Positions 1-42,776 of a DNA stretch of 42,776 nt are shown piece by piece. The notes below the pieces were generated by a model. It made no database searches. It worked only from the letters and a program-made list of their open reading frames with translations, and had not been told where the DNA came from. The translations under genes and the position numbers were made by a program. How positions within the stretch are numbered: the stretch's first letter is position 1; every line of letters begins with the position of its first letter. The DNA comes from Desulfuromonadales bacterium. GTDB lineage: Bacteria; Desulfobacterota; Desulfuromonadia; Geobacterales; Pseudopelobacteraceae. The stretch covers positions 1 to 42,776 of the forward strand of contig JAENWA010000012.1 in assembly GCA_016650295.1 (NCBI GenBank), written 5' to 3'.

Positions 1-221
1 ACTTCCATACCATTTACCTCCTGTTAGTAGAATATATATATTCAATTAACAGATGACAAATAGAACTACAAGACTGTTATAATTAGCTGATAATAGATAA
101 ACTTATTGATTTTGTTGTATCTAAACTAACATATAACGTTCGTTGCATCTTCTGCAAGCGATTTCGGATAAGAAAGGCCTATAAATACAAAGGCGGCGGT
201 CAATCCGTTTTTGCTAGAGAT

Positions 222-914
222 TTGGATGCCGTATGCAATGATGTACTTTGGGCGCCAACACCCACTGCGCTTAATGATCCCTGTGAGGGTTTTGCCTCCT
301 CTGATTTTGTGTACAACTCGGTTAAGGTTCTCCTGAGGGAAGAGGCTCAACGCGAGGCTATGTTGGGTGGACTTGACCGAATTATTCAAGGAAGCAAGAC
401 AATAGGTGTCTATTCACTAAGCGAGACTCCTCTGGATGAGTTACTCTGGGCGCACTACGGAGATTCTCATACCGGCTTCTGTATTGAGTATAATTTAGAG
501 CCACTCGCACTCGGGGCAAGTTATGCCGATAAATGGATGGAGAAGTTCTGGAGAACAAATACTCTGAATTGTTTTCGAATTCAATATCAGGACTTTGTGC
601 CTGAGATTCATCTTGGGTCAGTAGGCTCAGTTAACGACGATTGCGATGTCTTTCAAACTCTATTGGGGTACAAATCAACGCGATGGAATTATGAAAGGGA
701 AGTACGAATAATCACGCCGTGCGCTGGAGCACATCATTACAATCGCGAGGTCGTTACGGGCATATATTTTGGTTTGCGCATGCCCGAAGACCGCAAAACC
801 GTGCTAATGCAAAGACTCCATGGACGCCCTATTTCATATTATCAAATTGAACAGTCTTCAGGATCATATGGCTTCTCAGCGAGGAAGCTATTCACTACCG
901 AGTCGCCAAACTAG
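222..914 (+). CDS. DUF2971 family protein, 5' end unclear
   Basis: The product (230 aa from a TTG at 222) has the DUF2971 layout: a FNDP-like segment (ALNDPCEGF), a central LLWAHYGDSHTGFCIEY block and a late KSTRWNYEREVRII block. The function of this family is unknown; members are common in defence and accessory regions. The frame stays open upstream to a TAG at 84-86, and the codons at about 174-221 read KAYKYKGGG..., which resembles the usual DUF2971 N-terminus (YKY motif). The TTG start would therefore cut off conserved residues, yet no ATG, GTG or TTG lies in the open stretch 87-221. The gene may use a rare start or have lost its 5' end. Family call is fairly firm, the start is not. Confidence 0.6.
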   Translation: MDAVCNDVLWAPTPTALNDPCEGFASSDFVYNSVKVLLREEAQREAMLGGLDRIIQGSKTIGVYSLSETPLDELLWAHYGDSHTGFCIEYNLEPLALGASYADKWMEKFWRTNTLNCFRIQYQDFVPEIHLGSVGSVNDDCDVFQTLLGYKSTRWNYEREVRIITPCAGAHHYNREVVTGIYFGLRMPEDRKTVLMQRLHGRPISYYQIEQSSGSYGFSARKLFTTESPN

Positions 915-989
915 TACCATGTAGCGTTTGCGTATTCGTTAAACATGAGGCAAGAGTTGTGAGCAGCCATTGAAGGGAGAAGTAGAAGG

Positions 990-1013
990 GTCAACTCTCC
1001 ATTTTCCATTTTA
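990..1013. repeat. Short heptamer-period repeat
   Basis: Three units of 7 bp (caactct, ccatttt, ccatttt) sit between the DUF2971 gene and the split secreted-protein gene. This is the smallest member of the 7-bp-period arrays found all over the window. Confidence 0.4.
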
Positions 1014-1047
1014 TGCGGAAACGGAGTGAAGGATTTTCTCAACTCAC

Positions 1048-1080
1048 GGCTGGACCGGCCCTAAAACCGGCCGGTCAGCC
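1048..1080. terminator. GC-rich hairpin
   Basis: An inverted repeat with arms GGCTG(g)ACCGG and CCGGTCAGCC and an inner cc/gg pair folds around a TAAAA-containing loop. It lies just before the ribosome binding site of the gene at 1108. No T-run follows on the plus strand, so it may be a dispersed repeat or leader structure instead of a terminator. It shares the CCGGCCGG core with the hairpin at 17329-17359. Confidence 0.35.
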
Positions 1081-1107
1081 TTGCGTTGAACGAGAGGAAA
1101 CAGAATA

Positions 1108-1403
1108 ATGATAATGAAGGCGGCTCTGGCTACAATTCTGCTCACCGCGACATACGCGTATTCTGCTGATATTTCTCCTCCTCCTCGATTTCCTCTCGAA
1201 GTTGCCCCGAAGGCAACGATGAAAGCTGCTCCAGTCTCATTAATTAAGATCGGACGTATTAGCGTCATCTTCGACAAGACAACGCTCGGCGAGGCAATAA
1301 AGGAAATAGGAGCAGGAAAAATTCAACATCAAGGGGATGCAGGAGAAAGTGAATACTGGATCTGCTACGCCCGACGTTCTGGTGAGGGTTGGGGGTCCCA
1401 TTG
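1108..1403 (+). pseudogene. Secreted small protein, 5' fragment (split by transposon)
   Basis: ATG at 1108 follows a good AGAGGA site at 1093-1098. The product begins with a signal peptide (MIMKAALATILLTATYAYSA, predicted cleavage near SADI) and continues as a small exported protein with a motif TTLGEAIKEIG...GESEYWICY. I do not recognise the family. The gene runs into the left end of the Y1 transposase element at 1404; past that point the reading frame (to a stop at 1438-1440) is element sequence. An in-frame continuation with host character resumes right after the element (2418 onward), so this is the front half of an interrupted gene. Confidence 0.6.
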
Positions 1404-2417
1404 GGGTCAGGCTTCCAAGTTGACAAGTTGGTCGATCTGATGTAACTTTTCAACATGGCAAGAAAACCACGCATACACCTACCCGGCGGACTCTACCACG
1501 TCATATTTCGCGGTAATGGTGGACAGCCCGTATTTCTTGGCGACGATGACCGATTCCGTTTCTATCTCTTGCTTCAGGAAGGAACTGTCCGCTTCGGTTA
1601 CCGTGTTCACGCCTTTTGCCTCATGACCAACCATATCCATCTAGCCTTGCAGTGCGGCGATCTTCCCTTGCAGCGAGGTATGCAAAATCTCTCGTTTCGT
1701 TACACCCGTTGGATCAACTGGCGGACTAAAAGTACCGGGCATCTGTTTCAAGGGCGTTACAAGGCGGTTCTTGTGGATAGTGACGGCTATCTTCTGGAGT
1801 TGGTACGCTATATACACCTAAATCCCGCCCGTGCTGGCATGGTAAAAGCTCCGGGTGATTATCCATGGAGTAGTCATCATGCATATCTGGGTAAGGAAAC
1901 ACTACCCTGGCTGACTACCGAATGGGCACTTGGTCAGTTCGGGAAAACGGCGGCAACGGTCCGGACAAGTTACGAAAAATTCGTGCTGGACGGCCTCGGA
2001 GAAGGACATCGACCGGAGTTTCACGGTAAAGGAGAAACGGACTCGCGACTTCTGGGAAACGACAGTTTCCTGGAAAAATGCCTTGTCGGTTCCGATATGC
2101 TGCCGCTTCAACTGAACGCTCAAGAAATTGTTGCCAAGGTGTGCTGGGCGTATTCTATTGATGAGGCCGTGATAAAAACAGCGTCGCAGAACAGAAAGAG
2201 TGCCGAAGCACGGGCAGTTGCGGGTTGGCTCGCTAAGGAACTGGGTTGTGGAACTCTTTCTGAAGTTGGTATGCTTGTCAACAGGGATGTGGGAAGTATG
2301 AGCTCTGCCGTTCGCCGCCTATCGGATCGCATGGTTAATGACCCGCAATTGGCCGTTCAAATCCAGAAACTAAAAGCGGTATTTGAAAACAAACTTAGCA
2401 ACTTGGAAGCCTGACCC
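1404..2417 (+). mobile_element. Y1 (HUH) transposase element with 19-bp inverted ends
   Basis: A perfect 19-bp inverted repeat, GGGTCAGGCTTCCAAGTTG at 1404-1422 and its complement at 2399-2417, brackets one transposase gene (about 1,014 bp in all). The stop codon of the transposase lies inside the right repeat. Y1 enzymes do not need classical terminal inverted repeats, so these ends are best read as REP-like hairpin recognition sites, each oriented inward. I see no target duplication. The element interrupts a small secreted-protein gene whose fragments lie on both sides. Confidence 0.7.
1455..2414 (+). CDS. REP-associated Y1 transposase with DnaA-like C-terminal domain
   Basis: This 319-residue protein carries the IS200-like/REP transposase fold. 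It has an N-terminal ARKPRIHLPGGLYHVIFRGN strand pair, the metal-binding HUH motif as H60-I-H62 in MTNHIHLALQ, and a probable nucleophile Tyr112 in DSDGYLLEL followed by RYIHLNPARAG. Residues about 215-300 resemble the DnaA C-terminal double-strand-binding helix-turn-helix (SAEARAVAGWLAKEL ... LSEVGMLVNRDVGSMSSAV). Known enzymes of this class cut and join single-stranded DNA at palindromic REP sites; the extra domain probably helps target recognition (inference). All motifs look intact, so it may be active. Start: ATG at 1455. Confidence 0.85.
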   Translation: MARKPRIHLPGGLYHVIFRGNGGQPVFLGDDDRFRFYLLLQEGTVRFGYRVHAFCLMTNHIHLALQCGDLPLQRGMQNLSFRYTRWINWRTKSTGHLFQGRYKAVLVDSDGYLLELVRYIHLNPARAGMVKAPGDYPWSSHHAYLGKETLPWLTTEWALGQFGKTAATVRTSYEKFVLDGLGEGHRPEFHGKGETDSRLLGNDSFLEKCLVGSDMLPLQLNAQEIVAKVCWAYSIDEAVIKTASQNRKSAEARAVAGWLAKELGCGTLSEVGMLVNRDVGSMSSAVRRLSDRMVNDPQLAVQIQKLKAVFENKLSNLEA

Positions 2418-2708
2418 TACCGGATTTTCCTCGTTCTCAGGTATCAAGCAGAAAAAACGAAAGAGAAATTAGCTGGACTGAGCGAAAAAGAACTGCAGAA
2501 AAGAAAGAAATCGTTGCAAGAGATGGCAGTGAAAAAATACTGGGCTACGGCATGTATGGTCTCGCCTAATGTTGAAACAGCTGTGATTGCCGGTCGTGGG
2601 ACCAAGATTTCCCAAGGTAAGGCAGGTGATTCTCATGGAACAATATTGTTCAGTAAAGAAGATCAGTCGTGGAAGGTGAAGGGTACGGTTTGGAATCACT
2701 CAATGTAA
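2418..2708 (+). pseudogene. Secreted small protein, 3' fragment (split by transposon)
   Basis: Immediately after the element the plus-strand frame is open from 2415 and reads a lysine-rich helix (AEKTKEKLAGLSEKELQKRK) followed by a compact domain ending GTILFSKEDQSWKVKGTVWNHSM at 2708. There is no convincing start codon or ribosome site at its beginning. Together with the signal-peptide-bearing fragment ending at 1403 it probably formed one secreted protein of roughly 195-200 aa. Joining the halves requires that the element replaced or duplicated a few bases, so the exact junction is uncertain. Confidence 0.5.
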
Positions 2709-2791
2709 TCGTGGTTTCTGAGTCAACCTTTAAAGGCAAAACCTTTGACGCCCTTCGTATATCCCGAAAGGGAGATTACTTTGGAGTGCTT

Positions 2792-2866
2792 GAGCCGTAT
2801 GACGGGAAACCGTCACGTACGGTTCTGAGGGGGGAAAGGAGCCGAAAGGCTCCTGACCTACCCGTT
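2792..2866 (+). ncRNA. Group II intron 3' remnant (domains V and VI)
   Basis: Bases 2792-2825 form the canonical 34-nt domain V: GAGCCGTATGACGG, a GAAA tetraloop, and CCGTCACGTACGGTTC, with the AGC-type catalytic triad region in the lower stem (GAGCCG/CGGTTC). It is followed by a short linker and a domain VI-like hairpin (AGGAGCC GAAA GGCTCCT) with the CTGACCTACCC stretch holding the likely branch-point A. The 3' end is near 2866. No reverse transcriptase/maturase frame or 5' intron domains lie upstream, only the split secreted gene, so this is a truncated, immobile leftover. Confidence 0.8.
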
Positions 2867-2956
2867 GGACGAAAATCGGCACAGCATTCTGTGAGCAGGA
2901 ATACGCCAAGGCCTGACAAAAGCTAAAGACCCTTAAATTTTTTGGAGCAAATTAGC

Positions 2957-5428
2957 ATGGCACTCTCTGACACATCTAATCGCAGCCCAAAAAAATCCAG
3001 CCATACCGTCTGGCCTCTCTATCTCTTCCTTGCCATCTTTTTCATTGTCGGCAGCAGCTGTCTGCTCTATGCCCCGGTCAAGGCAGTGAAGACACTTCTC
3101 TTCATCCGGAATGCAGCCGTAACCACCGGAACCGTGGAAGATTTTGTGGCAAAGCGTGGCTCGAAATCGACTACCTACGCTCCCTCTGTCACCTTTAACA
3201 CCCCGGATGGGAGGCTGATCAGGTTCATCTCCCAGATCAGCGGAAGTCAATCGGCATACAACGTCGGGCAGCGGCTAGAGGTCTACTACGACCCGGCAAA
3301 CGAGGGGAACGCCGAGATCAAGAGCTTCATCCCTCTCTGGATGCCGGTCATCATCCTCTCGGCCCTCGGACTTGCTTTCAGCGGGATTGGCGGGGGGATG
3401 ATCTACGCCATTCGCCGTTCTGTAAAGGATGCGGAACAGAAGGAGGCGCTGCTACAGAAGGGGGTGCTGGAGTGGGAGGCAGAATCGGACTGGCAGTCGG
3501 CAACTATTAGGTCTGCCACTGGCAGGGAAGCAACATTTTTCTGGCTGTTTGCCACTGTCTGGAATGCCATCGCTCAGCCTACGGGATTCATCTGTCTCAA
3601 CGCAGTAATTTACGAAGGTAAAGGTCTGGCGGCAATCGGACTGATGTTCCCCCTGGTTGGTTTCTGGCTCCTCTGGGAAGCCGTCAGAAGGACACTCCAG
3701 ATACGAATTTTCGGTGATATTCAGCTCCGGATGGACCCGTTCCCCGCCTCAATCGGCGGAGAAGCCGGCGGCATGATCGAACTTCCAATCCGCTTCAGCA
3801 GCGGCAATGTCTTCGCGGTCTCTCTCAGCTGCGAGCAGGTTATCAAGCACCATGATGGCAGCCGCAAAGAACTGATCTGGCAGGAGGCCGGCTGTGCTGC
3901 GTCAACGCTTGGACCTGCCGGCACACGGATCGCCTTCCGGGTTGCTGTTCCAGCCACCGAACCGCCAAGCAGCGATTCCCATCAGTGGACGGTACGTATC
4001 ACCGCCGAACTTCCCGGCCTGGACCTGTATCGAAGCTTCGTCATTCCGGTGATTCGCGAGGAATCGCCCCGGTCATCCCGCCTGACCATACCGCTGGCCC
4101 CTGACCTGATGCCCTGCGAAGAGCTCCCTGTTGGAACAGTACAGGTCAAACGTCATGGGGAAAGGCTCCTGCTCCGCTACCCCTGCCGCCGGAATCTGAT
4201 GACCGGATTGTTGTTCGCATTTTTCAGCGGCTGGTTTCTTGGGGGAGTATCAATCTTCGTGTTCAATTCGCCCGGAACGGGATTTGCGATCCTGCCCATT
4301 TTCGGCATGATCGGCGCAAGTTTGCTGCTTTATGCCGTATGGCTCTTGAGCAACTCGCTGCAGGTGACAGCCGGAGCAGGCGAACTATCCGTAGTGCGTC
4401 GATTATTCGGCATCCCTATCTATAGTTCCCGCGTAGAGACTGCTCTGGTCAGGAGAGTTGAAGTCGTGAAGTTTGGGGCACGCGGCACAGGAACGTCCTT
4501 GAAACTGATCTACCGGATCACGGCCGATTGCGGCAATGGCACAACCCTCACGCTGGGAGATGGAGTGGAAGGGAGAACCGTTGCCGAGGAGATTGCCCGA
4601 CAGCTGCGACAGGCATGCGGGTTAATAGTCCCGGCAGCTGCACCGTTGGAGAGAAAGCAACAACTGCAGCCACAACCCTTCGCCGTCACCACTGAAAGGA
4701 CTCTCAATAGCGCTGCGACAATGACCTGTCCGAAGTGCGGCGTGACACAGCCGATCACCGATACATGCACCGCCTGCCAGGTGATCATCGCCAAGTACGT
4801 TAAACGACAGTCATTGATGAAAGGCTCGCCCCTCTCCCCGGCAACAGAGGAAAGGCAAACCAGCTTCAAGCTCAGGCTTGTTATTGCGGTAATCAGCAGC
4901 ATTGTCTGTATTGGGGGGGGATGGCAGTGGTGGATATTTTCGACCCCGCATGCGGATCGCAAGATAGAGAGTAATTCTTACCGGAGTGAAAAGTTCAAGT
5001 TTGCCGTCTCTGTCCCTGCCGATTGGAAGAGATATTCCGTCAAAGAAGCGATCTCATGCGCAACGATACGGAAGGAGTATGCAGACCAGTACCTGTTTCT
5101 GGCGAGTCCGTCAAAACCTGATGAATCAATGCTGGTTGTCAACATCTCAGGCGTCAGCCTTGACAACTTCAAGTCTTTTGGATGGGATGGATATGTTGCA
5201 CAGGTCGCCGGCCGAAATACGGTAAAGTTCTTGGACATCAAAGAAATTAACGGCCTAAAAGTGCATCGGATCGGGTACGAAATTGCCGGATCCTACCGGG
5301 AAGACGCACTGTTTGAAGCAGGTAATAAACTGATTGAAATATATTTTTACGTGCCGCTCGGTAACAATACTGCAGACCGTGTCACCGAAACGCGCGCCAT
5401 CCTGGAAGACAACCTCCGTAAGTTGTAA
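2957..5428 (+). CDS. DUF3592 membrane protein with zinc ribbon and C-terminal export-side domain
   Basis: I chose ATG 2957, with GGAG at 2944-2947, over the TTG at 2942. The 823-residue product starts with a membrane segment (about 19-38) and a DUF3592-type beta domain (GTVEDF ... YAPSVTFNTPDGR ... VEVYYDP-like LEVYYDPANEG), then a second membrane segment (about 113-137). The middle has further membrane pairs (near 195-240 and 415-460) and a beta-rich domain. A short zinc ribbon, CPKC...CTAC, sits near residue 593, followed by a last membrane segment (about 635-657). The tail (from about residue 670: FKFAVSVPADWKRYSV) looks like a PsbP/DcrB-type domain. Cellular role unknown; probably envelope. 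Confidence 0.7.
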   Translation: MALSDTSNRSPKKSSHTVWPLYLFLAIFFIVGSSCLLYAPVKAVKTLLFIRNAAVTTGTVEDFVAKRGSKSTTYAPSVTFNTPDGRLIRFISQISGSQSAYNVGQRLEVYYDPANEGNAEIKSFIPLWMPVIILSALGLAFSGIGGGMIYAIRRSVKDAEQKEALLQKGVLEWEAESDWQSATIRSATGREATFFWLFATVWNAIAQPTGFICLNAVIYEGKGLAAIGLMFPLVGFWLLWEAVRRTLQIRIFGDIQLRMDPFPASIGGEAGGMIELPIRFSSGNVFAVSLSCEQVIKHHDGSRKELIWQEAGCAASTLGPAGTRIAFRVAVPATEPPSSDSHQWTVRITAELPGLDLYRSFVIPVIREESPRSSRLTIPLAPDLMPCEELPVGTVQVKRHGERLLLRYPCRRNLMTGLLFAFFSGWFLGGVSIFVFNSPGTGFAILPIFGMIGASLLLYAVWLLSNSLQVTAGAGELSVVRRLFGIPIYSSRVETALVRRVEVVKFGARGTGTSLKLIYRITADCGNGTTLTLGDGVEGRTVAEEIARQLRQACGLIVPAAAPLERKQQLQPQPFAVTTERTLNSAATMTCPKCGVTQPITDTCTACQVIIAKYVKRQSLMKGSPLSPATEERQTSFKLRLVIAVISSIVCIGGGWQWWIFSTPHADRKIESNSYRSEKFKFAVSVPADWKRYSVKEAISCATIRKEYADQYLFLASPSKPDESMLVVNISGVSLDNFKSFGWDGYVAQVAGRNTVKFLDIKEINGLKVHRIGYEIAGSYREDALFEAGNKLIEIYFYVPLGNNTADRVTETRAILEDNLRKL

Positions 5429-5499
5429 GTTGCGAGGTCTAAGGACGCTGCTTGTTATTTTGTTAATGAAGTATTCTGAAGAAGAATGACGATTCCAAC

Positions 5500-5516
5500 A
5501 AGGCTTACGAAGCCTT
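5500..5516. terminator. Hairpin between convergent genes
   Basis: AAGGCTT and AAGCCTT pair around a 3-base loop in the 119-bp gap between two convergent genes. Neither side has a good T-run, so termination is only a guess from position. Confidence 0.3.
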
Positions 5517-5547
5517 CGGGTAACCTCTGTCACCAGAACGATCCCGA

Positions 5548-6285
5548 TTACATCTCTTTTGTCACCGATGTCGCCTGAACGGAGTAAGCGTTCTTCTCCC
5601 CCTTGCCGTCCTGACGGTACATCACCACCGTCGAACCATCCCAGGTGATCCAGCGCCGGGCCTTTTTGTTCTGGTCCGAATAATCGACAATCCGGCAGGG
5701 GTATTCCTTCCCGGCAACCGTATAGTGTGCATTGCGGACCAGCCGGTAATTCCGCTTGACCACGGCCATTTTTTCCACATCCAGAATATTCAGTGTGACC
5801 GGAGTGTTGTCTGAAAAATCCAGTCGCGCTTCGGGGCATTCCATAGTGGTGTAGTCATAGCTGTTTCGCGGAATGACAATAGAGCGCGTTGTCCCCTGCT
5901 CACGCACTTCAAACCGGAAAGATGAGTTCTCAAGCCGCCCCTCAATATCGATTGTGACCCCATTTTCCCTCCCCTTGCGGGAATAGCTGACCAGGTCATG
6001 CTTCCGGAGAGTTCCCTTCTCAGTGGTATCCTGATGGTATCCCATCCACAAAAAAGAGGCCTTGACCGCAGTTCTGGTTTCGAAATTAAGGCTGGCCACA
6101 CCACTTTCTTCACCCATGCGCTGGGTGGTAGTGACATCGCCAATCGCGAGACCCATTGAGGACACGCTATAGTGCGCTGTCGTTTTTGTGTAAGTGCCGG
6201 CCGAGGATATACTTGCGGGTAGCGGAAATAGTGCCGCGACAACAGTAATACCAATGCAGCGATGAAACAGACATCCCAGAGTCAC
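5548..6285 (-). CDS. Secreted DUF6134/DUF3108-like protein
   Basis: The 245-residue product has a signal peptide (hydrophobic GITVVAALFPLPASISSAG, cleavage near residue 29) and an all-beta body with charged strands (GVASLNFETRTAVKASFLW ... RGRENGVTIDIEGRL ... YPCRIVDYSDQNKKARRW). This resembles periplasmic DUF6134/DUF3108-type proteins of unknown function, but the match is by general pattern only. The start is a GTG that overlaps the stop of the psiE-like gene by four bases (GTGA at 6282-6285), preceded by GGGAGGAG, so the two genes are translationally coupled. Confidence 0.55.
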   Translation of the reverse strand: MTLGCLFHRCIGITVVAALFPLPASISSAGTYTKTTAHYSVSSMGLAIGDVTTTQRMGEESGVASLNFETRTAVKASFLWMGYHQDTTEKGTLRKHDLVSYSRKGRENGVTIDIEGRLENSSFRFEVREQGTTRSIVIPRNSYDYTTMECPEARLDFSDNTPVTLNILDVEKMAVVKRNYRLVRNAHYTVAGKEYPCRIVDYSDQNKKARRWITWDGSTVVMYRQDGKGEKNAYSVQATSVTKEM

Positions 6286-6719
6286 AACTCCTCCCGGAAG
6301 CGTCGTGGAGAGAATCTGACGGCAATGATCCTGATACAGGCCAGGGAAAGAACCAGTAAAATAATCATGCCGACCTCCTGAAACTCCATCTCCTTGTACC
6401 AGAAGGCCATTACCTCTGTCAGTATCGTCACGATGACAGTATCGATGATATAGGTGACCTTGACCCGGCCTTCCGTGAAATAGGCCAGTGCCGTACGCAG
6501 CACCTCCACGATGGCCAGCACCGTCAGCATATCCACCAGAATGGTTTTAAAGGCATCGTGAAAACTCAGCTGGAAAACGAGTCTCAAGTCATAAAAGGTG
6601 CAGCCGATACCTGCCATGATTGCAGCCAGGATAGCAATGATCAATAGCGACAGGGCGACACGGGCAGACATCTCGAAAAAGCGGGTTATATTCAGGTCGA
6701 TAACATCTTCTTTCCACAT
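6282..6719 (-). CDS. psiE: PsiE-family membrane protein
   Basis: The 145-residue protein has four hydrophobic segments (about 20-43, 52-72, 83-107, 114-133) and the PsiE family signature around FHDAFKTILVDMLTVLAIVEVLRT and a basic tail. In E. coli PsiE is a phosphate-starvation-inducible inner-membrane protein of unknown biochemical role. ATG at 6719 follows AAGGAG, and the gene is the first of a two-gene unit with the secreted protein at 5548-6285. No Pho box was recognised upstream. Confidence 0.75.
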   Translation of the reverse strand: MWKEDVIDLNITRFFEMSARVALSLLIIAILAAIMAGIGCTFYDLRLVFQLSFHDAFKTILVDMLTVLAIVEVLRTALAYFTEGRVKVTYIIDTVIVTILTEVMAFWYKEMEFQEVGMIILLVLSLACIRIIAVRFSPRRFREEL

Positions 6720-6803
6720 GGTACATTTTCTCCTTATTCCAATAACACGTATATTCTGTTTGTTCAGGCTATGATTTCCTGACTCCGGTCTAACTTGAGA
6801 GGG

Positions 6804-6968
6804 TTAAGATTCAGTGTTCTGTTCAAGCACAGAAAACTCGCGACGACGCAACTTTGAAGCAAAACGCTTGATAGAGATACCCCGCATGAAACCCGCCGCC
6901 GCTGTAACAGCGGACACCATCGGACGCATCTCCTGCACAACCCGCAGCCTTGCCGCTTTATCGCTCAT
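6804..6968 (-). CDS. Small basic protein, unknown
   Basis: A strong AGGAGGGAAC site precedes ATG at 6968, which gives a 54-residue product; a longer frame to 7043 lacks a ribosome site. The protein is mixed helical and basic (RLRVVQEMRPMVSAVTAAAGFMRG ... RFASKLRRREF). I do not recognise it. It lies upstream of psiE on the same strand with an 84-bp gap. The good ribosome site is the main argument that it is real. Confidence 0.45.
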   Translation of the reverse strand: MSDKAARLRVVQEMRPMVSAVTAAAGFMRGISIKRFASKLRRREFSVLEQNTES

Positions 6969-7178
6969 GTTCCCTCCTGTTATTGTTTGAGGAGAGCATA
7001 GCATTGTCAGGTTACAGACATAGTGCAGCTTGGTTAAATTCATGAAAATTCAGGGCGGGTCAGGTCCTCCCGGACCAGGTAGGTTTTGTTTGATATTTCC
7101 CCCTTGCAAAACGGGCTGTTTCAGTTAGAATTACTGCAATTTATACATTCACAAACAGTTAATATTGCGGAATCTAAC

Positions 7179-8369
7179 ATGGTCTCTCGACAAACATTTC
7201 TCGATTATTTCCCTTGCAGGGAAGCGCATGCCATAATAGTTGGAACATTGCGGAGTGCCCGGATTATCGTCCTGGCGGTGATTATTTCGCTGCCTGCAGG
7301 AACCGGATTTTCTTTTGCCGGAGAGGAGCCTGCTACTGAACTTGCACCGACAGCCGAGTCTGCCCCATGGCCGGGGCCTGTCCCTTGGCTGGAACCTGTC
7401 CCTTGGCCGGGGCCTGTCCCCTGGTCGGAACCTGCTCTCTGGCCAAGTCCTGTCCCATCGACCGGTTACTTCAAGGCCTTCGGAAAAACCATGGATAAGA
7501 CCCACGCCATGCTCGAGCGGAACATTCTCAAGCAGACGGTCCGCTTCGACAACTATTTCGGCAGCGTCAAGCCCGAAATTCTCCGTCAGACCAGTTATGT
7601 TCTGCGCTGGCGAAATTCCATCAGGGCAGAGCAGGGCAGCAATTTGAATTTCGGTTCAAGCTTGCTGGCCAATTTCGCTCTTCCCAAGATCAGCAATCGG
7701 CTGCAGCTTTTTATCGCCGGTGAGAACGAGCCCGGACTGGCCACGCAAAGCCTCCCGAAGGACCCGGGCAACCCCGGCTTTGACCGGACTACCCCCAACA
7801 CCCACTTCGCCAACTCGGAGCTTCGTTACGAGTTGATCCGGAATCCTGCCCTGAACTTGTTTCTGGGAACAGGCGTTCGGCTCCAACTCCCCTTCGAAGT
7901 CTTCGCCCGGAGCCGCATTCAGTACCTCCATAATTTCAGCGATGTTTTGCTCATGCGGACGGCCGAGACGTTCTTTGTGAAGAATACCGACTTATTCGGG
8001 GAAACCACGGAGTTAAGTCTTGAGCGACTGCTCGGCGAGAACACCCTCCTCCGTTGGGCCGGCGCGGGGACGGCTTCCAAGGAAATCGATGGGTTGGAGT
8101 GGGGATCGGAACTCTCCCTATTCCGGCAGTTCACACCCAAGGATGCAATCACCCTGAAGGGAGGCATATTCGGCAACACCGCCATCTCTGCCCAACTGCA
8201 AAATTACCTGCTCCTGGCGAGCTACCGAAGGAATTTCTTGAGAAGTTGGCTGTTTTACGAACTGGAGCCACAGGTATCCTGGCCCAAAAGTCCCGATGGG
8301 AGCCAGCAAGCCAGGTTTGCCTTCACGTTCCGTTTAGAAGTCGTGTTCAAGGGAACGACTGCTTACTGA
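7179..8369 (+). CDS. Exported beta-barrel-like protein with Trp-Pro hexapeptide repeat
   Basis: I start it at ATG 7179 (396 aa); the frame is open to 7086 but that part is not protein-like. Residues 26-46 (ARIIVLAVIISLPAGTGFSFA) form a signal peptide with a long N-region. Then come five hexapeptide units of the type W-x-x-P-V-P (residues about 64-93), a short helix, and a beta-rich body of alternating strands (LRYELIRNPALNLFLGTGVRLQLP, FAFTFRLEVVF) ending near an aromatic residue, as in outer-membrane barrels. No family was recognised. A TTG near residue 25 is another possible start. Confidence 0.55.
   Translation: MVSRQTFLDYFPCREAHAIIVGTLRSARIIVLAVIISLPAGTGFSFAGEEPATELAPTAESAPWPGPVPWLEPVPWPGPVPWSEPALWPSPVPSTGYFKAFGKTMDKTHAMLERNILKQTVRFDNYFGSVKPEILRQTSYVLRWRNSIRAEQGSNLNFGSSLLANFALPKISNRLQLFIAGENEPGLATQSLPKDPGNPGFDRTTPNTHFANSELRYELIRNPALNLFLGTGVRLQLPFEVFARSRIQYLHNFSDVLLMRTAETFFVKNTDLFGETTELSLERLLGENTLLRWAGAGTASKEIDGLEWGSELSLFRQFTPKDAITLKGGIFGNTAISAQLQNYLLLASYRRNFLRSWLFYELEPQVSWPKSPDGSQQARFAFTFRLEVVFKGTTAY
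7368..7457 (+). repeat. 18-bp in-frame tandem repeat, five units
   Basis: Five 18-bp units of the form TGGCCGGGGCCTGTCCCC, each encoding W-x-x-P-x-P/L, follow one another without gaps inside the barrel-like gene. Units 1 and 3 are near-identical, 2 and 4 carry E in place of G, which suggests expansion by two-unit steps. Confidence 0.85.
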
Positions 8370-8450
8370 GAGTCTGTCGGACTCAAGAAATCATAGTGAA
8401 TATTATAATCACGCTTAATACCAAATCACACCCTCACATGCCGCACAGAC

Positions 8451-8477
8451 AAAAAGAGCGGCATCGCTGCCGCTCTT
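8451..8477 (-). terminator. Intrinsic terminator of sixA
   Basis: A perfect 10-bp stem (AAGAGCGGCA/TGCCGCTCTT, loop TCGC) at 8454-8477 is followed on the minus strand by TTTTT. It lies about 120 bp past the sixA stop and could also stop readthrough from the plus-strand gene ending at 8369. Confidence 0.75.
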
Positions 8478-8595
8478 GAAACTCGTTCCTTACCGTTGCT
8501 AATCCTTGTTATTTATCCTGGCCCTGATAAACAGGATAAGTGCGTTAACGAAGTTATCTTCTGCCAGAAGAGCGCAAAAAATAACTTCTAACTTA

Positions 8596-9117
8596 CTAAT
8601 TACCCGTCTGAGGAAATGCCTTTTTGAAAGAGGTGATGCATTTTCTACCCGGAGTCAGGTACCAGAGAAAACCGGCCGGTTTGTCACCCTTTTTCGGATC
8701 AAGCTCCAGAGCTACACAGGAGCCTTTTTTCAGCGAGACGACATCCTTTTCGCGGCCAAGCAAGGCTGCAACCAATGAACCAAGCTGAGGTTCGTGGCCG
8801 ACCAGCAGAATCCGCTTGTCATCCTTGCAGCCCTTCAGGTGTGCAACCAGTTCACTGAGATCCGCCCCCGGCAGAAGCAGCGCACTTGCAACAACCACAT
8901 TTTTCCGGCAGGCCGTTTCAGCCACGAATTCAGCTGTCTGCACAGCGCGGGTCAGGGGGCTGGTGATGGTCAACCGAGGCTTGGGACCTAATTTGGCAAT
9001 CGAAGAGCTGACTTCTTTCGCCGCTGCCCGCCCTTTTTCAGTCAGGTAGCGCCACTCATCCTGCAAAGTGTCGCTTCCCTCGATAGCCTCGGCGTGCCGC
9101 ATAACATACAATTTCAT
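8596..9117 (-). CDS. sixA: Phosphohistidine phosphatase SixA
   Basis: The 173-residue protein is a histidine phosphatase: catalytic R7-H8 in MKLYVMRHAE, R57 in SPLTRAVQTA, and the second histidine H108 in LLVGHEPQLG. SixA removes phosphate from phospho-histidine, known from the ArcB HPt domain and PTS NPr in E. coli; the substrate here is unknown. ATG 9117 has an ideal AGGAGGGG site, which rules out the longer frame to 9198. The length fits the small SixA type. The gene stands alone, divergent from the gene at 9359. Confidence 0.88.
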   Translation of the reverse strand: MKLYVMRHAEAIEGSDTLQDEWRYLTEKGRAAAKEVSSSIAKLGPKPRLTITSPLTRAVQTAEFVAETACRKNVVVASALLLPGADLSELVAHLKGCKDDKRILLVGHEPQLGSLVAALLGREKDVVSLKKGSCVALELDPKKGDKPAGFLWYLTPGRKCITSFKKAFPQTGN

Positions 9118-9358
9118 AGTGCCCCTCCTGACTGTGTCGTTAATCAAGATGACAGTATAGAGCTGATTACAGGCATTGCAATGCGTGTAACGAAACATTT
9201 ACCTGATTGTAACAATCCGCATATCAGGAGCCTGTCGGACTTAGGGGGATCAGGTTTTCTTGCACATAGAAATGAGTTGTGGATAAACTGCGGCAGGCAG
9301 ATTATCTGATATGTAACTGACCAACTGCAAGCGTCATCAAAACTATTCAAAGGTATCT

Positions 9359-9934
9359 ATGATACGTCCGTTGGAATTGCCGTATTACAAGCTGACAAAA
9401 TGGTGGCGGGCAGTCCTTCCGTTGTGCCTTGTGCTGATTATCATGCTGTCCGCATCCGCCGGTCCCGTCCGTGGTGAAGAAGCAGAGCCGGTCCGCGCCG
9501 AGCCGGATGCCGATGAGTCTGATGTGTACTACAATGCCATGCTCAGAAGCATCGAGCTTGATAAAGGGCGCTGGAAATCATTCAGCCGGTCCATGGAAAG
9601 CGGTCCGTGGTTTTATGATACCCAGAGCCTGAAGCGAAATGGCAATAAGGTAACCGCACAGGTAACGGTCTATCCCCATCCGCAAAAGACGGAACGCTAC
9701 AATTCGGTCCACGTTGACCATACGAAAATCAGAAAGATCGTATTCCTGACTGAAATCAACTGTTCCCAACATTCCTACCGACAGCCGGAGATACGCGTCT
9801 ACGGCTACTTCAGTGACCTTTTGGCCGAGCATCTGAGTAACGGGAAAAAATCCGTTTTTTCACCCATCCGGCCGGGTACGACAACCGACACCCTGCGAAC
9901 TCTGGTTTGTATCCCCGATCGCAAGAAGAAATAA
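9359..9934 (+). CDS. Adhesin-E-like exported protein
   Basis: The 191-residue protein has a signal anchor or signal peptide (residues about 17-37, LPLCLVLIIMLSASAGPVRG). Its mature part matches the surface-adhesin protein E pattern: W..F.....GPWFYDTQSLKRNGNKVTAQVTVY, then a conserved INCSQHSYR-type segment. In Haemophilus protein E binds host matrix proteins; in environmental bacteria the fold is widespread with unknown function. ATG 9359 follows AAAGG. The 241-bp gap to the divergent sixA should hold both promoters, but I see no convincing boxes. Confidence 0.6.
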   Translation: MIRPLELPYYKLTKWWRAVLPLCLVLIIMLSASAGPVRGEEAEPVRAEPDADESDVYYNAMLRSIELDKGRWKSFSRSMESGPWFYDTQSLKRNGNKVTAQVTVYPHPQKTERYNSVHVDHTKIRKIVFLTEINCSQHSYRQPEIRVYGYFSDLLAEHLSNGKKSVFSPIRPGTTTDTLRTLVCIPDRKKK

Positions 9935-10033
9935 TACGCCGGAAACAAACGGGGTCCTTTTTGATGACGCAACAGGACCCGCTCAATTGCCTACCAATTA
10001 AAAGTACTATGCGGCAGCATCTGAAAAATATTA

Positions 10034-10062
10034 TTGACACGGTTTATGTGAAACTGATAAAA
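10034..10062 (+). promoter_or_regulatory. Sigma-70 promoter of the methionine operon
   Basis: TTGACA at 10034-10039, a 17-bp spacer, and ATAAAA at 10057-10062 form a good sigma-70 promoter. The expected transcript start lies about 35 bases before the SAM riboswitch. Confidence 0.65.
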
Positions 10063-10104
10063 ATAGTACCCAGTTTACACACAAAAAAGTAAACATACCT
10101 GCAC

Positions 10105-10210
10105 TACTTATCGAGAGCGACCGAGGGACTGGCCCTGTGACGTCGCGGCAACCAGCTGAAAGGCAAGGTGCCAATTCCAGCGGGATCATCACGATCCCGG
10201 CAGATAAGGA
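10105..10210 (+). promoter_or_regulatory. SAM-I riboswitch (S-box)
   Basis: The aptamer core is plain: P1 arms CTTATC (10107-10112) and GATAAG (10203-10208), the GAGGGACTGGCCC element (10123-10135), the CGGCAACC junction (10146-10153), an AAGGTGCCAATTCC P3/P4 segment, and a P4 hairpin CGGGATCATCACGATCCCG. SAM-I riboswitches bind S-adenosylmethionine and turn off methionine and cysteine genes. Here it heads the four-gene operon that starts at 10344. Confidence 0.93.
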
Positions 10211-10220
10211 AGGATGGAGC

Positions 10221-10248
10221 AATCCCCTTCCACCCCTGGATGGGGATT
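10221..10248 (+). terminator. Riboswitch expression-platform terminator
   Basis: AATCCCC and GGGGATT pair as a 7-bp stem and are followed by TTCCATTTT. The hairpin sits 11 bases after the aptamer P1 arm, where a SAM-dependent terminator is expected. The U-tract is imperfect, so strength is uncertain. Confidence 0.65.
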
Positions 10249-10343
10249 TCCATTTTCAGTGCGATAAAAATCAGTCTGCGGTCTCGGGCAGAATGATTTT
10301 GTTAACGCACGTATCCTTGAAAAAAGGGCAGGAGGTATGACGC

Positions 10344-11522
10344 ATGCACATTTCAACACAGGCAGTTCAGACAGGGCTGGAGTGGGACACACGCACCGGA
10401 TCGGTGGCGGTTCCCATCTACCAGACCGCCACCTTCCGGCACCCCGGTCTCGGCCAGAGCACCGGCTACGATTACAGCCGCTCCGGCAACCCTACCCGCC
10501 AGACCCTGGAAGACGGTATCGCCCGCCTGGACGGAGGCGTCCGCGGTTTCGCCTATTCCTCGGGCATGGCGGCCATTACCAACCTGCTGCTGCTCTTCAA
10601 AAGCGGCGACCACCTGATTGTTACTGAAGACCTGTATGGCGGCACCTGTCGGCTGTTCGACAAGATTTTCACCCAGTACGGGCTGAGTTTTACCTATGTG
10701 GATACCAGTGATAGCGCTGCCGTACAGGCCGCCGTCACCCCTGCCACCCGGGCCCTGTTCGTCGAGACCCTCACCAATCCGCTGCTGAAGTTTGCCGATC
10801 TGGGCGCGCTTTCCGCAATCTGCCGCGAGCACGGCCTGCTGCTGATCGCCGACAACACCTTCCTGACACCCTATCTGCTGCGCCCGTTTGATCTGGGGGC
10901 CGACATCACCGTCTACAGCGCCACCAAGTACCTGTCCGGCCACAACGACACCGTCGCCGGTCTGGTGGTCGTCAAGGACCCGCAGCTGGCCGAGCAGGTC
11001 TATTTCCATCAGAACTCCGTCGGCGCTGTCCTGGGACCGCAGGATTCCTGGCTGACCATCCGCGGCATGAAGACCCTGGGAGTGCGTCTGGACCGCCACC
11101 AGGAGAATGCCCTCAGGATTGCCGGCTGGCTGCAAACCCACCCCCGCATCCGCAAAGTCTTCTATCCCGGACTGGAGGAACACCCCGATCATGAAACCAT
11201 GAAACAGGATGCACGCGGTTTCGGCGCCATGATCGCCTTCGAGGTGGATACTCACGCCCTGGTGGAGCAGGTCCTGCTGAAGACCCGACTGATCTCGTTC
11301 GCCGAGAGCCTGGGAGGAGTGGAGAGCCTGATCACCTTCCCCGAGGTGCAGACCCATGCCGATATCCCGGCTGAACTGCGCGCCCGTCTGGGCATCAATA
11401 ACGTGCTGCTGCGCCTGTCGGTCGGCATCGAGGATGCCGACGACCTGATCGAAGACCTGCGCCAGGCGCTGGAAGCGGGAAGCGTAGGGGCGCATTGCAT
11501 GCGCCCAGAAACAGTTGATTAA
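10344..11522 (+). CDS. metB: Cystathionine gamma-synthase / O-acylhomoserine sulfhydrylase (MetB/MetI type)
   Basis: The 392-residue protein is a Cys/Met-metabolism PLP enzyme. It has the Schiff-base lysine K195 in YSATKYLSGHND, the PLP-ring aspartate D170 in LIADNTF, the phosphate-binding YSSGMAA (71-77), and YDYSRSGNPTR (42-52). Such enzymes join an O-acylhomoserine with cysteine or sulfide to make cystathionine or homocysteine; the exact substrate cannot be read from sequence. ATG 10344 is placed 8 bases after AGGAGG, and an out-of-frame ATG at 10337 is ignored. It is the first gene after the SAM riboswitch. Its last residues (GAHCMRPETVD) come from a palindromic repeat. Confidence 0.88.
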   Translation: MHISTQAVQTGLEWDTRTGSVAVPIYQTATFRHPGLGQSTGYDYSRSGNPTRQTLEDGIARLDGGVRGFAYSSGMAAITNLLLLFKSGDHLIVTEDLYGGTCRLFDKIFTQYGLSFTYVDTSDSAAVQAAVTPATRALFVETLTNPLLKFADLGALSAICREHGLLLIADNTFLTPYLLRPFDLGADITVYSATKYLSGHNDTVAGLVVVKDPQLAEQVYFHQNSVGAVLGPQDSWLTIRGMKTLGVRLDRHQENALRIAGWLQTHPRIRKVFYPGLEEHPDHETMKQDARGFGAMIAFEVDTHALVEQVLLKTRLISFAESLGGVESLITFPEVQTHADIPAELRARLGINNVLLRLSVGIEDADDLIEDLRQALEAGSVGAHCMRPETVD

Positions 11523-11575
11523 CAGGCAGAAAGATAGAATCCACAACTATCGGGCGCACGTCAGTGCGCCCCTAC
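11484..11575. repeat. Pair of palindromic GTAGGGGCGCA repeats in opposite orientation
   Basis: Hairpin 1 is GTAGGGGCGCA-TTGCA-TGCGCCC at 11484-11506. Hairpin 2 is GGGCGCAC-GTCA-GTGCGCCCCTAC at 11552-11575, its inverted counterpart. They flank about 45 bp and together could also pair with each other. The first is inside the 3' end of the upstream gene, the second ends just before the next gene's ribosome site. This looks like a small dispersed repeat unit (MITE- or REP-pair-like). Confidence 0.75.
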
Positions 11576-11588
11576 AGGATGGACCACC

Positions 11589-12722
11589 ATGAAACTTGCA
11601 ACCACACTGATCCACGGCGGACCGACCGTCGATCTCCAGACCGGCGCCCTGGGGGTGCCGATCTACCAGATCTCCACCTATCGCCAGACCTCCGTCGATC
11701 ACTTCGGAAAGTACGACTATGCACGGGGAGACAACCCGACCCGCGAGGCGCTGGAGGAGACGATTGCCGCACTGGAAGGGGGCAGCCGTTGTCTGGCCTT
11801 TTCCTCCGGGATGGCGGCCATCTCCACCACCCTGATGATCTTCTCGCCCGGCGACCACCTGGTGGTCTGCGATGATGTCTACGGCGGCGCCTACCGGGTG
11901 CTCTCCACCATCTTCTCCCGCATGGGGATCAACTCCACCTTTGTGGATGCCACCGACCTGGCGGCCATAGAAGCTGCCATCCGGCCCGAGACCAAGGGGA
12001 TCTACCTGGAGACCCCCTCCAATCCGCTGCTGAAGGTTACCGACCTGCGCGGAGCGGTGGACATCGCCCGGCGGCACAGCCTCATCACCCTGGTGGATAA
12101 CACCTTCATGACCCCCTACCTGCAGCGCCCGCTGGAACTCGGCTGCGACATCGTCCTGCACAGCGGTACCAAGTTCCTCAACGGCCACAGCGACGTCATC
12201 TGCGGCTTTGCCGTAGTTAAGGACACGGACCTGGGAAACCGCATCCGCTATATCCAGAATGCCTTCGGCACCGGTCTGGGACCGCAGGACTCGTTCCTGA
12301 CCCTGCGCGGCGTCAAGACCCTCAAGGTCAGGATGGATCAGAGCCAACTGAATACCATGAAAATCGCCGCCTGGCTCAAGGCGCACCAGCGGGTTACAGC
12401 GATGTATTACCCCGGCCTGCCCGAACATCCCGGCTACGCCATCCATGCCGCCCAGTCTGACGGACCGGGGGCGGTCTTCTCCTTTGAGCTGGATTCCTTC
12501 GAGACCACCAAGCGGTTGCTGGAAGGTTCCAGGCTGGCCGCCTTCGCCGTCAGTCTGGGGGGTGTGGAGAGTATCATCTCCTACCCGGCCCGCATGTCGC
12601 ATGCCTCGGTACCGCCGGAAGAGCGCAAGCGCAAAGGGATCACCGATACCCTGGTGCGGCTCTCGGTCGGGCTGGAAGATCCGGACGACCTGATCGCCGA
12701 TCTGGATCAGGCCATGGGCTGA
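11589..12722 (+). CDS. metC: Cystathionine beta-lyase / gamma-synthase family enzyme (MetC type)
   Basis: The 377-residue protein is a paralogue of the upstream enzyme, with K195 in HSGTKFLNGHSD, D170 in LVDNTF, FSSGMAA (71-77) and YDYARGDNPTR (42-52). By analogy with the MetI-MetC pairs of Bacillus, the second enzyme probably cleaves cystathionine to homocysteine, pyruvate and ammonia, but gamma-synthase, gamma-lyase or O-acetylhomoserine activity cannot be excluded. ATG 11589 follows a weak GGA. The start lies 66 bp after the upstream stop with the palindromic repeat pair in between, and the two genes share the SAM-riboswitch transcript. Confidence 0.82.
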   Translation: MKLATTLIHGGPTVDLQTGALGVPIYQISTYRQTSVDHFGKYDYARGDNPTREALEETIAALEGGSRCLAFSSGMAAISTTLMIFSPGDHLVVCDDVYGGAYRVLSTIFSRMGINSTFVDATDLAAIEAAIRPETKGIYLETPSNPLLKVTDLRGAVDIARRHSLITLVDNTFMTPYLQRPLELGCDIVLHSGTKFLNGHSDVICGFAVVKDTDLGNRIRYIQNAFGTGLGPQDSFLTLRGVKTLKVRMDQSQLNTMKIAAWLKAHQRVTAMYYPGLPEHPGYAIHAAQSDGPGAVFSFELDSFETTKRLLEGSRLAAFAVSLGGVESIISYPARMSHASVPPEERKRKGITDTLVRLSVGLEDPDDLIADLDQAMG

Positions 12723-12728
12723 TACAGT

Positions 12729-13535
12729 TTGAACATCCGTATCAATGAACATACAGCTGTTGTAGCGGAAAGTTCCACTCTGGGCGATCTTGCGGGAATC
12801 CATAAGCCGGGTGCCGATGTGCTGATCCTGAACGGCTTTCCGGCGGCACCGGACACCCGGATATGTGAAGGGGACGAGGTGTTCCTGATCCGTCGGGGTG
12901 AGCAGCCGACCAGGGACGAGTTGGAGCACCTGATGGCGGCCCGGCACACACCCGGCGTTCATGCCCGGCTGAAGCAGGCCGTGGTCGGGATAGCCGGCGC
13001 CGGCGGACTTGGTTCGGCTGTGGCGGTGGCCTTGGCGCGGGTCGGTGTGGGACGCCTGATTATCGTTGATTTTGATGTGGTGGAGCCTTCCAACCTCAAT
13101 CGCCAGCACTACTTCATCGACCAGATCGGCATGTTCAAGGTAACAGCGCTGACGGACAATCTGCGGCGCATCAACCCGTACGTGACCGTGGAGCCGCACA
13201 CGATCCTGCTTGAGCCCGGAAACATCTCCGGCATCTTTACCGATTGCCCGATCATTGTGGAGGCCTTCGACCGGGCCGACATGAAGGCCATGCTGGTAAA
13301 CACGGTCCTGGAGCAACTGTCCGGGGCAACGGTCATCGCCGCATCGGGACTGGCCGGATACGGCCCCAACAATGACATCGTGACCACAAAGGTCGCCGCG
13401 CGGCTGTACCTGGTGGGTGACGGCACATCTGAGGCGCGCCCCGGCAGCGGACTGATGGCGCCGCGGGTCGGCATTGCCGCCGGACACCAGGCCAATCAGG
13501 TGGTGCGCCTGATACTTGGGGAGGATGCGCCATGA
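12729..13535 (+). CDS. thiF: ThiF-type adenylyltransferase with N-terminal ThiS-like domain
   Basis: The 268-residue protein starts at TTG 12729, six bases after metC. Residues 1-57 look like a ThiS beta-grasp domain (MNIRINEHTAVV ... VLILNGFP ... RICEGDEVFLIRRG) but end without the usual Gly-Gly tail. Residues 80-268 are an E1-like domain: G90-x-G-G-x-G95 nucleotide loop, IVDFDVVEPSNLNRQ (112-126), K137. This matches the short ThiF family 2, which lacks the CxxC zinc pairs of E. coli ThiF. It should adenylate the C-terminus of a sulfur carrier. Its place between methionine genes and mnmA suggests sulfur delivery to methionine or tRNA instead of, or besides, thiamine. Confidence 0.82.
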   Translation: MNIRINEHTAVVAESSTLGDLAGIHKPGADVLILNGFPAAPDTRICEGDEVFLIRRGEQPTRDELEHLMAARHTPGVHARLKQAVVGIAGAGGLGSAVAVALARVGVGRLIIVDFDVVEPSNLNRQHYFIDQIGMFKVTALTDNLRRINPYVTVEPHTILLEPGNISGIFTDCPIIVEAFDRADMKAMLVNTVLEQLSGATVIAASGLAGYGPNNDIVTTKVAARLYLVGDGTSEARPGSGLMAPRVGIAAGHQANQVVRLILGEDAP

Positions 13536-14593
13536 AGATTGCAGTTGCCATGAGCGGCGGGGTGGACTCATCGGTGACTGCCGCCCTGCTGATACAGCAG
13601 GGGCACGAGGTGATCGGCATCACCATGCGGCTGTTCGAGCCCTGCACAACCGGCAGCGGTTCGGCGGCCCACGATGCGGCGCTGGTGGCCGCACATCTGG
13701 GAATCCCCCATCATCTGGCCGAGTTCGAACCTGAATTCCGTGAACTGATCATCAACGACTTCATCGCGGAGTACGGCTGCGGCCATACGCCCAACCCCTG
13801 TGTACGCTGCAACCGCTACATCAAGTTCGGCCTGCTGCTGGACAAGGCCCGCGAACTGGGGGCCGACCTGCTGGCTACCGGCCACTACGTCCGCAAAACC
13901 GTTGACTCGGACGGCGCCTGTCATCTGCGTATGGCCCGCAACATCCGCAAGGATCAGTCCTATTTCCTCTATACCCTGACACAGCCGAGGCTGGCGCAGT
14001 TGCTCTTTCCCCTCGGAGATTGCGAGAGCAAGGACGACGTGCGTCGCCTGGCCAGGGAATTCGGCCTGCCGGTGGCCGAAAAGAGCGACAGCCAGGAGGT
14101 CTGCTTTATCCCGGGTGATGATTATGTGGCCTTTCTGGAAGGGAACAACGGGCTGGCCGACACCCGTGGTGACATCGTGCACCTGAACGGGACGCTGCTG
14201 GGACGACACCGGGGAACGCATCGCTATACGATCGGCCAGCGCAAAGGGATGGGGATCGCCTGGAGCGAACCGCTGTATGTGGTGGCGATTGAAACCGGAA
14301 GCAAGCGGGTGGTGGTGGCGGAACAGCAGCATCTCTTTGCGCCGGGGCTGCTGGCAACAGACCTGAGTTGGGTTGCCGGGGTATCGGAGACGGAGATGGC
14401 CTGCAGCTGCAAGATCCGCTATCGGCATCTGCCGGTGGCCTGTCATGTGCGGATACGGGACGGGGGTAACTGCGAGGTGCTCTTTGAACAGGTACAGAAA
14501 TCGGTCACACCCGGTCAGTCGGTGGTCTTCTATCAGGGCGATGAGGTCCTGGGAGGCGCCAGGATCGTTTCAGCGCTTCGCACACAACAGTAA
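13532..14593 (+). CDS. mnmA: tRNA-specific 2-thiouridylase MnmA
   Basis: The 353-residue protein has the PP-loop SGGVDSSV (8-15), catalytic C90 in TPNPCVRCN and the partner C191 in SDSQEVCFIPGDDY, plus the C-terminal beta domain, so it should be active. MnmA places sulfur on U34 of tRNA Lys, Glu and Gln. The segment after strand 2 (LFEPCTTGSGSAAHDA) departs from the usual WCCS-D-x-DA form. The ATG overlaps the thiF stop by four bases (ATGA, 13532-13535), so both are coupled. Being in a SAM-riboswitch operon is unusual and suggests a second, specialised copy. Confidence 0.9.
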   Translation: MKIAVAMSGGVDSSVTAALLIQQGHEVIGITMRLFEPCTTGSGSAAHDAALVAAHLGIPHHLAEFEPEFRELIINDFIAEYGCGHTPNPCVRCNRYIKFGLLLDKARELGADLLATGHYVRKTVDSDGACHLRMARNIRKDQSYFLYTLTQPRLAQLLFPLGDCESKDDVRRLAREFGLPVAEKSDSQEVCFIPGDDYVAFLEGNNGLADTRGDIVHLNGTLLGRHRGTHRYTIGQRKGMGIAWSEPLYVVAIETGSKRVVVAEQQHLFAPGLLATDLSWVAGVSETEMACSCKIRYRHLPVACHVRIRDGGNCEVLFEQVQKSVTPGQSVVFYQGDEVLGGARIVSALRTQQ

Positions 14594-14595
14594 CC

Positions 14596-14678
14596 CTTCG
14601 ACTTTCGCTCAGGGCAGGCCCTCATCCCTCATCCCTCATCCCTCATCCTTCAACCTTCAACCTTCAACCTTCAACCTT
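14596..14678. repeat. Heptamer array with CTTCGACTTTCGCTCAGG unit
   Basis: A CCTTCGACTTTCGCTCAGGGCAGGCC unit is followed from 14621 by about eight 7-bp units (ctcatcc four times, then ttcaacc four times) filling the gap between two convergent genes. Confidence 0.9.
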
Positions 14679-14680
14679 AA

Positions 14681-16243
14681 TTATTTTTTCCCTTTGATCC
14701 TCGCCATGTTCAGCCTGTTTTCGGGATTACGAATCTTGAATTCCAGATACTTGGCGGCTTTCTTGAACTTTTCGTTCTTGAGCAACTTGTCGGACAGAAT
14801 GATCAATGACTGCACCACGCGCATTTCCGCCTCTTCGTAGCCGAATCCTTTCCCCTCGACGATTTTCCGCAGATAGTTCAGGATGTCCCGCTGGTCATCT
14901 TCTATCGTAAAGCGGTCCGGCGCCGCGATAAACAGGATATAGCGGGCCGTCTCGCGAATGTCGGCCGCCAGGTCCGGATCCTTGAGCAACGCATCAACCA
15001 CCGCGGCAATACTTCCCTTCTCGGCATAATTAAGGCTCTTGTTTTCAACGTAGTACTGCAGGTAGCCCAGGGCCGGGATCTGGTTTTCCACCCCCCCCAG
15101 CTTGAAAAGCAGGAGATGCGAGACCAGCAGCTTGAGTGTCTCATCCTCGTCGGGCAGCAGGAAACAGTGCAGCATCAGGGCGATCTTTTCACGGGCAGGC
15201 CCGGTCAGTGGCTCTTCGCCCTCTATTTTAAACCTGATCTGCTCCAGCAGTTCACGCTTGTTGACGTACTCGCCATACCTGATTCTGACAATCAGACCGC
15301 GTACCTCGGCATCTTCCGTGTAGCTCCACAGTTCGTCAACCGCTGCGTTGATCCTGCGGCAGAGGGCATTTAGCTTATCCTCCTTGGCCGGTTCGTCCTG
15401 GTTCCAGTAATCCGGATAGATGTCCAGAATCGAATCAATGTCATCCGTGCGCCTGATTTTGTCCATGACATAATTGAAGTAGTTCAGGATCTTGATCTGA
15501 TAGGATGATCCACCTCCGGTAAGCGGGCGGAGGAGATCCTCAAGAAAGGTTGCGTTCAGGCCCGAAGTGCCGCTGCACAGATAGCGATAAACCCCATCGG
15601 CCTTCTCGATCTGCTTTTCTACATACTTCTGTCGCAGGGCCGCACCAAGTTCGGTCGTCTGAACCTTTTTGAAGAACACACTCAGCAAGGTAGATGCGTA
15701 ATGTTTCATGTTGTTGTCGGCATCGTCGGAGAGGATGATGTCCAGACATGCGTCAAAGATCTTGACCTGTTCGTGCTCATCCACGGAGGCATCTATGTAT
15801 TCCTCCAGAATGACCATAATCTCTGCCATGTGGCTGCGGTTGCGGCTGCTGAGCAACGTCATGAACGTACCGCGCAGGCTGGCCGAATCGACAATTCCAA
15901 ACAGAAATCTGACGGCGGCGTTGTGGCGCGCGGCGCCTTTATGATCGCCTGACTTGAGCAGCCGCAGGATACTCTCGGCCGGGTCCGAGACCCAGTCCGG
16001 AACGAGCGACTCCATCATGAATTCGGCCTTTTTTCGTACACGGGTATCGAGGTCATAGAGAAAATACTTGGCGACTTCGATCTTGAATTCACGGCTGCCG
16101 GAAGAAGCGGTAATAATATCGAAGGCGGACGCCTTGTCTTTTGAAGAAAGTTGAGAGAGATCTTTCTTGGCCTTGACGGGATCGTTGATTTTTATGTAGA
16201 AACTTACTATGTCCTTGACGGATACTTCATCATCAAAATCCAT
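14681..16243 (-). CDS. Large helical-repeat (HEAT-like) protein, unknown function
   Basis: The 520-residue product is almost entirely predicted helical, soluble, with no signal peptide, and has paired amphipathic helices typical of HEAT/ARM-like scaffolds (for example DTRVRKKAEFMMESL, NMKHYASTLLSVFFKK, SHLLLFKLGGVENQIPALGYLQYY). I cannot name a family. ATG 16243 follows GGAAGGTG. Its stop lies directly at the edge of the heptamer array. No conserved catalytic motif is visible; a role as a protein-binding scaffold is only an inference. Confidence 0.6.
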   Translation of the reverse strand: MDFDDEVSVKDIVSFYIKINDPVKAKKDLSQLSSKDKASAFDIITASSGSREFKIEVAKYFLYDLDTRVRKKAEFMMESLVPDWVSDPAESILRLLKSGDHKGAARHNAAVRFLFGIVDSASLRGTFMTLLSSRNRSHMAEIMVILEEYIDASVDEHEQVKIFDACLDIILSDDADNNMKHYASTLLSVFFKKVQTTELGAALRQKYVEKQIEKADGVYRYLCSGTSGLNATFLEDLLRPLTGGGSSYQIKILNYFNYVMDKIRRTDDIDSILDIYPDYWNQDEPAKEDKLNALCRRINAAVDELWSYTEDAEVRGLIVRIRYGEYVNKRELLEQIRFKIEGEEPLTGPAREKIALMLHCFLLPDEDETLKLLVSHLLLFKLGGVENQIPALGYLQYYVENKSLNYAEKGSIAAVVDALLKDPDLAADIRETARYILFIAAPDRFTIEDDQRDILNYLRKIVEGKGFGYEEAEMRVVQSLIILSDKLLKNEKFKKAAKYLEFKIRNPENRLNMARIKGKK

Positions 16244-16343
16244 TCAGACACCTTCCATTCGCTTTGGTGAATTTTTGGCAAAGTATATCCGTATCGGACA
16301 ACGAGTGCAACATTCTGATTACCATCATAGAAAGGAGTTTACC

Positions 16344-17324
16344 ATGAAGATTTTCATCCCCCTGCTGATTATCATGCTTACTGTACAGGTCGGCCCGGCA
16401 GCGTGCAGAAGCGTAACCTTTTATTCGGACGGGGCAGTCATCGAACTGGATGCCGTTGCAACCAAAGGCACCCTTGAAATTCCACTGTCGGCAGCCATGA
16501 TCGAGGGTTCACTGCGGGTCAAGCCGGGCAGCGGGACTTCGATCCAGAGGGTGGATATCGTGCCGGCCGCTGCTGATACCGGCAAGGGCGAAAAAGAGCT
16601 GGATGCCTTGCTGGAACAGAAGAACCGTCTGGCTGATCGCCTGCAGGCGCTTTCAACCCGTGAAGAAATCTTCAAATCGGCCGCCAAGTCACAGGGTGGC
16701 AAAGCCCCGCGCAAGACCAAGACTAACCCGGATCCGATGCAGACTATCCGCCAGGGAACCGAATTTGCCATTGCGCAATTGGAAGCGGTCTACACCGCGC
16801 GCCGCAAGACCGAGCAGGAAATCAGGCGTATTGACACGCGGATTGCCGCTGCAAAAAAAGGTGGGCTGGCGGCGGAAGCGCTGGCCCGCATTCATCTCTC
16901 AACGCCCAGGGGCAGGGTTTCAGTCCGCTATGCCGTTGCCGGACAGAGCTGGACGCCGCGCTATGATATTCATCTGGATGACAGCCACACCGCTGAACTG
17001 CACCTTTCGGCCCTGTTCAGCGGTTCATTTAACGGCTATCTGCTGCAGGCATCACCGGCACGTCTGGCGGACCAGGGTACGGCCCGCGTGTTACCTGTCC
17101 AGGCCGGCCCGACGGCCAGACTGGCCAGCTATCGTCTGCCGGTGTCGGAGGAGCGCTTTGGAACAGGCATTCAGAGCTCGTTTTCATTCAACGTAAGGAA
17201 TTCGCAACAGGTGTACCTGCCGGGCGGGGACGCCAACCTCTACAGAAGCGGTGAATATGTCGGCAGGTTCAGGTTTGAGGGGATCTCGTCCGGGCGCTCC
17301 AAGACGGTTTCGATAGGAATGTAG
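16344..17324 (+). CDS. DUF4140/DUF4139-type exported protein, short form
   Basis: ATG 16344 follows AAAGGAG and starts a signal peptide (MKIFIPLLIIMLTVQVGPAAC). The 326-residue product has the DUF4140 start (VTFYSDGAVIELD, slrv-type strand), a coiled-coil (about 85-180) and the DUF4139 beginning (VSVRYAVAGQSWTPRYDIHLD). Family members are usually 500 or more residues; this one stops after VYLPGGDANLYRSGEYVGRFRFEG...SIGM, about where the second half should begin, and a strong hairpin follows at once. It is either a short natural form or 3'-truncated. Function unknown. Confidence 0.65.
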   Translation: MKIFIPLLIIMLTVQVGPAACRSVTFYSDGAVIELDAVATKGTLEIPLSAAMIEGSLRVKPGSGTSIQRVDIVPAAADTGKGEKELDALLEQKNRLADRLQALSTREEIFKSAAKSQGGKAPRKTKTNPDPMQTIRQGTEFAIAQLEAVYTARRKTEQEIRRIDTRIAAAKKGGLAAEALARIHLSTPRGRVSVRYAVAGQSWTPRYDIHLDDSHTAELHLSALFSGSFNGYLLQASPARLADQGTARVLPVQAGPTARLASYRLPVSEERFGTGIQSSFSFNVRNSQQVYLPGGDANLYRSGEYVGRFRFEGISSGRSKTVSIGM

Positions 17325-17328
17325 GATC

Positions 17329-17359
17329 GTGGCCGGCCGGCGAAAAACCGGCCGGCCAC
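17329..17359. terminator. Strong bidirectional GC hairpin
   Basis: A perfect 12-bp stem, GTGGCCGGCCGG/CCGGCCGGCCAC, with a CGAAAAA loop lies between convergent genes (stops at 17324 and 17379). No T-run on either side, so a role as terminator is inferred from position and stability. Confidence 0.6.
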
Positions 17360-17378
17360 ATACATGCGGAGCAAACAA

Positions 17379-18416
17379 TTATTTCAGCAGTATCTCGACC
17401 TTGGCGGTTTTGCGGGCTTCCGTCAGATAGTCGTTGACAGCGGCGCCAACCTTCTGGTTCTTGAGGAACTCCTCGATTCGTGGCTTTGCGTCCTTGAATT
17501 CAACATGTTCGGAGGCCTTCTTCTCAGTCAGCTTGATGATATGATACCCAAACTGGGTTTCTACCACATCGCTGATCTCACCCGTTTTGAGCGCAAAAGC
17601 TGCTTTTTCGAAAGCCGGCACCATTTGACCCTTGGCGAAATATCCCAGGTCACCCCCCTGCTGGCTGCTGGCGTCAGTGGAGTTAGCTTTGGCCAGTGCC
17701 GCGAAATCAGCCCCGCCAGCCAGCTCCTTACGCAGTTTCTCGGCCTTTTTCCGGGCTGTTTTCTTTTCCTCGACAGTAGCTTTTGCATCAACACCAATCA
17801 GGATATGGCTGGCCTTGACCGTTTCCGGTCTGGTGAATTTGTCAGCATTCTGGTCATAGAATTTTCTGACATCCTCCTCGCTGACCGTCACCTTGGAACT
17901 AATCGTTTTCTCAATAAAATTGGTAATCATCAGATCCCGGCGGGTGTAATCCCGCAGGGCTTTTTCGTCCATATCCAGCTCTTTCATGGCCTTGGCAAAA
18001 TCCTGATCATTGGTAAAGCGGGCCTTGCCCTGGGCCAACTTTGCATCGACCTGCTTGTCGAGATCCTTGATCTCCTGCTTCTGGCCGGCCTGGTACAGCA
18101 ATTCTGCCGCAACCAGCTGCTGCAAAGCCTGCTTCTCCATCTCTTTCTGCTGATCAACAGATGGTGTCATTCCCCGCTGTCCGGACTGCATGACTTTGGC
18201 GGCCCTTTTCAGCTCCAGAGCAGTGATCGTTACTCCGTTTACCCGTGCAACAGCCTCCTGGCCGGACAGAGCAGCTTCAGCCTTGGGCGGCGTGACACCG
18301 GTCTTGGGTGCTGCGGCCTTGGTTTCAGAATCAGCAGCCATGGACAGAGACCCGCAGGTTAATACGGCGGCAACCATCAGCCCCGTTACAGACAGTTTTT
18401 GACGTGATACATGCAT
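17379..18416 (-). CDS. Periplasmic parvulin-type peptidyl-prolyl isomerase
   Basis: The 345-residue protein has a signal peptide (GLMVAAVLTCGSLSMAAD), an Ala/Pro/Thr linker, a SurA-like helical chaperone part (about 55-190) and one parvulin domain (about 200-300) with VKASHILIG, FAALAKANSTDASSQQGGDLGYFAKGQMVPAFEKAAFAL and FGYHIIKL. It should help fold outer-membrane or secreted proteins by cis-trans prolyl isomerisation. ATG 18416 follows AAAGGAG. It belongs to the PpiC/SurA/PrsA group; the single domain and length favour PpiC/PrsA-like. Confidence 0.88.
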   Translation of the reverse strand: MHVSRQKLSVTGLMVAAVLTCGSLSMAADSETKAAAPKTGVTPPKAEAALSGQEAVARVNGVTITALELKRAAKVMQSGQRGMTPSVDQQKEMEKQALQQLVAAELLYQAGQKQEIKDLDKQVDAKLAQGKARFTNDQDFAKAMKELDMDEKALRDYTRRDLMITNFIEKTISSKVTVSEEDVRKFYDQNADKFTRPETVKASHILIGVDAKATVEEKKTARKKAEKLRKELAGGADFAALAKANSTDASSQQGGDLGYFAKGQMVPAFEKAAFALKTGEISDVVETQFGYHIIKLTEKKASEHVEFKDAKPRIEEFLKNQKVGAAVNDYLTEARKTAKVEILLK

Positions 18417-18476
18417 TGCTGTAAATCTCCTTTACTGTTTTTTGTTTTTATAGCATGCCTTGAACGGCATGAAAAG

Positions 18477-18584
18477 CTCTCATCTCTCATCTCTCATCTC
18501 TCATCTCTCATCTCTCATCTCTCATCTCTCATCTCTCATCCCTCATCCTTCAACCTTCAACCTTCAACCTTCAACCTTCAACCT
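18477..18584. repeat. Heptamer array, about 15 units
   Basis: About 108 bp of uninterrupted 7-bp units: ctcatct repeated about nine times, then one or two ctcatcc, then ttcaacc about five times. It fills most of the gap between the parvulin gene and the methyltransferase gene, and is the longest pure array in the window. Confidence 0.95.
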
Positions 18585-18594
18585 AAACAGAATG

Positions 18595-19311
18595 TCATTC
18601 ACCGATAATCGCTGCCGCTTCCCGCGTATAGGCCCCGTTGTTCTCCCGCACAATCAACGGAGGTTCAACCATCAGCCCCGCCCTGCTCCCCTTGGCCAGT
18701 TCGGCCAGGAACATGGTCGCCTGCCCCTGCCGGGTTCCATGAACCATCTGCAACCGCAGCAACGCCAGTTTGAGGCCCGCTGTGGCGTGGATAAATTCGG
18801 TCAGCCGTGAGGGATGCTGGATAAAACAGATCCGACCACCCGGTTTGACCAGGTATTTAGCCGCCACCAGGAAATCGGTCAGCCGGGCGGTTGACTCGTG
18901 GCGGGCTGTATCACGTCCGGCGTGGGGGCTGGTCTTTCCGGTATGTGACGCGCGAAAAGGGGGATTGGAGACCACCAGATCAAAGGATGAGTGAGGATAA
19001 CACTTTCTGAGATTGATGACATCAGCAGCATGCACGGAAACCCTTACGCCCAGGCCATTGTGCTCGATATTCCGTTCGACAAGCTCAGCCATTTCGGGGT
19101 TGTTTTCGACCGCCACCACCTGAGCCGCCGGGTTGACCCGGGCCAGCACCAGTGAAATAATTCCGCACCCGGCGCCAAGGTCGATAATCCTGCCACCGGA
19201 CGGATGTTGACCGCAGAAGCGGGCCAGCAGCAGGGGATCCAGCGAATAGCGGTAACCGTGGCGCGGCTGAAACAGTTGCAGATCGAACAGCTTGAGATCA
19301 TCCAGTGTCAA
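18595..19311 (-). CDS. TrmN6-like tRNA1(Val) adenine-N6 methyltransferase
   Basis: The protein is a class I SAM methyltransferase: IIDLGAGCGIISLVLA (motif I), VVAVENNPEM (motif II) and VVSNPPF (N6-adenine motif IV), with the leading FQPRHGYRYSLDPLLLA typical of YfiC/TrmN6. It probably methylates A37 of tRNA1(Val). I take TTG 19311, which follows GAGGTGAG, giving 238 aa. An ATG at 19374 in the same frame would add 21 residues, but these are encoded by the CTTCGACTCCGCTCAG dispersed repeat. Confidence 0.8.
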   Translation of the reverse strand: MTLDDLKLFDLQLFQPRHGYRYSLDPLLLARFCGQHPSGGRIIDLGAGCGIISLVLARVNPAAQVVAVENNPEMAELVERNIEHNGLGVRVSVHAADVINLRKCYPHSSFDLVVSNPPFRASHTGKTSPHAGRDTARHESTARLTDFLVAAKYLVKPGGRICFIQHPSRLTEFIHATAGLKLALLRLQMVHGTRQGQATMFLAELAKGSRAGLMVEPPLIVRENNGAYTREAAAIIGE

Positions 19312-19316
19312 ATTCT

Positions 19317-19382
19317 CACCTCTTCGACTTACTTCGACTCCGCTCAGCACAGGTCGCTCAGGGCTGGCCTTCACCCTTCACC
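19317..19382. repeat. CTTCGAC...GCTCAGG composite repeat
   Basis: The unit (cttcgacttacttcgactccgctcagcacaggtcgctcaggg, in part) matches units at 14596, 22679 and 24529 and ends in short 7-bp copies (ttcaccc). It abuts the start of the methyltransferase gene. Confidence 0.8.
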
Positions 19383-19461
19383 TGAATCGGCATATTTTTG
19401 ACAGATAATTTCGACGCCGGTGTAGCCAACCAGCAACTATAAGTTCCATTTGATATCAGGT

Positions 19462-19752
19462 TTATGGATATTTCATAGCAGTGTGGAGAACACGGAGGAA
19501 AACCAGTTGATCACGGTGAATGGCAAAGATGATGATGTATGGAATGCCGGCCACAACAAGCTCCCTTGTGCCGCGTTCACGTCCGCGCCTGCCGAGGGCT
19601 GGATAGTCAACCAGCATCACAGCTGCAGCAAAGATCTTATGTATCGTGGCAACGGCAGCCGCTGGATTGTCAAGAACAACGTACTCCTCAATCTGATCAA
19701 GATTATGTTCAGCGCCTTCGGTCCAGCGTATTTTCAAGACCGCTCCGACCAC
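19462..19752 (-). CDS. ParE/RelE-family toxin
   Basis: The 96-residue protein has the ParE/RelE pattern: IRWTEGAEHNLDQIEEYV, a long second helix, ALGRRGRERGTREL and VVAGIPYIIIFAIHRDQLVFLRVLHTAMKYP. ParE toxins poison gyrase and RelE toxins cut mRNA; the exact target cannot be told. The start may be GTG 19752 or TTG 19737; TTG 19737 overlaps the antitoxin stop as TTGA, so translation is coupled. Confidence 0.8.
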   Translation of the reverse strand: MVGAVLKIRWTEGAEHNLDQIEEYVVLDNPAAAVATIHKIFAAAVMLVDYPALGRRGRERGTRELVVAGIPYIIIFAIHRDQLVFLRVLHTAMKYP

Positions 19753-20012
19753 CGCTTGACAACATCATCGTGGTCAACCAGCTTTCCGGCCATCATCTCC
19801 TCCAGTCCTTTTTTGATCTCGCTTCTTTGCCAGATATCCAAAGCTTCATCAGGAACTTCAACGGCAAACGGCAACCCACGTTGCATTTTTACCTGCTTAT
19901 AGAAGAGAGTTACCGCCTCGGTTGTGGTTATACCCAGTGCCCGAAAGATACTCTCCACGTCTTGTTTTAGAGTTGATTCCATCCGCGCATGAATCATTGA
20001 GGCTCGTGTCAT
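19734..20012 (-). CDS. RelB/DinJ-family antitoxin
   Basis: The 92-residue protein starts at ATG 20012 with a clear GGAGG site. It has an N-terminal ribbon-helix-helix of the RelB/DinJ type (ARMESTLKQDVESIFRALGITTTEAVTLFYKQV) and a C-terminal acidic toxin-binding tail (LDIWQRSEIKKGLEEMMAGKLVDHDD). It should neutralise the toxin encoded next and repress the pair's promoter. Confidence 0.82.
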   Translation of the reverse strand: MTRASMIHARMESTLKQDVESIFRALGITTTEAVTLFYKQVKMQRGLPFAVEVPDEALDIWQRSEIKKGLEEMMAGKLVDHDDVVKRWSERS

Positions 20013-20084
20013 ATATTTTTCCTCCGTGGGCTATAGCTTGGAATAATTGTATCTCGTTTGACACATTACTATCAAGCAATAAAC

Positions 20085-20107
20085 CCCATCCCTCATCCCT
20101 CAACTCT
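20085..20107. repeat. Short heptamer array
   Basis: Three 7-bp units (catccct, catccct, caactct) lie at the 3' end of the YfhO gene and supply its last residues and stop (VEG-stop). Confidence 0.7.
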
Positions 20108-22561
20108 TTTCCTCCTCAAAAGCCACTCCCGAACCATCAAGACCGCAATAAACGCCAACGAAGCCAAAGTCAACCATTTACCGATCTTGAACGGCAGCGG
20201 ATCAAAGACAAACTCCACCCGATGCTTGCCTGGCGTCAGGTAGACCCCGCGCAGGATGTGATCGACCGGTACGATCTCGGCTTTCTTGCCATCCACAGAA
20301 GCGTACCACCAGCGATAGTACTTTTCGCCGATGACCAGCAGGCTGTTTTTGAGCGCCTGAGCCTCCACAACGATCCGGTTTGCCTCATAGACGGTTACAT
20401 CGGCCTTTCCGGCGGGAGAGGCCGCCGGAGACGGATACGGTTCGAGTTGAATGGGAGGAGGCGACTCGACCAGGGCAACCTGGTCCGCTTTGAAGTACTG
20501 TGCATTTGCCAGGATGCCGAGGCGCTGCTGCAGGTTGGTGACCATAGCTGCCGAAGGCACCAGCCAGGCCTTGGGCATGACGGTCTTGTTTTCCAGCACC
20601 ACCGACCCGTTGGACGAGCTGAAAACCGGCAGGTATTTCGCTGAAAGGAGCGCCCTCTGAGATTCAAACTCTCTTGCGGGCATCACCAGATATTTCAGGT
20701 TCATAATATCCGGCATGGGGCTCATAAGCGACATTGCATCCAGAAACTGCTTGTAGCGTCGTTCGCTGATTGTCACATAGGCCGACACGTTGGCGAAACC
20801 GTTGTCGGCATAGAAATGGGCGTTCTCGTCATTCAAGGGCTGCATGCGGTAATGATCGATACGCGGCTTGAGAAAGGTGACAACATCGTTCTTTACAGCT
20901 TCGCTTTTAGAAGCAGGCGGCGGGGTCACTACCAGGAAATGGCTATTGACGCGCCACAGGTCGCAGAGCGCCAGAATAACCAACAGAGGAAGAAACAGCC
21001 GCGTCGGGAGCCATTTCTTGAACCAGGCAACAATTGCAGCCAGATAGACGGCGGCAGTTCCGAAGGAAATAATTCCATCCCGGAACATATGTCTGAATCG
21101 CTCTTCAACCAGTTGCGGACCGTTCTGATAGCGCGTGGGTGCGGTGATGAACTCCTCCATGGCCGCCATGATCGGCTGACCGGCCACCGAAACCAGGATG
21201 CAGATCAACCCGATACATGCGGTCACCCCGCCACACCACCAGAGCCACCGGCCAAGCCGTTTCCTATCCACCGTTTCGTCAGCCAGCACGTCCATCCCGC
21301 GTCCCGCCAGCACGGCAGCGCCGAAGGCAAACAGAAAGAGGATCATCTTCGGCACGCGAAAACTGGAGAAAGCAGGGAGATGGTCGAACATGAAGCGGTA
21401 CACGAAGGTGTATTTGCCCAACGCCATGATCATGGTTGCGGCCATCAGGAAGGTAAGGAAACCGGTATAGCGATCCCTCCTGAATAAAAGCGGAAGCGGC
21501 AGGAGAAACCAGGGCAGCAGCCCCAGATAGTCACCGGTCTGGGTAAAGCGCATCCTTCCCCAGTAATAGACCTGGCCGGGGGCAGGGACATCGCCCCCCT
21601 CCTGGCGGGAATAGCCGAAGAGGCCGGGCACGAGGAAGGTCAGGATCTCTTCGGGGGGAATCGACCAGCTCATCCCCTCGTCATACCCGATACCCTTCTC
21701 CGCGGCCTGCGTGGCGCCCTGGCCGGCAGAGCCGCTGACCGCCTCACCCCGTTCGGACTGCTGCGACCAACTGTAGAGCGGGGCGAACGACATGGCTATG
21801 GTACTGAAAAAGAGTGCCACCAAGACCACCGCCAGCAGAAAATCCTTGGTAAACTGCCGGCCGTATGCTCCTCTTTGCTCCAGGAATCTTCCCGCCACAT
21901 ACCAGAACCAGTATGCGCCGACGGCCAGACACGAATAGAATGATATCTGCCAATGCATATGAAAAAACTGGATCGCCAGCATCAGCGACGTCAAGGCATA
22001 GTGGAAGAGCCTTCCGCTCCGCAGTGCCTTTTCCATGAACAGGAAAATCCAGGGAAACCAGCAGATCGCCTCGAACTTCTGAATATGGCCGGCATTGATG
22101 AGCGAAGCATTTTCGGTGCAGATCACATACAGAAGTCCCGCTGCAAGAGCTCCCAGACGACCGACGCCGATCAGGCGGCAATAGAGAAATGTGCCGATGG
22201 AGCCCCAGCACATGGCCAGGACAACCAGCCAGGCAATGCTTGAGGGAAAGGGGAAAAAATGCTGGATGAAGTAGCGATGGAACAAAAGACCGATGGCGTT
22301 CCACCCCCCCTCCAGTGTCCGCCCGCCGTCGCTCAACGTATCCCATCCAGCCTGAAAAATAGTGGGTATACCCTGGATGAACTGCAGCAGCGACTGTTCC
22401 TTGATTCCCTTCGCACCCCAGAAAAACTGGGTGACAACGTCGGAGGCCCGGATGATCTGGTCGGTAAAGAGAATCCTCCCGAAAAACCCGATGATGATGA
22501 TTGTCATCAGAACGATGTAGAAGGAATCCCGCTCCAGAATCCCGGTTTTCTTGTCTGCCAT
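20093..22561 (-). CDS. YfhO-family polytopic membrane protein
   Basis: The 822-residue protein has a dozen or so membrane segments in its first two thirds, conserved motifs of YfhO (FGRILFTDQI, RASDVVTQFFWGA, RVPKMILFLFAFGAAVLAGRG) and an extracytoplasmic tail (about 590-790) with VVEAQALKNSLLVIGEKYYRWWYASVDG and a final membrane helix. YfhO proteins are linked to glycosylation of lipoteichoic acid in Bacillus and are GT-C-like; here it probably acts on the surface glycan. ATG 22561 follows AAGGAG. The last residues come from a heptamer repeat. Confidence 0.85.
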   Translation of the reverse strand: MADKKTGILERDSFYIVLMTIIIIGFFGRILFTDQIIRASDVVTQFFWGAKGIKEQSLLQFIQGIPTIFQAGWDTLSDGGRTLEGGWNAIGLLFHRYFIQHFFPFPSSIAWLVVLAMCWGSIGTFLYCRLIGVGRLGALAAGLLYVICTENASLINAGHIQKFEAICWFPWIFLFMEKALRSGRLFHYALTSLMLAIQFFHMHWQISFYSCLAVGAYWFWYVAGRFLEQRGAYGRQFTKDFLLAVVLVALFFSTIAMSFAPLYSWSQQSERGEAVSGSAGQGATQAAEKGIGYDEGMSWSIPPEEILTFLVPGLFGYSRQEGGDVPAPGQVYYWGRMRFTQTGDYLGLLPWFLLPLPLLFRRDRYTGFLTFLMAATMIMALGKYTFVYRFMFDHLPAFSSFRVPKMILFLFAFGAAVLAGRGMDVLADETVDRKRLGRWLWWCGGVTACIGLICILVSVAGQPIMAAMEEFITAPTRYQNGPQLVEERFRHMFRDGIISFGTAAVYLAAIVAWFKKWLPTRLFLPLLVILALCDLWRVNSHFLVVTPPPASKSEAVKNDVVTFLKPRIDHYRMQPLNDENAHFYADNGFANVSAYVTISERRYKQFLDAMSLMSPMPDIMNLKYLVMPAREFESQRALLSAKYLPVFSSSNGSVVLENKTVMPKAWLVPSAAMVTNLQQRLGILANAQYFKADQVALVESPPPIQLEPYPSPAASPAGKADVTVYEANRIVVEAQALKNSLLVIGEKYYRWWYASVDGKKAEIVPVDHILRGVYLTPGKHRVEFVFDPLPFKIGKWLTLASLAFIAVLMVREWLLRRKRVEG

Positions 22562-22580
22562 GATTTCTCCTTGAATACTT

Positions 22581-22724
22581 TGATGAGAGTTGAGAGTTGA
22601 GAGTTGAGAAAAGCCTTCAGCCTTCAGCCTTCAGCCTTCAGCCTTCAACCTTCAACCTTCATCCCTCATCCCTCATCCCTTCGACTTCGCTCAGGGCAGG
22701 CCCTCATCCCTCATCCCTCATCAC
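22581..22724. repeat. Composite heptamer array with both strand orientations
   Basis: From left to right: agttgag-type units, ttcagcc units, ttcaacc units, catccct units, a CTTCGACTTCGCTCAGGGCAGGCC unit, and more catccct units. All keep a 7-bp period. It fills the gap between the YfhO gene and the next glycosyltransferase gene and encodes that gene's last residues. Confidence 0.9.
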
Positions 22725-23696
22725 CGATTTATAGATTTCTTCCAACCGGTCGATCATCCGCTCCGTGGTAAACTGCCCGAGAAAATCCCTCCCCTGGATC
22801 ACGAGACGCTCCGCCAACTCTCGATCAGTGAGACAACTTACAATCCGGTCAGCTAACAATTGATAATCGTCCAGCGGCACGATGAAACCGGTCTTTCCAT
22901 CCAGAACGATCTCGGAATTTCCGCCCGTATCGGAGAGAATGGGGGGTACCCCGGCCATGGTGGCCTCGGACGACACCAGCGGGATCGCCTCGATCTCGGA
23001 CGGCATGACGAACGCCTTGGCCTTGCCGTAAGTCTTGTACAGCTCGGCGCGGGGCATGCCGTAGACAAACTCCACCGGCAGGCCACGGGCCAGAAAGCGG
23101 GCAAAGGCCTTGACGTAGCCACAGTCGTTTCCGATCACCATCAGACGGGCATCGGGCACCTTCTTGAGCACCAGCGGCAGAGCCCGCAGCAGGCGGTGAA
23201 TCCCCTTGCGAAAATAATCCCCCCCCACGAACAGGATCAGGTTTTCCTTCTCCTCCCACGGCCGGGACTCGATTTCACTATAGTCGAGACCGTAGTAGAA
23301 GTTCAGGTACTTGTGCGGGTGCTCGTAGAGATCGTACACATACCGGCCGTGCAGGATAATGCCGTCGATGTGCTTAAAAAGTTGTCGATACTTTATTTTA
23401 CGGTATTGCTGCAACAGAAAGCGCACAGGGAAATCGAGACAGAAGAAGTGGTAGTAGTTGACCCAGTAGTAGTCGTGGCTGTCCACCACCAGCGGACAGC
23501 GCAGCTTTCGCGCCACATCAGACGAGAGGTGTTTCAGGTTGAGGCAGTGAGCAATATCCCACCCCTCGTCCAGATCCGCATCCGATTCATAGACCTTGAC
23601 GGTATGGCGCTTGGCCAACTCCCGCAGGACATTGGCCTGATAGGTGCCGCCGCCGGTCAGGGATTCGCCCGTATGTGCAATAATCAGGATTTTCAA
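22704..23696 (-). CDS. GT4-family glycosyltransferase
   Basis: The 330-residue protein has a GT-B fold signature: N-terminal MKILIIAHTGESLTGGG, the NLILFVGGDYFRKGIHRLLRALPLV start of the second domain, and MPSEIEAIPLVSSEATMAGVPPILSDTGGNSEIV, the GT4 donor-binding E-x7-E region in altered form. It should add a sugar from a nucleotide donor to the growing glycan. The start is TTG 23696, as an in-frame TAG lies six bases upstream; a weak AAGGA sits 15 bases away. The stop is inside the heptamer array (VMRDEG-stop). Confidence 0.82.
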   Translation of the reverse strand: MKILIIAHTGESLTGGGTYQANVLRELAKRHTVKVYESDADLDEGWDIAHCLNLKHLSSDVARKLRCPLVVDSHDYYWVNYYHFFCLDFPVRFLLQQYRKIKYRQLFKHIDGIILHGRYVYDLYEHPHKYLNFYYGLDYSEIESRPWEEKENLILFVGGDYFRKGIHRLLRALPLVLKKVPDARLMVIGNDCGYVKAFARFLARGLPVEFVYGMPRAELYKTYGKAKAFVMPSEIEAIPLVSSEATMAGVPPILSDTGGNSEIVLDGKTGFIVPLDDYQLLADRIVSCLTDRELAERLVIQGRDFLGQFTTERMIDRLEEIYKSVMRDEG

Positions 23697-23718
23697 GGTC
23701 TAGTACGATCCTTTTTTG

Positions 23719-23826
23719 TGAACGGTGAACGGTGAATAGTGAGCAGTGATAAGTAAACTCTCAACTCTCATCACTCAACATGCCTTTCCTCATCCCTCAA
23801 CAAGATTTTGCTCATCCCTCATCCAG
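23719..23826. repeat. Degenerate but phase-locked heptamer array
   Basis: Nine consecutive 7-bp units from 23719 (gtgaacg, gtgaacg, gtgaata, gtgagca, gtgataa, gtaaact, ctcaact, ctcatca, ctcaaca) keep perfect period although the sequence drifts. Two more short ctcatcc runs follow to 23826. Confidence 0.85.
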
Positions 23827-23832
23827 TTTTTA

Positions 23833-24174
23833 TTACCTGATCCCGAAAACTGTTTTAAGTGCAGACTGGACTTTAAGAAGTGTGTCAGAATCAATGCGGC
23901 CTATACTTCGAATCAATCTTTCTTCGGCCACACAGCGCACCTGGAACAGGTCTAGTGCGGACACTTTTGACAGATTATTGTGAGAGTCGGGTTCACAAAC
24001 AACCATCCATGGGACAACTCGATAGCGTTCCTTAAAGTCGGTGAAGGGGGCAATGATCTTAAGCGGCAGGGCACCAATGGCATTATCACTAACAATAGCA
24101 CACGGGCGGATTTTCTTTATCTCGGCACCAACAGTCGGATCCAGATTTATCAGCCAAATTTCCCCCTGAATCAT
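23833..24174 (-). CDS. mazF: MazF/PemK-family toxin
   Basis: The 113-residue protein matches MazF: IQGEIWLINLDPTVGAEIKKIRPCAIVSDN at the N-terminus (with the G-E-I-W and R-P motifs), KIIAPFTDFKER in the middle, and VSALDLFQVRCVAEERLI late. Such toxins are sequence-specific mRNA or tRNA endoribonucleases. The ATG overlaps the antitoxin stop by four bases (ATGA, 24171-24174). Confidence 0.9.
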   Translation of the reverse strand: MIQGEIWLINLDPTVGAEIKKIRPCAIVSDNAIGALPLKIIAPFTDFKERYRVVPWMVVCEPDSHNNLSKVSALDLFQVRCVAEERLIRSIGRIDSDTLLKVQSALKTVFGIR

Positions 24175-24422
24175 GCAAAGTCCTCGGCATCTAGGGCCGT
24201 ACAGACAGTCAGTTCGCGGTTTGATCGATACTCTTCTGCCATTTCTGCTGCAATACCAGTTAATTGGTTCCTGCGTTGCTCTTCAATAAAGCGTTCAACC
24301 GCCCGTTTGAATATCTCGGACCGGGACACATTCAACTTCGCCCTCAACGCTTCGACTTCACTGGTTATCGCATGGGGAAGAGAAATTGTAACACGATCAA
24401 TTTCGGAAATTGCTTTGTGCAT
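24171..24422 (-). CDS. Ribbon-helix-helix antitoxin of the mazF-like pair
   Basis: The 83-residue protein (ATG 24422; a TTG at 24437 is less likely) has an N-terminal ribbon-helix-helix: IDRVTISLPHAITSEVEALRAKLNVSRSEIFKRAVERFIEEQ. The tail (MAEEYRSNRELTVCTALDAEDF) is the toxin-binding part. It should repress the operon and block the toxin. Confidence 0.85.
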   Translation of the reverse strand: MHKAISEIDRVTISLPHAITSEVEALRAKLNVSRSEIFKRAVERFIEEQRRNQLTGIAAEMAEEYRSNRELTVCTALDAEDFA

Positions 24423-24520
24423 ACTGAGTACCCCCAATTATTCATAAAATAGTTAATACAATTTTTCATACTATTTTACAACACAATAATGCACTATATT
24501 ATTCCGGTTCCTCATATTAC

Positions 24521-24607
24521 CCTCATCCCTTCGACTTACTTCGACTCCGCTCAGCACAGGTCGCTCAGGGCAGGCCCTCATCCCTCATCCCTCATCACTC
24601 ATCACTC
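24521..24607. repeat. Heptamer array with CTTCGAC...CTCAGG unit
   Basis: Short catccct run, then the CTTCGACTTACTTCGACTCCGCTCAGCACAGG-type unit (nearly identical to 19317-19365), then catccct and catcact units. The last ones encode the final residues of the ATPase gene. Confidence 0.9.
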
Positions 24608-25839
24608 TTCACCCATAACGAATCAATCGGGATCGCGAAGAGGTTGCTACCGAAAGAGACCATTTCACTGCCGCTGTAAAGCACTATACCTCTGAGAAAA
24701 TTATTTCCCGCAGCCTCTGCAAGAGATTGAAGGCCACGAAAATCCTGCCTGCCAACGCTTTTGGCCGATTTTATCTCAATTCCCACAAGCCGCCCCGCCG
24801 TATCTTCAAGAACTATATCAACCTCCTGGCCTGTCTGCGTACGGTAATGAAGCATCGCTGGCCGTGTATCACTCCAGGAAATCTGTTTTTTCAGCTCCAT
24901 GATTACAAAGTTTTCAATTACTGCTCCGCATAACGGCGTGTTTTCCAGTCTGGCTGCATCGACTGCAAGGAGTGTTGTCAACAGCCCGGTATCATTCATA
25001 ACCAGCTTGGAAGTCTTGACAAGCCTTTTGCCGAGATTTGAGTACCAGGCCGGGAGATGATCAATAAGAAATATCGTCTCGAAAAGCGCCATATAGCGCT
25101 TCAGGGTACTCTGGGGGAGACCGGTTGTCCTGGAAAGTTCAGAATAATTAAACAGCGATGGGGATCTGGTTGCAAGCATGGAAAGGAGCCGTGGCATTGC
25201 CGTAAGACCGTCAATGTTTGCTATATCACGCACATCGCGCTGCAATATTGTCGTAATATAAGAGCCGAACCAGGCACGCCGCCTTGATTCAGAACCTCTT
25301 GCAGCCGCCTCGGGGTATCCTCCCCTGATTGCTCTTTCGATCACGGTTGTTTTTGTATCAGTAGATATGGACTCACCGGATGGCAATACTTCAGAAAATA
25401 TATTATCGATGAACCTCTCCCGGGTCCCTGCGAATTCACCTTGAGACAGGGGCCATAACGTAAAAAGCTCCATTCGGCCGGCCAATGACTCCGAAAGACG
25501 TGGCAGCAGAAGTACGTTTGCCGAACCGGTAAGCAGAAAACGACCTGGTTTACGATTACGGTCAACATCCGCCTTGATAGCCACAAAAAGTTCCGGAGCA
25601 CGTTGAATTTCATCAATTACAATCGACTCGCCCAGACCTGAAATGAATCCTGCCGGATCATGCCGTGCCGCAGCAAGCGCGGTGGCGTCATCCAGTGTGA
25701 CATAGCGTCCGATATGCTTTTCGCTTATCAGGGACTTTGCCAAGGTACTCTTGCCGGTCTGCCGGGCGCCGTTAAGCATTACAACAGGGGTATCGGAAAG
25801 TGCTTCAATAATTTGGGGGGTAATATTTCTTATTAGCAT
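24595..25839 (-). CDS. AAA+ ATPase with DUF4143 domain
   Basis: The 414-residue protein has Walker A LNGARQTGKST (residues about 23-33), Walker B ESIVIDEIQRAPEL, the sensor LLTGSANVLLLPRLSESLAGRM, and a C-terminal DUF4143 domain with a nuclease-like end (TQTGQEVDIVLED ... GIEIKSAKS, resembling D-ExK). Such ATPases are common in accessory regions with unknown role. The ATG at 25839 lacks a clear ribosome site but a palindrome lies 21 bases upstream. The end (WVKSDE-stop) is encoded by a heptamer unit. Confidence 0.85.
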   Translation of the reverse strand: MLIRNITPQIIEALSDTPVVMLNGARQTGKSTLAKSLISEKHIGRYVTLDDATALAAARHDPAGFISGLGESIVIDEIQRAPELFVAIKADVDRNRKPGRFLLTGSANVLLLPRLSESLAGRMELFTLWPLSQGEFAGTRERFIDNIFSEVLPSGESISTDTKTTVIERAIRGGYPEAAARGSESRRRAWFGSYITTILQRDVRDIANIDGLTAMPRLLSMLATRSPSLFNYSELSRTTGLPQSTLKRYMALFETIFLIDHLPAWYSNLGKRLVKTSKLVMNDTGLLTTLLAVDAARLENTPLCGAVIENFVIMELKKQISWSDTRPAMLHYRTQTGQEVDIVLEDTAGRLVGIEIKSAKSVGRQDFRGLQSLAEAAGNNFLRGIVLYSGSEMVSFGSNLFAIPIDSLWVKSDE

Positions 25840-25859
25840 GGTGGAATATTAACCATTCA

Positions 25860-25878
25860 GTGGTTGAAAATCAACCAC
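25860..25878. promoter_or_regulatory. Operator-like palindrome GTGGTTGA-AAA-TCAACCAC
   Basis: A perfect 8-bp inverted repeat around AAA lies 21 bases upstream of the AAA/DUF4143 ATG. A further partial copy (TGGTTAAT on the minus strand) lies between it and the start. Position suits an operator; it could be autoregulatory. Confidence 0.5.
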
Positions 25879-25882
25879 AAAA

Positions 25883-25902
25883 CATCACTCATCACTCATC
25901 AC
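25883..25902. repeat. Short heptamer array (catcact)
   Basis: Three 7-bp units overlap the 3' end of the following glycosyltransferase gene and provide its stop codon. Confidence 0.8.
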
Positions 25903-26997
25903 CGCCTCATACACCGCCAGGGTCTCCCGCGCCGTCTTCTCCCAAGAGAACAGGGCTGTCCGTTCAACCCCCTTCTCGCGCAGAGACCGGCGCAGTTCGC
26001 CGGAACCAGCCAGTTCAAGCATCCTCGCCGCCAGATCATTCACATCGAGCGGATCGACCAAAAGCGCCGCGTCACCCGCCACTTCCGGCATGGACGAACA
26101 GTTGGAAGTGATCACCGGCGTGCCGCAGGCCATCGCCTCCAGGATTGGCATGCCGAACCCCTCATAAATCGAGGGATAGACAAAGAACTCCGCTCCGGAG
26201 TAAAGCGCGGGGAGGTCCGCGTCTTCGACAAAACCGAGAAAAACTACGTCGTTTTCCAGCTTATACTTCTCCACGATCCCGGCCAGATCAGACAGCTGCC
26301 AGCCACGGGCTCCACCGATCAGCAGCTTGTGGGGAAGACCTTTGCCGCGGGCGATCGCATAGGCTTCCAGCAGCCGCGGCAGGTTCTTGCGCGCCTCCAG
26401 CGTGCCGATGTTCAGGATGTAACGCTCGGGAAGAGTGCGGGCAAACGCGTTCTCCCCAGCGGCATTCGGCACGAACCGTCCATCCACTCCCAAGTGGATG
26501 ACATGCACCTTCTCTTCGGCAACCCGGCAGCAGGAAACAATATCTTTTTTCGAGCTGTGGCTGATGGTCACGATTGCGTCTGCCCGTTTCAGAACCTGCG
26601 GCAGGATATGCCGGTGGTACATGACCTGGCCCCGCCCGTGTGTTTCCGGGTGGAGCAGCGGCGACACGTCGGTAACCGTGATAACGTTCTTGTAGCAGCA
26701 GGGTATGAACGTGCCGTAATGGGTCGTGGCGTGGATGATGTCGAAACTGTCCCTGGCGGCCCGGCGGGGCAGGACCAGGTTCGGCCAGACGATCTTCACG
26801 AGCATGTCAGTCGGCAGCGGATAGACCGTATGTTCGATAGTGCGTAGCCCTGCAACAGGCTGATCGAGAAAATCGATGGTATGGAACCGGTTGCTACTGT
26901 CTGCCAGGCCGTCGAATGCCTGTAACAGGCTGTTCGTGTAGACCCAGGTCCCGGCCCGGTAGTTACGGAAAAATGCCGATGTAATACCGATCTTCAC
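25885..26997 (-). CDS. GT4-family glycosyltransferase
   Basis: The 370-residue protein is a GT-B enzyme of family GT4: ILNIGTLEARKNLPRLLEAYAIAR, then FVYPSIYEGFGMPILEAMACGTPVITSNCSSMPEVAGDAALLVDPLD with the E-x7-E motif intact. It should use a nucleotide-sugar donor in building the repeat unit. The start is GTG 26997, two bases after the upstream gene's stop. The tail VMSDE-stop is repeat-encoded. It resembles the gene at 29088-30251. Confidence 0.88.
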   Translation of the reverse strand: MKIGITSAFFRNYRAGTWVYTNSLLQAFDGLADSSNRFHTIDFLDQPVAGLRTIEHTVYPLPTDMLVKIVWPNLVLPRRAARDSFDIIHATTHYGTFIPCCYKNVITVTDVSPLLHPETHGRGQVMYHRHILPQVLKRADAIVTISHSSKKDIVSCCRVAEEKVHVIHLGVDGRFVPNAAGENAFARTLPERYILNIGTLEARKNLPRLLEAYAIARGKGLPHKLLIGGARGWQLSDLAGIVEKYKLENDVVFLGFVEDADLPALYSGAEFFVYPSIYEGFGMPILEAMACGTPVITSNCSSMPEVAGDAALLVDPLDVNDLAARMLELAGSGELRRSLREKGVERTALFSWEKTARETLAVYEAVMSDE

Positions 26998-26999
26998 GA

Positions 27000-27932
27000 T
27001 CAGACCCCTATCCGTTCCAGGTCCTTACCCCCCTTGAGAATAGACCATTTGATTTTCAAAAGGAAAAGGACAGTTCTTGCCATTCTCAGCATGAAGGCAA
27101 TGGGGATAAGCATTGAGGGGCAATAGCGTTTATGCAGCAGCCAGTATTCCTTCACATTCATAGGGGAACGGAATGAGGTGAGGAGCTCGCCAATGTCCTT
27201 CAAAGTCAAGGCTCCTTGCATCACAAAGCGTTGCATAAATGTTGATTCAACTCTGTTCCAAACTTTTGCAGAAGGCTCAAACAAAATGGGAATACCTGCC
27301 TTCCGTGCCCTCAGGGTGAATTCTGAATCGGCGTGGTACTGGGGGAAATTAACCGCATCATAAAGGCCTATCCTGGAAAAGACCTGAGCAGGGATGAGCA
27401 CACACATGCCGGTAAAAAAATCAACGTGCCTTCGCACCGAGAACTCTGCCGCATCGGGCTTATCATGGCCAAGCATGACCAAAGTCCTGCCACTGCCCCA
27501 ACTCAACTCTCCACCTGCGGACCAAACCCTTTCCGGGTCTTTCATGAAATATATCTTTCCCCCGACAATCGCACCGAGGTTGTTTGTAGCGCACATTACC
27601 AAGGCATCGATTACATCGGGTGCAACCTGAATATCATTGTTCATCGTGAGGACAAATTCAGCCCCCCGCTCCAGCGCGTCCCTTATGCCAAGATTCGTCC
27701 CGCCCGACCACCATAGATTTCCATCTCCTCTGAGGATGCGCACGTGCGGGAAGTCCCGCGAAATTGTGTCGCGCGAACCATCTGTGGAGCCGTCATCCAC
27801 AATCGTGACCTCAAAATTCGGATAGGTGACACCGGCAAGTGAGCGCAAATATTCCAGAGTATCTTCAATACCGTCGTGGATTGGGGTAACGATTGCAACC
27901 TTTGGTACCTGTTTATCTGTATGAAAATTCAT
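27000..27932 (-). CDS. GT2-family glycosyltransferase (WbbL/rhamnosyltransferase-like)
   Basis: The 310-residue protein has the GT-A GT2 signature: VAIVTPIHDG, VTIVDDGSTDGS, LRGDGNLWWSGGTNLGIRDALERGAEFVLTMNND (the NND is the DxD equivalent), and QYHADSEFTLRARKAG. ATG 27932 shares one base with the upstream stop (TGATG). A close paralogue lies at 30530-31387. The acceptor and donor are unknown. Confidence 0.87.
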   Translation of the reverse strand: MNFHTDKQVPKVAIVTPIHDGIEDTLEYLRSLAGVTYPNFEVTIVDDGSTDGSRDTISRDFPHVRILRGDGNLWWSGGTNLGIRDALERGAEFVLTMNNDIQVAPDVIDALVMCATNNLGAIVGGKIYFMKDPERVWSAGGELSWGSGRTLVMLGHDKPDAAEFSVRRHVDFFTGMCVLIPAQVFSRIGLYDAVNFPQYHADSEFTLRARKAGIPILFEPSAKVWNRVESTFMQRFVMQGALTLKDIGELLTSFRSPMNVKEYWLLHKRYCPSMLIPIAFMLRMARTVLFLLKIKWSILKGGKDLERIGV

Positions 27933-29029
27933 CACAAGAGACTCTCGTATACCGTTTTCGTTTCACTCGCCGTTTTGTCCCACGAAAATGCCCTTCCCCG
28001 GATGAATCCTCTGCTCCGCATATCTGCTCTCAAAGATTCGTCGCCAACGACCTTTACCAAGACTGCCCGTAATGACCCCTCATCGCGCGGATCAAAATAG
28101 AGGGCGGCATCACCGGCCACTTCCGGGAAACAGCTTGCCTCAGCCAAAACTACCGGGCATCCACAGGCGAACGCCTCAAGTATCGGGATGCCGAACCCTT
28201 CATATAGAGATGGAAAGACGAGGGCCCTGGCATTTTCATAGAGAGCGATCAAGGTCTCATCCGGCACCGATAGCTGTCTGACTCGGCCGGCAATCCCGAA
28301 ACTTTCGAAGATTGCCGACTCTTCAGGGCTGAATCCGCCTCCCCCTGCGCAGATGATGGCCAGATCACTATCCTGTTTCATGAGAGGGGCAACCGCCCGG
28401 ATAAAAAACGAAAAGTTCTTGTACCTCACCCTCTGGCCGACATAGAGTAGATATTTTCCCGGCAAGGGAGCCGGCACACTGGAATCGAGAGATTGCAGGG
28501 AACTGGCCAGGTGAATTACCTGAACCTTCTGCTCGTCAAGTCCGTAGATCCGTATAATGTCTTGTCGGGTGTTTTCCGAGATGGCTATTATTTTCGAAGC
28601 ATTCTTCAGTGACTGCAGCTTCCACTCACGAGTCCTGTCGCTTGACGGGTATATCTCCGGATAGAGTTCGTGAACCATGTCGTAGACTGTCACCACATAG
28701 GGTTTGCCACCTATATGCTTCAGAAAATAAGGATTATAGTATGTGGGATGAAAAACGTCATATTCTCTTTTTAGCAAACCCTCCCTGCTTTTTTGGCCGT
28801 TTAAAAAATCCAGCAGGGTTGTTTTACCAATAAATTTTTTATCCTTGAAGAAGGTCCCAGGGTTGGCAAAGCTGGAACCCGACAGGTAACTATTATTTGA
28901 GAAGCGTAGGGCCAAATCTAAATCCATCTCGGGATTTTCAGCCAATCGGCTCAGTAGCTCATAAAAATATCTAGAAATCCCGCCGTAGACCTGAGAAGAG
29001 AAAATCTGGTGGTCGTAAAGAATTCTCAT
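27932..29029 (-). CDS. GT4-family glycosyltransferase
   Basis: I chose ATG 29029 (MRILYDHQIFSSQVYGGISR, 365 aa) over the GTG at 29047. The glycine-rich QVYGGISRYFYEL loop and the GT4 block YEGFGIPILEAFACGCPVVLAEASCFPEVAGDAALYFDP are clear; KYLLYVGQRVRYKNF starts domain two. Part of the polysaccharide assembly set, directly coupled to the GT2 gene that follows. Confidence 0.87.
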   Translation of the reverse strand: MRILYDHQIFSSQVYGGISRYFYELLSRLAENPEMDLDLALRFSNNSYLSGSSFANPGTFFKDKKFIGKTTLLDFLNGQKSREGLLKREYDVFHPTYYNPYFLKHIGGKPYVVTVYDMVHELYPEIYPSSDRTREWKLQSLKNASKIIAISENTRQDIIRIYGLDEQKVQVIHLASSLQSLDSSVPAPLPGKYLLYVGQRVRYKNFSFFIRAVAPLMKQDSDLAIICAGGGGFSPEESAIFESFGIAGRVRQLSVPDETLIALYENARALVFPSLYEGFGIPILEAFACGCPVVLAEASCFPEVAGDAALYFDPRDEGSLRAVLVKVVGDESLRADMRSRGFIRGRAFSWDKTASETKTVYESLL

Positions 29030-29087
29030 TGATATTCCATACGTCACGTTGCCTTAAGAAAGAATGTACAAAGATACATTGTTTTTT

Positions 29088-30251
29088 TCATCCAACATTC
29101 CCTTTGCCTGATAACTCCCGGTACACAGCCAGCGTCTCTTCGGCGCATCGCTTCCAACTGAATTCAGCCGACCGCCTGAGCCCTTTTTCGCGCAGTTTCG
29201 CTCTCAGTTCGCTGTCCTCTAGAATCCGCCCCATTGCTTCGGCCAACTCTTCCGGACGATTGGGATCAACCATCAGGCCCGCATTCCCCACCACTTCAGG
29301 GAGAGACGAGGTGTTCGAGGTAACCACCGGACAGCCACACGCCATTGCTTCCAGTGGAGGGAGGCCGAAGCCTTCGTAAAAGGAGGGATAGACGAACAGT
29401 TCAGCGCCGTTGTAAAGGTACGGCATGTCCTCGTCCGCCACAAAGCCGGTAAAAATCACGTCTCGCTCCAGCCCCAGGGTACGGACACTCTCAAGAATCT
29501 CTTTGTACAGCCATCCCTTCTTTCCCGCCAGCACGAGCCGATGGGTAATTTTCCGCTCATTCCTGAGCAAGGCGTATGCCCGGATAAGCGTGGGGATATT
29601 TTTTCGCGGCTCCAGCGTCCCCGTATAGAGGATGTAGTCACCATCGATCCCGAACTTTGACTTGACAGATGAGATGGCATCCGGGTCGTTGACAATATGA
29701 TACCGCTCATCCGCCGCAAGCATGGTCACCCTGATCCGCTCGTCAGGAAAATCGAGTTGTTCAACAATGTCACGTTTCGTATGGTCAGAAATAGCAATGA
29801 TGCAGTCTGCCCTTTCCGCGTACTTCCTGATATGGCGGGTATATGCCTGCATCTCAGTCAGGTGGTACTCTGGGAAAAGCATGAATGTCAGATCATAGAT
29901 CGTCAGCACCCCTTTAGCCTTCCGCAGAGGGGGCATGAGGAACGATGTGGAGTGAAAAATGTCCACGTCACCAATGATTGTTTCCACCGGCATGAAATCG
30001 GTATACGACCAGATAAGCCGCTGGATTTTGGGCGTAGGGAAAGACTGAGAGACGATTTCCACGCGTTGGTGGGCCTGCGCAACTTCGGTCAATGCCCTCC
30101 TTATCTTATTGGGGTTAAGGAACGGCAGATGAAGGTAGCACTTCAGTTTAAGCCCACTGCACTCCGCCAGCCCGTGCAAAAGCCGGTCCGTATAGACTCC
30201 GATGCCGGTCTTGGCAGCAAGCAGACTTCTGCAATCGATTCCGACTTTCAT
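29088..30251 (-). CDS. GT4-family glycosyltransferase (mannosyltransferase-like)
   Basis: The 387-residue protein begins MKVGIDCRSLLAAKTGIGVY, has YILYTGTLEPRKNIPTLIRAYALLR and the intact E-x7-E block in YEGFGLPPLEAMACGCPVVTSNTSSLPEVVGNAGLMVDP. This subgroup often includes mannosyltransferases, but the sugar is not readable. ATG 30251 follows GAGG. The remnant of another glycosyltransferase ends 22 bases upstream. Confidence 0.87.
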   Translation of the reverse strand: MKVGIDCRSLLAAKTGIGVYTDRLLHGLAECSGLKLKCYLHLPFLNPNKIRRALTEVAQAHQRVEIVSQSFPTPKIQRLIWSYTDFMPVETIIGDVDIFHSTSFLMPPLRKAKGVLTIYDLTFMLFPEYHLTEMQAYTRHIRKYAERADCIIAISDHTKRDIVEQLDFPDERIRVTMLAADERYHIVNDPDAISSVKSKFGIDGDYILYTGTLEPRKNIPTLIRAYALLRNERKITHRLVLAGKKGWLYKEILESVRTLGLERDVIFTGFVADEDMPYLYNGAELFVYPSFYEGFGLPPLEAMACGCPVVTSNTSSLPEVVGNAGLMVDPNRPEELAEAMGRILEDSELRAKLREKGLRRSAEFSWKRCAEETLAVYRELSGKGNVG

Positions 30252-30272
30252 ATCATATCCTCGGCTTTATTC

Positions 30273-30441
30273 TCAGGCAACTTCCTGGAGCGCCGCCAAG
30301 ATCTCCCTTGCCGCCCGCTCCCAGGTAAACTGCTTCACCTCTTCAAGCACCGGCGCGCGTAGCGTATCCCGAAGAGGCTGTTCCCGTACCAGCCTTGCCA
30401 TGGCCTCCCCAATCTCGCCGGAACGATCCGGGGCCATGTAA
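30273..30441 (-). pseudogene. Glycosyltransferase C-terminal stump
   Basis: The minus-strand frame reads MAPDRSGEIGEAMARLVREQ...LEEVKQFTWERAAREILAAL and a stop at 30273-30275. This is the typical end of a GT4 enzyme (LxxxG..R...FTWE+AA). Nothing upstream of about 30441 continues the domain; an in-frame stop lies near 30476, and the sequence turns AT-rich. The gene was cut, most likely when the AT-rich GT2 pair arrived. Confidence 0.65.
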
Positions 30442-30529
30442 TTCACCTGAATCCTGACTTGCGAACAAATGTATCCTTATTAAAAGTAAAAGAAGGTTCA
30501 TAATTCCTGTTTGAGATTGCGAAGTATGA

Positions 30530-31387
30530 TCAGCAAACTGACCGGTTTCTTAAAACAGTTTTGACCATGAAATAGTAGCGAAGAAGCAAAAAAAACTGAT
30601 AGAACTTATGTGGACAATAGTTCTTGTATATTGTGTAATTTGCTTTGAAAAAATACGGGGAACGTCGATCAAAAAGTAATTTGCCAAAATTCAAGCAATG
30701 CAACATTGTCCCACCGACTGATTTCTCAGATTTGTTGTAAATTTTGCTTTCCCTATCAACTAAAATTTTGTATCCCTTTTTTCGTGCTCGTAGAAGAAAT
30801 TCTGAATCAGCATGATATTGTGGACAATTGATTTCATCAAAAAAACCTATCTCACGAAATACTTGTGCTGGAATTAGAGTCGAGTTGCCATTGGCAAGCG
30901 GAACTTCAACTATCCTGCACGCTCCAACGGCACCCTTTATAACCTGCTCAATAGCTCCTTTCCACCAGACAATCTCTCCACCAAACGAGCATATTTTTTG
31001 TCTGTCTGACAAATCATAACCAACGGATTTTATTACGCATCTTGGATTTATTAACGCAGTTTCTACCAAACAGTCTAGAAAGTCTTGCGCGACTTTATTA
31101 TCGTTATTAATCGTAAGAATAAATTCAGCGCCACGATTCAAAGCATCACTAACACCGAGATTAGTTCCACCTGCCCACCATAAAGATCCGTCGCCTTTCA
31201 GGACACGTACTTCTGGAAAAATCTCGGAAACCTTCTGCGCTGTACCATCACTGGAACCATCGTCGACAAGAATAATTTCATAATTCTTATAGGAAATCTC
31301 TGAAACAGAATACAAAAACGTCATAGTATCGCGTATTGCATTAAAAACTGGAACCACCAAAGCAACTTTAGGAAAATCATTCAACAT
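30530..31387 (-). CDS. GT2-family glycosyltransferase, AT-rich
   Basis: The 285-residue protein is a paralogue of the gene at 27000-27932: VALVVPVFNAIRD, EIILVDDGSSDGTA, KGDGSLWWAGGTNLGVSDALNRGAEFILTINND and QYHADSEFLLRARKKG. Its base composition is clearly more AT-rich than the neighbouring genes, pointing to recent transfer. ATG 31387 follows AAAGGA; a TTG at 31393 is less likely. Confidence 0.87.
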   Translation of the reverse strand: MLNDFPKVALVVPVFNAIRDTMTFLYSVSEISYKNYEIILVDDGSSDGTAQKVSEIFPEVRVLKGDGSLWWAGGTNLGVSDALNRGAEFILTINNDNKVAQDFLDCLVETALINPRCVIKSVGYDLSDRQKICSFGGEIVWWKGAIEQVIKGAVGACRIVEVPLANGNSTLIPAQVFREIGFFDEINCPQYHADSEFLLRARKKGYKILVDRESKIYNKSEKSVGGTMLHCLNFGKLLFDRRSPYFFKANYTIYKNYCPHKFYQFFLLLRYYFMVKTVLRNRSVC

Positions 31388-31423
31388 CTTCAATCCTTTG
31401 GCTAAAAATGATTAACGACTATA

Positions 31424-32398
31424 TCAATGCAACAAGCATTTAAGCCACTTTCCTTTGATTATTCTTTCCGGCATTATAAGCTCGTAAAATATAATCCATA
31501 CTATATCCGATAGGTTCATTGGCTTATTGTCAGTTGTATATCTGGTCCACCACGCTGATGGCAGTAAAAAAAATTTCCTTTCATGGTATTCTCGTCTCCA
31601 TTCCAAGGCAAAGATTTTTCTACTCATTTTGTTATTTAGATAACGACCTGCAAACCATAATCTGGCCTGCCTATAACAATGTACAATAAAATAATTTTTA
31701 TCACTCACACTGATGGAGCCTTCATGGGCTCTGAAAAAAGAAAGGGGTTCGGCAACAAATGCGATCTTTTGATACTTCCTGGCCGTAAGGAGATATATCA
31801 GCAAGTCCGTCCCAGCACCGTGCATCAAAAAATTTCTGGGAATTGGAGAAGGTATCTCTTCCAGCAAATTTTCCTTCAAGTCACCAATTCTGAATATGGC
31901 ACAACCAGGAGAATGCGGAACATTAACTGCAAGAAAAGACTCCGTGATAAAATCTAAAGATAAATATTTCCCTGTTTTCTCAGCAAATTCATAGAGAACC
32001 TTCCCCATCCAAGGCTCGGAGCCCATTATTGTTGATGTGAAAACAAACCCTACGTCCGCATCGTCCAATAAGTGTAACGTTTTCTCCAGAAACGTGGGAT
32101 CAATCAGATCATCCGAGAAAATAATCTTGCCGATATCCGCCCGTGCTTCATCGATACAACGCTGCCAATTTCGAACCGGGCCTATGTTGGTTTCATTCCG
32201 AAAAATTCTTACTCGCGGATCCCTAGCTGCGAAAGATTTGCAAACTTCCCATGTATTATCGGTACTGGCATTATCGATAACAATGATTTCGATATCAGAA
32301 ATAGTTTGATCTATTGCAGACTGTATACATGGCCCGATTAAAGCGTCTCTATTGTATACAGGAATCAGTATACTGACTCTCGGAACAGAAATATTCAC
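31424..32398 (-). CDS. GT2-family glycosyltransferase, AT-rich
   Basis: The 324-residue protein has VSILIPVYNRD, IEIIVIDNASTDNTWEVC, NIGPVRNWQRCIDEA and an IIFSDDLIDP metal-binding SDD. GTG 32398 follows AGGGAGC. Like the next gene it is AT-rich. An IS4-type element sits just upstream (ends at 32439), so transcription from the flippase side must pass through the insertion or start anew. Confidence 0.85.
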   Translation of the reverse strand: MNISVPRVSILIPVYNRDALIGPCIQSAIDQTISDIEIIVIDNASTDNTWEVCKSFAARDPRVRIFRNETNIGPVRNWQRCIDEARADIGKIIFSDDLIDPTFLEKTLHLLDDADVGFVFTSTIMGSEPWMGKVLYEFAEKTGKYLSLDFITESFLAVNVPHSPGCAIFRIGDLKENLLEEIPSPIPRNFLMHGAGTDLLIYLLTARKYQKIAFVAEPLSFFRAHEGSISVSDKNYFIVHCYRQARLWFAGRYLNNKMSRKIFALEWRREYHERKFFLLPSAWWTRYTTDNKPMNLSDIVWIIFYELIMPERIIKGKWLKCLLH

Positions 32399-32438
32399 AA
32401 AAGCTCCCTGATGGTGTTGAAATTTATATACTAATGGA

Positions 32439-33761
32439 CACTAGTGTCCGGTTAATAGCTGAATAAGTTCAGCTGGTTATAGTTGAGTGTATCCGTTTTT
32501 TGCTTGAGAGCCTCTGCAACCAGTGATGAAATGGGCTTTCTCTCGAATAAGTTGACCTCAAGAATCTGTAGAAAAGTGTAGAGCGTGCACGGAATGTCGA
32601 GTCGCTTTTTGGCAATAGCAACGAGCAGGTAAATGCAGAGCCCGACCCATATCTGGCTTTTCACTGCGTTCTCGGATGTTCCGTAAAACCTTTTGAAACG
32701 CAGGTGCTGCTTGATCCACTTGAAGAACAGCTCAACCTGCCATCGCTGCTTGTAGACATCGGCAACTGTTTTCGCCGGAATGTCAAAGTTGTTGGTAAGA
32801 AACACCAGTCGCTTGTTTCGTTCTTTGTCAATGTAGCTGACCCGGCGTAGCCTTTCCGGATATCCCTTTTTCGATTTCTTTGTCACCAAGGTGATAACCT
32901 GATCAGCTCGTATACCCGCTTCCCTGTCTTTTGGTGCAGAGTAGAGGCGCTTGAATTTCAGGTTGTCTTTGGCCCTGATGACGAAGAATGCACCCTGTTT
33001 ATGAACTGCGTACAAGCGGGCATAATCAACATAGCCGCGGTCCATGGTATAGAAGGCATCCTCTTGAACCGGCATTCTGTCCAGCAACTTTACATCATTC
33101 ACTTTGCCGGTGGTGATTGCCACGAATGTCGGGATTATTCCACGCAGGTCAATCAGCGTGTGCATCTTGACCGCTGCCTTGGTTTTCCGGAATTCGGCCC
33201 ACGGAAACAACGATAGGCAGAGATCTATCGTCGTTGAGTCAAAAGCAAATAGTGGCTGCTTCAGTTCAATGGCAAGCGGATCGCCCTTATAAAGCTCTTG
33301 GGCAATACCGATCAGGACCTGACCAAAATCCTGAAAGATCCGCCAATCCCTACGCTCGTTCGCATCGGCAAGAGTTGTGCGAGAAACATCACCACGAAAT
33401 CCAATGTGGTAGAGTTTCTCCTTGTGAGAATTCAGGCAGGTTTGAATATCCCGCAAGCTCTCACGACCTGCCATCTGTGCGTATGCCAGGCAGAGAAACT
33501 GGTCAAATGTGGAAAAGCTCTTGGACCAGTACTCTCCGCGATATCGGCTAACGCAGACATTGAATTCATGTCGTGGGAGATACTGAAGCAGTTGTCGAAA
33601 GACTGTATGGCCAGAGTTCATGGGCACCCTCCTGAGTTGTCAGGAAGGTATCATCCAGAAGGCAATGGAAGAATTCAAATCGAAAAAAGAACAGTTGTGT
33701 CAAAGATCGTAAATAATCAGCTAGTTACACGAGTGCATTCGAAATTAACCGGACAGTAGTG
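32439..33761 (-). mobile_element. IS4-type insertion sequence with 9-bp target duplication
   Basis: The element is 1,323 bp. Ends are CACTAGTGTCCGGTTAAT at 32439-32456 and its inverse with one mismatch (CACTACTGTCCGGTTAAT) at 33744-33761. Flanking 9-bp direct repeats ACTAATGGA lie at 32430-32438 and 33762-33770. It carries one transposase gene and sits between the flippase gene and the AT-rich GT2 genes. Confidence 0.92.
32452..33621 (-). CDS. IS4-family DDE transposase
   Basis: The 389-residue protein has an N-terminal DUF4372-like region and the DDE catalytic triad D128 (FAFDSTTID), D194 (TMDRGYVDY) and E297 in the YREK signature (Y290-R293-E297-K304: VYKQRWQVELFFKWIK). ATG 33621 follows AGGAGG; the GTG at 33627 is less likely. 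All motifs are intact, so it is probably functional. Its stop lies 13 bases inside the left end of the element. Confidence 0.92.
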   Translation of the reverse strand: MNSGHTVFRQLLQYLPRHEFNVCVSRYRGEYWSKSFSTFDQFLCLAYAQMAGRESLRDIQTCLNSHKEKLYHIGFRGDVSRTTLADANERRDWRIFQDFGQVLIGIAQELYKGDPLAIELKQPLFAFDSTTIDLCLSLFPWAEFRKTKAAVKMHTLIDLRGIIPTFVAITTGKVNDVKLLDRMPVQEDAFYTMDRGYVDYARLYAVHKQGAFFVIRAKDNLKFKRLYSAPKDREAGIRADQVITLVTKKSKKGYPERLRRVSYIDKERNKRLVFLTNNFDIPAKTVADVYKQRWQVELFFKWIKQHLRFKRFYGTSENAVKSQIWVGLCIYLLVAIAKKRLDIPCTLYTFLQILEVNLFERKPISSLVAEALKQKTDTLNYNQLNLFSY

Positions 33762-33873
33762 ACTAATGGACAGTAATTCTTTATAAATTCACGTTGATAT
33801 ACAGGTTAAACTTTACAATAAGTCAAATCGATATCGCACTACAACACTTCAGATGATCATGTTAACTACCAAA

Positions 33874-35190
33874 TTATTGCAATTTTTTCTTCTTCATTAC
33901 TACCCACGGCAAAATCCAGACTGGAGCCAAAATGAAAGACGTAATCAGCCCAATGAGAACGCCTTTGAGTCCAATCTCTTTCGTGAGTAGAATCTGGATC
34001 CCGATACTCAGAGCTGCCTGAACAGGAATGTAAATCACGAACGGCCTCAGGTAGCTCATGCTTTGCAATATCATCCCGAACACATCACACCAGACCCTCA
34101 GCAAATAGTAAAGACCGAAGAGCAAAATCAATCCAACCGGGACATCAATAACTTCCTTCGGAGAGAGAAGGCCGATTATCTGGGTTCTGAACACAATGAA
34201 ACCAGCGGTACCAGTACCTACAAGAACAAAACCGATTACAATACTTTTGTGGACATGCTTCATCAGAGTATCCCAGTCATTTGACGCCGCAGCTTCAGCG
34301 CAAAGAGGCCAGATAGCCGTCAGAAGCGAAGAATAGACGAAAAACAACAGCAGGAAAATTTTTGATGACAGGTTGTAGGTAACAATGTCATGGGGCGGCA
34401 GATATTGCGACATCACGAGATAATCAACCTGAAGCACTCCAGAAGCCAATAGCCCCGTAAGCCAGAACTTCAGACCTCGTATCAAAAGCGGACGGACGAC
34501 AGCCACATCATACGTAAAAAGTGCTGTCGTTTTCCTCGCAACCTGGACGACGAATGCCAACACGGGCAGAGCAGCCGTCGGCCCGAATCCCGCAAGTATC
34601 ATCCAGAAAAGTGAGTTCGCTTTCGTCGATAGAGATACGGCAATTACGAGCAGAAAACTGACAAGCGCTGCACATGCCGGAGACAAATTTGCCAGGTACC
34701 CCTTTTGCTCGGCAAACCAGATCCTGTAGGAGATTCCTCCGATGGACGCTGCTATCGACATCACCCCGAAAATGAGGAAATAAAGACTCTTCTGGTCATA
34801 GGTAAATAAATCGAATTTTCGAAGAACAAGAGAACTCAGAAGGCCACTGGAAAGGACGAGTACCGCCACGAAAAAGAAGAAGAAAAGCAGCCCCAGTACG
34901 GCAGATGTAGCAATAAACTGATCGTATCGCTCACCTTTCGCCCTTCTCTCGGAAATATGGTTCTGCAGGCTCGACCCTATCCCCATATCGGTCAGGGAAT
35001 ACCATCCCATAAGACCGCCAAATATGGCATAGGCGGCATACTGCTGTGTTCCCAGGGATTGGGTCAGAATCCGGATCATGAAAATACCGGTCGCTGCCGT
35101 GACAACGCGACTTACCCAGGCACTTCCCGCGACATAGAGATGCGGCGGAATCCTGAGCAGCAGTCCTTGCGCCTTAGCGAACAATCCCAC
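33874..35190 (-). CDS. wzx: Wzx-type polysaccharide flippase
   Basis: The 438-residue protein has about twelve hydrophobic helices and the MOP/polysaccharide transporter start ([51 protein letters not shown]). It should flip lipid-linked glycan repeat units across the inner membrane. GTG 35190 starts inside the upstream epimerase gene (17-bp overlap). No wzy polymerase or wzz was recognised in the window. Confidence 0.85.
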
Positions 35191-36199
35191 TCACCCACTC
35201 CACCATCCGTCTGACCCCCTCACGGGCGCTTACCTGTGGATTCCATCCGAGCAGGCGCTCCGCCTTTGCTATATCGGACACAAACACCCGCTGATCGCTC
35301 TCCCGTGGCGGGAGCTTCCTATAGACGAGTTTCGCGCCGGTCAGTTCTTCAAGCAATGCGAACAACTCAAGCAGTGAAAGACTGTTCGCAATCCCTCCCC
35401 CGATATTGAATGCCTGCCCCTTGGCCTTTTCGATCCCTTGCAGGGCAGCAAAATAGAGGCTGATCATGTCGTCGGCATGGAGAACGTCACGAACCTGTTT
35501 GCCGGTGCCGGAGATTGTGAACGGTTCCCTGCTCCCCTCCTTTCCCGACTCCACCGCCTGCTGACAGAACCAGCCGATCCACCCTTGGTCATAGGTGGCG
35601 AACTGCCGGCCGCCGTACATGGAAGAGTGACGGAACACAACGGTCTTGAGCCCGAAAATGCGGGCATAGTCGAGCATGTACTGATCAGCTGCCCCCTTCG
35701 AGCAGCCGTAGGGCGAATGAAATTCCAGTGGCGTGGCCTCATCAAAGCCATTTGGCCAGTCAACACACTCGAAGCGGGTTTCCGTTTCACGGTAGGCATA
35801 CTGCTCAAGATCACCGTAAACCTTGTTGGTTGAGGAATAAACAACCGCCGCAAGCGGCGCCTGGGAGCGGACCGCTTCCAGGAGGTTGTATGACCCTACC
35901 GCGTTCACTTCGAAATCCATGCGCGGATTGGCGATGGAAGTGGTCATTGCAACCTGACCGGCCAAGTGAAATACGGCATCGGGCATAACCTCCCGAATGG
36001 CACCATTGACGTCGTTCTGGTTTCGGATGTCGCCATGGATAAAACGAAACACACCCTGTTCCTTGAGCCAGCCGAGATTTTCCATTGATCCCTGACGGGA
36101 GAGATTATCAAAAACCGTCAAGTCATATCCATGTCCCAAAGCGTGGGCAGCCAGGTTGCTTCCGAGAAAGCCGCAGCCGCCGGTTATCAACAGTTTCAT
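35174..36199 (-). CDS. rfbE: CDP-paratose 2-epimerase-like SDR enzyme
   Basis: The 341-residue protein is an extended SDR: Rossmann motif [13 protein letters not shown] (5-17), [16 protein letters not shown], catalytic Y-x3-K in [13 protein letters not shown], and the RfbE/Tyv features [20 protein letters not shown] and [20 protein letters not shown]. These enzymes convert CDP-paratose to CDP-tyvelose. ATG 36199 shares one base with the upstream stop (TGATG). Context (ddhABC plus a reductase) supports the assignment; the sugar made is inferred. Confidence 0.82.
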
Positions 36200-37086
36200 C
36201 AATGCGTTCCTTTCATCTTCAATGCTTCGATTTCGACGGTTTTCCTGAGTCCTTCGATCAAATCAACTTCACGTGCCCAGCCCAGCGCTGTCAGGGAGGA
36301 GATGTCAGCCCGTGACTCCATGACTTCGTTGGCCCGGTAGGGGAGCGCACCGAAATTGAGAATTGTACCGGAACCGGTCAGATGATGCACACGCTCCACC
36401 ACCTCACGGATAGTGACCGCCTCGCCCGAACCAAGTCCGTATTCTTGAAACGATGCTTCGAGGGAGGGCGCCTTTTCAAGCAGCAGGGTATATGCCGCGA
36501 CCACATCGTCGATGTATATAAAATCACGTTTCTGCTCTCCGGCTGTCAGCCGGAACTCGGGGACGTTTTCAACACAGCTCTTGATCACATGGGTGATGAA
36601 CTTGGAGTCGTCGTCTCCAGGTCCAAAGAAATGCTCCAACTCGATGTTGACGTAGCGAATCCTGCCCTGAGCAGCGAACATTTTCCCCCACTCACTGAAC
36701 TGCTTTTTGGATAGGGAATAAAAGTTCAAATAGCGGTCAAGGCTCGTGTCCGTATTCATGAACATCCCCGTTCCCGCGGTGGCTGCCATCTCCATCAATC
36801 GCAACGGCCAGGCTGCGTTGGTTTCGAAGATCTGCCATGACTGCTCGCCGGCCCGGCCATAGCACGTGGCAGTGTGTACGACGGCGTTAAATGATGCTGA
36901 CTGAAACGCCTCTTCCAAGCCGTTCCTGTCAAGATCAAACATCCGCAGTGATGACTGCACATCAGTCAGTCGTCGAAGGTCCGAGAAACTCCTTTTGAGG
37001 ATCGTCACCGAATGTCCCGCAGACAAAAATGCCCGGGCCAAATGGCTCCCCAGATACCCTGTCGCACCGGTAAGCAGGATGTTCAT
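36199..37086 (-). CDS. CDP-abequose/paratose synthase-like reductase
   Basis: The 295-residue SDR protein shows the pattern of RfbJ (CDP-abequose synthase): [106 protein letters not shown]. It should reduce C4 of CDP-4-keto-3,6-dideoxyglucose. Since the next gene is a paratose-2-epimerase type, paratose is the likelier product than abequose. Coupled with ddhC by an ATGA overlap. Confidence 0.78.
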
Positions 37087-38447
37087 CGCGCAGCAAACTC
37101 CCGAATTGTCTCCACCATATATCCCACCATCTCCTCTGTCATCCCCGGATAGACGCCGATCCAGAAGGTATCCCGCATGATGGTGTCGGTGGTGGTCAGA
37201 TCACCGGCTACCCGGTATCCCGTGCCTTCCTTGCGCATCTCGTCAAAACAGGGATGCTTGATCAGGTTGCCAGCGAAGAGCATGCGGGTCTGGATGTCCT
37301 TGCCCTCCAGGTGACTGACGATCCTGTCGCGGCTGAAGCCGGCGCCTTTCCGTACAGTGAGCAGAAATCCGAACCAGGAAGGATCGGAGTTTTCCGTCTG
37401 CTCGGGCAGGATGAAGCGTTCTCCCAGATCGGCCAGTCCGTCGCGCAGCAGCTTCCAGTTCCGTTTGCGCGTTTCGATGAAGGAGGGAAGTTTCTCCAGC
37501 TGGGCACAGCCGATGGCGGCCTGCATGTCGGTGACCTTAAGGTTGTAGCCGAAGTGCGAATAGACGTATTTGTGGTCATAGCCGAAGGGGAGTTCGCCGA
37601 ACTGCTGCCCGAAACGGTTACTGCAGGTATTGTCCCTGCCCGACGGGCACCAGCAATCGCGACCCCAATCGCGGAAAGAGTCCACCAGCCGCTTCAGCAG
37701 CGGGTCGTCGGTATAGACCGCCCCACCCTCTCCCATGGTCATATGGTGGGGCGGATAGAAGCTGGAGGTGCCGATGTGGCCGATGGTACCGGTCTGACGC
37801 CAGTTCCCCTGATGGAGATAGCGTGAGCCGAGCGCATCGCAGTTGTCTTCGATCAGCCAGAGGTCATGCCTGTCGCAGAAGGCCTTGACGGCCGCCAGGT
37901 CAAAGGGGTTGCCCAGGGTATGGGCCACCATGACGGCTTTTGTTCTGTCTGAAAGGGCGGCGTCCAGTCGTGTGACGTCGATGTTGTAGGTGGGCAGTGA
38001 GACATCAACGAAGACCGGCACGGCGCCATACTGGATAATCGGGGCCACGGTAGTCGGGAATCCGGCCGCGACCGTTATGACTTCATCTCCTCGACGGATG
38101 CGCCGCTCGCCGAGTTTCGTTGAGGTCAGCGCCATGAAGGCCAGCAGGTTGGCAGAGGAGCCGGAGTTGACCAGGGAACAGTACTGCACGCCCAGGAAAT
38201 CGGCGAAGTCGCGCTCGAACCTTTCGGCATAACGTCCGGTGGTAAGCCAGAAATCCAGGGAGGAGTCGATGAGATTGCTGATTTCCCGCTCATCGAACAT
38301 CCGACCGGCATAGGGGATGCGGTCGCCAGGGGCGAACGCTTTCTTTCCATGGGCATGCCGGTGGTAGGCCAGAGCAGCCTCGATGGCCTGTTGTCTCAGG
38401 TTTTTTTCCTGTGTCTCGTAGGTGATCAGCGATTCCTTGTTGGTCAT
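37083..38447 (-). CDS. ddhC: CDP-4-keto-6-deoxy-D-glucose 3-dehydrase (E1)
   Basis: The 454-residue protein is a DegT-type fold with the E1 hallmarks: the usual PLP lysine is replaced by histidine (H234 in [13 protein letters not shown]), and four cysteines for a [2Fe-2S] cluster are present, C203 in [10 protein letters not shown] and C265-x-C267-x7-C275 in [13 protein letters not shown]. It removes the C3 hydroxyl with a reductase partner (DdhD). No ddhD gene is seen in the window. Overlaps ddhB by four bases (ATGA). Confidence 0.93.
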
Positions 38448-39532
38448 AAGGTCATCCCCGTATAATCTGTTATCTGCTTCAGACAGACCTTTTGCAGGTC
38501 ATCGCCCGAGCGGTAGCGCTGTGTCCATTCGATGATCGAATCAAGCGCTTTTTCCAGCTTCCAGCGGGGTTGCCAGCCAAGCTCAGACTTCGCCTTGGAA
38601 CAGTCCAGCTTCAGGAAGTGGGCCTCATGGGGATGCTCGCCGTTGTCGATCTCGTACCTCGCCTTGTCCCCCCAACCGTTGCAGAACCGTTGCACAATCC
38701 ACTCAACTGTACGGGAATCATCATCGGATGGACCGAAGTTCCAGCCTTCGGCATACTTCGCACCGTCTTCATAGAGCTTTTGCGCCAAGGTCAGATAACC
38801 GGATAGGGGTTCCAGTACATGCTGCCAGGGGCGGATGGCGTGAGGATTGCGGATGCGCACCGGCTCTCCTGCCAGTAATGAACGGATAACATCGGGGATC
38901 AGCCGGTCGGCTGCCCAGTCTCCGCCTCCGATGACATTGCCGGCCCGGGCAGAGGCAACAGCAACACCGTGACGCTCATATTCAGCTGAATTAAAATAGG
39001 ACGAGCGGTAGGCGGCTGTCACAAGTTCGGAACAACCCTTACTGTTGGAATAGGGATCATAGCCGCCAAACGGTTCGTTCTCGCGGTAGCCCCAGGCCCA
39101 CTCACGGTTCTCGTAGACCTTGTCGGTGGTGACATTGACCACTGCCTGTACGCTCGGACAGCAGCGCACCGCTTCCAACAGGTGAACAGTTCCCATGACG
39201 TTGATGGCATACGTCTCAACCGGAATCTTGTATGAATCGCGAACCAGCGGTTGGGCGGCCATGTGGATGACAATATCCGGGGAAGCTTTGGCCATTTCAC
39301 TTATCAGCCGTTCCAGGTCTCGCACATCGGCAATAATTGATGTCACCAACTCGTCGACACGCGCACGTTCGTACAGGCTCGGGACAGTCGGCGGATCGAG
39401 GGCATATCCGGTCACTTCTGCTCCCAGGGAGTGGAGCCACTGGCAAAGCCACGACCCCTTGAAGCCGGTGTGGCCGGTCAGGAAGACCTTTTTATTTTTC
39501 CAGAATATTGAATTCACATTTTCACTTTTCAC
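38444..39532 (-). CDS. ddhB: CDP-glucose 4,6-dehydratase
   Basis: The 362-residue SDR protein has the family's [34 protein letters not shown] start, [34 protein letters not shown] (catalytic Y-x3-K in DPYSNSK) and [19 protein letters not shown]. It makes CDP-4-keto-6-deoxyglucose. The GTG start at 39532 and the first residues (MKSENVNS) arise from a heptamer repeat (ttttcac), so the true start could be a few codons further in. Confidence 0.93.
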
Positions 39533-39547
39533 TTTTCACCCTTCACA
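39513..39547. repeat. Heptamer array (ttttcac)
   Basis: Four to five 7-bp units (ttttcac three times, then ccttcac) cover the start codon region of ddhB and the gap to ddhA. Confidence 0.75.
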
Positions 39548-39552
39548 GTTAT

Positions 39553-40323
39553 TCACCACACCTTCCAGGGTGCCTTGCCGGATACCCAGAGTTCTTCCAG
39601 ATGATTCTTGTCCCGCAGGGTGTCCATCGGCTGCCAGAAACCGTCATGCTTGTAGGCCATCAGCTGTCCATCACCTGCAAGTCCCTCCATCGGTTCCCGT
39701 TCGAACAGTGTGGCATCTCCGGCGATGTAGTCGATAATCTTCGGGTCCAGCACAAAAAAACCGCCATTTATCCAGTTTCCATCTCCAGCCGGCTTTTCCT
39801 GAAACGATACAATCTGGTCACCCTCACCGAAACAGAGCGCACCAAAACGCCCCGACGGCTGCGTCGAGGTCACGGTGGCCAAGCGGCCGTGGCTTTGGTG
39901 AAAAGCAACCAGCCTGGCAATATCCACATTCGCAACACCATCACCATAGGTCATCATGAACGGTTCATTACCCAGGTAGGGGGCGACCCGTTTGATCCGT
40001 CCGCCGGTCATTGTTTCCTGGCCGGTATCCACCAGCGTTACTCGCCATGGTTCAACATATTTCTGATGCACCTCCATGGTGTTATGCTCCATATCGAAGG
40101 TAACATCACTCATATGCATGAAATAGTTGGAGAAATACTCTTTGATCAGGTAACCTTTGAAACCGAGACAAATTATGAAGTCGTTAAAGCCGAAGTGGGA
40201 ATAGATCTTCATGATATGCCAGAGAATCGGCTTAACGCCAACCTCAACCATCGGCTTTGGCTTCAGAATCGTCTCCTCGCTCAAACGTGTTCCGAGCCCG
40301 CCGGCTAGTATGACCACTTTCAT
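39553..40323 (-). CDS. ddhA: Glucose-1-phosphate cytidylyltransferase
   Basis: The 256-residue protein is a nucleotidyltransferase with MKVVILAGGLGTRLSEETILKPKPMVEVGVKPILWHIMKIYSHFGFNDFIICLGFKG, the RfbF pattern, and the metal-binding MTYGDGVANVD (about 129-139). It makes CDP-glucose, the first step of the CDP-dideoxyhexose pathway. ATG 40323 follows GGAGGAAC. First intact gene of the sugar operon. Confidence 0.93.
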   Translation of the reverse strand: MKVVILAGGLGTRLSEETILKPKPMVEVGVKPILWHIMKIYSHFGFNDFIICLGFKGYLIKEYFSNYFMHMSDVTFDMEHNTMEVHQKYVEPWRVTLVDTGQETMTGGRIKRVAPYLGNEPFMMTYGDGVANVDIARLVAFHQSHGRLATVTSTQPSGRFGALCFGEGDQIVSFQEKPAGDGNWINGGFFVLDPKIIDYIAGDATLFEREPMEGLAGDGQLMAYKHDGFWQPMDTLRDKNHLEELWVSGKAPWKVW

Positions 40324-40339
40324 ACGTTCCTCCGCGTAG

Positions 40340-40493
40340 TTACTGTATAAACTCTTCCACCATCATTCTCGCAACATCCCTCATCCTGTATGTCGCCTGC
40401 CAGCCAAGTATTCGTGCCGATTTTTCAGGATTGGCCCTGCTGACCATGATTTCAGATGGGCGAAGCAGCGACGCATCACTTTCAAGCGGAAAG
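40340..40493 (-). pseudogene. GDP-mannose 4,6-dehydratase C-terminal fragment, copy 1
   Basis: The minus frame (open from 40528 but homologous only from about 40493) reads ESDASLLRPSEIMVSRANPEKSARILGWQATYRMRDVARMMVEEFIQ, the end of Gmd-type SDR enzymes. It lies directly downstream of, and overlaps the tail of, the AlbA_2 gene. A second copy lies at 41923-42120. No N-terminal part exists here. Confidence 0.7.
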
Positions 40494-40499
40494 CGATGT

Positions 40500-41885
40500 T
40501 CATGAGAGTACCTTCCATGCCCCGCCACGCTTTGATCCGGTTCTCTGAATTTTCCCCTCGTTCTTTAGTTCTTGTATCAAACGCTTTATGGTTGAAGCGC
40601 TCACGTTCTGAAGTTTTGCTAAATATTCATAGCTTGCTTTAGGGTCATTTTTCAGGAAAGAGACCACTGTTGTTTTTAGGTCAGCCGGTTTTATTCGTAC
40701 TTCTTTTTGGGTCATATTATCTGTTTTAGAGTCATGTGACCTAAAAACTGTGACCTTAAACTGATTGCCATCCCTGTCATCAACAAAGGAAATATTTGGC
40801 CAATCAGTGAGTGCGCGGCGAATACCTGTACCCAAGCCACGATATGGCAGAATCCCCTTAAAAGCAAAGGAGGCCAGAATCGGGTTGCGGATGTTGGAAA
40901 TACCTGCCTCAATTTTCTGTATTGTCAAATGGTTTGGCAGATGCCCCGGGCTGATCAGCTCGATTCGGTCACCATACACAAACAAGCGGATCGGGGCGCT
41001 GACAAAGTAGTCACGGTGTACCAATGCGTTGGCAATCAGCTCCTCGAATACAATCTTTGGAATTTCTGGAATACCAAGAGCATTTACTCCTTGACCGGAC
41101 TGTCTTTTCTGAAGGCTTCGCAGTACAAATGCCATGGCGCCTTTGAATTGATCTTCGATTTTACCTTCAAAGTCTTCACTATCCAGATAGTTTTCAACGG
41201 ATATGTCGTTTCCTGGAAAGTGGATGGCCTTGCTTATAAACGCAGGCTTGGTGAACTGCGGGGACTTGGCGAACAACATCAGCCCCGCCAGATTCAGATA
41301 GTTGCCGAGCGCCAAGCCCATATTGTTGAGCAGGTTTTTGAGTTGCTCTGCATCATCCGGCAGATTTTGCTGATAATAGCTGGTCAGAAATCTTGCAAAA
41401 TAGGCTGTATCCATCTTAAATATATCGGCCTGGGTCGGCACCTCATCAGCGTGGACCAAATCGGCGGATTGAAATAATCGCTGCAACTCTTCTTTTGAAT
41501 TGATACGGCGCTTGTCCGCACCGTTTTTAAGCCAAATGATACCGTTTTTATCAAAATAAGGTTTATCCAAACCTTCAGGCACGTGAATAAGTATAACAAT
41601 ATTACCGTTGTCCAGTGACACATTGACCGTCTGTACCGCAATTGGACTTTTGATGTGTTGACTGGCAGCATTGCTGATAAGCTGATTGATTCGCCCTGTT
41701 TCCTTCTTGGGGATACCTGAAACCTGCCCGTTATCGTCAACCCCGACATAGATAGTCCCTCCGCGCACATTTGAGAAGGCCACTATTTCTGCCGCAAGCG
41801 AGTCAACATTGGTTATATCGGATTTGAATTGCGTCTTGCTATCTTCACCGGAATGTATTTTTACAACCAGTTCTTGTTGCATCAT
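40500..41885 (-). CDS. AlbA_2 / ATP-binding putative regulator
   Basis: The 461-residue protein has an N-terminal AlbA_2 (Schlafen-like) domain: EDSKTQFKSDITNVDSLAAEIVAFSNVRGGTIYVGVDDNGQVSGI. A GHKL-type ATP-binding part follows (EELIANALVHRDYFVSAPIRLFVYGDRIELISPGHLP ... GLGTGIRRAL), then a C-terminal winged helix (SYEYLAKLQNVSASTIKRLIQELKNEGKI). Proteins of this type are thought to be regulators or defence-linked. ATG 41885 follows GAGGGAG. It is flanked by the two gmd tails, so it arrived by insertion or duplication. Confidence 0.85.
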   Translation of the reverse strand: MMQQELVVKIHSGEDSKTQFKSDITNVDSLAAEIVAFSNVRGGTIYVGVDDNGQVSGIPKKETGRINQLISNAASQHIKSPIAVQTVNVSLDNGNIVILIHVPEGLDKPYFDKNGIIWLKNGADKRRINSKEELQRLFQSADLVHADEVPTQADIFKMDTAYFARFLTSYYQQNLPDDAEQLKNLLNNMGLALGNYLNLAGLMLFAKSPQFTKPAFISKAIHFPGNDISVENYLDSEDFEGKIEDQFKGAMAFVLRSLQKRQSGQGVNALGIPEIPKIVFEELIANALVHRDYFVSAPIRLFVYGDRIELISPGHLPNHLTIQKIEAGISNIRNPILASFAFKGILPYRGLGTGIRRALTDWPNISFVDDRDGNQFKVTVFRSHDSKTDNMTQKEVRIKPADLKTTVVSFLKNDPKASYEYLAKLQNVSASTIKRLIQELKNEGKIQRTGSKRGGAWKVLS

Positions 41886-41922
41886 GTTGCACGCTCCCTC
41901 ACCGCTAATGCCGCAAACTGCC

Positions 41923-42120
41923 TTACTGTAAAAACTCCTCCACCATCATTCTCGCAACATCCTTCATCCGGTATGTTGCCTGTCAGCCAAGTCTTTGTGC
42001 CGATTTTTCAGGATTAGCCCGGCTGACCATGATTTCGGACGGGCGCGGCAGCGACGGATCACTTTCAACATGATCACGCCAGTCCAGCCCTACACACCGG
42101 AAAACTTCAGCCTTTTCCTG
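41923..42120 (-). pseudogene. GDP-mannose 4,6-dehydratase C-terminal fragment, copy 2, with stop
   Basis: The minus frame reads EVFRCVGLDWRDHVESDPSLPRPSEIMVSRANPEKSAQRLG-stop-QATYRMKDVARMMVEEFLQ. The TGA at 41983-41985 replaces the Trp codon of copy 1. It reaches about 13 residues further upstream than copy 1 before homology is lost at about 42120. Clearly dead. Confidence 0.72.
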
Positions 42121-42400
42121 CTGTAGAATCATCCACGCGCTGCTGGCTGACAAGCGGATAATTTTCAGGGTAGAGAATGCTGTTTATATCCAGATCAATA
42201 TCAAGTTCTGGCCAGTAGAGGTGGTTTACTGAGGGCATTTCGACATGAAGAATCTTCTTTATCGATGCCTCCTGAAACCAAGGAAAATATTCAAATGCCA
42301 AAAACAATTCTTGGGTATCAATTAGCATCCAGATACCATGAGATGAAATATTGGTAACTTCAGCTGGGAAAATGTTGTTGCCACGCTGTGAGGATTTCAT
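42107..42400 (-). CDS. DUF2442 protein
   Basis: The 97-residue protein has the DUF2442 pattern (VTNISSHGIWMLIDTQELFLAFEYFPWFQEAS ... LYWPELDIDLDINSILYPE). DUF2442 genes usually pair with DUF4160 genes, as here (41-bp overlap at 42360-42400). The function is unknown; a toxin-antitoxin-like role has been suggested by context. The last codons run into the gmd fragment. Confidence 0.8.
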   Translation of the reverse strand: MKSSQRGNNIFPAEVTNISSHGIWMLIDTQELFLAFEYFPWFQEASIKKILHVEMPSVNHLYWPELDIDLDINSILYPENYPLVSQQRVDDSTAGKG

Positions 42401-42599
42401 TTAGATGCTCCTTAATGAGGCTGTCTGCCTCGTTTAGTTCTCTCATTGAAAGACCGTGATTCTGTGCAATTTGTATTTCCGGTTCTATCCAGAATTTGGC
42501 TTCACCATTGCCTGACTGCACATGAATATGCATTCTCGGTTCTTCCCTGGAAAAGAAGTAAAAGCGAAACCCGCTCTCACGAAAAACTGTTGGACTCAT
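42360..42599 (-). CDS. DUF4160 protein
   Basis: The 79-residue protein has the DUF4160 pattern: SPTVFRESGFRFYFFSREEPRMHIHVQSGNGEAKFWIEPEI. It precedes its usual partner DUF2442. ATG 42599 overlaps a further upstream stop by four bases (ATGA). Confidence 0.8.
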   Translation of the reverse strand: MSPTVFRESGFRFYFFSREEPRMHIHVQSGNGEAKFWIEPEIQIAQNHGLSMRELNEADSLIKEHLNEILTAWQQHFPS

Positions 42600-42772
42600 A
42601 ACGGTATATCCTCATATTTCATCGAAATTACGAATATTCCGGGGACATCCATGATAAGTTTTGTCAAGGGGAAAACGGAGATTTCCCTTAACTTCCCGAA
42701 CTGCCACCGGTAGCCTTGCTTTACTCCTTCATGCTCTCCAATCCTTTTGATCTTTTCTGATGGTCCGCACGA
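42596..42772 (-). other. Possible upstream small reading frame
   Basis: A minus-strand frame open from 42772 to a TGA at 42596-42598 reads ...GYRWQFGKLREISVFPLTKL...YEDIPL and overlaps the DUF4160 start by four bases. There is no ATG near its beginning and a TAG lies at 42773-42775, so it may be a remnant or use a rare start. No family recognised. Confidence 0.3.
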
Positions 42773-42776
42773 CTAC

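Follow-up and report, generated by a model that had tools for sequence, protein, structure and literature searches.

A SAM-riboswitch methionine operon that appears to have taken in the sulfur-transfer genes thiF and mnmA

Related operons and fusion proteins

In Wolinella succinogenes, a sulfur carrier and its E1 enzyme are used for homocysteine, with the gene set HcyS/HcyF/HcyD/MetY. A metIC operon headed by an S-box (SAM-I) element has been described in Geobacter and Desulfuromonas (PMC545781; for the G. metallireducens genome, PMC2700814), and thiF was reported missing in Geobacter in 2004 (PMC545781). The fusion of a ThiS-like domain to ThiF (PF14453+PF00899, thiF_fam2) was described in thiamine operons by Iyer and colleagues in 2006, when one case outside thi operons was known (PMC1779556). 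Further literature was drawn on in part (PMC3766115, PMC5764234). A literature search that was thin on subscription journals returned no description of thiF-mnmA under a SAM riboswitch.

The window analysed here is a stretch of 42,776 nucleotides from a Desulfuromonadales bacterium of the family Pseudopelobacteraceae. At positions 10034-14593 it carries metB-metC-thiF-mnmA behind a SAM-I riboswitch with a terminator and antiterminator. This is likely to be a SAM-riboswitch transsulfuration operon (metB/metI-metC) that took in two sulfur-transfer genes of other pathways. The parts themselves are known, and the new point appears to be regulon capture, in which control of thiF has passed from TPP to SAM.

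The operon and its leader

The features of the locus are as follows.

10034..10061, plus strand: possible sigma-70-like promoter, TTGACA-N16-GATAAA (weak, post hoc pattern match)
10105..10210, plus strand: SAM-I riboswitch aptamer (RF00162, 90.9 bits)
10203..10213, plus strand: 3' strand of P1, which is also the proposed arm of the antiterminator: GATAAGGAAGG, complementary to CCTTCC at 10226-10231
10215..10256, plus strand: intrinsic terminator hairpin AATCCCC..GGGGATT with T-rich tail (-19.4 kcal/mol, conserved)
10344..11522, plus strand: metB/metI-like PLP enzyme, cystathionine gamma-synthase type (PF01053, E 3.4e-147)
11589..12722, plus strand: metC-like PLP enzyme, cystathionine beta-lyase type (PF01053, E 1.3e-146)
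12729..13535, plus strand: family 2 ThiF fused to a ThiS-like domain, a proposed adenylyltransferase for ThiS (PF14453+PF00899; TIGR02354, PRK08644)
12729..12899, plus strand: ThiS-like beta-grasp domain without Gly-Gly tail, residues 1-57 (PF14453, structure model, Foldseek)
13532..14593, plus strand: mnmA, tRNA 2-thiouridine(34) synthase (NF001138)

The original prediction placed one promoter and a SAM-I riboswitch ahead of all four genes; the riboswitch stands and the promoter is weak. The aptamer scores far above the gathering score of 44.4 (E 1.5e-20), and its sequence identifies it as SAM-I, with a predicted response to SAM. The promoter pattern was formulated only after sight of 10034-10061, a generic sigma-70 scan did not list this site, and a looser pattern occurs in one of 29 leaders (that of the window) versus two of 580 random stretches.

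A mutually exclusive terminator/antiterminator pattern, composed after inspection of 15 leaders that showed the conserved hairpin, follows 33 of the 35 SAM aptamers tested, including that of the window (the 35 are the window and 34 model matches, with one genome present twice, as L091 and L211). After the other two, a terminator is visible by eye and the antiterminator arm is not present as written. Under a strict hairpin-plus-T rule, 2 of 28 leaders and 2 of 140 shuffles contain a hairpin at least as stable as -8 kcal/mol. The terminator core followed by TTT occurs 19 times on the two strands of loci L077-L136, with 18 of the occurrences falling in the leaders just described and the remaining one ahead of metB in L098. 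That locus is one of two in which the SAM aptamer is missing, out of 28 named loci that have both metB and sequence upstream of it; L098 retains the terminator, and in L133 the operon lies behind an Rrf2-like gene and cysK. (The names HDOD, ResB/CcsA, HEAT, JAB, AOR, sulfite-reductase-like, Rrf2, CysK, CysE, LarE and cysH/D/N are ones that we presume from the look of the sequences.) The riboswitch seems to work through transcription attenuation. At low SAM, the 3' strand of P1 would engage the terminator's 5' arm, and read-through would allow all four genes to be made; at high SAM, P1 and the terminator would form and the transcript would end ahead of metB.

The domain scan places both PLP enzymes in the Cys_Met_Meta_PP family. 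Neither passes an NCBIfam cut-off among the 25 families listed for each, and the best NCBIfam match of the metC-like protein, cystathionine beta-lyase PRK08064, is likewise below its cut-off. The metB-like protein is of the gamma-synthase type by family, and its precise activity is left at the family level. Together, MetB and MetC would convert cysteine and acylhomoserine to homocysteine, and metX is found at another locus, preceded by a SAM riboswitch of its own. The metB-metC spacing is looser (66 bp). The tight packing noticed earlier is borne out for the genes that follow: 6 bp separate metC from thiF, which starts with TTG, and thiF overlaps mnmA by 4 bp.

ThiF and its genomic settings

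The ThiF protein scores 254 bits with TIGR02354 (cut-off 152.2) and 299.3 bits with PRK08644 (thiF_fam2; cut-off 159). Residues 1-57 match PF14453 at 68.2 bits (gathering score 26), with PF00899 (ThiF) behind. The AlphaFold2 model of the whole protein has a pLDDT of 91.9. That of the ThiS-like domain (residues 1-62) reaches 94.1 and has ThiS of G. metallireducens as its best Foldseek match (3cwi, E 4.7e-4), in agreement with the proposed beta-grasp fold. In VIA-align the highest rank goes to a TGS domain (3hvz, Z 8.5), above E. coli ThiS (1zud_2, 7.6) and 3cwi (7.1), and so fold alone does not identify the domain as ThiS; a profile comparison with the free ThiS encoded on contig C32 of the same genome gave 44% probability. 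As originally predicted, the Gly-Gly tail is absent: all 30 proteins of alignment A3 (30 of 52 full-length proteins) lack it, and the ThiS-like domain continues into the ThiF domain instead of ending in the free C-terminal Gly-Gly of a sulfur carrier. The domain probably serves for docking or as a structural element. GxGGLGS, D114, D116, R125, Q126, K137 and D181, which we take to be adenylation-site residues, are invariant in the alignment across met- and thi-linked ThiF proteins.

In the class relatives sampled outside the order, which belong to other families, reading of the loci places the same ThiF next to thi genes in eight of eight, each time with a TPP riboswitch ahead (the consensus structure behind TPP model R2 is poor; six of its 11 matches fall in Rfam-scanned loci, and Rfam confirms those six). 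Among named loci, excluding the short match L136, 16 of the 21 at 46-60% ThiF identity have a thi-operon setting and the other five have neither thi nor met genes nearby; met genes lie upstream of ThiF in 33 of the 38 at 68-77% identity. By orthology, then, the protein is assigned as a thiamine-type ThiF. On the ThiF tree the met label requires six changes, and one single relocation is not resolved; the root and the number of moves are unsure because long clostridial branches fall inside the Geobacterales side.

Members of the window's family share this gene order, which is neither a chance arrangement nor peculiar to one strain. In the 25 family genomes with this ThiF, mnmA follows within 50 bp in 20, and metC (19) or metC-cysK (3) lies upstream in 22; no metB was found ahead of metC in L078 and L081. 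An assembly artefact was considered and rejected, given the same order on single contigs of three genomes (G004, G020, G029) and in the isolate Oryzomonas japonica. The two sulfur-transfer genes are not an obligate pair: G002 has metC-mnmA without window-type ThiF, and G026 has metC-thiF without window-type mnmA. The suggestion of a dedicated ThiF-MnmA pair tied to methionine synthesis is not upheld, given these separate occurrences, the ThiF orthologs in TPP-thi operons and the location of the carrier/E1/JAB-like/MetY-like set elsewhere in the genome.

Contig C32 carries a TPP riboswitch followed by thiS-thiG-thiE, with no thiF. Its ThiS ends in GGG, and its ThiG is named from PF05690 (388 bits), NCBIfam having given no ThiG name. 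Because this cluster lacks thiF, the window ThiF probably charges the C32 ThiS, which makes the earlier idea of another ThiS as the true carrier likely. ThiF would adenylate the free ThiS at its terminal Gly-Gly, and this ThiS would then bring sulfur to ThiG for the thiamine thiazole. The window itself has no TPP riboswitch match at the gathering score and is to that extent no TPP-thi operon. Only two other ThiF-family proteins in the genome are over the cut-off. One, on C79 (locus L040), is encoded with ThiS and JAB-like and MetY-like proteins, the last two below NCBIfam cut-offs; the other, on C85, is preceded by a Moco riboswitch and accompanied by a MoaD-like gene. ThiG is present in 57 of 57 genomes, including those without window-type ThiF, so ThiS can be charged by a different E1, a part that the enzyme on C79 or C85 might play here. 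The window's genome yielded no ThiH, which leaves a further gap in the thiazole pathway. The window ThiF may be the gene product that was reported as missing from Geobacter, at least in the window's family (PMC545781).

MnmA and alternative readings

MnmA scores 405 bits with NF001138 (cut-off 284) and has the three MnmA domains; Cys93 and Cys191 align with the cysteines of E. coli MnmA (2der), so that both catalytic cysteines are retained. It is the sole MnmA in 20 of the 25 family genomes carrying window-type mnmA, and 17 of those 20 are at least 90% complete. On these two grounds it looks ordinary, and a non-tRNA paralogue is thought unlikely. MnmA would 2-thiolate tRNA U34 with persulfide from a cysteine desulfurase. 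The search for a second mnmA that had been suggested did find one in the window's own genome, and its product could cover tRNA thiolation. In other families, 11 of the 13 loci retrieved have mnmA beside mtaB. (The MnmA tree omits four duplicates, and L065, L067 and L069, which have a stop or unreadable residues.)

Operon anatomy makes SAM control of tRNA thiolation plausible. Alternatively, the arrangement could be linkage only, with thiF and mnmA expressed mainly from internal promoters and the SAM effect small, which we consider unlikely. A sole mnmA would be awkward as a SAM-silenced gene. In addition, 617-1244 bp separate metC from thiF in four named loci (three of these spacers were inspected: an HDOD-like gene occupies two of them and a small ORF the third), and thiF-mnmA occurs without nearby met genes in L099, L103, L106 and L212. 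Against this, the genes in the window are closely packed, and the apparent attenuation would extend to the distal genes. The generic scan of the plus strand from 9500 to 15000 found no sigma-70-like site, though it also missed the proposed main promoter.

A second alternative, very unlikely in our view, is E1-coupled tRNA thiolation, in which ThiF and a free ThiS would pass sulfur to MnmA, or the MnmA persulfide would go to activated ThiS (compare Urm1-Uba4-Ncs6 or ThiI). The thiF-mnmA adjacency is retained in the four loci without met genes. Moreover, mnmA adjoins a MoeB-like E1 in G012 and G031, where window-type ThiF was not found (the genes overlap in the one inspected closely), and precedes a TcdA-like E1 in G004 and G034. 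In an NCBIfam scan of neighbours, MtaB (L106) and the cysteine desulfurase NifS (L234) are over their cut-offs and the TcdA-like protein (L215) is below; the MoeB-like E1 (L227) is just over that of MoeB PRK05690 and below the others. However, MnmA keeps its persulfide cysteines, known MnmA enzymes are of the persulfide type (PMC3980101), and G002 and G026 each lack one partner. The wider version, an E1/MnmA sulfur exchange across the family, with a thiocarboxylate route to s2U34 or MnmA replacing ThiI and SAM setting both fluxes, is similarly a long shot; if true, it would leave recurrent pairs of mnmA with different E1 types as its trace. A missing ThiI was also considered as the cause of the linkage. 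Partial matches to PF02568 (ThiI), in open frames of 335-442 aa, occur in 48 of 57 genomes; they do not track window-type ThiF, and in the window's own genome the match falls well short of the cut-off for ThiI. That E1 enzymes and MnmA are linked is possible and weakly supported.

Wolinella-type homocysteine synthesis, with ThiF charging a carrier that feeds MetB, would suit an operon shared with methionine genes and is barely credible here, since genes for a carrier, a JAB-like and a MetY-like protein are absent from the operon, a set of this composition lies on C79 with its own E1, and the ThiF orthologs are located in TPP-controlled thi operons. ThiF next to met genes is by itself no evidence for thiocarboxylate-dependent methionine synthesis.

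The locus provides a clear example of a gene for cofactor synthesis that is found in the TPP riboswitch regulon in relatives and in the SAM regulon here. If the genes are co-regulated, thiamine synthesis and the thiolation of the tRNA wobble position would both be adjusted to SAM status alongside methionine synthesis.

With the S-box metIC operon, the locus has in common a SAM riboswitch and terminator before two linked Cys/Met PLP enzymes, and metX with its own S-box. The reports, in the parts consulted, name metIC (metC-1-metC-2) alone, whereas the window operon continues with thiF and mnmA. The HcyS/HcyF/HcyD/MetY set of Wolinella has a similar counterpart on C79 and not in the operon. MnmA shares three domains, the PP-loop and both conserved cysteines with the E. 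coli enzyme (2der) and that of B. subtilis yrvO-mnmA; in the latter (PMC5372745) mnmA lies behind its cysteine desulfurase gene, and in the window it follows thiF within an operon headed by a SAM riboswitch. The 2006 fusion (PMC1779556) has the same architecture, a tail-less N-terminal domain and a free ThiS elsewhere, but the family of the window has it in a SAM-controlled methionine operon and not in a TPP-controlled thi operon.

SAM riboswitch, leader and operon

The metB-metC-thiF-mnmA unit is a real, conserved operon in which thiF is predicted to be under SAM control instead of TPP control and mnmA is attached. Its coordinates agree with the tight gene spacing originally noted:

10105-10210, SAM-I aptamer (RF00162, 90.9 bits)
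10344-11522, metB-like gene, second element, 3' of the aptamer
11589-12722, metC-like gene, 3' of metB-like
12729-13535, ThiS-like/ThiF fusion gene, 3' of metC-like
13532-14593, mnmA, last gene of the four

The window also has a match of 67.3 bits to RF00029, a domain of group II introns, at 2790-2866 on the + strand.

The SAM-I aptamer is followed by a hairpin and a T-rich tail. A leader pattern written after 15 leaders had been viewed consists of the P1 3' strand GATAAGG(A/G)AG(A/G), a complementary pyrimidine arm and a purine arm GGA..GGGGAT. These elements occur in sequence after 33 of the 35 SAM aptamers tested, the window among them; by eye, the remaining two share the terminator and differ in the first arm. 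Judged from sequence, the leader past the aptamer looks like a terminator/antiterminator platform, and the predicted attenuator should act on the entire transcript. The aptamer is present in 26 of the 28 named loci that have metB and upstream sequence (one aptamer is clipped by a contig end). At locus L098 (3270-3321) a terminator is retained before metB and the SAM aptamer is absent, a riboswitch remnant. At L133 (2161-4843) an Rrf2-like gene and cysK precede metB and no SAM aptamer was found, a possible swap of regulator from riboswitch to protein.

Distribution and thiamine origin of the ThiF fusion

A ThiF search of 57 genomes, including the window's own, gave full-length matches of at least 65% identity in 28: 25 of the 36 genomes of the window's family and 3 of the 21 from the order's other families. 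The gene order recurs across relatives, with mnmA at most 50 bp 3' of thiF in 20 of the 25 family genomes. Among the other five, no mnmA of the window type was found in G026, contig ends hide the neighbor in G024 and G010, and mnmA lies 3.9 kb from thiF in G006 and 0.9 kb in G013. Upstream of thiF, the 25 genomes have metC (19), metC-cysK (3) or neither seen (3).

Sixty named loci, many from the same genomes, were also examined (a short match, L136, was excluded). Where ThiF identity is 68-77% (38 loci), met genes lie upstream in 33 (within 165 bp in 27, at 617-1244 bp in four, with cysK between in two), mnmA is within 50 bp of thiF in 32, and thi genes occur in none; of the other five, four have no met genes in the flank and one has no flank. 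Where identity is 46-60% (21 loci), thi genes occur in 16, and met genes or mnmA in none; the other five show neither thi nor met genes, two of them having at most 36 bp downstream. An HDOD-like gene sits between metC and thiF at L086 (4914-5963) and L105 (4916-6004).

In all eight PF14453 genomes listed for the class outside the order, the fusion adjoins thiS, thiH and thiE (thiG was seen in seven), with a TPP aptamer directly upstream. Across 80 loci there were 34 hits to the SAM model and 11 to the TPP model, and no locus had both. In three order-level relatives (f3), the ThiF gene is in neither a SAM-met nor a TPP-thi operon; two of them carry a SAM-metB unit at a distance of about 5-7 kb. 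PF14453 itself is found in 55 of 395 genomes of the phylum sample (E 0.001). Met and thi labels are strongly clustered on the ThiF tree (11 changes versus a shuffled mean of 29.8), which does not prove a single relocation of thiF.

The ThiS-like domain and its possible partner

The N-terminal domain, residues 1-57 in the original prediction, was modeled with AlphaFold2 (pLDDT 91.9 for the whole fusion, 94.1 for residues 1-62 alone) and has the order beta-beta-alpha-beta-beta in the model. Its best Foldseek match is Geobacter metallireducens ThiS (3cwi, E 4.7e-4); VIA-align places a TGS domain first (Z 8.5), then E. coli ThiS (7.6) and 3cwi (7.1). The claimed lack of a Gly-Gly tail extends to all 30 aligned fusions. 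Since thi-linked and met-linked proteins alike are tail-less, this appears to be characteristic of the family and not a local loss.

The single ThiG copy of the window's genome is in a TPP-thiS-thiG-thiE operon on contig C32, whose ThiS ends in GGG and which contains no thiF; ThiH has no match in this genome. ThiH exceeds the cut-off in 5 of the 57 genomes. An excerpt of Rodionov 2004 (PMC545781) describes Geobacter as lacking thiF and thiH. Two further ThiF-family proteins exceed the cut-off in the window's genome. The E1 on contig C79 neighbors a ThiS with GGG plus nine extra residues, a JAB-like protein and a MetY-like enzyme; that on C85 (L041) lies with a MoaD-like gene downstream of a Moco riboswitch, which precedes an AOR-like gene. 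By elimination of these two, and by orthology, the window ThiF is the best candidate for charging C32 ThiS. As originally proposed, the true carrier is likely another ThiS. All 57 genomes have ThiG, including those without a fusion match, and therefore other E1 enzymes can serve. On C32, metX lies behind its own SAM riboswitch (L137:1042-2310), less than 3 kb from the thiSGE operon.

mnmA, its E1 neighbors and known systems

The window MnmA scores above the MnmA cut-off, and both cysteines align with those of E. coli MnmA. Proteins at least 64% identical to it occur in 25 family genomes, as the sole MnmA match at 1e-30 in 20 (17 of these at least 90% complete). The window's genome does carry a second mnmA, a 53% identity copy on C79 between cysH- and cysD-like genes; this copy adjoins the ThiS/E1/JAB-like/MetY-like cluster and a LarE-like gene (L040). 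MnmA is present in 116 of 117 genomes of the class sample. It is next to or near mtaB in 11 of 13 loci fetched from other families; no mtaB was found within the flank examined at the f3 loci with window-like MnmA. At L234 a NifS-type cysteine desulfurase gene ends 3 bp before mnmA. The mtaB linkage elsewhere, and an MnmA tree that splits the window lineage from the mtaB-linked and cys-linked ones (97/90), argue that mnmA seems likewise to have been relocated. Genome G002 has SAM-metB-metC-mnmA without the fusion, metC and mnmA overlapping by 4 bp.

Pairs of E1 genes and mnmA recur in other settings. The thiF-mnmA pair occurs without met genes nearby at L099, L103, L106 (where mtaB precedes it) and L212. 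Two genomes in which no fusion was found, G012 and G031, carry a MoeB-like E1 gene directly after mnmA (L227:2329-4136, with a 7-bp overlap, and L228:2454-4228), and in G004 and G034 a TcdA-like E1 follows mnmA (for example L215:5250-7095, possibly as tRNA modification neighbors). These recurrent pairs could, with low probability, reflect a functional link between E1 enzymes and mnmA; all of them can be attributed to a common need for sulfur or to tRNA modification.

Literature searches found no published description of this thiF-mnmA/SAM-riboswitch arrangement. In excerpts of Iyer 2006 (PMC1779556) the fused domain is argued to have a role unlike that of free ThiS, and one case, in Pelobacter propionicus, is placed next to genes for sulfur amino acids. 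The terminator/antiterminator reading of the window leader agrees with the S-box before metIC in Geobacter and Desulfuromonas, as reported in excerpts of PMC545781 and PMC2700814. The novelty lies in the arrangement, each component being already known.
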